64,000 bases of DNA from Streptomyces sp. 7-21. Its GTDB lineage: Bacteria > Actinomycetota > Actinomycetes > Streptomycetales > Streptomycetaceae. Below, piece after piece: positions 1 through 64,000 of the stretch (the first letter of the stretch is position 1; every line of letters begins with the position of its first letter). A model generated the notes under the pieces. It was not told the DNA's origin. It was given only the letters and a program-made list of their open reading frames with translations, and did not search any database. The stretch covers positions 1 through 64,000 of the forward strand of contig NZ_JAERRL010000018.1 of NCBI RefSeq assembly GCF_016741785.1. The letters are read 5' to 3'. The position numbers and the translations under genes are program-made.

Positions 1-1827
1 GGCGTTGTCGTCGGCCGTGTCCACGACCGGTGCCGCCCGGCGCGCTGCCGCCCCGGCGCCGCTGTCGTCCACCACGTGACCGGCCTCATCGACCCGCACC
101 ACCCGCCCGGAGAAGTCCTCTCCCGCGCCGGGGCCGCACACGGTCACCTCGGGCCGCGTCTCACCGAGCACCAGCGCCACCCGCTCCCGGGGCCACGCCG
201 TGTCCACCGGCACATACGTCCCGCCCGCCCGCCAGACCGCGAGGAGGGACACCACCCAGGCCGGGCCGCGGTCCATGACGACCGCCACTCTGCGTTCCGG
301 TTCTACTCCCAGCGCCGCCAGCACCCCGGCCAGCGCGCCGGCGCGCTCCCACAGTTCCGCGTACGTCAGTTCGGTCTCCTCGCCGCCGACGAAACCGACG
401 ACGGCGGGCGCGTCAGGCGTCTCACGGGCCCACGCCTCCACGCGCCGCACCACGGAGCCGCGCCGCGTGCCGGGGTCGCCCGTGCCCCATCCGAGGACCC
501 GCTCGGCCTGCGCGGGCTCTGCGGGCTGCAGCTTGGCCAGGGGCACGCCGGGGTCACGGGCCACGGCCTGGAGGGTGTGGAGCAGGGTGGCGTGGACCGA
601 CTGGGCCCAGGCGCGGTCGTACCGGCGCGTGTTCGGCTCCAGCTCCACCGACAGCCCCTGGCTGCCGGGCCGCGCGCCGACGAGCACGCTGAACTCCTCG
701 ACCCGCCGCAGCGATACGTCCTTGATGACGGCCGGGCTGTCGCCTAAGCGCAGCACCTCGCCGGACTGGACGATGTTGACGAACGGCCCGAAGTACCAGC
801 GGTCGCCGTGAGGCCAGCCCAGGTCGGTGCGCAGCCGCTCGCCCCGGTAGCGCTGGTGGCGCATCAGACCGTCGACTTCGCGGGCGGCCTGCCGGACGAG
901 GTCGGCGAAGCTCATGTCGCCGGACACCCGCAGCCGCAGCGGCAGCACGTTCGCCATCTGGAAGGGCGTGCGGCGCGCCAGCGAGGTGGTGCGGCTCGCG
1001 ACGGGCAGGCTGAGCGTCACCTCGGGCGCAGCTGTCAGGTGGGACGTGAGCAGGGCCGCTCCGGCCACGATCAGCCGCGGCCAGCTCACGCCAATATCCC
1101 GGGCCAGCTGGAAGAGGGCGGTGACGTTCTCCGGCGGGAGGTGTCCCGCGCTGCGCAGGACCAGCGCGTTCTCACCGGTGGTGGCGGGCTGGCCGGGGGC
1201 GGCGACCAGTTCCGGGTGGTCGCCGAAGCGGTTGAGCCAGTACTGCCTGTCGGCCTCGTGGCGGCCCGAGCCGTGGTAGTCGCGCTCCTCGGCGAGCGCC
1301 TCGCGGAGGCTGCCGAACGCCTGGCGCGGCGCGGTCCCGCGCAGTGCCGCGGTGTAGTGCTCGGCGGTGCGCCGCGCCATCAGCGTGCAGCCGAAGCCGT
1401 CCATGATGAGGTGGTCGTAGCGCTGGTACCAGATCCAGCGCTGGTCCGCGAGGCGGAACAGTGCGAAGGAGAAGAGCGGTTCGTCGTCCCGTGTCCGCTC
1501 GCGGTCGAGGTCGGCGCGCATCCAGGCCTCCGCCGCGGCGAACGGTCCGTCCTCGCCGCGCAGGTCGAGCACGGGCAGGTCCCACTCGGCGGGGGCGTGG
1601 ACCTGCCAGACCTCGTCTCCCGCTTCGACGAACCGGACGTGCAGGGCCTCCGCCTCCGCGACCGTCGCCCGCAGCGCCCGTTCGAAGGCCGCGGGGTCGA
1701 CCCGGCCGGTGATGTCGAGGTACTGCGCGACCTTGTACTGCCGGCGGGTGCCTTCCACCCGCTGCGCCAGCCAGATGCCGGACTGAGATTCAGACAACGG
1801 TAGACGCCAGTTGGCCGTGCTGGTCAT
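1..1827 (-). CDS. Non-ribosomal peptide synthetase, C-A (N-terminal part, cut by the left edge)
   Basis: These are the first 609 codons of a non-ribosomal peptide synthetase read leftwards out of the window. A condensation domain covers about residues 8-435. It opens with an LSESQSGIW-type motif and has DHLIMDG at 138-144, where the first His of the usual HHxxxDG is Asp but the second, catalytic His is kept. An adenylation domain begins near residue 460 (motifs LTYAEL and AGGTYVPVD) and is cut before its core P-loop, so its amino acid cannot be predicted. The start at 1827 is preceded by GGGGGAAAAG; an ATG four codons upstream (1839) is possible. It lies 42 bp behind the ABC exporter gene and is probably in its operon. 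A leading C domain means a later subunit of the assembly line or an acyl-starting one. Confidence 0.93.
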   Translation of the reverse strand, partial: MTSTANWRLPLSESQSGIWLAQRVEGTRRQYKVAQYLDITGRVDPAAFERALRATVAEAEALHVRFVEAGDEVWQVHAPAEWDLPVLDLRGEDGPFAAAEAWMRADLDRERTRDDEPLFSFALFRLADQRWIWYQRYDHLIMDGFGCTLMARRTAEHYTAALRGTAPRQAFGSLREALAEERDYHGSGRHEADRQYWLNRFGDHPELVAAPGQPATTGENALVLRSAGHLPPENVTALFQLARDIGVSWPRLIVAGAALLTSHLTAAPEVTLSLPVASRTTSLARRTPFQMANVLPLRLRVSGDMSFADLVRQAAREVDGLMRHQRYRGERLRTDLGWPHGDRWYFGPFVNIVQSGEVLRLGDSPAVIKDVSLRRVEEFSVLVGARPGSQGLSVELEPNTRRYDRAWAQSVHATLLHTLQAVARDPGVPLAKLQPAEPAQAERVLGWGTGDPGTRRGSVVRRVEAWARETPDAPAVVGFVGGEETELTYAELWERAGALAGVLAALGVEPERRVAVVMDRGPAWVVSLLAVWRAGGTYVPVDTAWPRERVALVLGETRPEVTVCGPGAGEDFSGRVVRVDEAGHVVDDSGAGAAARRAAPVVDTADDNA

Positions 1828-1869
1828 CTTTTCCCCCATGGTGGCCGGAAGTAGCGGTGAGGGCTGCTG

Positions 1870-3864
1870 TCAGCGGTCGGTGCCGTGGCGGGCGACGGGG
1901 ACGATGCCGCCCTGCCGGGGCAGCCCGTCCGTTGCTCCGCCGGGATCGGGGCGGCGCGGTGTCCCCTCCCCGGCCGGCGGCTCCTGCGGGGCGAACTGCG
2001 TGCGGTACAGCTCGGCGTAGAGGCCGTCGTGGGCGAGGAGTTCCTCGTGGGTGCCGCGTTCGCGGACGGTTCCGCCGTCGATGACGAGGATCTGGTCGGC
2101 CTCGCGGATGGTGGAGAGCCGGTGCGCGATGACGACGGAGGTACGGCCGGCGAGCGCCGCGCTCAGCGCCTGCTGGATGGCCGCCTCGGACTCCGAGTCG
2201 AGGTGTGCGGTCGCCTCGTCGAGCACGACGACCGAGGGCTTCTTCAGCAGGAGCCGCGCGACGGCGAGGCGCTGCTTCTCGCCTCCGGAGAGGCGGAAGC
2301 CGCGGTCGCCGACGACGGTGTCGAGGCCGCTGGGGAGGGACTCGATCAGGTCCCAGATCTGGGCGGCCCGGCACGCTTCGATCAGCTCCTCGTCGCTCGC
2401 CTCCGGCCGGGCGTAGGTGAGGTTGCCGCGGATGGTGTCGTGGAAGAGGTGGGCGTCCTGGGTGACGACGCCGATGGTGCCGCGCAGCGACTCCAGGGTG
2501 ACGTCGCGCAGGTCGTGGCCGTCGATGCGGACGCTGCCCGCCGTCGGGTCGTAGAGACGGGTGATGAGGTGGGTGATGGTGGTCTTGCCCGCGCCGGAGG
2601 GGCCGACGAGGGCGGTGAGCTTGCCGGCGGAGGCCAGGAAGCTGATGTCGGTGAGGACGTACGGGGGGTCCTGGGTGCGCTCGCCCGCGGCACGCTTGAT
2701 GGCTTCCAGGGAGGGCAGCGACACGTCGCTCGGCTTCGGGTAGCGGAACGCCACGCCGTCGAACTCGATGGCGGGGGCGGAGCCGTCGGCTCGCGCGGGC
2801 AGCGGCACGGCATTGGGCTTTTCCTGGATGAGCGGCTTCAGGTCGAGAATCTCGAAGACGCGGTCGAAGCTGACCAGCGCGGTCAGCGCGTGCCCCTGCA
2901 CGCTCGCGAGCTGCGTGATCGGGGCGTAGAGGCGGCCGAGCAAGGCAGCGAGAGCAACCAGCGTGCCGATCTGGAAGCTGTCGTCGATGACCATCGTGCC
3001 GCCCAGGCCGTAGACGAGAGCCGTGACCAGGGTGGCGAGCAGCGTCATCAGGATGAACAGCAGGCGGTTGTAGACCGCCCACCTGACGCCGATGTCCCGG
3101 ACCCGGCCGGCGCCTCTGGCGAAGGTCTCGGCCTCCTCCCGCGGGCGGCCGAAGAGCTTGGCGAGGATGGCGCCGCCGACGTTGAAGCGCTCGTTGATGG
3201 TGCCGGCCAGTTCGGCGTTGACCTGCATCTGCTGGCGGGAGTAGCGCTGGACCCTGCGGCCGATGACCACGGACGGGATGGCGAGCAGCGGGAGGACCAC
3301 GAGAGAGAGGGAACTGAGGACCCAGGAGAGATAGAACATCTCGGTCAGCACCAGCACCAGCGTGAAGACGCTGGACAAGGACATCAGCACGGTGCCGAGC
3401 GCCTGCTGCGCAGCCATCACGTCGGCGTTGAGCCGGCTGACGAGCGAGCCGGTCTGGGTGCGGGTGAAGAAGGCCAGCGGCTGCTTCTGGACGTGGGCGA
3501 ACGCCTTCACCCTCAGGTCGTAGGTGAGTTCCTGGCCTATCCGGGCGGAGAAGTAGGCCTGCCCGAGCTGGGTGAGGCCATCGACCAAGGCCAGTCCCGC
3601 GACGAGGAGGGCCATCGAGACGACGAGCCCTTTGTCTCCCCGCATCACGCCGTCATCAATGATCTCCCTGAGAATGAGTGGTATGGCGACGACGACGAAC
3701 GACCCGATGACGGTGGTGAAAAGGAGAAAGATAAGCAGGCGCCGGTGAGGCCGTGCGTAACGCAGCACCCGGCCGATCGTTCCCGGCGTGAGGCGCTGCT
3801 TTGTCAGGGAATTCTCGGGGGCCCCGATGACGCTCACCATGGGACCTGAGCCTTGCAAGCTCAT
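1870..3864 (-). CDS. ABC exporter, fused membrane and ATPase domains (peptide export)
   Basis: This is a half-transporter of 664 residues with an N-terminal six-helix exporter domain (about residues 35-330) and a C-terminal ATPase. The Walker A motif GPSGAGKT is at 421-428, the signature LSGGEKQR at 525-532, and the Walker B Asp-Glu at 549-550, followed by ATAHLD. It should work as a homodimer in the membrane. It lies directly upstream of the NRPS gene in the same direction, as exporters do in glycopeptide clusters (Tba-type), so export of the peptide product and self-protection are the likely roles; the substrate is inferred from context only. The C-terminal 45 residues after the ATPase are Pro/Gly-rich and probably disordered. 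Confidence 0.92.
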   Translation of the reverse strand: MSLQGSGPMVSVIGAPENSLTKQRLTPGTIGRVLRYARPHRRLLIFLLFTTVIGSFVVVAIPLILREIIDDGVMRGDKGLVVSMALLVAGLALVDGLTQLGQAYFSARIGQELTYDLRVKAFAHVQKQPLAFFTRTQTGSLVSRLNADVMAAQQALGTVLMSLSSVFTLVLVLTEMFYLSWVLSSLSLVVLPLLAIPSVVIGRRVQRYSRQQMQVNAELAGTINERFNVGGAILAKLFGRPREEAETFARGAGRVRDIGVRWAVYNRLLFILMTLLATLVTALVYGLGGTMVIDDSFQIGTLVALAALLGRLYAPITQLASVQGHALTALVSFDRVFEILDLKPLIQEKPNAVPLPARADGSAPAIEFDGVAFRYPKPSDVSLPSLEAIKRAAGERTQDPPYVLTDISFLASAGKLTALVGPSGAGKTTITHLITRLYDPTAGSVRIDGHDLRDVTLESLRGTIGVVTQDAHLFHDTIRGNLTYARPEASDEELIEACRAAQIWDLIESLPSGLDTVVGDRGFRLSGGEKQRLAVARLLLKKPSVVVLDEATAHLDSESEAAIQQALSAALAGRTSVVIAHRLSTIREADQILVIDGGTVRERGTHEELLAHDGLYAELYRTQFAPQEPPAGEGTPRRPDPGGATDGLPRQGGIVPVARHGTDR

Positions 3865-4080
3865 GTCGCAGAAACCTCCCTGCTAGGGATTTCCCAGAGG
3901 TGCCGGCGGGGGCCCGCCACCCCCATTCTCAAGGCAGCACGCGCTCAGCCCACGACGTACGACGATACTCACGGAGCCGCCGTCAAACCAGGCACCCAAG
4001 CCGCGCTTCGAGCAAGCTTGACATGGCTTTTTCCTGGGATGCCGGCGGATGAATAGAAGCAAAAATACCCGGAAATGCGG

Positions 4081-4112
4081 CGGCCGGCCGGCTCTCGGGA
4101 GCCGGCCGGCCG
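4081..4112 (-). terminator. Hairpin terminator after hmaS
   Basis: A perfect 14-bp stem (arms 4081-4094 and 4099-4112, loop TCGG) lies 32 bp past the hmaS stop codon. It has no T-run, which is common for Streptomyces terminators. Confidence 0.7.
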
Positions 4113-4143
4113 CGGGGGCGGAGCCGCTGTCCGGTGCGCGCCG

Positions 4144-5223
4144 TCAGGGGCGGTCACCGCCCTCCGCGGCCCGCTGCCGCTCGACAGCCTCGTAGAGGGC
4201 CTTGATGTTGTTGCTGCCGAAGCTGCGGGCGCCTCTGCGGTCGATCAGCTCGTAGAAGAGGGTGCGGCGGGGGTGCCGGGAGCGCGTGAAGATCTGGAGC
4301 ATGACGCCCCAGTAGTCGCGGTCGGCCAGGATGTGGAGTTCCCTGAGCGTGTCCAGGGGGACGCTGACCGGGCCGAGACGGCCGGGCAGGGCGTCGTAGT
4401 AGCTGGCCGGGGTGGTCAGGAAGCTGACGCCCCGATCGGTGCAGGTGCGCACGGCGGTGGCGATGTCCTCGGTAAGGAAGGCCAGGTGCTGCACGCCGGC
4501 GCCGCCGTGGCTGCTGATGAACTCGTCGATCTGGCCCGGGGCCCGGGTGGTGTCCGGCTCGATGATGGTGAGGGTGACGGCGCCCGACGCGCTCTGCACC
4601 ACCTTGGAGTCCATGGCCTGCTCACCGACGATGATCTGCTCCTCGAAGGTCTCGGCGAAGCCGAAGACCTCCTGGTAGCGGCGGACGGTCTCGGTGAGCT
4701 CGCCGGGGGGCACGCACACCGCCAGGTGGTCGATGACGCGGAACAGCCCGGCGGAGCCGGCCGCCGGGGTGGTCTCCTCGATGAGACCGGGCGCGAAGCG
4801 GGTGCCGCGGCGCGAGACGAACCGGTTCTCCACGTCGCCGAAGGCCGTCACGGAGGCCATGGTGACGCGGGTGTCGCCGTCCTGCAGCACGCGCGGCGGC
4901 GAGACCGGCTCGGCGCCGCGCTCGACGGCCTCGGCGAACGCCGCTTCGGCGTCGTCGACGGTGACACCGATGGCGGCGACGCCGTCGCCGTGCCGCCGCA
5001 CGTAGTCGGCCGCGCGGTGGCCGCCGGCGGGGGCGGAGGTGACCAGCAGGGTGATGTCGCGCTGCCGCAGCAGGAGGGACGTGGGAGGGGTGGTGCCCGT
5101 GGTGTCACCGGCGGCCGTGCCGCGGCCGTGGACCGCGAAGCCGAATGACTCACACAGGTACTTGGACGCTTCTTCCGCGTCCTCTACGTAGAGTTCGACG
5201 TGGTCGATGGTGCGGATTTCCAT
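4144..5223 (-). CDS. hmaS: 4-hydroxymandelate synthase (Hpg biosynthesis)
   Basis: The enzyme is a non-haem iron dioxygenase that turns 4-hydroxyphenylpyruvate into 4-hydroxymandelate, the first committed step to 4-hydroxyphenylglycine. It has 359 residues and two VOC-type halves. The iron ligands are H166, H246 and E325. It is closest to its paralogue HPPD, but the stretch VVQSASGAVTLTIIEP (209-223) and the end FGSNNIKALYEAVE match the glycopeptide HmaS enzymes as I remember them, where HPPD has a PLNE-type motif and GKGNFKALFE. The start at 5223 keeps the full N-terminal domain. A StrR-type operator lies 106-134 bp upstream, and the StrR-like regulator gene follows further upstream. Neighbouring NRPS and DAHP synthase genes fit an Hpg pathway; the oxidase and aminotransferase of that pathway are not in the window. 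Confidence 0.87.
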   Translation of the reverse strand: MEIRTIDHVELYVEDAEEASKYLCESFGFAVHGRGTAAGDTTGTTPPTSLLLRQRDITLLVTSAPAGGHRAADYVRRHGDGVAAIGVTVDDAEAAFAEAVERGAEPVSPPRVLQDGDTRVTMASVTAFGDVENRFVSRRGTRFAPGLIEETTPAAGSAGLFRVIDHLAVCVPPGELTETVRRYQEVFGFAETFEEQIIVGEQAMDSKVVQSASGAVTLTIIEPDTTRAPGQIDEFISSHGGAGVQHLAFLTEDIATAVRTCTDRGVSFLTTPASYYDALPGRLGPVSVPLDTLRELHILADRDYWGVMLQIFTRSRHPRRTLFYELIDRRGARSFGSNNIKALYEAVERQRAAEGGDRP

Positions 5224-5328
5224 GGCATTACCTTCGCGTGCGCCGTGGTCGTCTCGTCCTGCGCCTCGTGCCGCGGGCTGCCGCCCTCCCCTTTTTCATG
5301 ATCCGGTGTTTCGGGCGGGCGTTTCCTC

Positions 5329-5357
5329 GTCCAACCGGTGGAGACCAGCACTTGGAC
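5329..5357. promoter_or_regulatory. StrR/Bbr-type activator site, GTCCAA-N17-TTGGAC
   Basis: A perfect inverted repeat has half-sites GTCCAA (5329-5334) and TTGGAC (5352-5357) separated by exactly 17 bp. It extends to 7 bp per arm (CGTCCAA/TTGGACG). It matches the GTCCAR-N17-YTGGAC consensus I recall for Bbr and Dbv4, the StrR-like activators of balhimycin and A40926. It lies upstream of hmaS and close to a gene for such a regulator. Confidence 0.8.
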
Positions 5358-5407
5358 GGGGCGGATGGCCGTGGACCAAGGCCCAAGCGGCATAGGGGTT
5401 TTCTGTT

Positions 5408-5489
5408 CCGATGCTGGCACCAGCGCCGCTCCGGGTCGAGCCCGCCCAGGCGTCTTCCCCGGACAGGCGGGCGCCGGCGCCAGCATCGG
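5408..5489 (-). terminator. Long stem-loop after the StrR-like gene
   Basis: A perfect 11-bp pair (5408-5418 with 5479-5489, starting CCGATGCTGGC) encloses a second 7-bp stem (GCCCGCC with GGCGGGC). It begins 8 bp past the stop codon of the regulator gene, so termination is the simplest role. Confidence 0.55.
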
Positions 5490-5497
5490 CGGCCGCG

Positions 5498-6493
5498 CTA
5501 CGCCAGATAGGCCATGTCAGCGGCGCGCAGTTCCGTTCGCGCCGCGAATTCGTTCCAGATTTCTGCGCATTCTCTCGCCAGCTGGGCGACGATACTGCTG
5601 CAGTGCGGCGGGACGTTGTCGATGATCTTGTCCCACTCCTCGGCCCGTATGGTCAGGACGTTGAGCAGCCGGAGCAGATGACGTCCGGTCTCGGAGAAGC
5701 GGAGCGCCGGATCGGCACGCAGGCGCTCGAGAACAGCCGCACGGTCCTGGGCCGACGCCTGCGCTGGCCCGGGACCGCCGCCTATCTCGGCCGGTCTGCC
5801 CGGCTGCGGGTGGTGGTCGGCCGCCTGGCTTCTCTTGCGTCTGCTCGGCAGGGGGTCCTCTCCCCGGCGCAGCCGGTTCCTGACGTCCCGTGCCGTCTCC
5901 GGCGAGATGCCGGCGGCCCGGGCGATCTGGCGCAGCGACAGGCTGGGGTCGGACGCGATCAGCTGCGAGGCCAGCAGGCGGCCGCGGGTGCCGTCGACGG
6001 GACGTGCCCTGCCGTCCTGGCCGATCCGCACGTTCCCGCTGTCCGATCCCCGGGTCACCCGCTGGCGTATCTCCGCCACCGTCGCCGCCGCGATGCCGGT
6101 CACCGAGGCGACCATGCGGTCGGACCACTCCGGGTGCGAGGCGACGATGCGCGCCGCCGCGTGCTTCCGGTCCGCCAGGGACAGCGGAAGTCCGTGCATG
6201 ATGTTCGATTTGACCGCCAGCACGAAGGCGTTGGCCTCATCCCCGTCGAAGAACCTGACTGCGATCTTGTCCTGCCCCCGGAGCTGGGCGACTCGTAACC
6301 GGTGCAGGCCGTCGATCACGCGCATCGTCGCGCGATGCACGATGATGGGCGGAAGCTGGTTCTGCGCCGCGGCGAGTGCCTCCACGTGCTCCGAGTTTTC
6401 CCCGGAAATCCGAGGCGAGTCAGCGACCTTGAGCAATCTGACGTCGACCTCGCATACCGGTTCGTGCTCGATATCCCCTCGTCCAGGTTCCAC
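5498..6493 (-). CDS. StrR/Bbr-family ParB-like pathway-specific activator
   Basis: This protein of 331 residues has the ParB/sulfiredoxin-like N-terminal fold of StrR-type regulators: SPRISGENSEHVEALA at 26-41, LPPIIVHRATMRVIDGLHRL at 47-66, and HGLPLSLADR at 100-109. Two predicted helix-turn-helix units follow, near 124-147 and 185-210 (SLRQIARAAGISPETARDV). Members of the family activate secondary-metabolite clusters (StrR, NovG, Bbr, Tei15*, Dbv4). Here it sits between the cold-shock gene (16 bp upstream, same strand) and hmaS, whose promoter region carries a matching operator, so it is likely the activator of this NRPS cluster. The long Pro/Arg-rich linker near 212-240 is typical of the group. 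Confidence 0.9.
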   Translation of the reverse strand: MEPGRGDIEHEPVCEVDVRLLKVADSPRISGENSEHVEALAAAQNQLPPIIVHRATMRVIDGLHRLRVAQLRGQDKIAVRFFDGDEANAFVLAVKSNIMHGLPLSLADRKHAAARIVASHPEWSDRMVASVTGIAAATVAEIRQRVTRGSDSGNVRIGQDGRARPVDGTRGRLLASQLIASDPSLSLRQIARAAGISPETARDVRNRLRRGEDPLPSRRKRSQAADHHPQPGRPAEIGGGPGPAQASAQDRAAVLERLRADPALRFSETGRHLLRLLNVLTIRAEEWDKIIDNVPPHCSSIVAQLARECAEIWNEFAARTELRAADMAYLA

Positions 6494-6509
6494 TCCAGCT
6501 CCTCACGAC

Positions 6510-6953
6510 TCAGGTATCAACCCATCCACGCTTCTTGGCGAAATCCAGCAGGCTGTGCCGGATCTCCACCAGCTGCCCCCCGGTCAGGCTGGGTACTGCC
6601 TCCAGGAGAAGTTCGGTGACCTCGCTCCTGAACTCGCCCTGAGACAAGACGTCACACATCCCCGTCTCCTCTGACGAAGCCGCTGCCGAATCGGCCGTGT
6701 CCGGCTCCCGGCGATGCACCGGAACGGGGACTTCCGCCTTGGTGGTTTCCTCGTCGAGCAGGTGCGCAGCGAATGCCTTCCTGCCTCGCCCTCCTGCCAT
6801 GACCTGGAATTCGACGCGTGCGCCGGGCACCAGGTCACTGGGGTCACCGTCGAAGACCGAGGTGTGCAGGAACACGTCCTCACCGCCGTCATCGGCACCG
6901 ATGAACCCGAAGCCGCGCATCTCGTCAAACTGCAGGATCCTGCCCGTAGCCAA
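6510..6953 (-). CDS. Cold-shock-domain protein with extra C-terminal domain
   Basis: A cold-shock domain occupies residues 1-67, with RNP1 RGFGFI at 13-18 and RNP2 VFLHTS at 27-32, so it should bind single-stranded RNA or DNA. Ordinary CspA proteins stop near residue 67. This one has 147 residues: an acidic, low-complexity linker (68-100) and a compact helical C-terminal part (about 100-147, containing VLSQGEFRSEVTELLLEAV). I do not recognise that domain. The gene is 16 bp upstream of the StrR-like regulator on the same strand and is probably co-transcribed with it. That suggests a post-transcriptional or nucleic-acid-binding role in control of the cluster, but this is inference from position. 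Confidence 0.8.
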   Translation of the reverse strand: MATGRILQFDEMRGFGFIGADDGGEDVFLHTSVFDGDPSDLVPGARVEFQVMAGGRGRKAFAAHLLDEETTKAEVPVPVHRREPDTADSAAASSEETGMCDVLSQGEFRSEVTELLLEAVPSLTGGQLVEIRHSLLDFAKKRGWVDT

Positions 6954-7337
6954 TGCCGCTCAACCTCTCCTTCAAACCGTCCACAGCCCGGCGAAACTAA
7001 CGAATTGATCCTCGCCAGGCTGACCCATACCTTAGCCGCGACGAACCCCAGCGGGTAGAGGCAATGACACACCGATACGGAAGACAGCCAGGCATTCGGT
7101 TTACAATTCCACAAGGGGTGACCACGGCAGAAGTTGGACACCGGACCCGCGTCTTTAATTTCTCAATCACCGGAGGCAACAGCAGTCACACAAGCACCGC
7201 TGACACCTCATTAGCAGCTCTTTATTAACACGGAAGAATAATTCCACTCCGACAGGCTGGAATTTTACCTTTCATTGACCGCATTGGCCGCAGAAGTGGG
7301 TGCCGGAGAGGGAAGAAAGTATCGTCGCTGCCGCGCC
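6954..7337. other. AT-richer intergenic region upstream of the cold-shock/StrR pair
   Basis: This 384-bp gap is clearly less GC-rich than its surroundings, especially about 7000-7280. It must hold the promoter for the leftward cold-shock/regulator pair and the 3' end of the DAHP synthase transcript. I found no gene and no second GTCCAA-N17-TTGGAC site. An isolated TTGGAC half-site is present at 7134-7139. Confidence 0.6.
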
Positions 7338-8381
7338 TCAGCCGACTCCGGCTGGTTCCGCCGCCGGCGTCAGGCTGCGCCCCATCACCGGCGACAGGAC
7401 CGCCGCGGCGCGGGCCACCTCGCGCAGGTCGGCATCGACCAGGGCCTGGTCACCGTCGCACAGCGCGGTCTCGGGGCTTGGGTGCACGTCGATCAGCACG
7501 CCGTCCGCGCCCGCCGCGATGGCCGCCCGCGTCAGCGGCAGCACGAGATCCCTGCGGCCGCCCGAGTGCGAGGGATCCACCACCACCGGCAGGTGCGACA
7601 GCCGCTGCGCCACCGGCACGGCGCTGATGTCGAGCGTGTTGCGCGTGGCGGTCTCGAACGTCCTGATGCCGCGCTCGCACAGCACGATGTTGAGGTTGCC
7701 GCGCTGCGCGATGTACTCGGCGGCCATCAGCCACTCCTCGACCGTGGCGCTGAAGCCGCGCTTGAGCAGCACCGGCCTGCCCGACTCGCCTACCGCCTGG
7801 AGCAGCGCGAAGTTCTGCATGTTGCGGGTGCCGACCTGCAGCATGTCGGCATAGGAGGCGACGAGGTCGACGCTGCCCGCGTCGAGCACCTCCGTCACCA
7901 CCGGCAGCCCGGTCTCCTCGCGTACCTCCGCCAGAATCCGCAGGCCCGCCTCCCCCAGCCCCTGGAAGGCGTACGGCGACGTTCGCGGCTTGTAGGCGCC
8001 GCCCCGCAGCAGCGACGCCCCCGCGGACTTCGCCATCCGCGCAGCGGCCAGAGTCTGTTCGGGCGTCTCGACGGCGCACGGCCCGGCGATGACGGTCAGC
8101 GTGCCGGGACCGATCGGCACGTCACCGACCCGGATAACGGAGCGCGCCGGATGATGCTCCCGGCTGACCAGCTTGTACGGCACGGAGATCCGCACCACGT
8201 CCACGACGCCGCGGCGGCTGCGGAGGTTCAGCGCCCCGAACTCCTCCACGTTGCCGACGAGTCCCACGATCGTGTGGGAGACCCCCCGGCTGACGAACGC
8301 TCTGGCGCCGATGGTGCGCGCCAGGCTGACTATGTCCTCCACATCCTCGTCGGTGGCCTCCGGGGCCATCACCACAACCAT
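7338..8381 (-). CDS. 3-deoxy-7-phosphoheptulonate (DAHP) synthase, type I-beta
   Basis: The enzyme condenses phosphoenolpyruvate and erythrose 4-phosphate in the first step of the shikimate pathway. The protein has 347 residues: an N-terminal ferredoxin-like regulatory domain (about 1-68) and a TIM barrel with AGPCAVET (99-106), [15 protein letters not shown] (127-141), LLKRGFSAT and DPSHSGGR. The start at 8381 has GGGAGGAG upstream, which excludes longer versions. Streptomyces normally rely on a type II DAHP synthase for primary metabolism, so this copy beside hmaS probably raises the aromatic precursor supply (chorismate to 4-hydroxyphenylpyruvate) for the peptide cluster. A primary-metabolic role cannot be excluded. 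Confidence 0.9.
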
Positions 8382-8873
8382 GGGGTGCTCCTCCCGTGAG
8401 GGGGGCCGGGCTGTCCCGGTCCGGTGGATGAACGGCGGCACCGCCAAGCTCACAGGCGGTGACGACGAGAGCCGCGGTGGCCCGTGGGGAAGAGCGCGCG
8501 CGGGTACCCGGCGTCCCGTTCGTCCCGCCGTCCCCCCACCAGCCGCCGTGACCCCGCAGTGAACGGGCACCAGACCCAGACCGGCGCCCTTTCCTGATTG
8601 AACCCCTGTTGTCACTGGTCTTTCCACGTGAGGGGAAAAGCCAGCTTTGCGCTCTCATCGTAGGAGTGCCCCGAACCGCCGACAACCGCGTCCACCCGCG
8701 GCGTCCGCCCCCGTTTCCGCGGCCACGCCGGGGACCGTCCCGGAGCGCCGGGCAACAGCGCCCGGGCGGCCCGTCAAGTCCCGGCCGCCTTCCGCCGATG
8801 TGGTGGGACGACTGGACACGTGGAGAAGGACTCCCTCTCCTGCCCGGCAGACCGGAACCGTCTCGGAGGAGCC
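8382..8873. other. Intergenic region between divergent DAHP synthase and CNNM genes
   Basis: This 492-bp gap must contain the leftward promoter of the DAHP synthase gene and the rightward promoter of the CorC-type gene. I see no convincing gene, operator or hairpin in it apart from the GGAGGA ribosome binding site at its right end. Confidence 0.5.
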
Positions 8874-8939
8874 ATGCCACGCTCACGCCCCCGCCCGCCC
8901 GCCGGCCCCGTCACCGTCCTCGCGGGCCCCGCATGCTGA
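8874..8939 (+). CDS. Possible 21-residue leader peptide overlapping the CNNM start
   Basis: A short ORF, M-P-R-S-R-P-R-P-P-A to ...A-C, starts behind the strong ribosome binding site CGGAGGAGCC, and its TGA stop (8937-8939) overlaps the ATG of the next gene (ATGCTGA). The downstream start has no good ribosome binding site of its own, which points to translational coupling. It is Pro/Arg-rich and has no recognisable family; it may act only as a translational entry point. Confidence 0.35.
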   Translation: MPRSRPRPPAGPVTVLAGPAC

Positions 8940-10237
8940 CCGAGCTGCTCCTGCTGCTCACGGCGGCGCTGCTCACCCTGGCGTGCGCCGTCTTCGTCGC
9001 CGCCGAGTTCTCGCTGACGGCCGTGGAGCGCGGGGAGCTCGAACGCGCCGCCGCGGCCGGCGAACCCGGTGCGCCGGCCGCGCTGCGGGCCGCCAGGTCG
9101 CTGACCTTCCAGCTCTCCGGTGCCCAGCTCGGCATCACCGTGACGTCCCTGGTGATCGGCATGCTCGCTGAGCCCTCGCTCGCCGCCCTGCTGCGCGGGC
9201 CGCTGCGCGCCGCCGGGCTGCCCGCGGGCGCCGCCGCCTCCCTCGCGCTCACCGTGGGCGTCGCCGTCTCGACGGTGATGCTGATGGTCGTCGGCGAACT
9301 GGTGCCGAAGAACTGGGCGATCACCCGGCCGCTGCGGGTGGCCCGCGCCATCGCCCGCCCGCACCAGGCGTTCACCGCGCTGTTCGGCCCGTTCATCCGC
9401 CACCTCAACGAGACCGCCAACCGGCTGGTGCGCTACCTCGGGTTCGAGCCCACCGAGGAGCTGGCGTCGGCCCGTTCCCCGCAGGAGCTGGTGGCCCTGG
9501 CGCGGCACTCGGCCGCCGAGGGCGTGCTGCCCTCCGACTCGGCCGAGCTGTTCGTGCGCACCCTCCACCTCGGCGAGCTGACCGCGCAGAGCATCATGAC
9601 GCCCCGCGTCGACGTGCGCGCGCTGCCGCTGACCGCCACCGCCGCCGACGCGGCCCGCCTCACCCGCGAGACCGGGCTGTCCCGCTTCCCCGTCTGCGAC
9701 GGCGGCCTCGACGACATCACCGGCATCGTGCACGTGCGCGACGTGCTGGCGATCGACGAGCCGCACCGCGCCGCCACCCCGATCGGCCGCCTCGCCACCG
9801 AACCGCTGCTCGTGCCGGCCACCCTCCCCGTCGACCAGCTGCTGGAACGGCTGCACGGGCGCCGCTCGATGGCGGTCGTCGTCGACGAGTACGGCGGCAC
9901 CGCCGGGGTGGTCACGCTGGAAGACATCGTCGAGGAGGTCGTCGGCGAGGTCAGCGACGAGCACGACCCGGCCGAGCCGCCGGGCCTGGTCCGCACCGGG
10001 CCCGCCACCTGGGAGGCCGACGGGGCGGTGCGGACCGACCAGCTCGCCGGGCTCGGCATGGACGTGCCCGGCGGGCCCTACGAGACGCTGGCCGGTCTGA
10101 TCGCCACGGTGCTCGCCCGGATCCCCGTTCCGGGCGACAGCGTGGAGATCGCGGGCTGGCGGCTGACCGTCCTGGTCACCGCCCGCCACCGGGCCGCGCG
10201 GGTGCGGCTGACGGCGCCGCCGGACGCCGGGCGGTGA
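8933..10237 (+). CDS. CNNM/CorC (HlyC)-family membrane protein with CBS pair
   Basis: This protein of 434 residues has the DUF21/CNNM membrane domain (about 1-190, three or four hydrophobic segments, the first at 2-24, with AAEFSLTAVERGELE and VVGELVPKNWA), then two CBS domains (about 200-325, including SIMTPRVDV and VVDEYGGTAGVVTLEDIVEEVVGE split across the pair), and a C-terminal CorC_HlyC transporter-associated domain. The family is linked to Mg2+/Co2+ efflux and ion homeostasis. The start at 8933 is chosen because the membrane domain begins there. It overlaps a small leader ORF that supplies the ribosome binding site. Confidence 0.9.
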   Translation: MLTELLLLLTAALLTLACAVFVAAEFSLTAVERGELERAAAAGEPGAPAALRAARSLTFQLSGAQLGITVTSLVIGMLAEPSLAALLRGPLRAAGLPAGAAASLALTVGVAVSTVMLMVVGELVPKNWAITRPLRVARAIARPHQAFTALFGPFIRHLNETANRLVRYLGFEPTEELASARSPQELVALARHSAAEGVLPSDSAELFVRTLHLGELTAQSIMTPRVDVRALPLTATAADAARLTRETGLSRFPVCDGGLDDITGIVHVRDVLAIDEPHRAATPIGRLATEPLLVPATLPVDQLLERLHGRRSMAVVVDEYGGTAGVVTLEDIVEEVVGEVSDEHDPAEPPGLVRTGPATWEADGAVRTDQLAGLGMDVPGGPYETLAGLIATVLARIPVPGDSVEIAGWRLTVLVTARHRAARVRLTAPPDAGR

Positions 10238-10342
10238 CGCCGGGTCCCGGCACCAGGGGTGCGCGCCGGGACAGCCGAGTGCCCCGGACGGGCGGCGGGT
10301 ACCCGGGGCTCGTCCCCGACCAGCCGAAGGGAAGACGAGATC

Positions 10343-10531
10343 ATGGGAAAGCCCAGCCCGATCGAGGTCCAGAAGGCGCTCAAGGGCGAGACATACCCGG
10401 CTGACCGCGAGTCCCTGACGAGGACCGCGAAGCGGAACGGCGCCAGCGACGAGATGGTGGACAAGATCAGCCATCTGAAGCAGAAGCGGTTCGACGGACC
10501 CAACGAGGTCGAGAAGGCGATATTCGACTAG
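10343..10531 (+). CDS. DUF2795 small protein
   Basis: This small basic protein of 62 residues fits the DUF2795 pattern (SPIEVQKALKGETYPADRE near the start, AKRNGASDEMVDKI, and KRFDGPNEVEKAI at the end). The family is common in actinobacteria and has no established function; the fold is probably a small helical bundle. The start is supported by GGGAAGACGAG upstream. A strong hairpin lies about 80 bp downstream, so it looks monocistronic. A short tandem repeat begins over its last codons and stop. Confidence 0.85.
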   Translation: MGKPSPIEVQKALKGETYPADRESLTRTAKRNGASDEMVDKISHLKQKRFDGPNEVEKAIFD

Positions 10532-10560
10532 GGCATTCGACTAGGGCATTCGACTAGGCG
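10522..10560 (+). repeat. Three tandem 13-bp repeats across the DUF2795 stop
   Basis: The unit ATTCGACTAGGGC occurs at 10522-10534 and 10535-10547, with a near copy at 10548-10560. The first copy contains the last codons and the TAG stop; the later copies are non-coding, as expected from replication slippage. Confidence 0.9.
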
Positions 10561-10608
10561 AGTCCGGCCAGGCGAGCAGCCAGCACGCCCGTACCCCCGG
10601 CCGGGCAG

Positions 10609-10651
10609 CACGAGGCCGCCCCGCCGCGCGCAGCGGCGGGGCGGCCTCGTG
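10609..10651. terminator. Bidirectional hairpin terminator
   Basis: A perfect 19-bp stem (10609-10627 with 10633-10651) has a 5-base loop. It lies between the convergent DUF2795 and MFS genes and can serve both. Confidence 0.85.
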
Positions 10652-10673
10652 GTGCCGCGGGCAGGAGCCGGGG

Positions 10674-12092
10674 TCAGGCCGCGGCGACCGGCTCCGGCTC
10701 AGCCGGACGCGGGGCGGGCACGGCAGCCGCGGGCACGGCCACCGTGTCCGCGGCCGCACGGCTCATGCGGCGCGTACGGCGGGCCGCCACCAGGGCGCCG
10801 CCGCCGGCCGCGGCCACGATCAGCACGCCGCCGATCACCAGCGCGGCCCGGGCGCCGGCCACCTCCATCAGCGCGCCGATCACCGGCGGGCCGACGAGGC
10901 CCCAGCCGGTGCTCAGGCTCCGCCACACGCCCAGCACCCGGCCACGCATCCGCGGCGGCGGGTCCGTCTGCAGCACCGTCGTGCCGGCGGTGTCGGAGAC
11001 CGACTCGACCACGGCCATCGGCACGACCAGCAGGACCAGCAGGACCAGCGACGGCGTCAGCCCCGCCAGGATCTGGAGCAGCGCGCCCGCGGCGGCCATG
11101 CCCGCGACCAGCCGGACGGACGGGCGCTGGAGCAGGCCCGCCAGGAGCGCGCCGGCGATGCCGCCGGCGGCCAGGGCCGTGGAGACCGTGCTGAACGCAC
11201 CGGCGCCCGCGGCCAGCGGCCCGGTGACGAGCACGGCCAGCGTCAGGGCGTAGTTGCGGCCGAAGACCGCGCTGACCGCGGTGATGCCGGCCAGCGCCAC
11301 CAGGGTGGGGCGGCCCAGGAAGAAGCGCAGCCCCTCGGCGGGCGAGGCGGCGCGCCGCTTCCCGGCGGTGTGCCCGCTGTCCCCGGCGGCACCGCCGCCG
11401 GCCTCGCTGGTCTCCCCGGTCGCGCCGGCCTCGTCAGAGCGGTCGATCAGCCGCAGGAACGGGATGACGGCCGCCACGAAGGCGAACGACAGGCCGTTGG
11501 CGAGGAACGCGGAGGCGGTGCCGAACAGCGCGACCGCGCCGCCGGCCAGCGCCGTGCCCGCCAGGCGGCCGATGCTGTGCACGGCCGAGCCCAGGGCGAT
11601 CGCCGAGGGCACGTCCCTGGTCGGGACCAGGTCGTTGCCGAGCAGGGCGCAGGCGGGCGCGTCGACGGTGGCGATGGTGCCGGTGACGGCCGCGATGGCC
11701 AGCAGCGCCGGGACGCTGAGCAGGTCACAGGCGACCAGGACGGCCGTGGCGAAGGCGACCAGGCCCAGCGCCGCCTGGCTGAGCGCGGCGGTGGTCTTGC
11801 GCGGCCAGGAGTCGACGGCGGCGCCGCCGAGCAGACCGAGCAGCAGCCCGGGGCCCGCCTGGACCGCCAGCGACACGCCGGTCATGGCGGCCGAGCCGGT
11901 GACCTGGAGCACCAGGAGGTTCTGCACGGTCAGCTGCATCCAGGTGCCGGCGTTGGAGACCAGATTGGCCAGTGACCACCAGCGCATGCTGGGGTACCGC
12001 AGGGACCGCCAGGGCGAACGGCTGGCGCGGGCCGGGTCGCCGCCGGACGCCGGGGCGGGGCGGCGCGGGGTGAGAAGACTGAGCACAGACAT
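10674..12092 (-). CDS. MFS exporter, EntS/MFS_3-like
   Basis: This protein of 472 residues has about 12 hydrophobic segments and the opening pattern of MFS_3 'transmembrane secretion effector' carriers (SLRYPSMRWWSLANLVSNAGTW split near residues 31-50, followed by QNLLVLQVTGSAAMTG). A hydrophilic central loop with ETSEAGGG and KRRAASPAEGL joins the two halves. The family includes the enterobactin exporter and macrolide efflux pumps; the substrate here is unknown. The start at 12092 has only a weak ribosome binding site, but upstream in-frame codons give no conserved sequence. It stands alone, between a zinc dehydrogenase and a strong terminator. Confidence 0.85.
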   Translation of the reverse strand: MSVLSLLTPRRPAPASGGDPARASRSPWRSLRYPSMRWWSLANLVSNAGTWMQLTVQNLLVLQVTGSAAMTGVSLAVQAGPGLLLGLLGGAAVDSWPRKTTAALSQAALGLVAFATAVLVACDLLSVPALLAIAAVTGTIATVDAPACALLGNDLVPTRDVPSAIALGSAVHSIGRLAGTALAGGAVALFGTASAFLANGLSFAFVAAVIPFLRLIDRSDEAGATGETSEAGGGAAGDSGHTAGKRRAASPAEGLRFFLGRPTLVALAGITAVSAVFGRNYALTLAVLVTGPLAAGAGAFSTVSTALAAGGIAGALLAGLLQRPSVRLVAGMAAAGALLQILAGLTPSLVLLVLLVVPMAVVESVSDTAGTTVLQTDPPPRMRGRVLGVWRSLSTGWGLVGPPVIGALMEVAGARAALVIGGVLIVAAAGGGALVAARRTRRMSRAAADTVAVPAAAVPAPRPAEPEPVAAA

Positions 12093-12302
12093 GCCAGGGC
12101 GTGGGGGGTGGGGGGTGGGGTGAGTCGGCGCGCCGGTGCGCCGGACCAGCGCGGACCACCCTGGCATCCGCCTGCGCCGGGCGGGAAGACCAAGATCACC
12201 CAGCCCTGCCCCCGGCGGGCCCCTCACCGCGCTGCATCCCTTGTGCCGCCTGGCCTCCGGGCCTTCGGGTGCGGTTGCTCACACCCGCAGGCGCCGGCCC
12301 GC

Positions 12303-13487
12303 TCACGGGCACAGGACGATCTTGCCCGCGTCCTTGTGCTGGAACATCTCGTACGCCTGGGGTGCCTGGTCAAGCGGCAGGTGGTGGGTGGCGAAGTCAG
12401 CCGTGCCCAGCGGGTCGTCCTCGGTCAGCAGCGGCAGCAGCTCGGGGATCCAGCGCCGCACGTTGGCCTGGCCCATCCGCAGCTGGATCTGCTTGTCGAA
12501 CAGCGTGAGCATCGGCAGCGGGTCGGCCATGCCGCCGTAGACGCCGCTGAGCGAGAGGGTGCCGCCGCGGCGGACGGCTTCGATGGCCAGGTACAGCGCG
12601 CTGAGGCGGTCGACCCCCGCCTTGCCGGCGATGCGCTGCGCGGCCTTGCGGGGCAGCATGCCGCCGAGATTCTGCGCGAGCTTGCCCGCGGTGCTGCCGT
12701 GGGCCTCCATGCCGACGGCGTCGATCACGGCGTCGGCGCCCCGCCCGTCGGTCCGGTCCCGGATCGCCTCGACGATGCCGTCGGGGCCGTCGTGCGCGAC
12801 GAGGTCCAGCGCCGTCACGCCGCGCCCCCGGGCGCGCGCCAGCCGCTCGGGCACCAGGTCCACGCCGATGACCTGTCCGGCGCCCTGGTGGAGCGCGAGG
12901 CGGCAGGCCATGTCGCCGATGGGGCCAAGCCCCAGCACGGCGAGCGTGCCGCCCTTGGGCACGTCCGCGTAAGCGAGGGCCTGGTAGGCCGTGGGCAGCA
13001 CGTCGGAGAGATACAGGTACCGGTCGTCCGGCACCTCGGGCGGGACCGGGACCGGGCCGTAGTGCGCCTGCGGCACACGCAGGTACTCGGCCTGCCCGCC
13101 GGGGACCGCGCCGTACAGGCGGGTGTAGCCGAAGAGGGCGGCACCCATGCCCTCGGACCTGACCTGCGTGGTCTCGCACTGGGTCTGCAGCCCCCGCTCG
13201 CACATGTAGCAGTGGCCGCAGGCGATCTGGAACGGCACGACCACCCGGTCCCCCGGCGCCAGGCCGGTGACCTCGCTGCCGGTCTCCTCGACGACGCCCA
13301 TGGGCTCGTGGCCGAGGATGTCACCGGGCGTCATGAACGGTGACAGCACCTCGTACAGGTGCAGGTCGGAGCCGCACAGCCCGGTGGAGGTGACGCGGAT
13401 GACCGCGTCCGTCGGCTCCTTGATCACCGGGTCCGGGACCCGCTCGACGCGGACGTCGCGCTTGCCATGCCACACCACAGCCTTCAT
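12303..13487 (-). CDS. Zinc-dependent alcohol dehydrogenase, formaldehyde-dehydrogenase-like
   Basis: This medium-chain dehydrogenase of 394 residues has the catalytic zinc site C38 with GHE at 59-61, and the structural zinc lobe C90, C93, C96 and C104. The Rossmann motif VLGLGPIGD precedes a long central insert (GMEAHGSTAG to GVDRLSALYLAIEAV), typical of glutathione-independent formaldehyde dehydrogenase-like and threonine/alcohol dehydrogenase-like members. It uses NAD(P); the real substrate cannot be told from the sequence. The start at 13487 follows AAGGAGCG. It has no obvious operon partner. Confidence 0.88.
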   Translation of the reverse strand: MKAVVWHGKRDVRVERVPDPVIKEPTDAVIRVTSTGLCGSDLHLYEVLSPFMTPGDILGHEPMGVVEETGSEVTGLAPGDRVVVPFQIACGHCYMCERGLQTQCETTQVRSEGMGAALFGYTRLYGAVPGGQAEYLRVPQAHYGPVPVPPEVPDDRYLYLSDVLPTAYQALAYADVPKGGTLAVLGLGPIGDMACRLALHQGAGQVIGVDLVPERLARARGRGVTALDLVAHDGPDGIVEAIRDRTDGRGADAVIDAVGMEAHGSTAGKLAQNLGGMLPRKAAQRIAGKAGVDRLSALYLAIEAVRRGGTLSLSGVYGGMADPLPMLTLFDKQIQLRMGQANVRRWIPELLPLLTEDDPLGTADFATHHLPLDQAPQAYEMFQHKDAGKIVLCP

Positions 13488-13612
13488 CGGACGCTCCTTA
13501 CCGCTGGCCGTCACGTTCGTGTCACGCCGTGTCACCCGTCGTGGTCACCACGGCGTGCCGCCGGGCGGGTACCCGCCGGGCCGCATTCGGCACGTGGCGG
13601 CCGCCGGCGGGC

Positions 13613-15043
13613 TCAGCCCTTGACGACGCCGAGCGGGACGAGCCGGGCGACCGTGCGGCACAGGCCCGCGCCCTGGCTGGCGGCCACGACCTCGTCGATG
13701 TCCTTGTAGGCGGCGGGCGCCTCCTCGGCGAGGCCCCGGCCGGTCCCGGCGCGGACGACGACCCCCGCCCTGGCCAGCTCACGGCGCAGGCGGCCGCCGT
13801 CGGTCTCACGCGCCGCCTGGTGGCGGCTGCGGACGCGGCCCGCGCCGTGGCAGGTGGAGTGCCAGGCGCCGCCGTCCGGGGTGCCGGTCAGCACGTAGGA
13901 GGCGGTGCCCATGGTGCCGGGGATGAGGACGGGCTGGCCGGTGTCCGCCAGGTCAGGCGGCAGGCCGGGGGCGCCCGGAGGCAGGGCGCGGGTGGCGCCC
14001 TTGCGGTGGACGCACAGGCGCCGGGGGACGCCGTCCACCTGGTGGGTCTCCATCGTCGCGAGGTTGTGGGAGACGTCGTAGACCAGGTCCAGGGCGGTGC
14101 CGGCGGTCGTCTCGAAGGCGCGCCGGGCGGCCTCGGCGAGCAGCTGGCGGTTGGCCCGGGCGTAGTTCGCGGCGGCGGCCATGGCAGCGGCGTAGTCGCG
14201 GCCCTCGGGCGAGTCGGCGGGGACGCTGGCGAGCTGCCGGTCGGGGACCGTGATGCCGTAGCGGCGCATGGCGGCGTCCATGGTGCGGACGTGGTCGGTG
14301 CAGATCTGGTGGCCCAGGCCGCGCGAGCCGCAGTGGAGCATGACGCAGACCTGGCGTTCCCGCAGCCCCATGGCGCGGGCGGCGGCGTCGTCGTAGACGG
14401 CGTCCACGGCCTGGACCTCCAGGAAGTGGTTGCCGGAGCCGAGGCTGCCGAGCTGGCCGAGGCCGCGTGCGCGGGCCCGGTCGCTCAGCTGCCCGGCGCC
14501 GGCGCCGGGCAGCATGCCCTCGTCCTCGCAGCGGGTGAGGTCGCGCGGCACGCCGTGGCCGCGTTCGACGGCGTAGCGGGCGCCGCCGGTGAGGACGTCG
14601 CCGAGCTGGGAGCGGCTCAGGTGCCAGACGGCGCCGCGCCCGGCGCCGCGCGGGATGGCGCGGCCCAGGGCGTCCATGAGGGGTTCCAGGTGCGGGGCGA
14701 GGTCGTCGCGGTCGCAGCGGGCCGCCAGCAGGCGCACCCCGCAGGAGATGTCGAAGCCGACGCCGCCGGGCGAGATCACGCCCCCGGTGTCCACGTCGGT
14801 GGCCGCGACGCCGCCGATGGGGAAGCCGTAGCCCCAGTGCACGTCCGGCATGGCGTACGAGGCGCCGGTGATGCCGGGGAGCTCGGCGACCGCGGCGACC
14901 TGGGCGAGCGCCTGGTCGCCGGCGGCTTCGGGCAGCAGCGACGGGCTGGCGAACACGATGCCGGGCACGCGCATCGCGCCGCGGCGCGGGATCCGGTAGC
15001 GGCAGGGCCCGTCCGGGATGATCTCTGCGGCGGTCTGGGTCAC
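13613..15043 (-). CDS. rtcB: RtcB RNA-splicing ligase
   Basis: RtcB joins RNA 2',3'-cyclic phosphate and 5'-OH ends using GTP and manganese. The protein has 476 residues with the family motifs [17 protein letters not shown] near 65-81, [12 protein letters not shown] with the metal-binding Cys, [20 protein letters not shown] and, near the C-terminus, [12 protein letters not shown], the region of the guanylated His. GTG at 15043 is chosen because GGAGG lies 8 bp upstream; longer versions add low-complexity residues only. The archease gene is directly upstream (32 bp) on the same strand. Archease speeds RtcB guanylation, so the pair is a functional unit. Confidence 0.93.
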
Positions 15044-15075
15044 GGTGTGCCTCCGCTGTCGTGGCGGGTGTGCCG

Positions 15076-15525
15076 TCACACGTCGAGCGTCACCGCGCAC
15101 GTCCAGCGCGCGCCGTCACAGCGCAGCGACAGGCCGTGCAGCGTCACCGCTTTGGGGACGGCGCCGGTCAGCGGCAGCCGGTCCGCCTCGGCCATGAAGA
15201 GGCGGGCGTGCACGCCGCCGGGGGCGGCGTCGATCCGGACGTCCACGGGGATCTCGCCGTCGGTGTCGAGCCGGTAGACGATCTCGTCCATGAGGGCGGC
15301 CAGCAGGTCGTCGTCGCTGCCGGCGGTCACGGTGGCCTGGCGGGTGCGGACCGGGCGGGCGGCCGAGGTGTCGGCGAACGACGCCACGACGCCGTGCACC
15401 GCCCGCGCCAGGCACTCCTCGCGGGTGGGTGCCCAGGCCTCGACCCGCAGGTCGGCGGTGTGCGGGACGGCGCGGTAGCCGCTCGCGGTCTGGGAGCCGC
15501 CGGTGTCGCTTGCCATCTCTTCCAT
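15076..15525 (-). CDS. Archease (RtcB activator)
   Basis: This small acidic protein of about 149 residues has archease hallmarks: [17 protein letters not shown] near the start (His and Asp of the metal site), [32 protein letters not shown], and a C-terminal VTLHGLSL. Archease promotes guanylation and turnover of RtcB. ATG at 15525 is used; ATG at 15516 (MASD) is equally possible because neither has a strong ribosome binding site. It is followed after 32 bp by rtcB and is divergent from the 2'-5' RNA ligase gene. Confidence 0.88.
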
Positions 15526-15587
15526 GCTCGCGCGGGCCGGCGCGGCCCGCAGCCGCGCGGCGGGCGGCGCGGGCGGAGAATCGGGGC

Positions 15588-16157
15588 ATGAGACTGTTCG
15601 CCGCGGTCGTCCCCCCGGCCGGTGCGCGCGGTGAGCTGGCGCGCGCCCTCGCACCGGTGCGGGCGCTGCCCGGCGCCGGCCGGCTGCGGTGGGCGGACCC
15701 GGCGGGGTGGCACGTGGCGCTGGCGTTCTACGGGGAGGTCGGCGAGGCCGTGGTGCCCGCACTGCGGGAGCGGCTGGCGCGCGCGGCGCGCCGCTGCCCG
15801 CCGCACCGGCTGCGGCTGGCGGGCGGCGGGCGGTTCGGGCAGCGCGTGCTGTGGGCCGGGGTGGAGGGCGAGACCGGGACGCTGGCACGCCTGGCGGGCG
15901 CGGCGGAGGCGGCCGGGCGCCGGTCGGGGGCCGGGGGCGGGGAGCGCCGCGGGTACCAGCCGCACCTGACGCTGGCGCGGGCCCGGCGGGACGGGGCGGA
16001 CCTGGCGCCGTTCGCCACGGCGCTGTCCGGCTTCGCGGGCGGGGCGTGGACGGTGGCGGAGTTCCGCCTGCTGCACAGCGTCCCGCCGCCGGCGGACGCT
16101 CCCCCGGGGACGCGCCCCCGGTACGAGACGGCCGGGGTCTGGCCGCTGACGGGCTGA
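15588..16157 (+). CDS. thpR: RNA 2',3'-cyclic phosphodiesterase / 2'-5' RNA ligase family
   Basis: This protein of 189 residues belongs to the 2H phosphoesterase superfamily. It starts MRLFAAVVPP and has two HxT/V-type catalytic motifs, HVALAF near 42 and HLTLAR near 128. ThpR/LigT proteins open 2',3'-cyclic phosphate ends on RNA or handle 2'-5' linkages. The 62-bp gap to the archease gene on the other strand is a shared divergent promoter, which places it in the same RNA-end repair group as RtcB. The start at 15588 gives the canonical N-terminus. Confidence 0.88.
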   Translation: MRLFAAVVPPAGARGELARALAPVRALPGAGRLRWADPAGWHVALAFYGEVGEAVVPALRERLARAARRCPPHRLRLAGGGRFGQRVLWAGVEGETGTLARLAGAAEAAGRRSGAGGGERRGYQPHLTLARARRDGADLAPFATALSGFAGGAWTVAEFRLLHSVPPPADAPPGTRPRYETAGVWPLTG

Positions 16158-16392
16158 ACGGACCCGCGGCTGTCTGGTCATCTTCTGGACGGACCCGGGC
16201 ATCATCGGGCGCGCTGTCCTGCCGTGACGGGGCGCTGAGCACCGCCTTGCCTCACCCACGTGACGACGGCGCACCCCCGCGGTCACCGTTGCCTGGCGGC
16301 GCGGTCTTGCCGCCTCTCCGCCCGCGCTGCTTAGGTGGCGTGCACTGAAACGCCGCACAACGCTGCGATGCCGGCTTCCCGAGAGGACACCG

Positions 16393-17991
16393 ATGTCTGC
16401 TGGGCCAGTGACCGGCCGGGCGCTGTCCCGGCGCGCGCTGCTGCGCCGCGCGGGCCTCGGCGGCGCGGCGGCCCTGACCGCCGCGGGCCTGCCCGGCTGC
16501 ACCCTGGTGGCGCGTCAGGTCGGCGAGCGCTCCGGCGGCAGCCGCCGCGGCGGCAGGCTGCTGCTCGCCCAGGCCGAGGACGTGAACTTCGCGACGTTCC
16601 GTCAGCAGAACACCGTCAACGCCCTCTGGCAGCGGCTGGTGTTCAACACGCTGACGGTCTACGACCACGCCACGCTGCGCCCCCGCCCGTCCCTCGCCAC
16701 CGGCTGGGAGGTGCGCGACGGCGGCCGGACCGTCGTCTTCCGGCTCCGTGACGACGTCCGCTTCCACTCCGGGCGCCCGTTCGGGCCCGAGGATGTGGTG
16801 GCGAACATCCGCTGGCAGGCCAGCGAGGAGGGCGCGCCCGGACAGCTGCGGTCCACGGCCGCCGCCGTCACCGACGCCGAAGCCACCGGGCCGCACGAGG
16901 TGACGCTGCGCCTGGCGCACGGCGTGAGCAATTTCTTCGACCTGTGCGAGATCATGTTCATCGCCGACCATGAGACGCTGGCCGAGCTGGAGACCGGCAG
17001 CGTCCTCAACGGCACCGGCCCGTTCGTCTTCACGGACTACAGCCCCGGCGTGTCGATGTCCTTCCGCCGCAACCCCCGCTACTGGAAGCCGGGCCGCCCC
17101 TACCTGGACGAGGCCGAGCTGCGGGTGGTCGGCGAGCAGCAGGCCATCGTGGCGGCGCTCCAGAGCGGCCAGACGCACCTGGGCTTCCAGCTCAACGGCA
17201 GCCACCTGCACAACGTGCGGGCCGACGAGCGCCTGACCGTGCACGAGCTGGACACCAGCGACTACGGCCACTACCTCGGCTGCAACCTGGCGGTCGAGCC
17301 ACTGGACGACCGGCGGGTCCGCCAGGCCATCGCCTACGCCGTGGACCGCGACAAGATCCTGCGCATGGTCGTCGACGGCGTCGGCCGCACCGCCTCCAGC
17401 CCGTGGACGCCGTCCAACCCCGCCTACGACGAGGACGCCGCCCGCCACTACCGGCACGACCCCGCCCGTGCCCGCGCCCTGCTCCGCGAGGCCGGCGTCA
17501 CCGGCGCCCGGCTGGAGCTGGCGGTCCGCTCCAGCGAACCGGGCGGCGACCGCTCCACCGCCGAGATCGTGCAGGACGGGCTGCGCGCGATCGGCCTTGA
17601 CGTGGAGATCACGGTGTTCCAGCCCGCTGACTTCCAGAACCGGCTGAGCACCGCGAACCTGCCGGGCCTGTGGGTCGCCGGCCACGGCTTCGGCCAGCTC
17701 AACCCCGCCACGCTGCTGAACGGCGCGTTCCCCTTCAACGCCCATGCCAATGCCTCGAACTTCGTCAGCGAGCGGTACCGGCGCCTGGCGGACGAGGCGT
17801 GGAAAGCCACCGGCGAGGCCGAGGCCGCGCGGGCCTACCGCGAGGTGACGCAGCTGCTGCTGCGGGAGCAGTTCGTCATCGACCTGGTGAGCAGCGCCCA
17901 GTCGTTCGTCTTCTCGGACGCGCTGCGCGGCATCGGCTACACGATGTTCAACAACCTGGACCTGGACGACGCCTACCTGGCCGAGGAGTGA
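16393..17991 (+). CDS. Oligopeptide/dipeptide ABC transporter substrate-binding lipoprotein
   Basis: This family 5 extracellular solute-binding protein has 532 residues. The N-terminus has two twin-arginine pairs (13-14 and 18-19) before a hydrophobic core and a lipobox LPGC with Cys36, so it is probably a Tat-exported lipoprotein. The body carries the family pattern VFRLRDDVRFHSGRPFGPEDVV near 115-137 and a typical C-terminal lobe. It heads an operon with two permeases and a fused ATPase, all rightward and tightly spaced. The substrate is probably short peptides, nickel or another small ligand; the adjacent proline iminopeptidase favours peptides. Confidence 0.92.
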   Translation: MSAGPVTGRALSRRALLRRAGLGGAAALTAAGLPGCTLVARQVGERSGGSRRGGRLLLAQAEDVNFATFRQQNTVNALWQRLVFNTLTVYDHATLRPRPSLATGWEVRDGGRTVVFRLRDDVRFHSGRPFGPEDVVANIRWQASEEGAPGQLRSTAAAVTDAEATGPHEVTLRLAHGVSNFFDLCEIMFIADHETLAELETGSVLNGTGPFVFTDYSPGVSMSFRRNPRYWKPGRPYLDEAELRVVGEQQAIVAALQSGQTHLGFQLNGSHLHNVRADERLTVHELDTSDYGHYLGCNLAVEPLDDRRVRQAIAYAVDRDKILRMVVDGVGRTASSPWTPSNPAYDEDAARHYRHDPARARALLREAGVTGARLELAVRSSEPGGDRSTAEIVQDGLRAIGLDVEITVFQPADFQNRLSTANLPGLWVAGHGFGQLNPATLLNGAFPFNAHANASNFVSERYRRLADEAWKATGEAEAARAYREVTQLLLREQFVIDLVSSAQSFVFSDALRGIGYTMFNNLDLDDAYLAEE

Positions 17992-17995
17992 GGCG

Positions 17996-18943
17996 ATGCT
18001 CCGGTACCTGCTGCGCAAGCTGCCCACCAGCCTCCTCGTGCTGCTGCTCGCGACGGTGCCGGTCTTCCTGGTGCTGCGGCTGGCCCCCGGCGATCCGGCC
18101 GCCACGCTGGCCGGACCCGACGCCTCGCCGGAGGCGGTGGCGGCGGCCCGCCACGAGCTGGGGCTGGACCGGCCGCTGGCCGAGCAGTACGGCGACTGGC
18201 TGGGCGGGGTGCTGCGCGGCGACCTGTCGACGTCGTTCGTCAACGGCGCGGAGGTCTCCGAGATCGTCGGCCGCGGCATCGGCAACACCGGCGTGCTGGC
18301 GGCGAGCGCCGTGGTGCTCGCGCTGCTGCTGGCGTTCCCGCTCGGCGTGGCGGCGGCCGTGGTGCGCGCCGGCTGGCTGCGCACGCTGCTGGCGGGAATC
18401 AACGTGCTGATGCTGGCGGTGCCGACGTATGTGACGGGCGTGGTGTTCGTGCTCGTCTTCGCGGTGGGGCTGCGGCTGCTGCCGTCCGGCGGGTACGTGT
18501 CGTTCTTCGACGACCCGGCCGCCAGCGTCCAGTTCCTGCTGCTGCCCAGCCTGTGCCTGGCGCTGCCCGCGGCGGCCGTGCTGGCGCGGTTCCTGACGGC
18601 CTCGTTGCAGCGCGCGATGGCCGAGGAGTACTACTTCGCGGCGCGGATGCGCGGGCTGCGCGGCGCCCGGCTGCTGGTGCGGCACGGCCTGCCCAACGCG
18701 GTCGGGCCGGTGGTGACGGTGCTCGGCATCCAGATCGGGAACCTGCTCGGCGGGGCGGTGATCGTCGAAGGCGTCTTCGCCTGGCCGGGGCTCGGCCAGG
18801 CCATGGTGCGGGCGGCGGAGGCCCGCGACTACCCGGTGGTGCAGGCGCTGCTGCTGCTGGCCGTGGCCGTGTTCATCACGCTCCAGCTGCTGAGCGACGT
18901 CGTCTGCGCCGCCATCGACCCGCGGGTGCGGGAGCAGACGTGA
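17996..18943 (+). CDS. Peptide ABC transporter permease, DppB/OppB-type
   Basis: This permease of 315 residues has six predicted membrane helices, the first at about 9-28. It has the DppB N-terminal signature RYLLRKLPTSL...FLVLRLAPGDP and the cytoplasmic EAA-type loop (EEYYFAARMRGLRGARLLVRH, residues about 212-232) that contacts the ATPase. It starts 4 bp after the stop of the binding-protein gene, so translation is coupled. It should pair with the next gene as a heterodimeric channel. Confidence 0.92.
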   Translation: MLRYLLRKLPTSLLVLLLATVPVFLVLRLAPGDPAATLAGPDASPEAVAAARHELGLDRPLAEQYGDWLGGVLRGDLSTSFVNGAEVSEIVGRGIGNTGVLAASAVVLALLLAFPLGVAAAVVRAGWLRTLLAGINVLMLAVPTYVTGVVFVLVFAVGLRLLPSGGYVSFFDDPAASVQFLLLPSLCLALPAAAVLARFLTASLQRAMAEEYYFAARMRGLRGARLLVRHGLPNAVGPVVTVLGIQIGNLLGGAVIVEGVFAWPGLGQAMVRAAEARDYPVVQALLLLAVAVFITLQLLSDVVCAAIDPRVREQT

Positions 18944-19019
18944 CCAGCGGACCGGGCGCGGCGGGCGCACCCGCCCGGTGCGCCCCGGACAGGACCACCG
19001 ACAGGAGGGGAGGGCAGCC

Positions 19020-19910
19020 ATGACTCAGCCGCCACCCGGCGTCGCGGGAGGCGCCGCCGCCCAGCCGCCGGCCGTGCCGGGCGGCCGGGGCCGCGCCGCC
19101 TCGGCCGCCGCGCTGCTGCGGCGGCCCGCGATCGGCGTGAGCCTGGGCGTGCTGGTGCTGATCGCGCTGGCCGCGCTCGCCGTTCCGCCGCTGCTGCCCT
19201 ACGGGCCGAACGAGCTGGCGTCCGACGAGGCGCTGGCCGCTCCCTCGGCGGCGCACCCGCTGGGCACCGACGAGCTCGGGCGCGATCTGCTGGCCCGGCT
19301 GCTGGCGGGGGTGCGGGTGAGCCTGCTCGTCATCGTCGCCTCGGTGCCGCTGTCGCTGCTGGCGGGCGGGCTGCTGGGGCTGTTCTCGACGGCGGGGCGC
19401 TGGACGGACACGCCGGTGCAGCGGTTCTTCGACGTGGTGCTGGCGTTCCCGGCGCTGATCCTGGGGCTGGCCGTCGCCGCCGTCATGGGCGTGGGGACCG
19501 GGGCCGTCATCGTGACGGCGGCGGTGGCGACGACGCCGGTGTTCGGCAGGGTGGTGCGCGGCGCCGTCCGCGCGCAGAGCGCGCGCGACTACGTGCTGTC
19601 CGAGCGGGTGCTGGGCGTGGGCACCGCGCGGCTGTACCTGCGGCACATCCTGCCCAACTGCTTCGACGTGCTGCTGGTGCAGACGGCGCTGGCCTGCTCG
19701 ACCGCCGTGTTCCTCGAGGGCGGCCTGAGCTTCCTGGGGCTCGGCGTGCCGCCGCCGGACGCCTCGCTGGGCAGCCTGCTCAACGCCAGCCTGACGTTCC
19801 TGACGTCCTCGCCGTTCTACGCGGTGGGGCCGCTGGTCGTCATCAGCGCGCTGGTGCTGTGCTTCACGCTGCTCGCCGACGCCCTCAACCGGGAGCTTGC
19901 CGGACGATGA
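19020..19910 (+). CDS. Peptide ABC transporter permease, DppC/OppC-type
   Basis: This second permease of the operon has 296 residues and an N-terminal Pro/Ala-rich cytoplasmic tail before the first helix (about 38-60). It shows the DppC motifs AHPLGTDELGRDLLARLLAGVRVSL and an EAA loop RDYVLSERVLGVGTARLYLRH. The start at 19020 is set by AGGAGGGGAGGG immediately upstream. Its TGA overlaps the first possible ATG of the ATPase gene (ATGA), another sign of one transcript. Confidence 0.92.
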   Translation: MTQPPPGVAGGAAAQPPAVPGGRGRAASAAALLRRPAIGVSLGVLVLIALAALAVPPLLPYGPNELASDEALAAPSAAHPLGTDELGRDLLARLLAGVRVSLLVIVASVPLSLLAGGLLGLFSTAGRWTDTPVQRFFDVVLAFPALILGLAVAAVMGVGTGAVIVTAAVATTPVFGRVVRGAVRAQSARDYVLSERVLGVGTARLYLRHILPNCFDVLLVQTALACSTAVFLEGGLSFLGLGVPPPDASLGSLLNASLTFLTSSPFYAVGPLVVISALVLCFTLLADALNRELAGR

Positions 19911-19927
19911 ACGCGAGGAGACAGCCC

Positions 19928-21880
19928 GTGGCGGAAGGTGAGACGCTCATCGAGGTCCGTGACCTGCACGTCGGTTTCCGCACGGACGCCGGCCACGTCC
20001 GCGCGGTGCGCGGCGTGGACCTGGACGTGCGGGCCGGCGAGACCGTGGGGGTGGTGGGCGAGTCGGGCTCGGGCAAGACCGTCACCGCCCTGTCGCTGCT
20101 CGGCGAGGTCCGGCCGCCGGGCCGCGTCGAGGCGGGCACGGTCCAATACCGGGGCCGGGACCTGTTCGCGATGCCCGAGGCGGAACGGTCCGCGCTGCGC
20201 GGCTCGGTCATCTCGATGGTCTTCCAGGACCCGATGAATTCGCTGGACCCGGTGATGAAGACCGGCCGCCAGCTCGAGGAGGCGATACGGCTGCACCACC
20301 GGGGGTGGAGCCGCGGCAAGGTCCGCGCCCGCGCCCTGGAGCTGCTGCGCCTGGTCGGCATCCCCGACCCGGAACGCCGGTTCCACGACTACCCGTTCGC
20401 GTTCTCCGGCGGCATGCGGCAGCGCATCATGATCGCGCTGGCCATGAGCGGCGATCCCGAGGTGCTGGTGGCGGACGAGCCGACGACGGCGCTGGACGTG
20501 ACGGTGCAGGCGCAGGTGCTGGACGTCTTCGCCCGGCTCAACCGCGAGCTGGGCACCGCCATCGTGCTGGTGACGCACAACTTCGGCGTGGTGGCGCGGC
20601 TGTGCGACCGCGTGGTCGTGATGTACGGCGGGCGCGTCGTCGAACGGGCCGCCGTGCCCGCGGTGTTCACGTCCGCGCGCCACCCCTACACCCGGGGTCT
20701 GATCGCGTGCGTGCCGCGCATGGGCACCCCGCGCGACCGGCGGCTGCCCGTCATCGGCGCGGCCCCCGGGGAGCCGGCGGAGCCGGACGGCGCGGAGGCG
20801 GGCGGTGCCCCGCCCGTGGGCCCGCCGCGCGCGCCGCGCCCCGCCGCCCGCGGCGGCCCCCAGCGGCCCGCGGTGCTGCGGGGCGTCGGCCTGAGGCGCC
20901 ACCACCGGGTGCGCGGCGGCGTGCTGAGCCGCCGGTCCGGGCTGGTGCGCGCCGTCGACGGCGTGGACGTGGAGGTGCGGCCCGGTGAAACGCTCGGCAT
21001 CGTCGGCGAGTCGGGCTGCGGCAAGTCGTCGCTGGCGCGGCTGCTGGTGCGGGCCGACGAGCCGACGGCGGGCCGGATCGAGGCGGACGGCACCGACGTG
21101 ACCGGGCTGCGGGGCCGGCGGCTCGCCGCGTTCCGCCGCCGGGTGCAGATGATCTTCCAGGACCCGCTGGCCTCGCTCAACCCGCGGCTGACGGTCGGCG
21201 CGCTGCTCGCTGAGCCGCTGCTCGTCCACGGCCTGGCGCCGGACCGGGCGGCGCGGCGGGCGCGCTGCGAGGAGCTGCTGCGGGCGGTCGGTCTGCCGCC
21301 GGAGGTGCTGGACCGGCGGCCGGGGCAGTTCTCCGGCGGCCAGCTCCAGCGGATCGCCATCGCCCGTGCCCTGGCGGTCGGTCCGCAGGTGCTGGTCTGC
21401 GACGAGCCGGTGTCCTCACTCGACGTCTCGCTCCAGGCCCAGGTCATCAACCTGCTGGACGAGCTCCAGGCGGAGCGCGGCCTGTCGTACGTGTTCATCT
21501 CCCACGACGTGTCCCTGGTGCGGTACTTCACGGACCGGACGGGCGTGATGTACCTGGGCACGATGGTGGAGACCGGGCCGACGCTGCCGGTCATCGACAC
21601 CCCGCTGCACCCGTACACGCGCAGCCTCATCGCGGCGGTGCCCGAGCCCAGCGCCGCCGCGGCCGGGCGGCGCGCGCAGGCCGCCCCGCCGCTGGCGGGC
21701 GAGCTGCCGAGTCCGCTGGCCCCGCCGCCCGGCTGCCGCTTCCACCCCCGCTGCCCCATCGGCCCTGCCTACCGTGACGGCCGTGACCGGTGCGCCACCG
21801 AGGCCCCGGCGCTGCGCGAGATCCGCCCGGGGCACCGCAGCGCCTGCCACTTCGCCGAGGAGCTGCTGGCCGACGGCTGA
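19928..21880 (+). CDS. Fused DppD-DppF-type double ATPase of the peptide importer
   Basis: Two ABC ATPase domains are joined in 650 residues, replacing the usual separate DppD and DppF. Domain 1 has Walker A GESGSGKT at 44-51 and signature FSGGMRQR. Domain 2 has Walker A GESGCGKS at 360-367 and signature FSGGQLQR. Each is followed by the oligopeptide-type extension, and the second ends with the Cys-bearing CRFHPRCP motif. The GTG at 19928 has GAGGAG 7 bp upstream; an ATG at 19907 overlapping the permease stop adds seven residues and is the alternative. The linker near 285-330 is Ala/Pro-rich. Confidence 0.9.
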
Positions 21881-21917
21881 CGTGCCCGGCCAGCGGGGCG
21901 TGCCGGGGCAGCGGCGG

Positions 21918-22445
21918 TTACCGCTCCCCTTCTGCTGAGTCCCCGGCGTCCCCGGCGTCCCCGGCTTGCTGGTGCGCCGCCCGCACGATCCGCTCGGCGA
22001 AGGGCTCGCGCTCCAGGGCCCGGATGGCGGCGGTGACCACCTCGTCCAGCGGGCATGGCAGTTCGGCGTCCAGCCGCGCCTGCGCCGCCGCCACCGCCTC
22101 CCACTCGGCCGCCAGCGCGGGCAGCAGGGCGCGGGCACCGCCGGTGAGGCTGACGAGCCGCTGCCGCGCGTCGCTGCCCGGCCGCAGCTCCACCAGGCCC
22201 CGCGCCCGCATCTGGGCCACGGTCTGCGAGGCCGCCGAGTGCGTCACGCCCAGGGCGCCGGCCAGGTCGCGGATCGGCAGCGGCCCCAGCGCGTGCAGGG
22301 CCCGGATGACGGGCGAGAACCGCGGCCGCGTCCCGGCGGGCAGCCCGAACTCCTCACCCGCGGCCGCGACGCCGCCCTCCAGCAGCTCCAGCAGGTGCCG
22401 CAGCCGGGTGCCGAGCCCGGAGAAACCGGCGGAATCGCCTGTCAT
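21918..22445 (-). CDS. MarR-family transcriptional regulator
   Basis: This winged-helix regulator of 175 residues has the pattern LPIRDLAGALGVTHSAASQTV (about 55-75), followed by MRARGLVELRPGSDARQRLVSLT, the recognition helix and wing of MarR. The C-terminus is an Asp/Ala-rich tail. It is divergent from the proline iminopeptidase gene. The 69-bp gap contains an AT-rich near-palindrome (22456-22471) that is a likely operator for both promoters. The inducing ligand is unknown; a peptide or amino acid would fit the neighbours. Confidence 0.88.
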   Translation of the reverse strand: MTGDSAGFSGLGTRLRHLLELLEGGVAAAGEEFGLPAGTRPRFSPVIRALHALGPLPIRDLAGALGVTHSAASQTVAQMRARGLVELRPGSDARQRLVSLTGGARALLPALAAEWEAVAAAQARLDAELPCPLDEVVTAAIRALEREPFAERIVRAAHQQAGDAGDAGDSAEGER

Positions 22446-22455
22446 GGCCGCCTAA

Positions 22456-22471
22456 TATAACAGCGCTTATA
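22456..22471. promoter_or_regulatory. Candidate MarR operator
   Basis: TATAACAGCGCTTATA has arms TATAA/TTATA around a GC core, in the 69-bp divergent promoter of the MarR and iminopeptidase genes. It is the only AT-rich stretch there and probably overlaps a -10 element. Confidence 0.6.
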
Positions 22472-22514
22472 CATCTGCGCGGGCGGCGCCCGCCCTGCTG
22501 AGAGGACACACCCG

Positions 22515-23474
22515 ATGAGCGGCCTGTACCCCGAGACCGAGCCGTACGCGACCGGCACGCTCGACGTGGGCGACGGCCACCGCCTGTACTGGGAGACGTG
22601 CGGTGCCCCGGACGGCAAACCCGTCGTGGTGCTGCACGGCGGCCCCGGCTCCGGCTGCACCTCCGGGATGCGGCGCTTCTTCGACCCCGCCGCCTACCGG
22701 ATCGTCCTGTTCGACCAGCGCGGCTGCGGCCGCTCCACCCCGCACGCCAGCGAGCGAGCCGCCGACCTGTCCGCCAACACCACCGCCCACCTGCTCGCGG
22801 ACCTCGAGCGGCTCAGGGAGCACCTGGGCATCGAGCGGTGGCAGGTCTTCGGCGGCTCGTGGGGCTGCGCCCTCGGCCTGCTCTATGCCGAGCGCCACCC
22901 GGACCGGGTGACCGAGCTGGTCCTGACGGGCGTGGCCACCGGGCGCCGCGCCGAGACCGACCTGCTGACCCGGGGCCTCGGCGCCTACTTCCCCGCCGCC
23001 TGGCGGCGCTTCCGCGACGGCGCCCCCGCCGACGGGCGCGACGGCGACCTCGCCGCGGCCTACGCGCGGCTGCTGGCCGACCCCGATCCGGCCGTTCACG
23101 AGCGCGCGGCCCGCGACTGGTGCGACTGGGAGGAGGCGATCGACGTGACCCGCGAAGGGCCAAGCCCTCGTTTCGCCTCCCCCCGGTTCCGGCTCGCCTT
23201 CGCCCGGCTGGTCACCCACTACTGGAGCCATGGCTCGTGGCTGGAGGAGGGGCAGGTGCTGCGCGAGGCGCCCGCGCTGGCGGGCATCCCTGGTGTGATG
23301 GTGCAGGGCAGCCTGGACCCGGGCAACCTGCTCGGCACCCCCTGGGAGCTGGCCCGGGCCTGGCCCGACGGCGAGCTGTGCCTCATCGACGAGGCCGGGC
23401 ACAGCATCGGCGACGCGGGCATGGCCGAGGCGCTCGTCGCGGCCACCGACCGGTTCGCGCGGCGCGGCCGCTGA
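22515..23474 (+). CDS. pip: Proline iminopeptidase (alpha/beta hydrolase, S33)
   Basis: The enzyme removes N-terminal proline from peptides. It has 319 residues and the alpha/beta-hydrolase fold, with oxyanion motif HGGPGSGC near 44-51, nucleophile elbow GGSWG near 112-116 followed by CALGLLYAERHPDRV, and C-terminal catalytic EAGHS. The N-terminal YPETEPYATGTLDVGDGHRLYWE pattern is typical of proline iminopeptidases. It is cytoplasmic (no signal peptide). It sits beside a peptide import operon and a MarR regulator, which suggests use of imported proline-containing peptides. Confidence 0.92.
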   Translation: MSGLYPETEPYATGTLDVGDGHRLYWETCGAPDGKPVVVLHGGPGSGCTSGMRRFFDPAAYRIVLFDQRGCGRSTPHASERAADLSANTTAHLLADLERLREHLGIERWQVFGGSWGCALGLLYAERHPDRVTELVLTGVATGRRAETDLLTRGLGAYFPAAWRRFRDGAPADGRDGDLAAAYARLLADPDPAVHERAARDWCDWEEAIDVTREGPSPRFASPRFRLAFARLVTHYWSHGSWLEEGQVLREAPALAGIPGVMVQGSLDPGNLLGTPWELARAWPDGELCLIDEAGHSIGDAGMAEALVAATDRFARRGR

Positions 23475-23559
23475 GCTGACGGCGCGTGGAACCGCGGCGC
23501 CTGAAGGGGACGTTGTGTCTGGTGACAGCGAAGGTCCTCATGAGAAGGAGAACGCCGGA

Positions 23560-24330
23560 ATGGTGTTCAAGAAGCTGCTCGCCTCGCTCGGGGTGGGCGG
23601 CCCCTCGGTCGACACGGTGCTCGACGGCGGCTCCGTGCTCCCCGGCTCGGCGGTGAGCGGGCAGGTCATGATCCGCGGCGGCAACCAGGACGTCGAGATC
23701 CAGCACGTCACCCTCCACCTGGTCGCCCGGGTGGAGATCGAGACGGACGACGCGGAGTACAACGGCGAGGCGTCGTTCGGCCGTTTCGGCGTGAGCGGTG
23801 GGTTCGCGCTGGCCGCCGAGCAGCAGCTGGCCCTGCCGTTCACGCTGTCCCTGCCGTGGGAGACGCCGGTGACGGAGCTTTACGGCCGCCCGCTGGGCAT
23901 CGCGCTCGGCGTGCGGACGGAGCTGGCGGTCGCCGGAGCGGTGGACAAGGGCGACCTTGACCCGCTGGCGATCCGTCCGCTGCCGGTGCAGCAGTCGGTG
24001 CTCGAGGCGCTGGGGCAGCTCGGCTTCACCTTCCGCTCGGCCGACCTGGAGCAGGGGCACATCCGCGGCACCGGCCAGACCCTGCCGTTCTACCAGGAGA
24101 TCGAGCTGTCGCCCGGGCCGCAGTTCGCGCACGCCCTCAACCAGCTGGAGGTCACCTTCCTGACCTCCGAGTCGGGCGTGGAGGTCGTCCTCGAGGGTGA
24201 CAAGCGGCGCGGGCTGCTGGGCAGCACCGACGTGCTGACCAAGTTCACCCTGGGGCACCACGAGGCCGGCCGCTCCGACATGACCGACCTGGTCGGGTCG
24301 TGGGTCAACCAGCTGGCCAGCCGCCGCTGA
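23560..24330 (+). CDS. Spo0M-like sporulation-control protein
   Basis: This protein of 256 residues has the Spo0M/arrestin-like pattern: MVFKKLLASLGVGGPSVDTVL at the start, then SAVSGQVMIRGGNQDVEIQHVTLHL split over two beta strands, and LPFTLSLPWETPVT. In Bacillus, Spo0M affects sporulation and cell division; in Streptomyces its role is not defined. The start at 23560 is preceded by AAGGAG and gives the canonical N-terminus. A GTG 45 bp upstream with no conserved sequence is rejected. It appears monocistronic. Confidence 0.88.
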   Translation: MVFKKLLASLGVGGPSVDTVLDGGSVLPGSAVSGQVMIRGGNQDVEIQHVTLHLVARVEIETDDAEYNGEASFGRFGVSGGFALAAEQQLALPFTLSLPWETPVTELYGRPLGIALGVRTELAVAGAVDKGDLDPLAIRPLPVQQSVLEALGQLGFTFRSADLEQGHIRGTGQTLPFYQEIELSPGPQFAHALNQLEVTFLTSESGVEVVLEGDKRRGLLGSTDVLTKFTLGHHEAGRSDMTDLVGSWVNQLASRR

Positions 24331-24432
24331 CAGGAGAACGCCCTGGCACGGCGCGGCCGGCGGTGGCGGGTGCCGCCTGAGCGGCCCCGTCACCCCGGCC
24401 CCGTCCCCGGGTGCCGCGGCGGCATCAGACTG

Positions 24433-24451
24433 CGCCTGGCGGCGCCAGGCG
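24433..24451. terminator. Small hairpin between convergent genes
   Basis: An 8-bp perfect stem (CGCCTGGC with GCCAGGCG) with a 3-base loop lies just downstream of the sulfotransferase stop and 100 bp past the Spo0M-like gene. It is a plausible but modest terminator. Confidence 0.5.
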
Positions 24452-24470
24452 TGTCAGGCAGTCAGCCGCG

Positions 24471-25412
24471 TCAGTCGAGGTAGCCCCAGATCCGGCACAT
24501 CTCGCGGAGCTCCTCCGCGATCTCCTCGGGCTTGGGCAGGGCCCGGCCCGGCTGGATGGTGCCGGTCCTGATCTTCTCTTTCCAGTCGCCGATGCCCTTG
24601 ACGAAGTCGCCGTGGTTCTTCTGCCCGTAGCTGATCATCCCGGGGTCCCACGGGATGCCGAGGAACTCGCAGATCCGGCGGGTCTGGACCTCCGGCTCGC
24701 TGGTCATGTCCTCGTAGCGCACGGTGAGACCGGGGAGGTTCTGGCGGGCCTCCTCCAGCGCCACCATGTACTTGAGGGTGTGCGGCACGGCCTTCTCCAT
24801 GGGCCGCTTCTCGGGATCGCCCTCGTGCCAGGAGCGGGCGATGGACATCGGGTGGCGCATCAGGAAGATGAACCGGGCGTCCGGCCAGCAGGTGGCCAGC
24901 CGCTTCCACACGAAGACGTTGCTGGGCGTCTTCTCGACGACGGTCTCCTTGCCGCTGCGCACGAGTTCGCGGTGGAGGATCCGGTCCCACAGCATGTGCT
25001 CGATATCGGCGGTGTTATGGCCGAATCCCTCCATCGCGGCGACGACGGGGCGCGTCGTGAGGTTGACGGTCAGGCGCCGCACGTGCGTCTCGTGGGGCGC
25101 GTGCAGCTTGGGGTGGCTGTTGAGCACAACGCGCAGCAGCGTGGAACCCGAGCGGGGCGGCGAGAGGACGATCACCGGGGCCTTGAGCAGGCGGTCGGTC
25201 TCGGGGTCGGCCGGCGGGCGCGCGGACGCCGCGACCTTCCCGTAGCTGCTGTCCTTCGGCTTCGGCGCCGCCGGCGCCTCGGCGGTGGGGGAGGAAGCGG
25301 AGGCGGCCGGCTCCTTCGGCCCGGCTGGTCCCGTTTCACCGCCCGGAGCGCGGGAAACCCGCTTGCCGGTGGCTCGTTGAAGGGCGGCATTGGCTTTGCG
25401 CTTCCACTGCAT
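24471..25412 (-). CDS. Sulfotransferase-family protein (paralogue 1)
   Basis: This PAPS-dependent sulfotransferase-like protein has 313 residues. The 5'-phosphosulfate loop PPRSGSTLLR lies near 84-93 and the 3'-phosphate motif RHPMSIARSWHE near 186-197, and a conserved VEKTPSNVFVWKRL stretch separates them. The first 22 residues (KRKANAALQRATGKRVSR) share the pattern K-x-NAAL-x3-TG-x2-V-x-R with the neighbouring paralogue. A disordered Ala/Pro-rich linker follows. No signal peptide is seen. It is divergent from the second sulfotransferase gene, and the acceptor is probably a glycan. The start has a weak ribosome binding site. Confidence 0.85.
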   Translation of the reverse strand: MQWKRKANAALQRATGKRVSRAPGGETGPAGPKEPAASASSPTAEAPAAPKPKDSSYGKVAASARPPADPETDRLLKAPVIVLSPPRSGSTLLRVVLNSHPKLHAPHETHVRRLTVNLTTRPVVAAMEGFGHNTADIEHMLWDRILHRELVRSGKETVVEKTPSNVFVWKRLATCWPDARFIFLMRHPMSIARSWHEGDPEKRPMEKAVPHTLKYMVALEEARQNLPGLTVRYEDMTSEPEVQTRRICEFLGIPWDPGMISYGQKNHGDFVKGIGDWKEKIRTGTIQPGRALPKPEEIAEELREMCRIWGYLD

Positions 25413-25635
25413 GGCGCTGAGGCTAGCAAGCCCTCCCCCAACCGGCCCTGTGCGGTCACGAGTCCGGGGACGAGTATTAACCGAACTTTCCCCATACGAT
25501 CTCCGCCGTTCCTCAGCCTCGTCACCACACGCTACGCTGTGTAGTGACGCCGGAACGGTGTATTGCTGGCGTGTGAACGGTTCTGATTCGACGTGCGTTG
25601 TTCTTCTTCCCCGATGGTGTTTAGCCTCAGAGGCC

Positions 25636-26580
25636 ATGACTCTGCTACGTAAACTCAATGCTGCCCTCGGCTCCGTCACGGGGTTCGAGGTACGCCGGGC
25701 CCGCCCCAAGGGCTCCGCCGCTGCCCCCGCGGCCAAGAAGGCGCTGCCCAAGGCCAAGCGCACTGCCAAGCCCAAGTCGCAGCCGCTCTTCTACCGCGAG
25801 CCGGTCGACCCCGAGCGGGACCGGCTGCTGCGTCAGCCCGTCTTCATCATTGCCCCGGTCCGCTCCGGCTCAACCCTGCTGCGCCTGCTGCTCAACGCCC
25901 ACTCCCAGCTGCACGCGCCGCATGAGCTGCACTTCCGCCGCCTGGAAGTGAAAGCCAGCACCTCGCTGGCCGTGCGCTCGATGGAGGCGCTGGATCTCAA
26001 GCAAAGCGACCTGGAACACCTCCTGTGGGACCGGGTGCTCCACCGCGAGCTGGAGAAATCGGGCAAGCGGTTCATCGTGGAAAAGACCCCGAGCAACGCC
26101 TTCGTCTACAAGCGCATCGCCGCCTGCTGGCCCGACGCCCGTTTCATCTTCCTGCTGCGACACCCCGTTTCCATCGCCACCTCCTGGCACGAGGCCGACC
26201 CCAAGAAGCGGAACGCCGAGGAGGCGGCGCTGGACGCCCTGCGCTACATGAACGCAGTTGAACGCGCCAGGAAGAACCTGCCCGGGCACCTGGTGCGGTA
26301 TGAGGAGGTCACCAGCGACCCGACCAGCGCACTGAAGGGCATCTGCTCCTTCCTCGGCCTGGAGTTCGAACCGGAAATGCTGGACTACGGCAGCAAGGCC
26401 AACGGCGACTTCACCAAGGGCCTTGGCGACTGGAAAGACAAGATCAAGTCCGGGACCATCCAGCCAGGCCGCGAACTGCCCTCCAGCCCCGAGGACATCC
26501 CCGAGCCGCTGCGTGAGATCAGCGCCGCCTGGGGCTACATGGACGCCGCCAAGCTGACCGCCGACGGACGGGTGCCGTGA
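25636..26580 (+). CDS. Sulfotransferase-family protein (paralogue 2)
   Basis: This protein of 314 residues is a close paralogue of the divergent neighbour. The PAPS loop PVRSGSTLLRL lies near 75-85, and VEKTPSNAFVYKRIAACWPDARF and RHPVSIATSWHEADP follow, so both halves of the cofactor site are present. The N-terminal LRKLNAALGSVTGFEVRRA repeats the shared N-terminal motif, followed by a Lys/Ala-rich linker. Its TGA overlaps the GTG of the next gene, and a GT4 glycosyltransferase follows, so it is part of a three-gene unit that probably builds and sulfates a surface glycan. Confidence 0.87.
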   Translation: MTLLRKLNAALGSVTGFEVRRARPKGSAAAPAAKKALPKAKRTAKPKSQPLFYREPVDPERDRLLRQPVFIIAPVRSGSTLLRLLLNAHSQLHAPHELHFRRLEVKASTSLAVRSMEALDLKQSDLEHLLWDRVLHRELEKSGKRFIVEKTPSNAFVYKRIAACWPDARFIFLLRHPVSIATSWHEADPKKRNAEEAALDALRYMNAVERARKNLPGHLVRYEEVTSDPTSALKGICSFLGLEFEPEMLDYGSKANGDFTKGLGDWKDKIKSGTIQPGRELPSSPEDIPEPLREISAAWGYMDAAKLTADGRVP

Positions 26581-27026
26581 GCGGACACGCCGAGATCGCA
26601 CAGGTCTGGCCGCGCGACGGGAGGATCCGGCTCGTCGGCGCCCTCCACGGGGAGCGGCCCGCCCCCGGCCCGGCCAAGGACTGGCGGCTGCTTGTGGTGC
26701 TGCGGGACGGGGACGCCACGGAACGGGAGTACCCGGCCCCGCTCGACGGCACGGACGGCGGGTTCGACGTGTCCTTCCCGGTGGCCGATCTCATCGCCGG
26801 CGGACTGCCGGTGCCCGCGGTGTGGGATCTGTACCTGGCGGGCGAGTCGGACTCCGGCCCCGCGCGGCTCCGTGCCGGACGCCAGCTGGACGACATCAAG
26901 AGAAAGAAGAACATCATGGTGTTCCCGGCCCAGCCGGTCGCCGCCTCGGGCACGAAGGCCCGAGTGAAGCCGTACTACACGATCAAGGACAACCTGTCCG
27001 TCGAATGCCTCCCCGACAAGGCGTGA
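26577..27026 (+). CDS. Protein of unknown function in the sulfotransferase/GT operon
   Basis: This protein of 149 residues is read from a GTG that overlaps the preceding stop (GTGA). I do not recognise the family. The sequence alternates hydrophobic and polar residues (RIRLVGALHG, WRLLVVLRDG, AVWDLYLAGES), as in a beta sandwich, with a C-terminal basic stretch and KPYYTIKDNLSVE. It has no signal peptide or membrane segment. Such small beta-rich proteins sometimes accompany TagF-like polymer glycosyltransferases as a separate substrate-binding domain, which would fit the neighbours, but that is inference. Confidence 0.75.
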   Translation: MSGHAEIAQVWPRDGRIRLVGALHGERPAPGPAKDWRLLVVLRDGDATEREYPAPLDGTDGGFDVSFPVADLIAGGLPVPAVWDLYLAGESDSGPARLRAGRQLDDIKRKKNIMVFPAQPVAASGTKARVKPYYTIKDNLSVECLPDKA

Positions 27027-27041
27027 GGTGCGGCTGCGCTG

Positions 27042-28229
27042 ATGAAGATCCGCTACCTGATCATGCACGCCTACGGGACGGGCGGCACGATCCGCACCGT
27101 CTTCACCCAGGCCAGCACCATGGCTGCGGCCGGACACGACGTCGAGGTCGTCAGCGTGCTGCGCCGCTCGGACGAGCCCCGGTTCCCGCTCGACCCCCGG
27201 GTGAGGCTGTGGGCGCTCACCGACCAGCGCCCTCATGCGCCCGCCGAGGAGCTGCCCCGCGGGCCGCTCGCGCGCCGGCGCGCGCAGCACGCGGCCGCGC
27301 AGGCGGGCAAGCCGCCGCACCACATTCCTGAGGGAGAGTTCGGGCACAGCCACTTCGACAGGCGCATAGAGCTTGCCACGATCGACTACCTGCGGCAGCT
27401 CACGGACGGGATCCTGGTCACCACCCGCCCCGCGCTGAACATACTGGCCGCCCTGTTCGCCACCTCGGGCGTGGTCAAAGTGGCGCAGGAGCACATGAAC
27501 CTCTCCACGCACCGTCCCGACGTGCGGGAGGCCATCGCCCGGCTGTACCCGGCGTTCGACGCCGTCGCCGTCCTCACGCACCGGGACCGCCAGGACTACG
27601 AGCAGTGGGCGCCGGGCACCCGCGTCGTCCGCGTGCCGAACGCGGTGCACTCGCTGAAGCAGAAGCCGTCGACCTGCTCCAGCAAGATCGCCGTGGCCGC
27701 GGGGAGGTTCCGCACGCAGAAGGGGTTCGACATGCTGATCCCCGCCTTCGCGCAGGCGGTGGAGGAGTTCCCCGACTGGCAGCTGCGTATCTTCGGCTCC
27801 GGCGAGAAGCAGGGCCAGCTGCGTCGCCTCATCGAGAAGCACCACATGTACAACCACATCTTCTTGATGGGGATGACCGACAAGCTGGACGACGAGCTGG
27901 CCAAGGCCTCGATGTATGTGCTGAGTTCGCGCTTCGAGGGACTGCCCATGGTCATGCTCGAGGCCATGTCCCACGCGCTTCCCGTGGTCAGCTTCGACTG
28001 CCCGACGGGCCCCGCCGACGTCATCACCGACGGCAAGGAGGGCCTGCTGGTGCCGCCGCGGGACGTGGACGGGCTGGCCCGGGCGATGAAGATCCTGATG
28101 GCGGACGAGGGGCTGCGGGCGGAGATGGGAGACGCCGCCCTGATGACCGTGCAGGACTACTCCCCCGAGTCCGTCCACGCCCAGTGGACTGAGCTGTTCG
28201 AGGAGCTGCTGGCGGAGAAGCGGCGCTGA
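27042..28229 (+). CDS. GT4-family glycosyltransferase
   Basis: This protein of 395 residues has the GT-B fold. The N-terminal acceptor half starts with MKIRYLIMHAYGTGGTIRTVF. The donor half begins near residue 215 (AVAAGRFRTQKGFDMLI), with SSRFEGLPMVMLEAMSHALPVVSFDCPTGP (split, E-x7-E type, about 292-322) as the sugar-nucleotide site. It lacks a signal peptide, so it works in the cytoplasm. It lies 15 bp behind the unknown protein and is last in the unit. The likely role is adding hexose units to a cell-wall or capsular polymer that the two sulfotransferases modify. Confidence 0.9.
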   Translation: MKIRYLIMHAYGTGGTIRTVFTQASTMAAAGHDVEVVSVLRRSDEPRFPLDPRVRLWALTDQRPHAPAEELPRGPLARRRAQHAAAQAGKPPHHIPEGEFGHSHFDRRIELATIDYLRQLTDGILVTTRPALNILAALFATSGVVKVAQEHMNLSTHRPDVREAIARLYPAFDAVAVLTHRDRQDYEQWAPGTRVVRVPNAVHSLKQKPSTCSSKIAVAAGRFRTQKGFDMLIPAFAQAVEEFPDWQLRIFGSGEKQGQLRRLIEKHHMYNHIFLMGMTDKLDDELAKASMYVLSSRFEGLPMVMLEAMSHALPVVSFDCPTGPADVITDGKEGLLVPPRDVDGLARAMKILMADEGLRAEMGDAALMTVQDYSPESVHAQWTELFEELLAEKRR

Positions 28230-28234
28230 GCCAT

Positions 28235-28266
28235 GCCGGCGGCCGGGCGGGCCCCCGGCCGCCGGC
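28235..28266 (+). terminator. Hairpin terminator after the glycosyltransferase
   Basis: A perfect 13-bp stem (28235-28247 with 28254-28266, loop of 6) starts 6 bp after the stop codon. Confidence 0.75.
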
Positions 28267-28377
28267 CGTATCGGTCGCGGGTCCGTCACGGCTCCGCCAC
28301 GGGACCCCCGTCCCGGCGTGCGCCGGCGCGTGCCGGGTGACTGTGAGGTGACTCTCGTAAAGCCTTCCCCAATTCAT

Positions 28378-28390
28378 TTACCTGCGGTAA
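28378..28390. promoter_or_regulatory. Candidate operator TTACC-TGC-GGTAA
   Basis: A perfect 5-bp inverted repeat with a 3-bp spacer lies 50 bp upstream of the DHA2 exporter start in an AT-richer patch. Exporters of this class are usually under TetR/MarR control, but no regulator gene is adjacent. Confidence 0.4.
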
Positions 28391-28439
28391 GCAAATTGTC
28401 TTAGGGTCACCTCATCGGTTGGTGTATGAGGGGAGACCA

Positions 28440-30020
28440 GTGACGCCGCGGACAACAACAGCACAGACGGCACAGACGGCCGGAGTCCCCGGCGCTACCT
28501 CCGGCCCGATGACGCATCCGCAGATCATGCGGGCGCTGTCCGGTCTGCTGCTGGGCATGTTCGCCGCGATCCTCTCCTCCACGATCGTCACCAACGCGCT
28601 GCCGCACATCGTGGGCGACCTCGGCGGCGGGCAGACCGCCTACACATGGGTCATCACGGCCACCCTGCTCGCCATGACCTCGTCCATGCCGCTGTGGGGA
28701 AAGCTCGCCGACCTGTTCAGCAAGAAGCTGCTGATCCAGCTGGCACTGCTCATCTACGTGGCCGGATCGCTGGTGGCCGGGCTGTCGCAGAACCCCGGCA
28801 TGCTGATCGCCGTCCGGGTGGTGCAGGGCATCGGGGTCGGCGGCCTGGTCGGCCTGTCGCAGGTGATCATGGCCGCAATGATCGCTCCGCGCGAACGCGG
28901 CCGGTACAGCGGCTACCTGGGCGCGACGTTCGCGCTCGCCACCGTCTCCGGCCCGCTCATCGGCGGCGTGATCACCGACACCCCGGGGCTGGGCTGGCGC
29001 TGGTGCTTCTACATCGGCGTGCCGATCGCGCTCGCCGCGCTCGTCGTTCTCCAGCGCACGCTGCGGCTGCCGCTGGTGCGGCGCGAGGTCCGCATCGACT
29101 GGGCGGGCGCGCTGCTGATCAGCTCGTCGGCGAGCCTGCTGCTGGTCTGGGTGAGCCTGGCCGGCCAGCAGTACGACTGGGTGTCGTGGCAGACCGCGGC
29201 GCTGGTCGGCGGCGGAGCGGTGCTCGGCGTGGCGTTCGTGTTCGCCGAGCGGCGCGCCAGCGACCCGATCATCCCGCTGCGGCTGTTCCGCGACGCGACG
29301 ATCGCGCTGACGACGGCGGCCTCGCTGTTCGTCGGCATCGCGATGTTCAGCGGGACGGTCTTCTTCAGCCAGTACTTCCAGCTCGCCCGCGGCCAGAGCG
29401 CGACCATGTCGGGCGTCATGACGATCCCGCTCATCGCCGGGCTGACCTTCTCCTCCACGCTCTCCGGCCAGCTGATCTCGCGCACCGGCCGCTGGAAGCG
29501 CTGGCTGGTGGCCGGCGGGGTGCTGGTCACCGCGGGCATGAGCCTGCTGGGCACCGCGCGGTACGACACCCCGTACTGGCGGGTGGCGGTCTTCATGGCG
29601 GTGATGGGCCTGGGCGTCGGCATGCTGCTGCAGAACCTGGTGCTGGCCGCCCAGAACCAGGTCGGACCGCGCGACCTGGGCGCCGCCAGCTCCCTGGTGG
29701 CGTTCTCGCGTTCGTTCGGCGGCGCCATCGGGGTCTCGGCGCTGGGCGCGGTGCTCGCCCAGCGGGTCAGCCACTACGCCGAGGACGGCATCGCGCGCCT
29801 GGGCGGCGGGCAGGCGGCTGAGGGGGCCTCCGCGCTGGAGGGCGGCAACATTCCCGACCTGGACCAGCTGCCGGGGCCGCTGCGCACGGTGGTCGAGAGC
29901 GCCTACGGGCACGGGATCGGGGACATCTTCCTGTACGCCGCGCCGAGCGCCTTGCTGACGCTGCTGATCAGCCTGTTCATCCGGGAATCGGTGCTGAAGA
30001 CGAAGGCCCAGGCGGGCTGA
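28440..30020 (+). CDS. MFS multidrug exporter, DHA2 family (14 helices)
   Basis: This protein of 526 residues has about 14 membrane segments, as in the EmrB/QacA family. Family motifs include STIVTNALPHIVGDLGG near 47-63, LWGKLADLFSKKLL, and motif C-like GATFALATVSGPLIGGVI. It exports drugs or toxic metabolites with proton exchange. GTG at 28440 is preceded by GGGGAG; TTG at 28419 or GTG at 28422 in the same frame are alternatives. It is monocistronic, with a small palindrome in its promoter. Confidence 0.9.
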   Translation: MTPRTTTAQTAQTAGVPGATSGPMTHPQIMRALSGLLLGMFAAILSSTIVTNALPHIVGDLGGGQTAYTWVITATLLAMTSSMPLWGKLADLFSKKLLIQLALLIYVAGSLVAGLSQNPGMLIAVRVVQGIGVGGLVGLSQVIMAAMIAPRERGRYSGYLGATFALATVSGPLIGGVITDTPGLGWRWCFYIGVPIALAALVVLQRTLRLPLVRREVRIDWAGALLISSSASLLLVWVSLAGQQYDWVSWQTAALVGGGAVLGVAFVFAERRASDPIIPLRLFRDATIALTTAASLFVGIAMFSGTVFFSQYFQLARGQSATMSGVMTIPLIAGLTFSSTLSGQLISRTGRWKRWLVAGGVLVTAGMSLLGTARYDTPYWRVAVFMAVMGLGVGMLLQNLVLAAQNQVGPRDLGAASSLVAFSRSFGGAIGVSALGAVLAQRVSHYAEDGIARLGGGQAAEGASALEGGNIPDLDQLPGPLRTVVESAYGHGIGDIFLYAAPSALLTLLISLFIRESVLKTKAQAG

Positions 30021-30123
30021 CCGCGGCGGCGCCGCCCGCCCCCCTGAGACGAGCGGGACAAAGCGGAGAAGCCCCCGAGAAGCAGCCGGCAAGCAGCTGT
30101 GAAGAACGAGAAGAAGCGGAGAA

Positions 30124-30166
30124 AAAAATTCCGCCGACGGACACGGTGCGTGATGGCCGTCGGCGG
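30124..30166 (-). terminator. Intrinsic terminator with T-run after DUF397
   Basis: A perfect 10-bp stem (30131-30140 with 30157-30166) is followed, in the leftward direction, by AATTTTTTTC, a textbook U-run that is rare in this GC-rich DNA. It ends the XRE/DUF397 transcript. Confidence 0.8.
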
Positions 30167-30215
30167 CATCGGAATCGGTGGCTGACGGGGACGGGACGTC
30201 CAGCGACGGGGCCGG

Positions 30216-30476
30216 TCAGGCGATGAGGAAGTCCGCCTCGCCCCGCTTGGCGCCGCGTATGAACGTCTCGATCTCCCGGTGGGTGTAGATCAGCGCGGGA
30301 CCGTCCGGATCGGTGGACTGGCGCAGCGCCACCCGCCCGTCGGCCAGCTTCATCGCCTCGACGCAGTTGCCGCCGTTGGTGCCGCTCCAGGGCTTCTGCC
30401 AGCCCTCGGTGCCCAGGTCCTTGGCAGGCATGCCGTTGTAGACACGGCCGGTCTTGCCGCGTTCGTCGTGGCCCAT
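30216..30476 (-). CDS. DUF397 protein, partner of the XRE regulator
   Basis: This small protein of 86 residues has the DUF397 pattern (WQKPWSGTNGGNCVEAM, then VALRQSTDPDGPALIYTHREIETFIRGAK in two parts). In Streptomyces, DUF397 proteins are encoded next to XRE-DUF5753 regulators and antagonise or modulate them, as WhiJ-type pairs do in development. The gene starts 5 bp after the stop of its regulator, so the two are translated together. Confidence 0.92.
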   Translation of the reverse strand: MGHDERGKTGRVYNGMPAKDLGTEGWQKPWSGTNGGNCVEAMKLADGRVALRQSTDPDGPALIYTHREIETFIRGAKRGEADFLIA

Positions 30477-30481
30477 GAGGT

Positions 30482-31339
30482 TCAGAGCTCCTTGCGAATC
30501 TCACCGAGGATGGCCCCGGTGTCCTGTACTCGTGCGGCCTGCGCGCTCATACGGTCGAGGACCTCGCGGTAGGCCGCCGTGTCCCGGGCGTCGTCCAGGT
30601 ACACCGCGCCGGTGAGGCTCTCCGTGTAGACGATGTCCGGCAGTTCCGGGATCTCGAAACGGAAGAGCTGGAACGGCCCGAACATGCCCGGATGCGGGCC
30701 GGCCCGGAACGGCATGACCTGGAGGGTGACGTTCGGCAGCGCCGACGCCTCGACCAGGCGGTCGATCTGATCCCGCATCACCTGGGGATCGCCGACCCTG
30801 CGGCGCAGCACGTGCTCCTCGACCACCGCCCACAGCAGGGGTGCGCGGGGCCGGGTGAGCAGCTCCTGCCGCTGCATACGCAGCGCGACGCGGCGGTCGA
30901 TCTCCTCCTCGGAGGCTCCGGGGAAGCCCGTCCGCAGCAGCACGCGCGCGTAATCCTCGGTCTGCAGCAGACCGGGGACGCAGTGGGGTTCGTAGGCCCG
31001 GATGACGCTCGCTTCGCTCTCCAGGCTGACGTAGAGACTGAACCAGTCGGGAAGAACGTCACGGAACCGGTGCCACCAGCCGGGGCGGTTGGCCTCCTCG
31101 ACCAGGGCGAGGAAGCTCTCGATCTCCTCGTCCGGGACGCCGTACCGCTCCAGGAGCGCCTTGACGTACAGCGGCTTGAGGCCGACCTCCGCCTTCTCCA
31201 TGCGGCGCACGGTGGTGGTGTTCACGCTCAGTGCCCTGGCCGCGTCCGCGAAGGAGCAGCCCGCGCGCTCGCGCAGGTCCCGCAGCCGCATGCCGAGGAC
31301 GATCTGACCGACCGTCGGCCCCGAGCGTGCTTCGGCCAC
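30482..31339 (-). CDS. XRE-family HTH regulator with DUF5753 domain
   Basis: This protein of 285 residues has an N-terminal Xre/HipB-type helix-turn-helix (about 15-65, including GCSFADAARALSVNTTTVRRME) and a C-terminal DUF5753 ligand/partner domain (about 90-270, with YEPHCVPGLLQTEDYARVLL). These are the WhiJ-like regulators abundant in Streptomyces and usually paired with DUF397 proteins. GTG at 31339 follows GAGGGAGA. The divergent promoter region behind it carries three palindromes that are likely binding sites. Confidence 0.92.
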   Translation of the reverse strand: MAEARSGPTVGQIVLGMRLRDLRERAGCSFADAARALSVNTTTVRRMEKAEVGLKPLYVKALLERYGVPDEEIESFLALVEEANRPGWWHRFRDVLPDWFSLYVSLESEASVIRAYEPHCVPGLLQTEDYARVLLRTGFPGASEEEIDRRVALRMQRQELLTRPRAPLLWAVVEEHVLRRRVGDPQVMRDQIDRLVEASALPNVTLQVMPFRAGPHPGMFGPFQLFRFEIPELPDIVYTESLTGAVYLDDARDTAAYREVLDRMSAQAARVQDTGAILGEIRKEL

Positions 31340-31413
31340 GGCGTTTCTCCCTCCTCGTCACCCCTGGCTGCTGGACGGCCCGCGCGTCCTCCCGCCGAAC
31401 CTGGGCGTAAGTG

Positions 31414-31432
31414 TGCCACACACGTAGTGGCA
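31414..31432. promoter_or_regulatory. Palindrome TGCCAC-N7-GTGGCA
   Basis: A perfect 6-bp inverted repeat, the leftmost of three in the XRE/ATPase divergent region, lies 75 bp upstream of the XRE start. It is a possible regulator site. Confidence 0.45.
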
Positions 31433-31452
31433 GAGACAGAGATCCGGTCGCC

Positions 31453-31469
31453 TTCTGCGAATTGCAGAA
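31453..31469. promoter_or_regulatory. Palindrome TTCTGC-N5-GCAGAA
   Basis: A perfect 6-bp inverted repeat with an AT-rich spacer (GAATT) lies midway in the XRE/ATPase divergent region. It is the best candidate operator of the three for the XRE-DUF5753 regulator. Confidence 0.5.
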
Positions 31470-31480
31470 CTCCCCTTGCG

Positions 31481-31504
31481 CTATGCGCACGTGCGTGCGC
31501 ATAG
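31481..31504. promoter_or_regulatory. 24-bp palindrome, 11-bp arms
   Basis: CTATGCGCACG is followed after TG by its exact complement CGTGCGCATAG. It lies 55 bp upstream of the ATPase gene start and 140 bp from the XRE start. The near-zero spacer suggests a dimeric protein site rather than a terminator. Confidence 0.55.
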
Positions 31505-31558
31505 TAAGCACGTGACCCGGCTCACGATCGCTTCGGCACAGGGAAGGCGGATTCGCGC

Positions 31559-32011
31559 GTGTCTCCTCTCCACGGTCTGACGCCGCTGCCGCTGCCCAGG
31601 TCGCGGCCGCTCGGCGCCGACGCGGATCCGCCTGGCGAGCGCTTCATCCTCCCGCCCCGGTCCGAATCGGCCACGGCCGCCCGGCTGCTCGTCACCCACT
31701 GGCTCGGCCGCTGGGGCATGCCGGAGCAGGTCAGGGAGACGGCCCGGCTGCTGGTCTCCGAGCTGGTCGCCAATGCCGTGCTGCACACGGACAGCCGGCA
31801 GATCATCTGCCGCATCGAGGCCAGCGGCCCGTGCCTGCGGCTCGAGGTCGTCGACGAGGGGTCCGGGATCCCCGAGGCACCCTCCGACCCGGGCGCCGAC
31901 GCCGAGTGCGGCCGCGGTCTGATGCTGCTGGACGCACTGGCCCACTCCTGGGGGGTGCTCCGCCCCGACCAGGGCGGGGGCTGCACCGTCTGGGCCGAGA
32001 TCCGCCCCTAG
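31559..32011 (+). CDS. ATP-binding protein, anti-sigma-factor kinase-like (HATPase_c_2)
   Basis: This protein of 150 residues has a GHKL ATPase domain like RsbW: an N-box ELVANAVLHT near 70-79, a G1 box EVVDEGSGIPE near 99-109, and a G2-like CGRGLMLLDALAHSWG near 119-134. Streptomyces carry dozens of such proteins, which phosphorylate anti-sigma antagonists or act in partner switching. The start is GTG at 31559, with GGAAGG 12 bp upstream. It overlaps by 4 bp, tail to tail, the gene of a SpoIIE-type phosphatase, its natural counter-enzyme. Confidence 0.88.
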   Translation: MSPLHGLTPLPLPRSRPLGADADPPGERFILPPRSESATAARLLVTHWLGRWGMPEQVRETARLLVSELVANAVLHTDSRQIICRIEASGPCLRLEVVDEGSGIPEAPSDPGADAECGRGLMLLDALAHSWGVLRPDQGGGCTVWAEIRP

Positions 32012-33687
32012 CCCGGCGCCTCGCGGCGCAGCAGCAGCACGGCCACATCGTCCTCGGTGGGACCGTCGACGCCGCTGGTGTCGCACACCAGGTCCGCCAG
32101 CGACTCCAGATCCGCGGGGCCCGCTTGCATCGCCTGGGTGACGCGGGCGATGCCCTCGTCCATGTCGCCGCCGTGCCGCTCGACCAGTCCGTCGGTGCAC
32201 ATCAGCAGCGTCTCGCCAGGGCGGAGCACCGTGTCGGTCACCGGGTACTCCGCCGGCACCCCCATGACAGGCATGCCGAGGGGCAGGTCGCCGGGGACGG
32301 GCAGCGGCGCCGCGCCGCCGTCCGCGCGCAGCAGCAGCGGCTCCAGGTGCCCGGCCCGGACCAGCAGCAGGCGCCCGGTGGCCGGATCGAATTCGGCGTA
32401 CAGGCAGGTGGCGAAACGCTCCGTCTCCAGATCGCCGAGGAAGCCTGCGGCCTGGGCCAGCACCCGGGTGGCCGGGTGCCCCTCGGAGGCATAGGCACGC
32501 ACAACGGTCCGCAGCTGTCCCATGACGGCCGTCGCGTGCGGGTCGTGGCCCTGGACGTCACCGACGGCGGCGGCGAGCCGCCCGTCAGGCAGCGGGATCA
32601 CGTCGTACCAGTCGCCGCCGATCTGCCGCCCCATCCCCGCCGAGCGGTAGCGGACGGCGATCCGCACGCCCGGCGCTTCGGGGATGCGGCGGGGCAGCAT
32701 GGCGTGCTGGAGGTTCTCGGCGAGGTCGTGCTCCTGCTCCAGCAGCAGGGCGCGCTGGAGGCTCTGGGCCACGACGCCGCCGAGCGCGACGAAGAGGTTG
32801 CGTTCGGCGGGGGGGAAGGGACGGTCGTCGGGGAACATGATGCCGAGCCCGCCCAGCGGCCGGGCCTGGGCGACCAGCGGAAGGTAGACGCTGGCGCCGA
32901 TCCGCAGCGAGCCGACGTAGGGCAGCAGGTCCGGGTAGCGGGTGACGAGCTCGTCGCGTGAGGACACGAAGACGGGCGTCTGAAGGCGCACGGCCTCAGA
33001 CAGCGGCAGGTTGTCCTCGATCCTGGCGTGCTGCAGCGGTCTGATGTCGAGACCGCCCGGCGTCGCGGGCACGACGCGCAGGCGGCTGCCCTGGGCGACG
33101 CCGAGCAGCACGGTCACCGCCCGGAGGCGGCCCAGGCCCCGCGGGCTCGCCAGCACGTCGGTGACCTCACGCACGGTGCGCGCGGCCGCGAGGGCGCCGA
33201 CCGCCTCCTCGACGACGCTCGCCCGGTGCTCCGGGGTGGTGCCGGGCGGCGGCTGGGCGGTGGTGCGGCCGAGTTCGGCGGAGGCGTCGCGGACGATGCC
33301 GATGATCCGGCGGGCGCGGCCCTCGCCGTCGCGGAGGATGCGGCCCTGGGTGTGGGTCCAGCGCAGCTCCCCGCCCTCGCTCTGGATGCGGAAGTAGGCG
33401 CCGTAGCCCTGCTCGCCCTGCCGGATGGCCCGGGTCACCAGTGCGTTGAGCCGGGCCCACTCGGCGTCGGGGATCCGCCGGCGGAGACTGTCCGGCCGTC
33501 CCTCGAAGTCCTCGGGGGCCATCCGGTAGAGGTCCAGGCCCGTGCGGTCCATGTGGAGCCGGTCGCGGTCGAGGTCCCAGTCGAAGCAGCCCATGCGGTT
33601 CATGGCCAGGCTGACCGAGGCCCCTACCGGCCAGTCGTCCGGCACCGGGGCGGCAGGCGGGGCCGCGGCCGCCTTACGTCTACGCAT
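32008..33687 (-). CDS. PAS-GAF-SpoIIE (PP2C-type) phosphatase
   Basis: This protein of 559 residues has a PAS sensor domain (about 25-140, with RWTHTQGRILRDGEGRARRIIGIVRD), a GAF-like domain (about 160-315) and a C-terminal SpoIIE phosphatase domain (about 335-555). The latter has GGDWYDVIPLPDGRLAAAVGDVQGHD (split) with the metal-binding Asp residues, and LMCTDGLVE near the end. Such enzymes dephosphorylate anti-sigma-factor antagonists in response to signals sensed by PAS/GAF. It is soluble. It faces the HATPase gene, with which it probably forms a kinase/phosphatase pair, although they are not co-transcribed. Confidence 0.9.
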   Translation of the reverse strand: MRRRKAAAAPPAAPVPDDWPVGASVSLAMNRMGCFDWDLDRDRLHMDRTGLDLYRMAPEDFEGRPDSLRRRIPDAEWARLNALVTRAIRQGEQGYGAYFRIQSEGGELRWTHTQGRILRDGEGRARRIIGIVRDASAELGRTTAQPPPGTTPEHRASVVEEAVGALAAARTVREVTDVLASPRGLGRLRAVTVLLGVAQGSRLRVVPATPGGLDIRPLQHARIEDNLPLSEAVRLQTPVFVSSRDELVTRYPDLLPYVGSLRIGASVYLPLVAQARPLGGLGIMFPDDRPFPPAERNLFVALGGVVAQSLQRALLLEQEHDLAENLQHAMLPRRIPEAPGVRIAVRYRSAGMGRQIGGDWYDVIPLPDGRLAAAVGDVQGHDPHATAVMGQLRTVVRAYASEGHPATRVLAQAAGFLGDLETERFATCLYAEFDPATGRLLLVRAGHLEPLLLRADGGAAPLPVPGDLPLGMPVMGVPAEYPVTDTVLRPGETLLMCTDGLVERHGGDMDEGIARVTQAMQAGPADLESLADLVCDTSGVDGPTEDDVAVLLLRREAPG

Positions 33688-33945
33688 GTCCCATCCGCAC
33701 AGCGAGGAGGCTGATGCCCTTTTTATGATGGTAAGACCTTATTCATCCACACCTTCACTCGTGCATTCACCCGAGCGAGGGGGTGACCCGACAGTGCCCA
33801 CCCTGTGACCTTCTTTTGACGCATGCACCCAGCTCGGCCGGGTAGGCGCGGCCCTATCTGCCCTGAGAGCCCGCCCTGGCCCGGCGGCCTGGCGCGGGTG
33901 ATGGGGGACACTCGGGAAGCGAAAAACAGAGAGAGATATGGATAG

Positions 33946-35679
33946 ATGAAGAGCGTGTCGGGTGATAAAGACTCCCTCGCAGCGAGTAGCCCCACAGGCC
34001 CGCTGCTGGGGAAGCCAGTGACCGATCCGGTCGTCTTCGGCGTCGCCGCCGCGGTGACCCTGTTCTTCGTGCTGTGGGGCACGCTGGCCACGGACAACCT
34101 CGCCGAGGTCTCCAGCGATGTGCTGGGTGAGGTGATTCACAGCGGCGGCTGGGGCTTCGTGCTCGCGGCCTCCGGGTTCGTGCTCTTCGCCCTGTGGCTC
34201 GCGGCCAGCCGGTACGGCAGGATCACGCTCGGCCGGGAGGGCGAGGAGCCCGAGTTCCGCACCGTCTCGTGGGTCGCGATGATGTTCAGCGCCGGCATGG
34301 GCATCGGGCTGATGTTCTTCGGGGTGTACGAGCCGCTGAACCACTACACGTCCCCGCCGCCCGGCACCTCCCCCGAGGACTCGGGGGACAGCATGGCCAC
34401 CTCGATGGCGACGACGCTCTTCCACTGGACCCTCCACCCCTGGGCCATCTACGCCGTCGTCGGCATGGCCATCGCCTACAGCGCCTTCCGGCGCGGCAGG
34501 CGGCAGACGATCAGCGCGGTCTTCACCCCGCTGATCGGCGAGCGGCAGGCCAACGGCACCCTCGGCCGCGTCATCGACATCCTCGCGATCGTCGCGACGC
34601 TCTTCGGCTCCGCGGCCTCCCTGGGCCTGGGCGCGCTGCAGATCGGCAGCGGCATCGAGGAGCTCGGCTGGATGGCGGACGTCGGCACCGGGATACTGGT
34701 GGTGGTCATCATCGTCCTGACGGCCGCGTTCGTGCTCTCGGCGGTGTCCGGCGTGGCCAAGGGCATCCAGTGGCTGTCCAACATCAACATGGTGCTGGCG
34801 GTCCTTCTGGTGGCCTTCGTCTTCGTGGTCGGGCCCACCGTCCTGATCCTGGACCTGCTGCCGACGTCCGTGGGCGCCTTCATCGGAGACCTGCCGGAGA
34901 TGGCCGCGCGCACCGAGGCCAGCGCCGGTGAGGGCGTCGCCGAGTGGCTGAGCGGCTGGACCGTCTTCTACTGGGCCTGGTGGATCTCCTGGACGCCGTT
35001 CGTCGGCATGTTCATCGCGCGCATCAGCCGGGGGCGCACCATCCGGGAGTTCGTCGGAGGCGTGATCCTGGTGCCGAGCGCCGTCAGCCTGGTGTGGTTC
35101 GCGATCCTCGGCGGCAGCGCCATGCGCGAGGAGGAACAGGGGGCCAACCTGACGGCGGACTCCACGCAGGAGGGCCAGCTCTTCGGCCTGCTGCGGGAGT
35201 ACCCGGTCTTCGGCCTGACCGCCGTCGTGGTCATGATCCTCGTCGGCATCTTCTTCGTCTCCGGCGCGGACGCGGCCTCGGTCGTGATGGGCACTCTGTC
35301 CCAGAAGGGCACGCTGGAGCCGTCGCGGCTCGTCGTCATCTTCTGGGGCGCGCTCACCGGCGCGGTCGCCGCGGTCCTGCTGCTCGTCGGCGACGGCGGC
35401 AGCACGGCGCTCGACGGCCTGCAGAACATGACGATCCTCGCGGCGCTGCCGTTCACCCTGGTGATGATCGGCTTGTGCGCGGCGCTGATGCGCGACCTGC
35501 GGCGCGACCCGCTGATCCTGCGCGGCGAGCAGGGCGAGGAGGCCGTGGAGCTGGCCGTGATCGCCGGACAGGAGAAGTACGGCGGCGACTTCGAGATCCG
35601 CATCGGCCCGGCCAAGAACAACGGGTCACCGGAGCCCGTGGGCAACGGCCGCGGCCCCCAGCGGGGTTCCGGCAGCTGA
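33946..35679 (+). CDS. BCCT-family betaine/choline/carnitine transporter
   Basis: This protein of 577 residues has 12 hydrophobic segments and BCCT hallmarks: SWVAMMFSAGMGIGLMFFGVYEPLNHY (split, about 104-130) and the Trp-rich segment VFYWAWWISWTPFVGMFIARISRG (split, about 341-364). It is a secondary importer of osmoprotectants, usually sodium-coupled. The long cytoplasmic tail after the last helix (about 520-577) is of the kind used for osmosensing in BetP, although its sequence is not conserved. The start at 33946 has no strong ribosome binding site. Confidence 0.92.
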   Translation: MKSVSGDKDSLAASSPTGPLLGKPVTDPVVFGVAAAVTLFFVLWGTLATDNLAEVSSDVLGEVIHSGGWGFVLAASGFVLFALWLAASRYGRITLGREGEEPEFRTVSWVAMMFSAGMGIGLMFFGVYEPLNHYTSPPPGTSPEDSGDSMATSMATTLFHWTLHPWAIYAVVGMAIAYSAFRRGRRQTISAVFTPLIGERQANGTLGRVIDILAIVATLFGSAASLGLGALQIGSGIEELGWMADVGTGILVVVIIVLTAAFVLSAVSGVAKGIQWLSNINMVLAVLLVAFVFVVGPTVLILDLLPTSVGAFIGDLPEMAARTEASAGEGVAEWLSGWTVFYWAWWISWTPFVGMFIARISRGRTIREFVGGVILVPSAVSLVWFAILGGSAMREEEQGANLTADSTQEGQLFGLLREYPVFGLTAVVVMILVGIFFVSGADAASVVMGTLSQKGTLEPSRLVVIFWGALTGAVAAVLLLVGDGGSTALDGLQNMTILAALPFTLVMIGLCAALMRDLRRDPLILRGEQGEEAVELAVIAGQEKYGGDFEIRIGPAKNNGSPEPVGNGRGPQRGSGS

Positions 35680-35704
35680 CCCGCTGCGCTGACCCGTGCC
35701 TGGA

Positions 35705-35738
35705 CGGCCCCGCCCCCGGATTCCCGGGCGCGGGGCCG
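35705..35738. terminator. Bidirectional hairpin
   Basis: A 9-bp outer stem (CGGCCCCGC with GCGGGGCCG) encloses an inner 5-bp stem, between the convergent BCCT and flavoprotein genes. Confidence 0.7.
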
Positions 35739-35781
35739 CCGCATCCCGCCGCGCGGCCGGCGGGCCCGGTCCGGCGGCCGG

Positions 35782-37434
35782 TCACAGCGCCCGGGCGGCG
35801 GCGCGGCCCGCGGTGCGGCCAGTGAACAGGCAGCCGCCCAAAAACGTGCCCTCCAGGGACCGGTAGCCGTGCATGCCGCCGCCTCCGAATCCGGACGCCT
35901 CCCCGGCGGCGTACAGCCCCGGCACCGGGCGGCCGTCGGCGCCGAGCACCCGGCCCGTCAGGTCGGTCTCAATGCCGCCGAGCGTCTTGCGGGTAAGCAC
36001 GCTCAGGCGCACGGCGATGAGCGGCCCGGCCGCCGGGTCGAGCAGGCGGTGCGGTGCGGCCACCCTGACCAGGCGGTCACCCGCGTAGCGGCGGGCCTGG
36101 CGGATCGCGGCGACCTGGAGGTCCTTGGTGAAGGGGTTGCGGATCTCCCGGTCCCTGGCCTCGATCTCGCGGCGCAGCACCCGTTCGTCGATGAGGCGCT
36201 CGCCGGTCAGCTCGTTCATGCCGCGCACGAGCGCCGCCAGGTCCCGCTCGACGACGAAGTCGGCGCCGTGCCGGAGGAAGGCGCGCACGGGCGCGGGCGC
36301 GCCGGAGCGCACCCGGGACAGGACCTGCCACACGTCCTTGCCGGTGAGGTCAGGGTTCTGCTCGGAGCCGGAGAGGGCGAACTCCTTCTCCACGATGCGG
36401 CGGGTGAGCACGAACCACGAGTGGTCGTGCCCGGTGCGGCGCAGGTGCGCGAGCGTGCCCAGGGTGTCGAAGCCGGGGAAGAGCGGCACCGGCAGCCGGC
36501 GGCCGGTGGCGTCGAGCCACAGCGAGGAGGGGCCGGGCAGGATGCGGATGCCGTGTCCGCTCCAGACCGGGTTCCAGTTGGCGATGCCCTCGGTGTAGTG
36601 CCACATCCGGTCGCGGTTGATCAGGCGGGCGCCCGCGCGCTCGGCGACGCCGAGCATCAGGCCGTCGACGTGCGCGGGGACGCCGGTGAGCAGGCGCGCC
36701 GGCGGTTCGCCCAGCCGTTCGGGCCAGCAGGCGCGCACCAGGTCGTGGTTGCCGCCGATGCCGCCGGAGGCGATGAGCACGGCCTGGGCGCGGAGTTCGA
36801 ACGCGCCGATGACCTGCCGGTTGCTGGCGGCGCCGCGGCGCGCGGAGCTGGGGGCCAGGACCTCGCCGGTGACGGTGTCGACCGCTCCCCCGCTGCTCGC
36901 CAGTCCCGTGACGCGGTGGCGGTAGCGCGTCTCGGCCAGGCCGCGCTCCACCGCCTCGCGCAGCCGGCGGACGAACGGCGCGACGACGCCCGGGCCGGTG
37001 CCCCAGACGATGTGGAAGCGGGGCACGGAGTTGCCGTGGCCGGTGGCGTGGTAGCCGCCGCGCTCGGCCCAGCCGACGACGGGGAAGAAACGCACGCCCA
37101 GGCCACGCAGCCAGGCGCGCTTCTCCCCCGCGGCGAAGTCGACGTACGCCTCGGCCCAGCGGCGCGGCCAGTGGTCCTCGGGCCGGTCGAAGCCGGCGGA
37201 GCCCAGCCAGTCCTGCCAGGCGAGGTCGCGGCTGTCGCGCACGCCCAGCCGCCGCTGCTCGGGCGATCCGACGAGGAACAGGCCGCCGAACGACCAGTGC
37301 GCCTGCCCGCCGAGCGAGGCCGCGGGCTCCTGGTCCAGCAGGATGACGCGCCGTCCGGCGGCGGTCAGCTCGGCGGTGGCGGTCAGGCCGGCGAGCCCCG
37401 CGCCGATGACGATGACGTCCGCGTCGTATGCCAT
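35782..37434 (-). CDS. FAD-binding dehydrogenase, KstD/fumarate-reductase-like
   Basis: This flavoprotein of 550 residues has the dinucleotide-binding motif VIVIGAGLAGLTATAEL at 7-23 and a C-terminal FAD motif PGLYAAGEASGFGGGGMHGYR (split, about 505-525). The fold is that of fumarate reductase/3-ketosteroid delta-1-dehydrogenases. It has no signal peptide. The middle domain (about 150-420) differs from true KstD, so the substrate is unknown. It stands alone, convergent with the BCCT gene and divergent from the DUF202 pair (83-bp gap). Confidence 0.87.
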   Translation of the reverse strand: MAYDADVIVIGAGLAGLTATAELTAAGRRVILLDQEPAASLGGQAHWSFGGLFLVGSPEQRRLGVRDSRDLAWQDWLGSAGFDRPEDHWPRRWAEAYVDFAAGEKRAWLRGLGVRFFPVVGWAERGGYHATGHGNSVPRFHIVWGTGPGVVAPFVRRLREAVERGLAETRYRHRVTGLASSGGAVDTVTGEVLAPSSARRGAASNRQVIGAFELRAQAVLIASGGIGGNHDLVRACWPERLGEPPARLLTGVPAHVDGLMLGVAERAGARLINRDRMWHYTEGIANWNPVWSGHGIRILPGPSSLWLDATGRRLPVPLFPGFDTLGTLAHLRRTGHDHSWFVLTRRIVEKEFALSGSEQNPDLTGKDVWQVLSRVRSGAPAPVRAFLRHGADFVVERDLAALVRGMNELTGERLIDERVLRREIEARDREIRNPFTKDLQVAAIRQARRYAGDRLVRVAAPHRLLDPAAGPLIAVRLSVLTRKTLGGIETDLTGRVLGADGRPVPGLYAAGEASGFGGGGMHGYRSLEGTFLGGCLFTGRTAGRAAARAL

Positions 37435-37517
37435 GGCGGTGATCCTGGGTGCAGGTGCCCTCCCGCGTCAACGCCCCGGACCGGCGGCCTTCGCACCGGG
37501 TAACTAGGCTGGTCGTC

Positions 37518-37913
37518 ATGATCCGGAAGGCGCTGGCGGCCGTGCGGCTGTGGTTCTCCCCGCAGCTGGTGCGTGCGGAGGGGACCACGCCGGACTACCG
37601 GTTCTCGCTCGCGAACGAGCGGACGTTTCTCGCGTGGCTGCGGACCGCGCTGGCGCTGGTAGCCGGCGGCATCGCCGTGGACCAGTTCCTGACGGACCTG
37701 ACGTGGGGCGTACGGACGGCGATCGCGCTGGTCCTGCTGGTGGCGGGAGGGCTGTGCGCGGTGCGGGCCGTGAACCACTGGGTGCACTCGGAGCGGGCGA
37801 TGCGGCGCGGCGAGGACCTGCCGCTCAGCCGTTTTCCGGCGCTGCTGGCGCTGAGCACGGTGGCGGCGTCCCTGATAGTCATCGGCGCGGTGCTCTTCGA
37901 CAGGACCGGCTGA
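37518..37913 (+). CDS. YidH-type DUF202 membrane protein
   Basis: This protein of 131 residues has three hydrophobic segments and the DUF202 motif RFSLANERTFLAWLRTALAL near 28-47. The family is widespread and of unknown function. The start at 37518 follows the short divergent promoter region. Its TGA overlaps the ATG of the second DUF202 gene (TGATG), so the two are translated together and may form a hetero-oligomer. Confidence 0.88.
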   Translation: MIRKALAAVRLWFSPQLVRAEGTTPDYRFSLANERTFLAWLRTALALVAGGIAVDQFLTDLTWGVRTAIALVLLVAGGLCAVRAVNHWVHSERAMRRGEDLPLSRFPALLALSTVAASLIVIGAVLFDRTG

Positions 37914-38245
37914 TGAGCGCGGCCCGTGACCACCGGGATCCCGGGGCGCAGCCCGAACGCACGCGGCTGGCGTGGCGGCGCACCACGCTGACGTTCACGC
38001 TGGTGATGGTGCTGGCGGTGCGCGCGCTGGTCGAGACCGGCGGCGCAGCGGGAGCGGCGGCCGTGGTGGCGGCGGCGCTGGGCGCGCTGCTGTGGGTGGC
38101 GTTCCTGGTGCTGGCGCACCGCAGGATCCGCGCGCTGACGGCCGCGCGGCCGGCGGTGGCGGGACGGGGCACGGTACTGGGATCGGCGGCGGCGGTGATG
38201 GGCACCGCCGCGCTGGCCGCGGTGATGCTGGCGGCCATGGCGTAG
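37913..38245 (+). CDS. Second DUF202 membrane protein
   Basis: This protein of 110 residues has the shorter DUF202 form: PERTRLAWRRTTLTFTLVMVLAVRAL (split, about 14-39), then two more hydrophobic segments. It overlaps the preceding DUF202 gene by one base. No function is established. Confidence 0.85.
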   Translation: MSAARDHRDPGAQPERTRLAWRRTTLTFTLVMVLAVRALVETGGAAGAAAVVAAALGALLWVAFLVLAHRRIRALTAARPAVAGRGTVLGSAAAVMGTAALAAVMLAAMA

Positions 38246-38907
38246 CAGGCCATGGCGCGAAGCCGCCCCGCACCGCGTTGGGCTGACGGTCCGGTCACCG
38301 CTGGTCGCCGAGGCGTTCGGCACGGCCCTCGCGCACGGCTGCCCGGACGCTGGCGCTGCTGCGCCGCTGGTGTTCTTCGCCGCTGCGGGCCAAGGGCGTG
38401 CGGAGGACCCTCAGCTACGGGGGAACGCGTCAGTTTCCCCGCGCCGCTGCCGCCCTCCGGCCCGCGGGTGCGGGCGGTGGCCGTGCCCGGGGAGGCGGCC
38501 GACGTGCCCGTTGGGGTGCCAGCTGGCGGCCGGAGTCACGGTCGAACGGGAGGGCGGCGCCACGCCGGTGTGCGCCGCTCAGAGGCTGACCCGCTCCTGC
38601 CTGTGGGGCCGCACGGCTGGGGCCGGCGGTCCCGGCCGTACGCGGCGGCGGGCGCCTGGCCAGGCGCGGCGGGCCGGGGCGGACGGACGACGGCGGCGTA
38701 GAGCTGGGGGTCGTTCATGGCCGCTCACGGTGTTACTTAACGTGTTCACATGCAAGCGGAGCGTATCTGAACGTGTGAACCGGCTCCCCGGAAGAGGGAC
38801 GGGTGCCCACGATCGTGTGATGGCGAAGCAGACATCAGGCCGCGGCGGCGGGATCATGCCTCTGTGCGCCCTGCCATCGCGCCGGGTGCCGTGAGAACAA
38901 GGGACAC
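38246..38907. other. 662-bp region without a supported gene
   Basis: No frame here gives a protein that I recognise. One frame near 38290-38390 reads LVAEAFGTALA, then APLVFFAAAGQ, which recalls the start of an aquaporin-type channel, but the rest does not continue it; at most it is a decayed remnant. Near the right end, AACGTGT occurs twice (38739-38745 and 38770-38776, 31 bp apart), and GTTCACA (38744-38750) faces TGTGAAC (38774-38780); this is probably the control region of the NsdA-like gene. Confidence 0.5.
38739..38780. promoter_or_regulatory. Repeat cluster upstream of the NsdA-like gene
   Basis: A direct repeat AACGTGT (31-bp period, about three helical turns) is combined with an inverted repeat GTTCACA-N23-TGTGAAC. 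It is AT-richer than its surroundings and 128 bp upstream of the start codon. It is a candidate regulator site, not a known motif. Confidence 0.4.
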
Positions 38908-40308
38908 ATGACTCATCGGCGCGACCCGAACACCCGGCTGCGGTCCCTGCTCGCGGAGGCGGGCTGGACCCAGGAGGCACTGGCGCGCGAGGTGAATGCC
39001 CTCGGAGCCGAGATCGGGGCCGAACTGCGCTACGACCGCACGGCCGTGGCCCACTGGCTCAGCGGTACCCAGCCCCGGCCGCCCGTGCCGCGGCTGGCGG
39101 CCGAGGCGCTCACCCGGCGCCTGGGCCGGGAGATCACCCCGGGCGCAGCCGGCTTCGGCCCGGCGGACGGCGGGGACAGCGGCGGGGACAGCGGCGGGGA
39201 CAGGGAGGGAGAGGGAGACGGCGGTACCGCGCCCGGGGAGCGCGACCAGCCGCACACCGACCCGGTGGCGGGGCTCGCCGCGCTGTGCCGCCGCGACGCG
39301 GACGACGCCCGGCGGCAGCGGCTGCACCAGCGCCCCTACCGCGTCGCCGACTCGGTCGTGCCGCCCCCGCCACGCGGGCATCTGCCGCCGCCCCGGCTGA
39401 CGGGACGGGTGCCCGAGACGGCAGCGCTGCACGATGCGGTCTCGTTCTTCGCTGCCTCCATCGACGCCCACGGCGGCAGGCACGCCCGCAGCGCGCTGGC
39501 CGCGTACCTCGCCGACGACGTGGTGCCGCTGCTGCGGGCCCGTCACCCGGACCCGGTGCACCGGGAGATCCTCGTCGCCGCCTCCCGGCTGTCGTTCCTG
39601 CTGGCGCGGATGCACGAGGACGGGCAGCGGCACGGCGCGGCCCAGCGGTACTACGCCGCCGCTCACCGCCTGGCGGCGGAGGCGGGCGACCGGGTCTTGT
39701 GGTGCGTGGTGCTGCGGGCGATGAGCGCGCAGGCGCAGCGCCTGGGGCACCTGTCCGCCGCGCTTCAGCTGGCCGCTGCCTCGGCGCAGGGCTCGCGGGG
39801 CGCGCCCGCGCCGCACCAGGCGTACGTCCACGCCCAGCTGGCCGTGGTGCTCGGCCTCAGCGGCGACCGGCAGGGCACGCTCGCGGCGCTGGCCAAGGCC
39901 GAGAAGAAAGCGGGCCAGGAGGCGCCCGCGCCGGACCGCGGGGCGGCGCCGTTCGACCGGTATCCGCCGGCCGCCCTGCACTTCCAGACCTCGGCGGCCC
40001 TGGAGGCGCTGGGCGACCTGATGGGGGCGCTGGGCGCGCTGCGGCGGGCGTTAGGGGAACGCTCCCCGCAGGACGTGCGGGGCGGCGCGCTGACCCGGGC
40101 GCGGCTGGGACACCTGCTGCTGCGCGCCGGGAGGCTGGACGAGGCGTGCGCCGCCTGGGACGGCTTCCTGGCCGCCCAGCACCAGCTGCGGTCGGGGGAG
40201 GCGGAACGGGCCCTGCGCGACATGCGGCGGGCGCTGGCGCCGCACCGCCGCCGCCCGGGCGCGGCGGAGCTGCTGGCCCGCTCGGCCGCCAGGACCGGCG
40301 GCGGCTGA
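38908..40308 (+). CDS. NsdA-like HTH/TPR transcriptional regulator
   Basis: This protein of 466 residues has an N-terminal helix-turn-helix (about 9-60, with GWTQEALAREVNALGAE and AVAHWLSGTQPRPPVP) and helical TPR-like repeats after residue 170 (RHARSALAAYLADDVVPLLRARHPDPVHREILVAA and onward). This is the layout of NsdA, a negative regulator of differentiation and antibiotic production in Streptomyces. A disordered linker near 88-112 contains a GGDSGGDSGGD tract encoded by a 12-bp tandem repeat. It ends at a 38-bp perfect palindrome. The exact orthology to nsdA is not proven. Confidence 0.85.
   Translation: MTHRRDPNTRLRSLLAEAGWTQEALAREVNALGAEIGAELRYDRTAVAHWLSGTQPRPPVPRLAAEALTRRLGREITPGAAGFGPADGGDSGGDSGGDREGEGDGGTAPGERDQPHTDPVAGLAALCRRDADDARRQRLHQRPYRVADSVVPPPPRGHLPPPRLTGRVPETAALHDAVSFFAASIDAHGGRHARSALAAYLADDVVPLLRARHPDPVHREILVAASRLSFLLARMHEDGQRHGAAQRYYAAAHRLAAEAGDRVLWCVVLRAMSAQAQRLGHLSAALQLAAASAQGSRGAPAPHQAYVHAQLAVVLGLSGDRQGTLAALAKAEKKAGQEAPAPDRGAAPFDRYPPAALHFQTSAALEALGDLMGALGALRRALGERSPQDVRGGALTRARLGHLLLRAGRLDEACAAWDGFLAAQHQLRSGEAERALRDMRRALAPHRRRPGAAELLARSAARTGGG
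39169..39204 (+). repeat. Three 12-bp tandem repeats inside the NsdA-like gene
   Basis: GGCGGGGACAGC is present at 39169-39180 and 39181-39192, with a copy differing in the last base at 39193-39204. They encode a Gly-Gly-Asp-Ser linker and keep the frame. Confidence 0.85.
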
Positions 40309-40322
40309 CCTTGGCACAGACA

Positions 40323-40360
40323 GACCGCACCGGCGGGCTCGCGAGCCCGCCGGTGCGGTC
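40323..40360. terminator. 38-bp perfect palindrome terminator
   Basis: The sequence is its own reverse complement over 38 bp (arms starting GACCGCACCGGCGGG). It lies 14 bp after the NsdA-like stop and 53 bp from the convergent small gene, so it can end both transcripts. Confidence 0.85.
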
Positions 40361-40413
40361 AAAGGTGCGGGAAAGCCGCGGGTAAGAGGGGCCGTGTGCC
40401 GGGCGGGAGGGCG

Positions 40414-40680
40414 TCAGCCGTGGCTACCGAACAGCGTCCGCCGCAGCCTGCGCAGCGGCGCGAACAGCTGCACCCGCGCGCCGCGGTTACTCGTGGCGCG
40501 CCGCTCGTCCCGCGCGGTCAGCTCCCGCATCAGCGTGGTGGCTTCCTCGGCCTCGCCGGCTGGCACGGCAGGGCCGGAGAGCACGCCCAAGTGGCGGTCA
40601 AGGCGCGCACTGCTGGCGCCGCTCCCGCAGTCGATGGCAGGCACCCGTGGCGGCCTGCTGCGCACTGTTATCTGCTTCAT
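40414..40680 (-). CDS. Small basic hypothetical protein
   Basis: This protein of 88 residues with Arg-rich ends (RSRPPRVPAID near the start, LFAPLRRLRRTLFGSHG at the end) has a central acidic helix (AGEAEEATTLMRELTARDERR). I do not recognise it. The ATG at 40680 has GGGAGAG 3-9 bp upstream, and the gene ends near a palindromic terminator, which supports it being real. No membrane segment or signal peptide is seen. Confidence 0.55.
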   Translation of the reverse strand: MKQITVRSRPPRVPAIDCGSGASSARLDRHLGVLSGPAVPAGEAEEATTLMRELTARDERRATSNRGARVQLFAPLRRLRRTLFGSHG

Positions 40681-41123
40681 GACTCTCCCACCCGTACGAG
40701 GGCACCCGGTCCGGGCAGGGTAACCCTAACGCCCCGCTCGCACTCATGGGTATCCGGTCCCACCTTTCACCTTTCCCGGCAACGCCGTTGACGAACACCC
40801 GCGCCCGGCCGTTCGCCACGGTCAGCCCCCGGCGCGCCGGGAGAACCCGGGCTTTCCGCGTGCCCGGTGCGCTAACCGCCCATCCACTCACAAGGAGGAA
40901 TTCCGGCGCCAGCGGCCTCACGCCCCCCGCTGCCCGGCTCCGCGCACCGCGTGCAGACGTTTACATCAGCCTTCGACGGCTTTCACCTGCGACTCTTTCG
41001 TCCATCGCGCCTCAGCCGCACCAATATGACAAATCATCAAGATCTTTTTATGTAAACGATTGCATCACCGGCCCGTCAGCAGTACGTTCGCCGCACCGCC
41101 ATGATGTGGGAGGGACCGGGGAC
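40681..41123. other. Intergenic region upstream of the LacI gene
   Basis: This 443-bp region lies between divergent genes. The left part is GC-rich with no clear feature; the right part (about 41010-41075) is AT-rich and holds the LacI-type operator. No gene is supported. Confidence 0.5.
41051..41064. promoter_or_regulatory. LacI-family operator, TGTAAACGATTGCA
   Basis: The site fits the cre-like pattern TGnAAnCGnTnnCA recognised by LacI-family proteins. It lies in the AT-rich promoter region 60 bp upstream of a LacI gene that precedes an alpha-glucosidase, so autoregulation is likely. Confidence 0.7.
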
Positions 41124-42194
41124 ATGGCTGTCAGCATCATCGACGTGGCACGGCTCGCGCAGGTATCCACCGCCACCGTCTCGCGGGCGCTGCGGGGGCT
41201 GCCGAACGTGTCGGAAGCCACACGCGAGCGTGTCCTGCGCGCGGCCGAGGAGCTGTCGTACCGGGTGTCACCGCAGGCGTCGAGCCTGGCCTCGGGACGC
41301 ACCGGGACCGTCGGCGTGGTGCTGCCGTTCGTCAACCGCTGGTTCTACAGCCAGGTCGTGGCCGGCATCGACTCGGTGCTGCGCGCCAACGACCTGGACC
41401 TGCTGCTGTACAACCTCGGCGACGCCCGCGTGCACGAGCGGTTCTTCGACCGCATGCCGCTGCGCCGCCGCGTCGACGCGCTGATCGTGCTGAACCTCCC
41501 CCTCTCCCAGCGGGAAGCCGAGGCCCTGGTGTCCATGGAGGTGCCGATCGCCGTGCTCGGCACGCGGATCCACGGCTGCTGGCAGGTGTCCATCGACAAC
41601 GCCGAGGGAGCCAGCACCGCCGTGCGGCATCTCATCAACCTCGGGCACCGCCGGATCGGTATGATCACCGGCGCCCTGGGGGATCCCCGGGGGTTCACCA
41701 CGCCGATCGTCCGCCAGCACGCTTACCGCACGGTGCTCGCCCAGGCGGATATCCCCTACGACCCGGAGCTGGAGGCACCGGGTCACCTGACGATCGAGGG
41801 AGGTGCCGCCGCCATGGCCAGGCTGCGCAGCCTCTCCGATCCCCCGACGGCGGTCTTCGCGGAGTCCGACCAGATGGCGTTCGGTGCGCTGCGCACGCTG
41901 ACCCGCATGGGGCTGCGCGCGCCCGACGACGTCTCGGTGATCGGCTTCGACGACCACGAGACCGCGGAACTGCTCGACCTGACGACCATTGCCCAGCCCG
42001 TGACCTACCAAGGAGAGCTGCTCGCCCGTCAGATCCTCGACGCCCTGTCGGGAGACGAGGCCGAGCCCACACGCGTGGTGGTGCCGACCCAGCTCGTGGT
42101 CCGGGGAACCACCGGCAGGGTCCGTGCGGCCGGGACCGCACGGCAGAGGTCTCCGGAGCAGCTGGCGTCCCAGCCCTCGCGTCCGGATCAGTAA
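41124..42194 (+). CDS. LacI-family transcriptional regulator of the alpha-glucosidase
   Basis: This protein of 356 residues has an N-terminal LacI helix-turn-helix (SIIDVARLAQVSTATVSRAL at 4-23 with hinge helix SPQASSLASGRTGTVGVVLP following) and a periplasmic-binding-like sugar domain (about 60-335). ATG at 41124 is preceded by GGGAGGG; longer upstream frames lack conservation. It lies 72 bp upstream of the GH13 gene in the same direction and probably represses it and itself until a maltose- or oligosaccharide-type inducer binds. Confidence 0.92.
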   Translation: MAVSIIDVARLAQVSTATVSRALRGLPNVSEATRERVLRAAEELSYRVSPQASSLASGRTGTVGVVLPFVNRWFYSQVVAGIDSVLRANDLDLLLYNLGDARVHERFFDRMPLRRRVDALIVLNLPLSQREAEALVSMEVPIAVLGTRIHGCWQVSIDNAEGASTAVRHLINLGHRRIGMITGALGDPRGFTTPIVRQHAYRTVLAQADIPYDPELEAPGHLTIEGGAAAMARLRSLSDPPTAVFAESDQMAFGALRTLTRMGLRAPDDVSVIGFDDHETAELLDLTTIAQPVTYQGELLARQILDALSGDEAEPTRVVVPTQLVVRGTTGRVRAAGTARQRSPEQLASQPSRPDQ

Positions 42195-42266
42195 GCCCGT
42201 ATCCAGCGCGGTGAGCCGCTCGACCGCGCCCTGGTCGGGTCAACTCGCTTCAGGAATGGAAGACAC

Positions 42267-43940
42267 GTGCCCCGCACCCGCACTGATCAGCACACGGCCG
42301 TGCCCTGGTGGCGCACCGCCGTCATCTACCAGGTCTACATCCGCAGCTTCGCCGACGGCGACGGCGACGGCATCGGCGACATCGCCGGGCTCCGCGCCCG
42401 CCTGCCCTACCTGAAGGAACTGGGCATCGACGCCGTCTGGATCAACCCGTGGTACCCCTCCCCCATGGCGGACGGCGGCTACGACGTGGCCGACTACCGC
42501 GGCATCGACCCCGCCTTCGGCACGCTCGCCCAGGCGGAGGAGATGATCGCCGAGGCACACGCCCTGGGGCTGCGGGTGCTGCTGGACATCGTGCCCAACC
42601 ACACCTCCAACCAGCACGCGTGGTTCACCGAGGCGCTGGCCTCGCCGCCCGGTTCGCCGGAGCGGGAGCGGTACGTCTTCCGCGACGGCCGCGGCCCGGG
42701 CGGGATGCTGCCGCCCAACGACTGGCGCAGCCGCTTCGGCGGCCGGGCCTGGACCCGCATCACCGAGCCGGACGGCTCGCCGGGCCAGTGGTACCTGCAC
42801 CTGTTCGCACCCGAGCAGCCCGACCTGAACTGGGCCAGCCGGGAGGTGCGGGCGGAGTTCGAGTCGATCCTGCGCTTCTGGTTCGACCGGGGCGTCGACG
42901 GCTTCCGCATCGACGTCGCGCACGGACTGGCGAAGCACCCGGACCTGCCTGACCTCGGCCTGCCCGAGGACGCGCTGTTCGACCACCACTCCGACAAGGA
43001 GGACCACCCCCACTGGGACCGCGACGGGGTGCACGAGATCTACCAGACCTGGCGGAAGATCGCCGACTCCTACGCGGGCGACCGGGTGTTCGTCGCCGAG
43101 GCGCACGTGCGGCCGGAGCGGCTCGCCGGGTACCTGCGCCCCGACGAGCTGCACACCGCCTTCAACTTCGCCTTCCTGCGTTCCGCGTGGGACCCGGTGA
43201 TGCTGCGGGAGGCGATCGACGACAGCGTGGCCGCGCTGGAGCCGGTCGGCGCCCCGGCGACGTGGGTGCTGTCCAACCACGACGTGCCGCGGCACGTGAC
43301 CCGGTACGGGCGCCGCGAGACGGGGGTGCGTGACTTCGACACCGACGCCGGGCCCAGCGACGTGGAACTCGGCACCCGCCGGGCCAGGGCCGCGGCGCTG
43401 CTGATGCTGGCGCTGCCTGGCAGCGCCTACCTGTACCAGGGGGAGGAACTGGGCCTGTGGGACGTCGAGGACATCCCGCAGGAGCTGCTGCGCGACCCGG
43501 TGTGGGAGCGGTCCAACCACACGCTCCGGGGCCGGGACGGCTGCCGCGTGCCGCTGCCGTGGTCGGGGGCGGACAGCCCCTTCGGGTTCGGGCCCCGGGG
43601 CAGCAAGCCGTGGCTGCCGCAGCCCGCGGAGTGGCGCGAGCTGACGGCGCAGAACCAGTCCGGTTCGCCGGGCTCGATGCTGGAGCTCTACCGCGCGGCG
43701 CTCCGGCTGCGGCGCGAGCAGCCGGCGTTCGCGGGGGGAACGCTGCGCTGGCTCGACGCGCCCGACGGCGTGCTGCTCTTCGAGCGCGGCCCCGACCTGC
43801 GGTGCGCGGTGAACATGTCGGACGAACCGTACCCGCTGCCGCGCAACTGGGGCGTGCTGCTGGCGAGCGACCGCATCACCGGCGGCAAGCTGCCGGTGGA
43901 CACCACGGTGTGGCTGTGGGGCGGCGGCTCCCGCAGGTAG
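42267..43940 (+). CDS. GH13 alpha-glucosidase (oligo-1,6-glucosidase-like)
   Basis: This cytoplasmic enzyme of 557 residues hydrolyses alpha-glucosidic oligosaccharides. The TIM barrel starts WWRTAVIYQVYIRSFADGDGDG (split, 14-35). The catalytic residues are D216 (GFRIDVAHG), E278 (VFVAEAHV) and D339 (LSNHDVPRH), and DIVPNHTS at 107-114 is conserved region I. It is a typical AglA/MalL-like sequence. GTG at 42267 is used. It follows the LacI gene and faces a GntR gene only 8 bp away. The sugar-ABC transporter genes that usually sit beside aglA are not here. Confidence 0.92.
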   Translation: MPRTRTDQHTAVPWWRTAVIYQVYIRSFADGDGDGIGDIAGLRARLPYLKELGIDAVWINPWYPSPMADGGYDVADYRGIDPAFGTLAQAEEMIAEAHALGLRVLLDIVPNHTSNQHAWFTEALASPPGSPERERYVFRDGRGPGGMLPPNDWRSRFGGRAWTRITEPDGSPGQWYLHLFAPEQPDLNWASREVRAEFESILRFWFDRGVDGFRIDVAHGLAKHPDLPDLGLPEDALFDHHSDKEDHPHWDRDGVHEIYQTWRKIADSYAGDRVFVAEAHVRPERLAGYLRPDELHTAFNFAFLRSAWDPVMLREAIDDSVAALEPVGAPATWVLSNHDVPRHVTRYGRRETGVRDFDTDAGPSDVELGTRRARAAALLMLALPGSAYLYQGEELGLWDVEDIPQELLRDPVWERSNHTLRGRDGCRVPLPWSGADSPFGFGPRGSKPWLPQPAEWRELTAQNQSGSPGSMLELYRAALRLRREQPAFAGGTLRWLDAPDGVLLFERGPDLRCAVNMSDEPYPLPRNWGVLLASDRITGGKLPVDTTVWLWGGGSRR

Positions 43941-43948
43941 CGGCCGGG

Positions 43949-44329
43949 TCAGCCGGAGTACGCCGCGCGCAGCGCGTCCCGCACGGCCGCCAGCGCGGCG
44001 TCGTGGCCGAGGCCGAGGCGGCGGGCGCGCGCGGCGTACTCCTGCGCCGCCCTGGCCGCCTCGCGCACCGAGGCGTCCCCGGCCGCCGCGACGAACGTGC
44101 CGTGGCGGCCCCGGGTCTCGATCACGCCGTCGGCCTCCAGGGTGCGGTAGGCCTTGGCCACGGTGTTGGCGGCGAGCCCCAGGTCGGCCGCCAGTGCCCG
44201 CACCGTGGGCAGGCGGTAGCCCGCGGGCAGTGCGCCGTTCCGTGCCTGGTCGGCGATCTGCGCGCGGAGCTGCTCGTAGGGCGGGCTCGCCGCGCCGGGG
44301 TCGATGGTGACGTGCAGGGGGGCGGTCAT
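43949..44329 (-). CDS. GntR-family regulator (YtrA-like, short)
   Basis: This protein of 126 residues has a GntR winged helix (SPPYEQLRAQIADQARNGALPAGYRLPTVRALAADLGLAANTVAKAYRTL, split, about 14-63) and a short helical C-terminus, which places it in the small YtrA-like subgroup. ATG at 44329 is preferred; an in-frame ATG six codons upstream (44347) is possible. YtrA-type regulators usually control adjacent ABC transporters, but none is present, so its target is unknown. Confidence 0.85.
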   Translation of the reverse strand: MTAPLHVTIDPGAASPPYEQLRAQIADQARNGALPAGYRLPTVRALAADLGLAANTVAKAYRTLEADGVIETRGRHGTFVAAAGDASVREAARAAQEYAARARRLGLGHDAALAAVRDALRAAYSG

Positions 44330-44398
44330 GGGGCGATTGTCCCGCATCGCGCGCCGGGGCCGCCCCGGCGGCCGCGGTGACGTGCTGGCCGGGCCGGC

Positions 44399-45733
44399 TC
44401 AGCCGAACGTCTGGAAGGCGGTGCGGCGCGGGATGGGGAAGTGGTCACGGCCGGTGACGGCATTGAGGATCAGCGCGCTGCGGTAGGCGCCGATGCCCAG
44501 GTCGGGCGCTGCCGCGCCGTGGGTGTGCAGCTCGGCGTTCTGCACGTACAGCCCGGCCGTGACCTCCGGGACGGTGCGGATGCGGTGTCCCTCGGTGATG
44601 TCGTACCGGCCCTTGTCGTCCCAGGCGATGAGCTTCTCAACGGGCTCCAGGCAGGCGGGACGCCGGCGGCCGTAGCCGGTAGCGGCGATGACGGCGTCGG
44701 TCCTGCGCTCCGTCTCACGGCCGGTGTCGGCGTGGGAGGTGACGAGCGTGATCCCGCCGTCGTCCGCCAGCCGCGCCCCGGCGACCGCGGTGGCCGGCAG
44801 CAGCGTGACGGGGGGACGGTCGCCGTCGAGCATGTGGTCGTACAGCTCGCCGTGGATGAGGTCGATCGTCTCCGTGTCGATGCCCTTGTACAGCTGCCAC
44901 TGGGAGGCGATGAGACGGTCGCGCACGTCCGGGTCGAGGCCGTGGAAGTACCGCATGTAGGCGGGAGTGGTGTACTCCAGTACGAGCTTGGAGTAGTCCA
45001 GCGGCGCGAACCCCCAGGAGCGGGTGAGCCAGGTGAGAGCCCAGCCCGCCTCGCGCTGGCGGCGGATCAGGTCCAGGAAGACCTCGGCGCCGGACTGGCC
45101 GGAGCCGACGATGGTGACGTCGCGCACGCCCTCAGCGCGGAGCGCGTCCACGCGGTTCAGGTGCTCGCCGGAGTGGAAGACGCGGCCGGGGCGCGCGGCG
45201 GCGGCCTCGCGCAGCGGGGCGGGGAGCGACGGCTCGCTGCCGACGCCGAGCGCGACGTTGCGCGCGGCGACCGTGCGGCGTTCGCCGCTGCCGGTGTCAC
45301 GCAGGGTCAGCTCCCAGCGGTCGCGGGCCTCGTCCCAGCGGATCTCCTCGACGTCCGTGCCGAAGTGGCAGGACGGCAGGCGGGACGCGGCCCAGGCGCA
45401 GTAGTCGGCGTACTCGCGGCGGGGCAGGTGGAAGCGCTCGGCGATGTAGAAGGGGTACATCCGGTCGTGCTCGACCAGGTAGTTGAGGAACGACCAGCGG
45501 CTGGTGGGGCGGATCAGGGAGACCAGGTCCGCGAGGAAGCCGACCTGCACGGTCGCCCAGTCGAACATCAGGCCGGGGTGCCAGTCGTAGGCGGGCCGCC
45601 GGTCGTAGGCGGCGAAGGCGAGGCCGGGCACCTCGTCGGCGAGCGCGGCCAGGGAGAGGTTGAACGGGCCGATGCCGACGGCGGCCAGGTCCAGCACGGC
45701 CGGGCGCGGGTCGTCGTTCCTGGGGTCACTCAC
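44399..45733 (-). CDS. Lysine N6-hydroxylase / ornithine N5-oxygenase family (siderophore)
   Basis: This flavin monooxygenase of 444 residues N-hydroxylates a diamine or amino acid for hydroxamate siderophores. The FAD site is VGIGPFNLSLAAL near 19-31, the substrate region WHPGLMFDWATVQVGFLADLVSLIRPTSRWSFLNYL (split, about 51-86), and the NADPH site GSGQSGAEVF near 210. It resembles IucD/AlcA/DesB enzymes. Its start overlaps the stop of the PLP decarboxylase gene (ATGA), so the two form one iron-boxed operon. The acyltransferase and NIS synthetase that complete desferrioxamine (desC, desD) are not next to it. Confidence 0.88.
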   Translation of the reverse strand: MSDPRNDDPRPAVLDLAAVGIGPFNLSLAALADEVPGLAFAAYDRRPAYDWHPGLMFDWATVQVGFLADLVSLIRPTSRWSFLNYLVEHDRMYPFYIAERFHLPRREYADYCAWAASRLPSCHFGTDVEEIRWDEARDRWELTLRDTGSGERRTVAARNVALGVGSEPSLPAPLREAAAARPGRVFHSGEHLNRVDALRAEGVRDVTIVGSGQSGAEVFLDLIRRQREAGWALTWLTRSWGFAPLDYSKLVLEYTTPAYMRYFHGLDPDVRDRLIASQWQLYKGIDTETIDLIHGELYDHMLDGDRPPVTLLPATAVAGARLADDGGITLVTSHADTGRETERRTDAVIAATGYGRRRPACLEPVEKLIAWDDKGRYDITEGHRIRTVPEVTAGLYVQNAELHTHGAAAPDLGIGAYRSALILNAVTGRDHFPIPRRTAFQTFG

Positions 45734-47289
45734 GAGGCAGCCTCCACAGCCTGTCCCGCCGCGGCGATGGCGGCGAGCAGCTCGTCGATGTCAGTAGTCG
45801 TGGCCTGGGGGTTGAGCAGGGTCAGCTTGAGCCGGACGGTGCCGGTGCCGTCGTCGTGCGCGCCGGCGAGGTCGGTGCGGCCGATGAGCGCGGTGCCGCC
45901 GCGGAGCAGGCGGCGCCGCAGGGCGGCGTTGACCGCGTCGGTGGTCTCGGCGGCGCGGCCGGGTGCCGCGGGGAGATAGCGGAAGACGACGGTGGTGAGC
46001 ACCGGTTCCGCGGTGAGTTCGAGCCGGGGGTGGGCGGCGATCGCACCGGCCGCGTACCCGGCCAGGTCGTGGCAGGCGTCGAGCATGGCGCCGATGCCCT
46101 CGCGCCCGAGGGCGAGGAAGGCGGCGGCGACCTTCAGGGCATCGGCCCGGCGGGTGGTCTGGAGCGAGTGGCCGAGCAGGCCGTCGTAGCCGGCGGCGCC
46201 GTCGTCGTCGGGGTTGAGGTAGGCGACGCGCAGCCCGGTCGGGGCGGCGAGGTCGGCGGCGTCGCGGGCGAGGAGCACGCTGGCGGCGGCGGGCTGCCAG
46301 GCGGTCTTGTGCAGGTCGAGGGTGATGGTGTCGGCTCGCTCCAGGCCTGCGAGCAGGGGGCGCAGCCGGTCAGAGAACAGGGCGCCCCCGCCGTAGGCGG
46401 CGTCGACGTGGAGCCGCACGCCGTGGCGGCAGCAGACGCCGGCGATCTCGGGCAGCGGGTCGATGGAGCCGTAGTCGGTGGTGCCCGCGGTGGCCACAAC
46501 GGCGACCGGGAGCTCGTCGGGAGCGCGGTCGCGCAGCGCCCGGTCGAGGTCGCCGGGCCGCATGCGGTGCCGGTCGTCGGCGGGCACGGGGCGCACGGCG
46601 TCCTCGCCGAGGCCGAGGACGGCGCAGGCGCGGGCGACGGAGAAGTGCGCCAGCTGTGAGCAGTAGACGACCGGCCGCTGGGACAGCCCGGCCAGGCCCT
46701 CGGCGCGGACGTCGCGGCGGGCGCGCAGGGCGGCGTCCCGGGCCATCAGCAGGGCCTGGAGGTTGGAGGCGGTGCCGCCGGGGGTCAGCACGCCGTCGGC
46801 GCCGGGGCCGTAGCCGGCCAGCCGGGCCAGGGCCCGGACGACGCGGCGTTCGATCTCCACGGCGACGGGGCCGCTGTCCCAGGTGTCGACGGAGGCGTTG
46901 AAGACGGAGGCGAGGACGTCGGCCGCGGCCGCGATGGTCAGGGCGGGCGGCTGGAGGTGGGCCGCGGCCCGGGGGTCGGCCAGGTCGACGGTGCCCGCCG
47001 CGTAGGCGCGCGCCAGGCCGAGCACGGCGCGCCTGCCGCCGCCGGTGCGGGGCAGCGGGCCGTCGGGCAGCTGCTCGTCCACCAGCGCCGACAGCTCGTG
47101 CGGGCTGCTGGCCGGGAGCGGGCCGGTGCGGCGGCGGAGGGCGCTGGTGGCCTCCCGCATCAGTTCGGTGACGAGCCGTCCGACGTCCGCGAGCCCGGCC
47201 GGTGCCGCGGCGAGCAGGCCGGGCTCGAGGAGGGCGGGCGGCTCGGTGACGGGCGGGGGGGCAAGTGGTGCATGTCCGGGCATGCTCAT
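45730..47289 (-). CDS. PLP-dependent decarboxylase, DesA/diaminobutyrate decarboxylase-like
   Basis: This group II decarboxylase of 519 residues makes a diamine from lysine (cadaverine) or 2,4-diaminobutyrate. The PLP-binding Lys is K328 in LDLHKTAWQP; D296 (HVDAAYGGG) holds the pyridine nitrogen and H215 stacks on the ring. The sequence around HLQPPALTIAAAADVLASVFN (split, 111-131) resembles siderophore-type decarboxylases. ATG at 47289 is chosen; 47283 is possible. A perfect iron box lies 62 bp upstream, so the operon should be repressed by DmdR/IdeR with iron. DesA is the closest known role, but the substrate is not certain. Confidence 0.85.
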   Translation of the reverse strand: MSMPGHAPLAPPPVTEPPALLEPGLLAAAPAGLADVGRLVTELMREATSALRRRTGPLPASSPHELSALVDEQLPDGPLPRTGGGRRAVLGLARAYAAGTVDLADPRAAAHLQPPALTIAAAADVLASVFNASVDTWDSGPVAVEIERRVVRALARLAGYGPGADGVLTPGGTASNLQALLMARDAALRARRDVRAEGLAGLSQRPVVYCSQLAHFSVARACAVLGLGEDAVRPVPADDRHRMRPGDLDRALRDRAPDELPVAVVATAGTTDYGSIDPLPEIAGVCCRHGVRLHVDAAYGGGALFSDRLRPLLAGLERADTITLDLHKTAWQPAAASVLLARDAADLAAPTGLRVAYLNPDDDGAAGYDGLLGHSLQTTRRADALKVAAAFLALGREGIGAMLDACHDLAGYAAGAIAAHPRLELTAEPVLTTVVFRYLPAAPGRAAETTDAVNAALRRRLLRGGTALIGRTDLAGAHDDGTGTVRLKLTLLNPQATTTDIDELLAAIAAAGQAVEAAS

Positions 47290-47351
47290 GGGTGCGGTTG
47301 GTGTCCCTTGTTCAGGCAGCGGGCGTGGCGGTCTCCTCCGCCCGCCACAAT

Positions 47352-47370
47352 TTAGGTTAGGCATACCTAA
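47352..47370. promoter_or_regulatory. DmdR/IdeR iron box
   Basis: TTAGGTTAGGCATACCTAA differs from the Streptomyces iron-box consensus TTAGGTTAGGCTCACCTAA by two bases and keeps the inverted-repeat ends. It lies upstream of the decarboxylase/N-hydroxylase operon. Confidence 0.88.
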
Positions 47371-47423
47371 CTTTGTCAACCGCGTCTCGCGCGCACCCGG
47401 CGTAGGCCCGCCATGGGTCCGGC

Positions 47424-47765
47424 ATGGCGCAGGCAGGGACGGCCGGAAACGCACCGCCGGAAAGACGGGCGCTGCTGACCAGGGAGTTGGCCGGGGAGTT
47501 GGCCGGGGAGCTGACGGGAGAGCCGGCAGGGACGAGCGCCCCGGCGGCGGGGCTGGTGGCGGTCACCTCCGAGGAAGAGCTGCGGGAGGTCGTCGGCCAG
47601 CCGGCGCCCCACGCGCGCGAGAAGGTCCGGACCCGCTGCGCGCGCTGGACCGGGAGTGGCTGGCGCACTCGCCGCTCTGTCTGATCGCCACCGCTGGGGC
47701 GGACGGCGAGGCGTACAGCGGGCGGCGGTACGACGGGCTGACCGCCCTTCCGCCGGGAGCGGGCG
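47424..47765 (+). pseudogene. Truncated, frameshifted PPOX-family (pyridoxamine oxidase-like) gene
   Basis: The frame from 47424 reads VTSEEELREVVGQPAPHAREKVRTR, the usual start of PPOX/FMN-binding split-barrel proteins. The match then jumps one frame near 47634-47637: with one extra C it continues LRALDREWLAHSPLCLIATAGADGEA, again family-like. The sequence loses similarity about 40 codons later, where it abuts the 3' end of the convergent Y-family polymerase gene, so the flavin-binding core is gone. A one-base deletion and a 3' deletion are both needed, so it is a relic. The extra N-terminal GELAGELAGEL part comes from a tandem repeat. Confidence 0.7.
47484..47522 (+). repeat. Short tandem repeat, GGAGTTGGCCGG units
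   Basis: Two exact copies and a degenerate third of a 12-bp unit encode Gly-Glu-Leu-Ala repeats at the start of the PPOX relic. It is probably slippage-derived. Confidence 0.65.
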
Positions 47766-48800
47766 TCAGGCGGCGTCCAGCTGCCCCGCCGGGCCCGCCG
47801 CGCCGCGGCCGAAGCGGCGGCGCGCCCGGTCGGCCGCGGCCTCGGCGCGGCGGCGGCGGTCCTCCGCCGGGTCGAGCGACAGCTGGCGGGGGACGCTCCC
47901 GGCGTCGGTCAGGTCCTCGGCGCGCAGGCTGAGGGCCCGGACGCGGGCGCGTTGCAGGGCCAGCGCGTCGTGCAGGGCGTAAGCCAGGCGCACCAGCGCC
48001 GGGGTGTGCGCGGTGGGCTCGGGCAGGGCGCGGGTGCGGGTGGTGGCGGAACGGTCGGCGTAACGGACTGTCAGGGTCAGGGCGCGGGCCGCCTGGCCCT
48101 CGCCGCGCAGCCGGTACCCGAGGTCGTCGGCGAGGGTGAGCAGGGCCCGCCGCCGGGTGTCCGGGTCGAGCTCGTCGTGGCCGAACCGGTGCTCGGCCGA
48201 GACGGAGCGCGGCGGGGCACCGGGGACAACGGGGGTCGGGTCGATACCGCGCGCCAGGTCACGGACGCGGCGCCCCTGGGCCGCGCCGAGCGCGCGCTGG
48301 AGCGTGGCGGGGGGCGCGGCGGCGATCCGCCCGGCGGTGCCGAGCCCGAACGAGCGGAGGGTGCGGGCAGTCGCGGGGCCGACGCCGTGGAGGGCCTCGG
48401 CGGGTTTGTCCGCCAGGAAGGCGGCGATGGCGGCTGGCGTTCCCGGCACGGCCGTCACGCCGGGGCGGCCGTGCCGGTGCGCGGCTGCCATCCTGGCGAG
48501 CAGGGGGTTGGCGGCGACGCCGATGGCGCAGTCGGTGCCGTGCAGGGCCAGCGCCCTGACCCTGATCAGCCGGGCGAGGCGCACGGCGTCGAGGCCGAAG
48601 TACCGCCGCGCGCCCCGGACATCGGCGAGCGCGCCGTCGGGGGGCAGCGGCTGGACGACGGGGGTGACGTCGTGCAGCAGCCGGAGCAGCGCGGGGTAGT
48701 GCTCCGGCTCCGCGCCGCGGGACTGCCCGGAAAACTGTCCGGGAAACGGCCCGGAAGAGAGGAAGCGGACGCAGAGCACATCCGTGGCGGTGCCGCTCAT
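47766..48800 (-). CDS. ImuB-like Y-family DNA polymerase protein
   Basis: This protein of 344 residues has the helix-hairpin-helix and little-finger regions of Y-family polymerases (LHGVGPATARTLRSFGLGTAGRIA, about 138-161, and VSAEHRFGHDELDPDT). The two catalytic acidic sites are missing: the first motif reads VLCVRFLSSGPFP instead of DMDAFFASVE, and the SIDEAFLD motif is replaced by GALADVRGARRYF. It is also shorter than DinB. This is the pattern of ImuB, a non-catalytic partner of DnaE2. Its ATG overlaps the dnaE2 stop (ATGA). An imuA gene is not adjacent. Confidence 0.82.
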   Translation of the reverse strand: MSGTATDVLCVRFLSSGPFPGQFSGQSRGAEPEHYPALLRLLHDVTPVVQPLPPDGALADVRGARRYFGLDAVRLARLIRVRALALHGTDCAIGVAANPLLARMAAAHRHGRPGVTAVPGTPAAIAAFLADKPAEALHGVGPATARTLRSFGLGTAGRIAAAPPATLQRALGAAQGRRVRDLARGIDPTPVVPGAPPRSVSAEHRFGHDELDPDTRRRALLTLADDLGYRLRGEGQAARALTLTVRYADRSATTRTRALPEPTAHTPALVRLAYALHDALALQRARVRALSLRAEDLTDAGSVPRQLSLDPAEDRRRRAEAAADRARRRFGRGAAGPAGQLDAA

Positions 48801-51800
48801 CCCGCGCTCCCCGGGCTCGCGTGCCACAGCTTGCGCCCGCCCGCCGCCTGGTCGCCCGCGGGCCGCAGGTCGGCCCAGGGGTGCAGGGTGTAGCCGGTGG
48901 GCAGTTCGATGGCGCGGCCCGCGCCGCCGTCCCGTTCCCCGTCGTTTCCGCCGGGGGCGTCGGGCCGCTCGGCGAGGCGGGCGGCGACCGCGTCGAGGCC
49001 GCCGGTGCCGCGCAGCTCGGCCAGCTCGGCCAGGTTCCACGCGGCCTGTCCGACGACGCTGAGGGTGCGCGGCCCGCGCCGCTGGACCGTGCCGCGCACC
49101 AGCAGCAGCCAGGAGTGGAAGACGGTGTGGGCGCAGGCGGCGTGACTGTCGTCGAAGAAGGCCAGGTCCACCAGGCCCGTGGTGTCGTCGAGGGTGACGA
49201 AGATGACGCGCCTGCCCGACCTGATCGGCGGGGTCTGCGTGGCGGCCTTGGCTCCGGCGACCAGGACGGTCTGGCCGTGCTCGGCCTCGCGCAGGCGGCG
49301 GGCGGAGACAACGCCGAGTTCGGCGAGGAAGTCCTGGTGACCGGCCATCAGGTGACGGGTGGTCTCCATGCCGAGCACGCCGAGTTCGGCACCGAGCCGC
49401 TCGTCCGCGTCGAGGTCGGGCAGCCCGGCGGGCGGCACCTGCGCGGCCGGGACGGCGGAGCCCGCAAAGCCCCCGGAGTCCTCGGAGCTCTCAGCGCTCC
49501 CCGAGCCGGTGGCGCTGAGCGGCAGCTGGCGGCCGCCCGGTCCGCTGCCGCGCCGCTGCCGGTACAGCTCGGCCAGGTGCAGCAGCAGGTCGCGGCGGTT
49601 GTCCCCGAAGGCGTCGAGCGCGCCGACGCGCGCCAGCCGCTCGGCGACGGGACGGGAGGGCGCGGCCCGGTCCAGCAGGTCGGGCAGCGAGCGGTAGGGC
49701 CGCCCGGCGGCGATCCGTTCGGCCTCCGCCTCGGTGATGCCCTGCACCTCGCCGAGCGCCAGGCGGATGCCCAGCTTCCCTGATTCGGACTCCAGTTCGA
49801 TTCGATAGGCAGCGTCTGAGGCGTTCACATCCAGCGGGAGCACCGGCACCCCCCGCCGCCTGGCGTCGGCGAGCAGCAGGCGCTTGGGGTACATCCCCGG
49901 GTCGTGCGTGAGCAGCCCGGCGTAGAAGGCGGCGGGGTGGTGGGCCTTCAGCCAGGCCGACTGGTACGTCGGCACGGCGAAGGCGACCGCGTGCGCCTTG
50001 CAGAAGCCGTAGGAGCCGAACGCCTCGACGATCTCCCAGGTGCGGTCGATGGTCCCGGTGTCGTAGCCGCGCGCCGCCGCCTCCGCGGCGAACCAGGCGC
50101 GCACCCGGGGGATCCGCTCGCTGTCCGAGAGCGCCCGTCTGGCCTCGTCGGCCAGTGCGCGGTCGCAGCCGGTCATCACGGACAGCACCTGGATGATCTG
50201 CTCGTGGAAGACCACCACGCCGTAGGTCTCGCGCAGCGCCGGCTCCAGGTCACGGTGCGGGTAACGCGGCGGGCGCCTGCCGTGGCGGGCCTCGATGAAG
50301 GGCCGCACCATGTCGGCGGCGACGGGCCCGGGGCGGAAGAGCGAGATGTCCACGACGAGGTCGTGGAACGTGCTCGGCTGGAGCCGCCCGAGCAGATCGC
50401 GCTGGCCGGGCGACTCGATCTGGAAGCAGCCGAGCGTCTCGGCGGACCGGATCAGCCGGTAGGTGGCGGGGTCGGCGGGCGGCACCGCGTCCAGGTCGAT
50501 CCGCTCGCCGGTGGCGCGCTCCACCTCGGCGACGGCGTGCGCCATGGCCGACTGCATCCGCACGCCCAGCACGTCGAGTTTGAGCAGGCCGAGGTCCTCC
50601 ACGTCGTCCTTGTCGAACTGCGACATGGCAAAGCCCTCGCCGCTGGTGGGGACGACCGGGGTGCGGCGCCGCAGGGAGCCGTCGGAGAGCAGCACGCCGC
50701 AGGGGTGCATGGCGACGCCGCGCGGCAGCCCGTCGAGCGCCTCTACCAGGTCCCACATCCGTGCCCCGTAGGCGTCCGCGTCCACGCCGCGCAGCTCGGG
50801 CAGCTCGGCGAGGGCCGCGCGGGCGTCGCGCGCCCGGATGTGGGGGAACGCCGTGGCCAGGCGGCCGGTCTCCTCCGGGGAGAGGCCGAGCGCCAGGCCG
50901 ACGTCGCGGACCGCATGGCGCACGCGGTAGGTCTCGGGCATGGCGAGGGTGGCCACGCGCGCGGCGCCGAAGCGGTCGAAGATGGCGCGGTAGGCCTCCA
51001 GGCGGCGGGCGGACTCCACGTCCACGTCGATGTCGGGCAGGACGGCGCGGCGCGGGGAGAGGAAGCGTTCCATCAGCAGGCCGTGCTCAACGGGGTCGGC
51101 GTGCGCGATGCCGAGCAGGTGGTTGACGAACGAGCCGGCGCCCGAGCCGCGCGCGGTCACGCGGATGCCCAGCTCCCTGATGTCCGCGACGACCTGGCTG
51201 ACGGTCAGGAAGTAGGAGGCGTAGCCGAGCCGTTCGATCAGGCGCAGCTCCTCGTCCAGGCGGCGCCAGCGCGTCTCGTCGCGGTCGTAGCGGCGCACGA
51301 TCATGGCGGCGGCGCAGCGGGACCGCAGCTCCCGCTCGGCGGTGCGCCCGGCGGCGCCCGCCAGGCGGGGCTCGGGGAAGTGGACGCTGCCGATGCCCAG
51401 GTCGGCCTCTGGCGAGACCTGGCAGGCGGCGGCCGTCTCCTCGGTCAGGGCGAGCAGCCGCCGGGCGGCCGGGGCGCCGTACCCGGCTGCCTCGGCGATG
51501 CGCAGCGCCTGCGCGGCCATGGCGTCGGGGGGTTTCAGCCAGCGCTCCCCGTTGTCGAGCCCCCGCCGGGGGTCGATCGGCACCAGGAGGCGGGCGGAGT
51601 CGAGCACGTCGGCGACCGGCCCCTGGTCCGGGTCGGCGTAGCGCACGGCGTTGGCGAGCACGGGCGTAATGCCCTGCTCGGCGGCGAGGCCGAGGGTGCG
51701 CGCGGCGGTGCGGAGCGGGCCGCTCGCGCTGACCTCCAGGCGCAGCGCGTCGCCGTAGACCTCGCGCCAGAGGGCGAGCAGCCGGGCCGCCAGGTCGGGC

Positions 51801-52303
51801 CGCCCGGCGGCCAGGGCCCTGCCCGGCTCGGAGTCCGGCCCGAGCAGCACGGTCACGCCCTCGCCGCCGGCCTGGTCCCAGGGCAGCTCGGGACGGTCCG
51901 CCCGCCCGGCGTGGGCGGCGGTGACCAGGCGGCACAGCTCGGCCCAGCCGGCGGCGCCGTCCCGGGCGAGGAAGGTCACCCGGGGTGCGGATTCATCGAC
52001 AAAGGCACCGCCGCGCACCGGCGTCCGGCGCCGGGGCGCGGCCGTGCCGCCGCCGGACGCCGTGGCGCGGGGAGAGGCGACGGCCAGCTCCACCCCGTAC
52101 AGCGGGCGCACTCCGGCCGCCGCGCAGGCCCGCGTGAACCGCACCGCGCCCGCGAGCGTGTCGCGGTCGGTCAGCGCCAGGGCGGCCATGCCGCGCTCGG
52201 CGGCCCGCTCGGCGAGCCGCTCGGGATGGGAGGCGCCGTAGCGGGCGGAGAAGCCGGAGGCCACGCGGAGATGCGTGAACCCGGCCCCGGGCGACCGTGC
52301 CAT
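48797..52303 (-). CDS. dnaE2: DnaE2 error-prone DNA polymerase III alpha
   Basis: This C-family polymerase of 1168 residues has an N-terminal PHP domain (1-280), palm/fingers with catalytic PDIDVD at 423-428, and an OB-fold C-terminal part near 1000-1100. It lacks the C-terminal tau-binding tail of replicative DnaE. The PHP domain has lost its HxH start (HLRVASGFS). DnaE2 does mutagenic lesion bypass with ImuB. The start at 52303 is set by GGGAGGT. A LexA-like box lies 65 bp upstream, and the ImuB-like gene is overlapped downstream, so the operon is probably SOS-induced. Confidence 0.92.
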   Translation of the reverse strand: MARSPGAGFTHLRVASGFSARYGASHPERLAERAAERGMAALALTDRDTLAGAVRFTRACAAAGVRPLYGVELAVASPRATASGGGTAAPRRRTPVRGGAFVDESAPRVTFLARDGAAGWAELCRLVTAAHAGRADRPELPWDQAGGEGVTVLLGPDSEPGRALAAGRPDLAARLLALWREVYGDALRLEVSASGPLRTAARTLGLAAEQGITPVLANAVRYADPDQGPVADVLDSARLLVPIDPRRGLDNGERWLKPPDAMAAQALRIAEAAGYGAPAARRLLALTEETAAACQVSPEADLGIGSVHFPEPRLAGAAGRTAERELRSRCAAAMIVRRYDRDETRWRRLDEELRLIERLGYASYFLTVSQVVADIRELGIRVTARGSGAGSFVNHLLGIAHADPVEHGLLMERFLSPRRAVLPDIDVDVESARRLEAYRAIFDRFGAARVATLAMPETYRVRHAVRDVGLALGLSPEETGRLATAFPHIRARDARAALAELPELRGVDADAYGARMWDLVEALDGLPRGVAMHPCGVLLSDGSLRRRTPVVPTSGEGFAMSQFDKDDVEDLGLLKLDVLGVRMQSAMAHAVAEVERATGERIDLDAVPPADPATYRLIRSAETLGCFQIESPGQRDLLGRLQPSTFHDLVVDISLFRPGPVAADMVRPFIEARHGRRPPRYPHRDLEPALRETYGVVVFHEQIIQVLSVMTGCDRALADEARRALSDSERIPRVRAWFAAEAAARGYDTGTIDRTWEIVEAFGSYGFCKAHAVAFAVPTYQSAWLKAHHPAAFYAGLLTHDPGMYPKRLLLADARRRGVPVLPLDVNASDAAYRIELESESGKLGIRLALGEVQGITEAEAERIAAGRPYRSLPDLLDRAAPSRPVAERLARVGALDAFGDNRRDLLLHLAELYRQRRGSGPGGRQLPLSATGSGSAESSEDSGGFAGSAVPAAQVPPAGLPDLDADERLGAELGVLGMETTRHLMAGHQDFLAELGVVSARRLREAEHGQTVLVAGAKAATQTPPIRSGRRVIFVTLDDTTGLVDLAFFDDSHAACAHTVFHSWLLLVRGTVQRRGPRTLSVVGQAAWNLAELAELRGTGGLDAVAARLAERPDAPGGNDGERDGGAGRAIELPTGYTLHPWADLRPAGDQAAGGRKLWHASPGSAG

Positions 52304-52367
52304 CCGCACCTCCCATCGCGCTCGCCCCCCTGTCACTCATCGGCCGGAATCCACCATAAACCAGCCA

Positions 52368-52383
52368 TCGAACGCACGTGCGA
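52368..52383. promoter_or_regulatory. LexA/SOS-like box
   Basis: TCGAACGCACGTGCGA matches TCGAAC-N4-GTTCGA at 15 of 16 positions (one mismatch in the right arm). It lies 65 bp upstream of dnaE2, a classical SOS gene in actinobacteria. Confidence 0.75.
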
Positions 52384-52554
52384 ATCGATCATTGCCGCAG
52401 GTCAGCACAGAACGGGCCCCGCCGGGGGTGGCCGGAAAACGTCCCTTGCCCGGCTGGGGCGCCGCGCAGCCCGCCAGGCCCGGCGCATGGCGCCCCCGCG
52501 CGGCTCCACCGGGGGGCTTCCGGAGCGCCCACAGCCGCGGGTTAGGCTGCCGGG

Positions 52555-53202
52555 GTGGCTGCCTCTCTCGATCTGGTGATCTTCGACTGTGACGGCGTGC
52601 TCGTGGACAGCGAGCCGCTCGCGCTCCGGGTGTGCGTCGAGCTCGGTGCCGAGCTGGGCTGGCCGCTCACCGAGAAGGAGATCATCGACCGCTTCCTGGG
52701 CCGCTCCGAGCGCGCGGTCCGCGCCCAGATCGAGGAGCGCCTCGGCCCGGAGGCCGCCGACCGCTGGGAGACGCTGTACCGGGAGCGGCTCAACGCCGCC
52801 ATCGACACCGAGCTGACCGAGGTGGACGGGATCAGCGAGGCGCTGGACGCCCTCACCCTCCCCTCCTGCATCGCCTCCAGCGGCTCCCACGCCAAGATGC
52901 GGCGCACCCTCACCCGCACCGGCCTGTACGAGCGCTTCGCCGGGCGGATCTTCAGCGCCTCCGAGGTCGAGCGCGGCAAGCCGGCGCCCGACCTGTTCCT
53001 GCACGCAGCCTCGCGCCTCGGCGTGGCACCGGAGCGCTGCGCCGTGGTGGAGGACAGCCAGTACGGCGTCCGCGCCGCCCGCGCCGCCGGGATGCGCTGC
53101 TTCGGCTACGCCGGCGGCCTGACCCCGGCGGAGTGGCTGGAGGGGCCGGACACCGTCGTCTTCACTGACATGCGGAAGCTGCCGGTCCTGCTGTCCGCCT
53201 GA
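52555..53202 (+). CDS. HAD-family phosphatase (beta-PGM/phosphoglycolate-phosphatase-like)
   Basis: This haloacid dehalogenase hydrolase of 215 residues has motif I VIFDCDGVLVDSEP at 8-21 (nucleophile and acid Asp), a helical cap (about 25-95), motif II IASSGS near 106, motif III Lys in RGKPAPDLFLHAA, and motif IV VVEDSQYGVRAARAAGM. The cap size points to sugar-phosphate or phosphoglycolate-type substrates, but the exact one is open. It starts at a GTG and is convergent with ureD with only 6 bp between the stop codons. Confidence 0.9.
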   Translation: MAASLDLVIFDCDGVLVDSEPLALRVCVELGAELGWPLTEKEIIDRFLGRSERAVRAQIEERLGPEAADRWETLYRERLNAAIDTELTEVDGISEALDALTLPSCIASSGSHAKMRRTLTRTGLYERFAGRIFSASEVERGKPAPDLFLHAASRLGVAPERCAVVEDSQYGVRAARAAGMRCFGYAGGLTPAEWLEGPDTVVFTDMRKLPVLLSA

Positions 53203-53208
53203 TCCCGG

Positions 53209-53973
53209 CTACGGCCAGTCCGGCAGCCGGGCGGCGGCCTCGTCCAGCAGGCGCCGCAGGGCCAGGGCGTCGGGCGCGAGCGCGGTGACCAGGACGGCCG
53301 GGCCGGCCAGCGGGGTGAGAACGGCGGTCTCGCCGAGCACAGCGGGCGCGGGCGGCCGGTCCTCCCAGGCGGGCTCCACCACGAGCAGCTGCCCCACCGC
53401 CCGGTGGCCGCCGAGGACCGCCCCGCCGTCCCAGCCGGGGACCCCGGGGCCGAAGGCCAGCTCCTGGTCGAGCAGCGGCCAGCCCTCGCGCCACACCGTC
53501 AGCCGCGCGGTCAGCCGGCCGGTCTCCTCCCCGGCGCGGCCCAGCACCTGCTCCTCGCGGTAGCGCAGGCGGGCGCTGGCCGCCAGGTCGACGCGGGTGG
53601 TCATCGCCAGCTCGCTGCCGCGCGCGCAGACCAGCGGCTCCGGCAGCCACGCCAGCCGGGCCCGCTCCCCCGCCGCCAGCCGCACGTCGTACGCGGCGGG
53701 CACCGGCGCGGGCCCCGGCAGGGCGACGGTCGCCGCCGCCGAGGTGACGCGCAGCGCGGCGCCGGGCGCGGCGGTGGCGGACAGCCGGAGCCGGTCGCCG
53801 TTGAGCGGGGCGGTCATGGCGCCGACGAGCGTGACGTGCGCGGTGCCGGGCTCCCCGCTCCCGGTGCGGCGCGGGGCGAACGGCCCGCCGCCGCGCAGTT
53901 CCGGCAGCGTGCCCCCGGGGCCGGCGGTGATCCGGGCCTCGGCCGTGACCGCGCCGCGCGCCGGGCGCGTCAC
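53209..53973 (-). CDS. ureD: Urease accessory protein UreD
   Basis: This protein of 254 residues is last in the urease operon. UreD binds apo-urease as a scaffold for UreF and UreG during nickel insertion. The sequence has the family features [41 protein letters not shown] (in several motifs, about 77-118) and [19 protein letters not shown] at 53973 overlaps the ureG stop codon (GTGA), so it is translationally coupled. It is variable, like all UreD proteins; the context supports the call strongly. Confidence 0.9.
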
Positions 53974-54653
53974 GCCCCGCCCCGCCAGGCGGCGAGCCGG
54001 GCGGTCACCCAGTCGGCGACGGGGCGCACGCCGTCCTGCGCGGTCAGCGAGGTCAGCACCACCGGCAGGCCGCCGCGCCGCGCCACCGCGTCGCGCTCCA
54101 TGACGGCCAGGTCGGCGCCGACGTAGGGCGCCAGGTCCGTCTTGTTGATGACCAGCAGGTCGGCCGTGGTGATGCCGGGCCCGCCCTTGCGCGGGATGTC
54201 GTCGCCCGCCGCCACGTCGATGACGAAGATCTGGGCGTCGACCAGACCGCTGGAGAACGTGGCGGTGAGGTTGTCGCCGCCGGACTCCACCAGCACCAGG
54301 TCGAGCGGCCCGGTCCGCTCCTGGAGCTCCTCGACGGCGTCGAGGTTGGCGGAGATGTCGTCCCGGATGGCGGTGTGCGGGCAGGCGCCGGTCTCGACGG
54401 CCGTGACGCGCTCGGGGGGCAGCACCGCGTGGCGCAGCAGGAAGTCGGCGTCCTCGCGCGTGTAGATGTCGTTGGTGACCACGCCCAGCGACAGGGTGTC
54501 GCGCAGCTCCCGGCACAGCGCGGCCACGGTGGCGGTCTTGCCCGAGCCGACCGGGCCGCCCAGGCCGATGCGCAGCGCCCGGGAGCCGGGCGCCGCGGGC
54601 GCGGCGGCGTGGGTGTGGCGCTCGGGATAGGTGCGCGGGTGGTCCAGGTGCAT
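53970..54653 (-). CDS. ureG: Urease accessory GTPase UreG
   Basis: This SIMIBI-class GTPase of 227 residues delivers nickel to urease. The P-loop is GPVGSGKT at 33-40, [12 protein letters not shown] carries the Cys-Pro-His metal motif near 107-118, [12 protein letters not shown] follows, and NKTDLA is the guanine-specificity motif. The first 18 residues are His-rich (H2, H5, H13, H15), a common nickel-buffering extension. It lies between ureF and ureD on the leftward operon. Confidence 0.95.
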
Positions 54654-54705
54654 GGGACGGTCTCCTTCCGGAGTCGTGTCGGCGCTCAGGAGGCGTGGCG
54701 GAGCC

Positions 54706-55410
54706 TCAGGACGAGAAGAGGCGGACGGGCAGCGCCGCGTGCCGCTCGGCGGCGACGTCGAGCAGCGGCGCCGAGGCGGCGGGCAGGGCGGCCGTGCCGT
54801 GGCGCGCGGCCCCGGCCGCCGCCCGCGCCGCGCGCGCCGCGGTGGCGTCGACCGCGGGCGCCAGGCGGGCGGTCACGGCCGTGGCGGCGGCCGGGTCCAG
54901 GCTCAGCAGCCGGACGGCCGCCGAAGCGGGTCCGCTGACGGACTCGTAGGCGGCGGCCAGGGCGGCCTCCCGCGGGCCGAGCCCGGCGGCGCGGGCCACC
55001 AGCCCCAGCACCACGGGCTGGTGGAGGCCGGGCCTGCGCCCCGCCAGGTCGTCGAGGACGGGCGAGGGCCAGGTGGCGCGGGCGGCGCGCGCGAGCTGGC
55101 GGCCGAGCCGGCGGGCGGTCGTCCGCAGCGCGGGCGAGGGCGTGCGGGCGTCGGCCGCGGCGTCGAGTTCGCCGGGGTCCAGGCCGTCGCAGGCCGCGGC
55201 GGCGAGCGCGGCGGCGACCAGCCCGGCGGTGCGCAGGCGCCCGGCGCAGAACGCCTCCAGCGAGGCCGGATCCGTCACCCGCCCCGCGTGCACGGCGGCC
55301 TCCGCGCCGCCCGAGTGAGCGTGCGCGCCCGCGGGGAAACGGCCGTCCGCGAGCAGCAGCAGGGCGGCCGGCGGGGTGCCGTGCGCGCGGGGCGTGCCGT
55401 CGGTGCTCAT
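54706..55410 (-). CDS. ureF: Urease accessory protein UreF
   Basis: This helical protein of 234 residues has the UreF opening [24 protein letters not shown] (split, about 17-40) and the C-terminal LPVRLFSS typical of UreF. It acts as a GTPase gatekeeper for UreG in nickel insertion. It lies 13 bp downstream of ureC and 52 bp upstream of ureG. Confidence 0.93.
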
Positions 55411-55423
55411 GCCGCGCGGACTC

Positions 55424-57145
55424 TCAGAACAGGAAGTAGCGCTGCGCCATGGGCAGCTCGGCGGCCGGTTCCGGGGTGACGGGCTCGCCGTCGATGGTGA
55501 CGGTGAAGCTGTCGGGGTCGACCGCGACGTGGGGGCGCGCGTCGTTCAGCCGCATGTCGGCCTTGCCCCGGCCGCGGGTGCTGGCGGCGGCGACCAGCCG
55601 CTTGCCCAGCTCCAGGCGGTCCGCCAGGCCGTCGTCGAGGGCGAGCTGGGTGACGAAGTTCACCGAGTTCGCCGCCGGTGCCCGGCCCCGCGCGCCGTAC
55701 ATCGGGCGCGGCAGCACGGGCTGCGGCGTAGGGATCGAGGCGTTGGCGTCCCCCATCTGCGCGTAGGCGATCTGGCCGCCCTTGAGGACGAGCCGGGGCC
55801 GGACGCCGAAGAAGGCCGGGTCCCACAGCACCAGGTCGGCGAGCTTGCCGGGTTCGACCGAGCCGACCTCGTGGTCGATCCCCTGGACGATGGCCGGGTT
55901 GATCGTGTACTTCGCGACGTAGCGGCGGGCGCGGAGGTTGTCGGCCGCGCCGTCGCCCGGCAGCGGGCCCCGCCGCCGCTTCATCGCGTGCGCCGTCTGC
56001 CACGTCCGCGTCACCGTCTCCCCGATCCGGCCCATGGCCTGCGAGTCGGAGGAGATGACGGAGATCGCGCCCAGGTCGTGCAGCACGTCCTCGGCGGCGA
56101 TCGTGGTGGGCCGGATCCGGGACTCGGCGAAGGCGAGGTCCTCGGGCACCGCCGGGTTGAGGTGGTGGCACACCATGAGCATGTCGAGATGCTCGTCGAC
56201 GGTGTTCACGGTGTGCGGGCGGGTCGGGTTGGTGGAGCTGGGCAGGACGTTCGGCTCGGAGACGACGGTGATGATGTCGGGGGCGTGGCCGCCGCCCGCG
56301 CCCTCCGTGTGATACGTGTGCACCGCCCGTCCCCCGATCGCCGCCAGCGTGTCGCCCACGAAACCCGCCTCGTTCAGGGTGTCGGTGTGGAGGGCCAGCT
56401 GCGCGCCGGTCTCTTCGCAGACGCGCAGGCAGGCGTCGATGACGGCCGGGGTGGCACCCCAGTCCTCGTGGATCTTGAACGCGAGCGCGCCGCCGCGCAG
56501 CTGGCTGAGCAGCGCCTCGCGGGAGACCGTGCTGCCCTTGCCGAGCAGGCCGACGTTGACCGGGCAGCCGTCCATGGCCTGGAGCATCCGGGCGGTGTGC
56601 CACGGGCCCGGGGTGACGGTGGTGGCCTTGGAGCCCTCGGCCGGGCCGGTGCCGCCGCCGATGAGCGTGGTCACACCCGCCGCGAGCGCCTCGTCGGTGA
56701 GCTGCGGGCAGATGAAGTGGACGTGGGCGTCGATGGCACCCGCGGTCAGGATCTGCCCGTTGCCCGCGATGACCTCCGTCTCCGGGCCGACGACAAGCCG
56801 GGGGTGCACCCCGTCCATCGTGTCGGGGTTGCCCGCCTTGCCCAGCGCGGTGATCCGGCCGTCCCGGATGCCGACGTCGGCCTTCACGATGCCGGTGTGG
56901 TCCAGGACCACGGCTCCGGTGATCACGGTGTCGGGCGCGCCCTCGGCGCGGGAGGCGCGCGCCATGCCCATCGACTCCCGCAGCACCTTGCCGCCGCCGA
57001 AGACCGCCTCGTCCCCGGCGCGTCCGGGGCCGCCCGCGAGGTCCTGTTCGATCTCGATCAGCAGGTCGGTGTCGGCCAGCCGCACCCGGTCGCCCGCCGT
57101 GGGGCCGAAGAGCCCGGCGTACGCGGCCCGGCTCAGCCCGCTCAC
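55424..57145 (-). CDS. ureC: Urease alpha subunit UreC
   Basis: This is the catalytic urease subunit, 573 residues, a metal-dependent amidohydrolase barrel. The nickel ligands include H141 and H143 (AHVHF); the carbamylated Lys is K224 (FKIHEDWG). The flap Cys-His pair in MVCHHLNP and the [10 protein letters not shown] and GHAPD ligands are also present, so the site is intact. It hydrolyses urea to ammonia and carbamate in the cytoplasm. Its ATG overlaps the ureB stop by 4 bp (ATGA). Confidence 0.97.
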
Positions 57146-57483
57146 GCCGCGCCTCCCGTCCCGGTGCCCGTGCCGCCGCCGAGCGGGCCGCCGGTCTCGC
57201 CGCGCAGCCCGGGCACGGTCCGGCGGCCGGCCAGCGGCACCAGGGCCACCTCCACGGGGATGCCCGGCTCGAAGCGGACGGCCGTGCCCGCGGCGATGGC
57301 CAGGCGCTGGCCCCGGGCGGCGGCGCGGTCGAACTCCAGGCCGGGGTTGGCCTCGGCGAAGTGGTAGTGGGAGCCGACCTGGACGGGGCGGTCGGCGGTG
57401 TTGCGGACGGTGAGGCGGGTGACGGGGGCGCCCTCGTTGAGCGGCACCGGCTCCGGCGCGAAGAGGATCTCTCCGGGGATCAC
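57142..57483 (-). CDS. ureB: Urease beta subunit UreB
   Basis: This protein of 113 residues has the UreB pattern [17 protein letters not shown] at 2-18, [28 protein letters not shown] (split, about 25-52) and [13 protein letters not shown]. The GTG at 57483 gives the canonical start. The C-terminus is a Gly/Thr-rich tail encoded by repetitive GC-rich DNA. It lies 23 bp behind ureA. Confidence 0.95.
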
Positions 57484-57506
57484 GTGACGGCCTCCTCGGG
57501 CACGGG

Positions 57507-57809
<303 letters not shown>

Positions 57810-57874
57810 GCGTCACACCTCACCGTCATCGGCCCGGAACCGGGCGCCGGGCACCGGAAGGTTAGTTCGAGTTC

Positions 57875-57890
57875 GTTACGGTCGCGTTAC
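57875..57890 (-). promoter_or_regulatory. Candidate GlnR box upstream of ureA
   Basis: In the ureA direction the sequence reads GTAAC-N6-GTAAC, which fits the a- and b-site pattern gTnAC-n6-GaAAC of GlnR; a weaker third half-site (GAACT) follows after 6 bp. ureA is a known GlnR target in Streptomyces coelicolor. Confidence 0.65.
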
Positions 57891-58011
57891 CGGCGCTTCG
57901 CCCGGCTTCCGTCACCGTGTGCGGTCACGGTGTGCACAGAAGTGGCCAGTGAGGCCCGGGGCAAGGCAGGGTAGGGGAGGACAAGCGGGACACAGACCCC
58001 CGTGCCAGTGA

Positions 58012-59076
<1,065 letters not shown>

Positions 59077-59084
59077 CCGCCGCG

Positions 59085-59108
59085 CGGGCCCCGGGCGCCC
59101 GGGGCCCG
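59085..59108. terminator. 24-bp perfect palindrome terminator
   Basis: CGGGCCCCGGGC is followed directly by its complement. It starts 8 bp after the asd stop and touches the stop of the convergent DUF5685 gene, so it serves both. Confidence 0.85.
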
Positions 59109-60287
59109 TCAGCAGTCGCAGCCGCAGTCGCAGCCGCCGCCCTCGCCGTTCCCGCAGCTGCAGCAGTCGCAGCAGTTGCCGCACGGCTCGCAGCAGTCGC
59201 ACCAGTGACAGCAGCCGGTGCGCTCCTTCCCGGTCCACGGGTCGTGGTACGGGTCCTTGCAGCAGATCTGGCAGCTGACGCACAGCCCCAGCCACACCAC
59301 GCAGCCGGCGATCAGCCCGCGCCGCCGTCCGGGCGGGGCGCCGGGCGGCGCGCCCGGCGGCGCACCGGGCGGCACGTGCGAGCAGGCGGGGGCGGCGGGG
59401 CCGAAGGCCCGGTCGATGGAGCGGCGCAGCTCGTGGACGAGCAGCAGGTGCGTGAGGCGGTCGCCGGCGATGTCCGTCTCGCGCAGCGCCAGCCTGATGC
59501 CGTGCGCCGCGTCGTCGCACAGCCGCCGCACCTCGGGCATCGGCGTGCCGGTGGCGGCGATCGGGTTCCACACCCCGGCCGCCGTGTCGGCCTCGAAGTC
59601 CTCGACGGCGTCCAGCAGGTGGGCCACGCGGCCGAAGAACCGCCCGGCCTCGGCCAGCGGCTCGGCGTTGCCGGGCCGGCCCGCCAGGTGGGCGGTGTGG
59701 GCGAACGCGGCGGCGGTCGCGGTCTCGGTGGGCTCGGTGACCGCCAGCAGGGGCGTGCCGGGCCCGGCGAGCGACTCCAGCCGCTGCTGCCGCTCGACGG
59801 CCTCGACCAGCACAGCCGTGTCGAAACCCACCCCGGCGCCGCCTTCGGCGGCCGCCCGGTCCCAGCGCCGCGCGACCCGGCTGGCCGCCGCGGCCAGCGG
59901 GCGGCGGGCCAGCAGCCCGTCGCCGTCCGCGACGTGGTCCCGGATCTTGGCGGAGGCCAGGACCAGCGAGACGGCCGCCGCCAGGTCGGCGCCCTCACCG
60001 CGCACGATCCTGGCCGGGCGCATGCCGCGCAGCGGGCACGGCCCCGCGGTGCGCCGGTGGCGCGCCTCCCCGGCGCGGGCCTGCGCCTCGTAGAGCACGG
60101 AGATCAGCAGCCCGTCGTAGTTGGTCGCCAGCCGCGCTGACTGGCCGTGTGTGGCGCGCAGCGCCAGGCACAGGCCGCACAGGTGCGCCAGCCAGGTGCG
60201 GTGCAGCCCTTCGGGCAGCCGGTGCTGGCAGGGTCTGATGATTCCGAACACGCCTCCCCCGTTTCCCCCTGACACGTCGTGCTTCAT
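59109..60287 (-). CDS. DUF5685 protein with cysteine-rich C-terminal tail
   Basis: This protein of 392 residues has a helical N-terminal domain (1-310) with an early Cys motif HLCGLCLALRATHG, then GPCPLRGM, in the layout of DUF5685, which has no known function. Three PPGA repeats follow, then a hydrophobic stretch (GLIAGCVVWLGLCVSCQ) and a tail in which 20 of the last 65 residues are Cys, mostly as CC and CxC pairs, ending CDCGCDC. The tail looks like a metal-binding or disulfide-rich segment. It is monocistronic. Membrane attachment by the short hydrophobic stretch is possible. Confidence 0.85.
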   Translation of the reverse strand: MKHDVSGGNGGGVFGIIRPCQHRLPEGLHRTWLAHLCGLCLALRATHGQSARLATNYDGLLISVLYEAQARAGEARHRRTAGPCPLRGMRPARIVRGEGADLAAAVSLVLASAKIRDHVADGDGLLARRPLAAAASRVARRWDRAAAEGGAGVGFDTAVLVEAVERQQRLESLAGPGTPLLAVTEPTETATAAAFAHTAHLAGRPGNAEPLAEAGRFFGRVAHLLDAVEDFEADTAAGVWNPIAATGTPMPEVRRLCDDAAHGIRLALRETDIAGDRLTHLLLVHELRRSIDRAFGPAAPACSHVPPGAPPGAPPGAPPGRRRGLIAGCVVWLGLCVSCQICCKDPYHDPWTGKERTGCCHWCDCCEPCGNCCDCCSCGNGEGGGCDCGCDC

Positions 60288-60324
60288 GCGTGCCGTGCGC
60301 GTCGGCGCTGCGCACGGACTGATG

Positions 60325-60358
60325 CGGAGGCCCCGGCCCGCACGGGCCGGGGCCTCCG
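60325..60358 (-). terminator. Hairpin terminator after the first protease gene
   Basis: A perfect 16-bp stem (60325-60340 with 60343-60358) has a 2-base centre. It lies 57 bp past the stop of the leftward protease gene and upstream of the DUF5685 gene. Confidence 0.8.
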
Positions 60359-60415
60359 TAGTCTGCCATCTTCACGGGCGGCCCGCGGTGTCAGGGGCCG
60401 CCCGCGGGCGGTCGG

Positions 60416-61498
60416 TTACGGGAGCGTGGCGCCGGTCGCCGCCAGCGCGTCGGCCACCGGGTAGAAGAACGTCGTCCCGCCGAACGTGCAGTCGCCGCTG
60501 CCGCCGGAGGTCAGCCCGAGCGCGGTGCTGCCGGAGAACAGCGCGCCGCCGCTGTCGCCGGGCTCGGCGCAGACGTTGGTCTGGATGGTGCCCCTGACGA
60601 CGCCCTCCGGGTACTCGACGGACACGTCAAGGCCGGTGACCTCGCCGCCGTGCAGGCCGGTCGTGCTGCCGCTGCGCTGGACCTCCTGGCCCACCACGGC
60701 CTCACCGGCGCCGGTGATCTGCTGCTGGCTGCCGTTGTACAGGTTCACGGCGCTCGGAGCGTCCACGCTGGAGGTGTACTCGACCAGCGCGTAGTCCGCG
60801 CCGGGGAAGACGCTCTCGGTCGTCACGCCGACCTCGGAGCCGCCGGAGGAGCCGGACCAGCCGGTGCCGACGCCGCCGCAGTGGCCCGCCGTCAGGAAGG
60901 CGGGCGAGCCGTTGACGGTCACGTTGAAGCCCAGCGAGCAGCGCGCGTTCGAGGTGTAGATCGCGTCACCGCCCGCGAGGTAGGGAGTGAACTCGCCCTC
61001 GACGCGCTCGAAGCTGGCCTTGCTGCCCAGCGCTTCCACGCCGTCGCGGACCGCCTCCAGCTCGCTGCCGGTCACAGTCGAGTCGACGGTGACCTTCACG
61101 GTGTTGCTGACCGGGTCGATGGACCAGGCGGTGCCGGGAACGGAGAACTCCTCCACCGCCGCCTTGGCGGCGGTCAGCTCCGCCATGCTGTTCTCGACGA
61201 TCCGGGCCTGGGCGCCGGCCGCCTCCACCTGGTCTGCGGCCTCGGCGTCCAGGACGTTCACGATGAGCGTTCCTGACGCGCTGTCGTAATAACTGCCCGC
61301 CGCGGTGTCGCTGAGCTGCTCGGTGAGGGTGGCGGACAGCTGGCCCGCCTCCTGCGAGGACAGGACGCGGGGCTCACTGTCCGAGGATGTGGGGGTGGTG
61401 GCATTCGCCTGCGAGACGGCGAGAGAGCCCGCCATCAGGGCTGCGATGCCGGTGACGGCCGCCGCGGCGCGCCGCCGTGTGGTGCGTCGGTGTGTCAC
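60416..61498 (-). CDS. Secreted streptogrisin-like S1 protease, larger form
   Basis: This serine protease of 360 residues has a signal peptide (Arg-rich start, hydrophobic core about 11-30), a long alpha-lytic-type pro-region (about 33-173) and a mature protease from about 174 (LAGGDAIYTSNARC). The catalytic triad is H206 (LTAGHC), D235 (DYALVEY) and S316 (GDSGG); Cys pairs at 187/207 and 310/337 fit the family disulfides. GTG at 61498 has GGAGGAAA upstream. It is a paralogue of the next protease gene, with which it is in tandem but has its own terminator. Confidence 0.93.
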   Translation of the reverse strand: MTHRRTTRRRAAAAVTGIAALMAGSLAVSQANATTPTSSDSEPRVLSSQEAGQLSATLTEQLSDTAAGSYYDSASGTLIVNVLDAEAADQVEAAGAQARIVENSMAELTAAKAAVEEFSVPGTAWSIDPVSNTVKVTVDSTVTGSELEAVRDGVEALGSKASFERVEGEFTPYLAGGDAIYTSNARCSLGFNVTVNGSPAFLTAGHCGGVGTGWSGSSGGSEVGVTTESVFPGADYALVEYTSSVDAPSAVNLYNGSQQQITGAGEAVVGQEVQRSGSTTGLHGGEVTGLDVSVEYPEGVVRGTIQTNVCAEPGDSGGALFSGSTALGLTSGGSGDCTFGGTTFFYPVADALAATGATLP

Positions 61499-62171
61499 GC
61501 TCGTTTCCTCCTGTGGGGGTTGGAGCCGGACGGCTCCGGAGAGAGCACGGGCGTGCGCGTCCCGGGACCAGGCCGGGCCGGACACGTCCATGCCAAGCGG
61601 TCTGGCGAGTATCGCCAGCCAGGCATGGCGCGCACAAGAACAAGTTCACGCCCCGACCATATGAACACATCGAGGGCATGAATCCTCACACCTCACGCAG
61701 AACACTCCGGCTATTCGCGCAGCGGGCCCACAACGAGAGGCCCCGAGGGGGGTGCGTGCTGGTTCCGTGCGAGCAAACCAGCCATGAACATAAGGTCTAC
61801 ACCTGTCTGAAAATAATCGGTTGGGGTCCGCTCATCGCACCAGGCCGTCCGTTTTCCGGAGCGCACGAGCCCGCGCACGGTGGCGCGCGAGGGCTTTCTG
61901 CGGCGCTCCAGCAGCCCTCCAGGGTCCCGTGAGCATTTCTGGGAGGGCAGCCGCCGCCGCTGCCGCGGAGAACGAGACGCGCCACCTGGTGGCGCCGGGA
62001 GGGCGGCGTGACCTGCCAGGGCGGACGGCGCGGCGCCGGGACCCCGCCAGCAGCGGCCGTCCGGCCACCCGCGCTCCGTCCCGCCGCTCCGTATCCCCCC
62101 AGGGACGCACGAAGGCGCCCCCGCCCGGACGTGCCGGGCGGGGGCGGGAGGAGTGTGACGCGCGTCCCCTG
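61499..62171. other. Region between the two protease genes
   Basis: This 673-bp gap holds the promoter and leader of the first protease gene at its left, including an AT-richer patch near 61640-61830. The terminator of the second gene is at its right end. I see no gene in it. Confidence 0.55.
62116..62146 (-). terminator. Hairpin terminator after the second protease gene
   Basis: A perfect 13-bp stem (62116-62128 with 62134-62146) with a 5-base loop lies 25 bp past the stop codon. Confidence 0.8.
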
Positions 62172-63086
62172 CTAGAAGACGTCGACGCCGTAGGCGTCCA
62201 GCGCCTCGACGACGGGCTGGAAGTACGTCGTGCCGCCGAACGTGCAGTCGCCGCTGCCGCCGGAGGTGAGGCCGATCGCGGTCGAGCCGGAGAACAGCGG
62301 ACCGCCGCTGTCGCCCGGCTCAGCGCAGACGTTGGTCTGGATCAGGCCGTAGACGATGTCCCCGCCGCCGTAGTTCACGGTGTAGTTGAGCCCGGTGACC
62401 GTGCCGCTGTGCAGTCCGGTGGTGCTGCCGCTGCGCTGCACGGACAGGCCGACCGTGGCGTTGGCGGCCCCGGTGATGTCACGGGTCGAGCCGTTGTACA
62501 GGTTCACCTCGCCCGGGTGGGGAACCGAGGAGCTGTACTGCACCAGGCCGTAGTCGTTGCCCGGGAAGCTGCTTCCCACGGTCGGGCCGATCACGGTGCT
62601 GCCGCTGGAGTTGGCGTACCACGTGCCCGCGCCGTCGGTGCAGTGACCGGCGGTGAGCATGTAGTACGTGTTGCCGCTCCGCACGTTGAAGCCGGCGGAG
62701 CAGCGCCAGCTGCTCGCGTAGATCGCGTCGCCGCCCGCGACGTACCGCTGGAGCGTGCCCTCCGTACGCTCCACGGTGATCGCGTCCGCGAGGCTGCCCG
62801 CGCTGTCCTTGATCTCTTCGATCTCCGCCTCGGAGACCGTCTCGTCGACCGACAGGAGAACCTCGTTGGTCTCCGGGTCGATGGTCCAGGCCGTGCCGGC
62901 CACGTCCGCCTCGAGGATGGCGTCGCTGGCGGCCGTCAGCTGTGCCCTGCTGAACGTCCTGGCGTCGTCCGCCTGGGCGGCGCTCGGCGCGAGGAAGGCG
63001 GCGAGCGCGAGGAGGCCCGTTGCCGCGACGATCGGCCGCAGCCGCCGGGCCAGGCTTCTGTGGGGGTGGGTGCGCTTGGAACTCAC
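62172..63086 (-). CDS. Secreted streptogrisin-like S1 protease
   Basis: This protein of 304 residues is of the usual streptogrisin A/B size. It has a signal peptide (basic start, core about 18-38, cleavage near AQA-DD), a pro-region (about 40-116) and a mature part from about 117 ([13 protein letters not shown]). The triad is H148 (LTAGHC), D178 (NDYGLVQY) and S260 (GDSGG); Cys pairs 129/149 and 254/281 are present. GTG at 63086 is set by AGGAGG. Its mature domain is strongly similar to the neighbouring protease, so this is a tandem duplication with different pro-region lengths. Confidence 0.94.
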
Positions 63087-63455
63087 TCTTTCCTCCTGTA
63101 AGGAATCTGGGCACCACCGGACGGCGGGACCCGTGAGGCGTGGCCAGGGGCGGAGCCGGTAGGGCATGCCCCTGACAAGCGCTGCACCCGAGTCTTCTCA
63201 CCGGCGACCGTGTTGTCGAGGACGCCTTTCGGCCAGGCGATCACGGCCGGTCACCCATCTGGCGGCATAGCGTCAACTCACACAGCGTCAGGGTGCCATT
63301 ACCACATCAGTCCTGATGAGACGGTGATTCGTATGCACCAGAACCGTCACGAAACATGGGCTGGAGCGCAATCCACTTGGCGCATCGTCCGTGACATGAA
63401 AGACCATAGGGAAGCGGACGAGAACGCAGGGGCCGCGTGAGGAGAGGAGGAGTCC
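63087..63455. other. Divergent promoter region, protease / SepF
   Basis: This 369-bp gap holds promoters for the leftward protease and the rightward SepF gene. An AT-richer stretch lies near 63290-63400. The short open frame inside it (63210-63440) has no family features and poor start signals, so it is not called. Confidence 0.5.
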
Positions 63456-63893
63456 ATGGGATCGGTACGACGGGCGAGCGCCTGGCTGGGGCTGGTCGAC
63501 GACAGCGAGCGCTACTACGACGACGAGTACGCCGAGGGCCCCGAGCCCGGTGACACCGCCGAGCCGTGGACCACCGACCCGCGAGTGCGCGTGGCAGCGG
63601 ACGCCGCCCACGAGCAGGGCGGCAGGATCGCCACCGTCACCCCGGACAGCTTCCGGGACGCGCGCCGGATCGGCGAGCTGTTCCGCGACGGCGTCCCGGT
63701 CATCATGAACCTCACGCTCATGGAGCCCGCCGACGCCAAGCGCGTGGTCGACTTCGCCGCCGGCCTGATCTTCGGGCTGCGCGGCGACATCGAGCGCGTC
63801 GCCAACCGCGTCTTCCTGCTGACGCCGTCGCGCTACGAGGTGGTCAGCGCCGCGCGCAGCACCACGGACGACGGCTTCTACAACCAGAGCTGA
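63456..63893 (+). CDS. SepF-like cell-division protein
   Basis: This protein of 145 residues starts [14 protein letters not shown] (an amphipathic, membrane-binding type N-terminus) with an acidic linker to about 50. The SepF core domain follows (about 58-135, including [39 protein letters not shown], split). SepF anchors FtsZ to the membrane; Streptomyces carry SepF plus SepF-like paralogues (SflA, SflB). The position near dnaE2 recalls the SflA region of S. coelicolor from memory, so this may be a paralogue rather than the main SepF in the ftsZ cluster. AGGAGGAG precedes the start. Confidence 0.9.
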
Positions 63894-63918
63894 CGGCTTC
63901 CCGGGGCCTGCCCGCCAG

Positions 63919-64000
63919 TCAGCCCCGGAAGGCGTCGAGCCCGGTGAGCGCCTTGCCCAGCACCAGCTGGTGCATCTCCTCAGTGCCCTCGTACGTCAGC
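63919..64000 (-). CDS. Acyl-CoA dehydrogenase, C-terminal fragment (cut by the right edge)
   Basis: The last 27 codons, read leftwards into the window, are LTYEGTEEMHQLVLGKALTG, then LDAFRG. YEGTxEMHxLVLG is the C-terminal helix signature of acyl-CoA dehydrogenases of the glutaryl-CoA type. The rest lies beyond the edge. It is convergent with the SepF-like gene. Confidence 0.85.
   Translation of the reverse strand, partial: LTYEGTEEMHQLVLGKALTGLDAFRG

Follow-up and report, generated by a model that had tools for sequence, protein, structure and literature searches.

For the balhimycin and A40926 clusters, the accessible part of the published work gives both the operator consensus of the activators Bbr and Dbv4, GTCCAR-N17-TTGGAC, and its role, with two site-bearing regions in the dbv cluster and five in the balhimycin cluster, including that of bbr itself (PMC6022936). 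The StrR-type protein AoStrR1 of norvancomycin biosynthesis binds the hmaS promoter by EMSA, with eight promoters bound in the part of that report available (PMC7852140), and overexpressing strR together with lmbU increased a type V product 4.7- to 6.5-fold, according to the accessible text of PMC7567792. Here we describe a locus near the start of a 64-kb window (the whole stretch of DNA analysed) that has the Bbr/Dbv4 consensus and likewise encodes a StrR-type activator within the cluster, with a single site region that does not precede strR. We consider it very probable that the palindrome at 5329–5357 is the operator of this activator, that it serves to activate hmaS, and that both belong to a complestatin-type (type V) glycopeptide-like cluster split over contigs C10, C17 and C13.

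The predicted operator and its probable activator

The window scan places GTCCAACCGGTGGAGACCAGCACTTGGAC at 5329–5357 as an exact, strand-neutral GTCCAA-N17-TTGGAC of 29 bases with a 17-base spacer, a predicted StrR/Bbr-type operator, just as the sequence-only reading had reported a perfect inverted repeat. It is the sole match with up to two mismatches in the 64-kb window and sits in the 274-bp intergenic gap between the strR-type gene and an hmaS-like gene, 140 bp behind the strR stop; the start codon of the hmaS-like gene is 105 bp downstream of the site. The degenerate pattern GTCCAR-N17-YTGGAC matches only here in the whole 4.81-Mb, 58-contig genome, but its reversed control also matches once, so uniqueness alone proves little; loosening the pattern to GTCCA and TGGAC adds one match, on contig C34. 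Under a mononucleotide model, exact matches are expected 0.0008 times per window, 0.06 times per 4.81 Mb and 3e-6 times in the intergenic gap, the shuffle expectation of 0.92 per window applying to matches with up to two mismatches and not to the exact one.

The same half-sites recur at a preferred distance around other StrR genes. Across 64 named loci that encode a StrR homologue, some of them close relatives of each other, exact half-site pairs were counted at all 37 spacers from 4 to 40: there were 46 at N17, 6 at N16, 1 at N18 and 1 each at N26, N32, N33 and N34, against 0.02 expected per spacer. Forty-three of the 46 N17 sites are distinct; at least one exact N17 pair occurs in 33 of the 64 loci and none in the other 31. 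Both this peak and the published N17 consensus (PMC6022936, accessible part) agree with the spacing that the sequence-only reading gave for Bbr and Dbv4 sites. Among 150 genomes around that of the window, 63 have a StrR homologue and 15 an exact site. The site is present in 11 of the 12 genomes with a close homologue (best E under 1e-100), or 10 of 11 once the window's own genome is removed, compared with 3 of 51 with a weaker homologue and 1 of 87 with none (close-homologue genomes versus the rest, Fisher p 1e-12). This tally is per genome, and in one of them (G014) sites and StrR gene are on separate contigs. The reversed control pattern appears in 14 of the 150 genomes, once each. The single exception among the close-homologue genomes, G001, carries a site with one mismatch next to its StrR gene. 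Seven loci, the window included, have a window-type hmaS as the gene directly after strR; in five of them the intervening gap contains the palindrome (four at N17, one at N16), and the gaps in L071 and L107 have no exact one. The comparison shows that the predicted operator grammar, half-sites with a spacer of 16–17, applies near many StrR genes, whose loci often include Hpg genes.

Further sites, which the sequence-only reading had proposed to scan for, did not turn up in the genome under the pattern GTCCAR-N17-YTGGAC. A search for N17 operators with up to two mismatches gave none in the first 20 kb of C13 or in C17, and one with a position weight matrix (PWM) gave no additional operator in the same 20 kb, in C17 or in the window; the canonical hmaS–hmo pair on C13 has no operator by either method in that stretch. 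What was seen are a half-site, GTCCAACC, at position 5002 of C13, between the antiporter and halogenase genes, and, where an autoregulation site upstream of strR was sought, the half-site TTGGAC at 7134, upstream of a cold-shock gene. Low site numbers are shared by relatives: in the 80 kb fetched, G047 has three exact sites, and one apiece is seen in G036, G049 and G069. Within one of its NRPS genes, G036 also carries an N16 variant that differs by a single letter, and the rest of the genome adds one exact site in G036 and one in G069.

The gene beside the site, at 5498–6493 on the minus strand, is an open, full-length frame for a protein of 331 amino acids that is homologous over most of its length, at 43–66% identity, to 36 aligned proteins, in a comparison confined to homologues of the 64 named loci, of which 36 are represented. 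Matches to HpgT, halogenase or HmaS are present in many loci of these homologues. StrR-type activators typically combine a ParB-like N domain with a helix-turn-helix (HTH). Pfam gives only a sub-threshold HTH match for this protein and NCBIfam a chance-level one; its predicted structure (pLDDT 82.9) finds Noc, ParB and KorB as best PDB matches (E about 1e-5), with a whole-chain TM of just 0.2–0.3, and by this model the protein carries the ParB-like N domain and the HTH. Its earlier naming as a StrR-family activator is borne out by these comparisons.

Sixteen base pairs upstream of strR on the same strand lies a gene for a cold-shock-domain protein (6510–6953, minus strand; PF00313) with a conserved C-terminal tail. 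Homologues with 43–58% identity occur near StrR genes at four other places (L054, which is in G014, L087, L118 and L121), with operators roughly 100–145 bp upstream of the cold-shock gene in L118 (exact) and L121 (one mismatch). A literature search listed nothing plainly on a pairing of cold-shock gene and strR.

Two hmaS-like genes in a cluster probably divided by the assembly

The gene downstream of the site, at 4144–5223 on the minus strand, was called a 4-hydroxymandelate synthase gene in the sequence-only reading, and the alignments point the same way. Its product scores 303 bits against PDB 2r5v and 300 bits against 3zgj, which we take to be mandelate synthases, and 224 bits against the 4-hydroxyphenylpyruvate dioxygenase (HPPD) 1t47. 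At the position of the 1t47 Asn, presumably diagnostic for HmaS versus HPPD, it has Ile, as does 2r5v. Assignment as an HPPD is less likely by alignment, although the NCBIfam 4HPPD model still passes its cut-off (350 bits over 277). By these scores the product stands nearer to the HmaS structures than to that of HPPD, and it is a putative maker of hydroxymandelate.

A second HmaS gene lies on contig C13 (locus L036) at 13563–14648, with 406 bits to 2r5v. The two are 43–45% identical and probably belong to one cluster; a search of the genome for a third HPPD/HmaS gene gave only a weak match on C1. In the HmaS tree, the window protein falls in its own clade of 8 of the 27 rows (support 100/98), which excludes 2r5v and the C13 copy, making it the non-canonical one of the two for a glycopeptide cluster; the named StrR loci supplied the other seven rows of the clade, as they did most rows in the tree. 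The extremely long branch of L082 carries no weight in this reading, and 1t47 and 3zgj are long branches of unsure placement. Both HmaS types are also carried by L103, from Actinoplanes cyaneus.

Beyond hmaS, after a 279-bp gap, the window continues with an ABC exporter gene (1870–3864, minus strand; ABC_membrane and ABC_tran), 57–69% identical to the exporter in many StrR loci and 32–39% identical in three, and with the 5′ part of the first NRPS gene (1–1839, minus strand). In Pfam terms the latter encodes a condensation-type starter domain and a partial adenylation (A) domain before being cut by the contig end, and it is 41% identical to the first NRPS gene of G036. On the other side of strR lies a DAHP synthase gene for aromatic precursor supply (7338–8381, minus strand; PF00793), whose best NCBIfam match, BagF/FevY, scores 580 bits, below the model cut-off of 700. 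The sequence-only reading had taken the left edge of the window for the cluster border. We reject this because position 1 of the window is base 1 of contig C10, within the C-A fragment of the NRPS gene, and further parts of the cluster probably lie on C13 and C17. A border beyond the DAHP synthase gene, on its right, is more likely, and that gene may be the last of the cluster in this direction.

C13 encodes the end of an NRPS, T-X-(A remnant)-TE, with the X domain (motif HRIAADE) before the TE in the last module, and an AMP-binding search of the contig matched that A-domain remnant alone. It also carries genes for MbtH, an antiporter, a halogenase, a ferredoxin, an HpgT-like aminotransferase, prephenate dehydrogenase, Hmo and two P450s, both with OxyB structures as best PDB matches. 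The Hpg oxidase and aminotransferase, MbtH and P450 genes that the sequence-only reading had proposed to seek are therefore present in the same genome. A free-standing carrier protein is encoded at 9355–9639 of C13, between the ferredoxin and HpgT-like genes. Beside the canonical hmaS, at 14818–17476 on the minus strand of C13, is a histidine kinase and response regulator pair that is perhaps VanRS-like, a guess on our part.

The entire 5368-base contig C17 (L037) is an NRPS piece, C-A-T-C plus a partial A domain, following an apparent E-domain end. Across C10, C13 and C17 a single A domain was recovered complete, the one here, with the code DAYFWGATYK (last K assumed), which does not read as Hpg and could possibly specify an aliphatic residue; the remaining NRPS is missing from the assembly. 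The same code is found in none of the 14 of G036 and G049. Those two genomes, whose NRPS genes look complete, have seven codes each, and by the general rules of A-domain code reading (tenth letter assumed) five are Hpg-like, one is Trp-like and one Tyr-like. For the Dpg pathway, a genome search gave a single weak PF00195 match, on C9. C10, C17 and C13 are probably one cluster split by the assembly; the link is made by synteny and by the presence of all four condensation-type domains of the genome on these contigs, not by an assembled join. The genome itself measures 4.81 Mb at 99.96% completeness, and the 90 same-genus genomes compared with it 5.5–12.1 Mb.

What the site is likely to control

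In the arrangement that we favour, the activator encoded at 5498–6493 would bind both half-sites as a dimer and recruit RNA polymerase to a promoter just downstream, between the site and hmaS. The hmaS-like gene would thereby be switched on and supply hydroxymandelate for Hpg, and transcription may also run on into the exporter and NRPS genes that follow. A possible −10 hexamer, GATCAT (5298–5303, minus strand), 25 bases from the operator edge, is a weak candidate, since it occurs in none of the 104 flanks of relatives' operators. A different −10-like element lies 24–25 bases beyond the operator edge, always on one side, at 15 of the 52 relatives' operators (N16 and N17 together; 0.003 expected, an optimistic figure because the pattern was defined after seeing those flanks; the 15 include several close relatives), and it is absent at the window operator. 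No sigma-70-type promoter match was obtained in 3800–8700, and TANNNT gave no clear peak behind the operators. Two hairpins, neither with a T-run nor reported by the terminator scan, flank hmaS on the minus strand. One, a strong hairpin and possible terminator at 5408–5489 (−67 kcal/mol, z −4.3), sits just behind the strR stop, between strR and the operator. The other, inverted repeat I3 at 4080–4113, has a 15-bp perfect stem behind hmaS and is a possible terminator or attenuator, the fold of 3995–4150 as a whole being not unusual (z only −1.4). Given this perfect stem, hmaS may be its own transcript.

Other accounts of the site differ in what they make of these surroundings. The main target could instead be the exporter–NRPS operon, hmaS having in this lineage been inserted between operator and exporter, with one promoter serving the row. 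All genes from strR through the NRPS gene point in the same direction, and strR adjoins the exporter, with the site in the gap and no hmaS match there, in G036, G049, L069 (S. rimosus), L070 and L072. We nevertheless find this possibility rather doubtful: the 279-bp gap with its 15-bp perfect hairpin parts hmaS from the exporter, and the strR–site–hmaS layout is also found in L082, L099 and L103. Even less likely, and offered tentatively, is an extension of the hmaS-directed reading, in which strR, one operator and the StrR-associated hmaS form a portable precursor-supply switch that gates Hpg supply while the canonical hmaS–hmo pair and the tailoring genes run without the activator. It is suggested by the fact that the only operator found precedes the non-canonical second hmaS, enclosed by the two hairpins.

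That the palindrome is a relic of a circuit decayed in a 4.8-Mb genome, where the site no longer matters, would fit its single copy and the absence of a site from the canonical hmaS–hmo pair and, at up to two mismatches or by PWM, from the first 20 kb of C13. Yet both half-sites are intact though the spacer sequence differs from those in the StrR loci listed, strR is open and full-length, and G036 and G049 likewise show one exact site in 80 kb, all of which makes decay improbable. Chance similarity, with no StrR-type binding, could draw on the single genome match of the reversed control and on the 31 StrR loci without an exact N17 site; set against the position of the palindrome, the spacer peak and the genome-level association, we give it hardly any credence. 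Activation of hmaS by the StrR-type protein is thus the reading we retain, and as a whole the earlier interpretation is partly supported.

Comparison with known systems

An assembly-broken glycopeptide-like cluster can thus be recognised in a small genome. The operator grammar, comprising half-sites, a spacer of 16–17 and, in some cases, a −10-like element 24–25 bases further along, offers a simple handle for finding and waking such clusters, and with two hmaS genes and one site, the question of precursor supply alone as a control point becomes testable.

The likeness to the AoStrR1 regulon consists of a StrR-type protein and an hmaS promoter, bound there by EMSA (accessible part of PMC7852140) and in the window a predicted target. 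The norvancomycin cluster is of the vancomycin family, whereas the tree places the window hmaS in a clade apart from 2r5v, the canonical glycopeptide HmaS. Closer comparators are complestatin-type, or type V, clusters: G036 and G049, and, in the available parts of the reports, GP6738 (PMC7567792) and kistamicin (PMC6565677), whose X-domain motif HRxxxDE is matched by HRIAADE on C13. The order strR–site–exporter–NRPS–antiporter–halogenase–P450 in G036 and G049 resembles that of the window and C13 taken together. A second P450 gene stands beside the first here and in G049 and would fall beyond the fetched stretch in G036; the starter condensation domain is found here and in G036, not in G049. 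Unlike both, the window cluster has a second hmaS between site and exporter, and the free carrier protein is a feature of it too. Searches of open-licence papers, not aimed exactly at such a cluster, listed no report of one with one site and two hmaS genes. The circuit is already known, and the window is a further case within the known StrR control scheme, with a few twists of its own.
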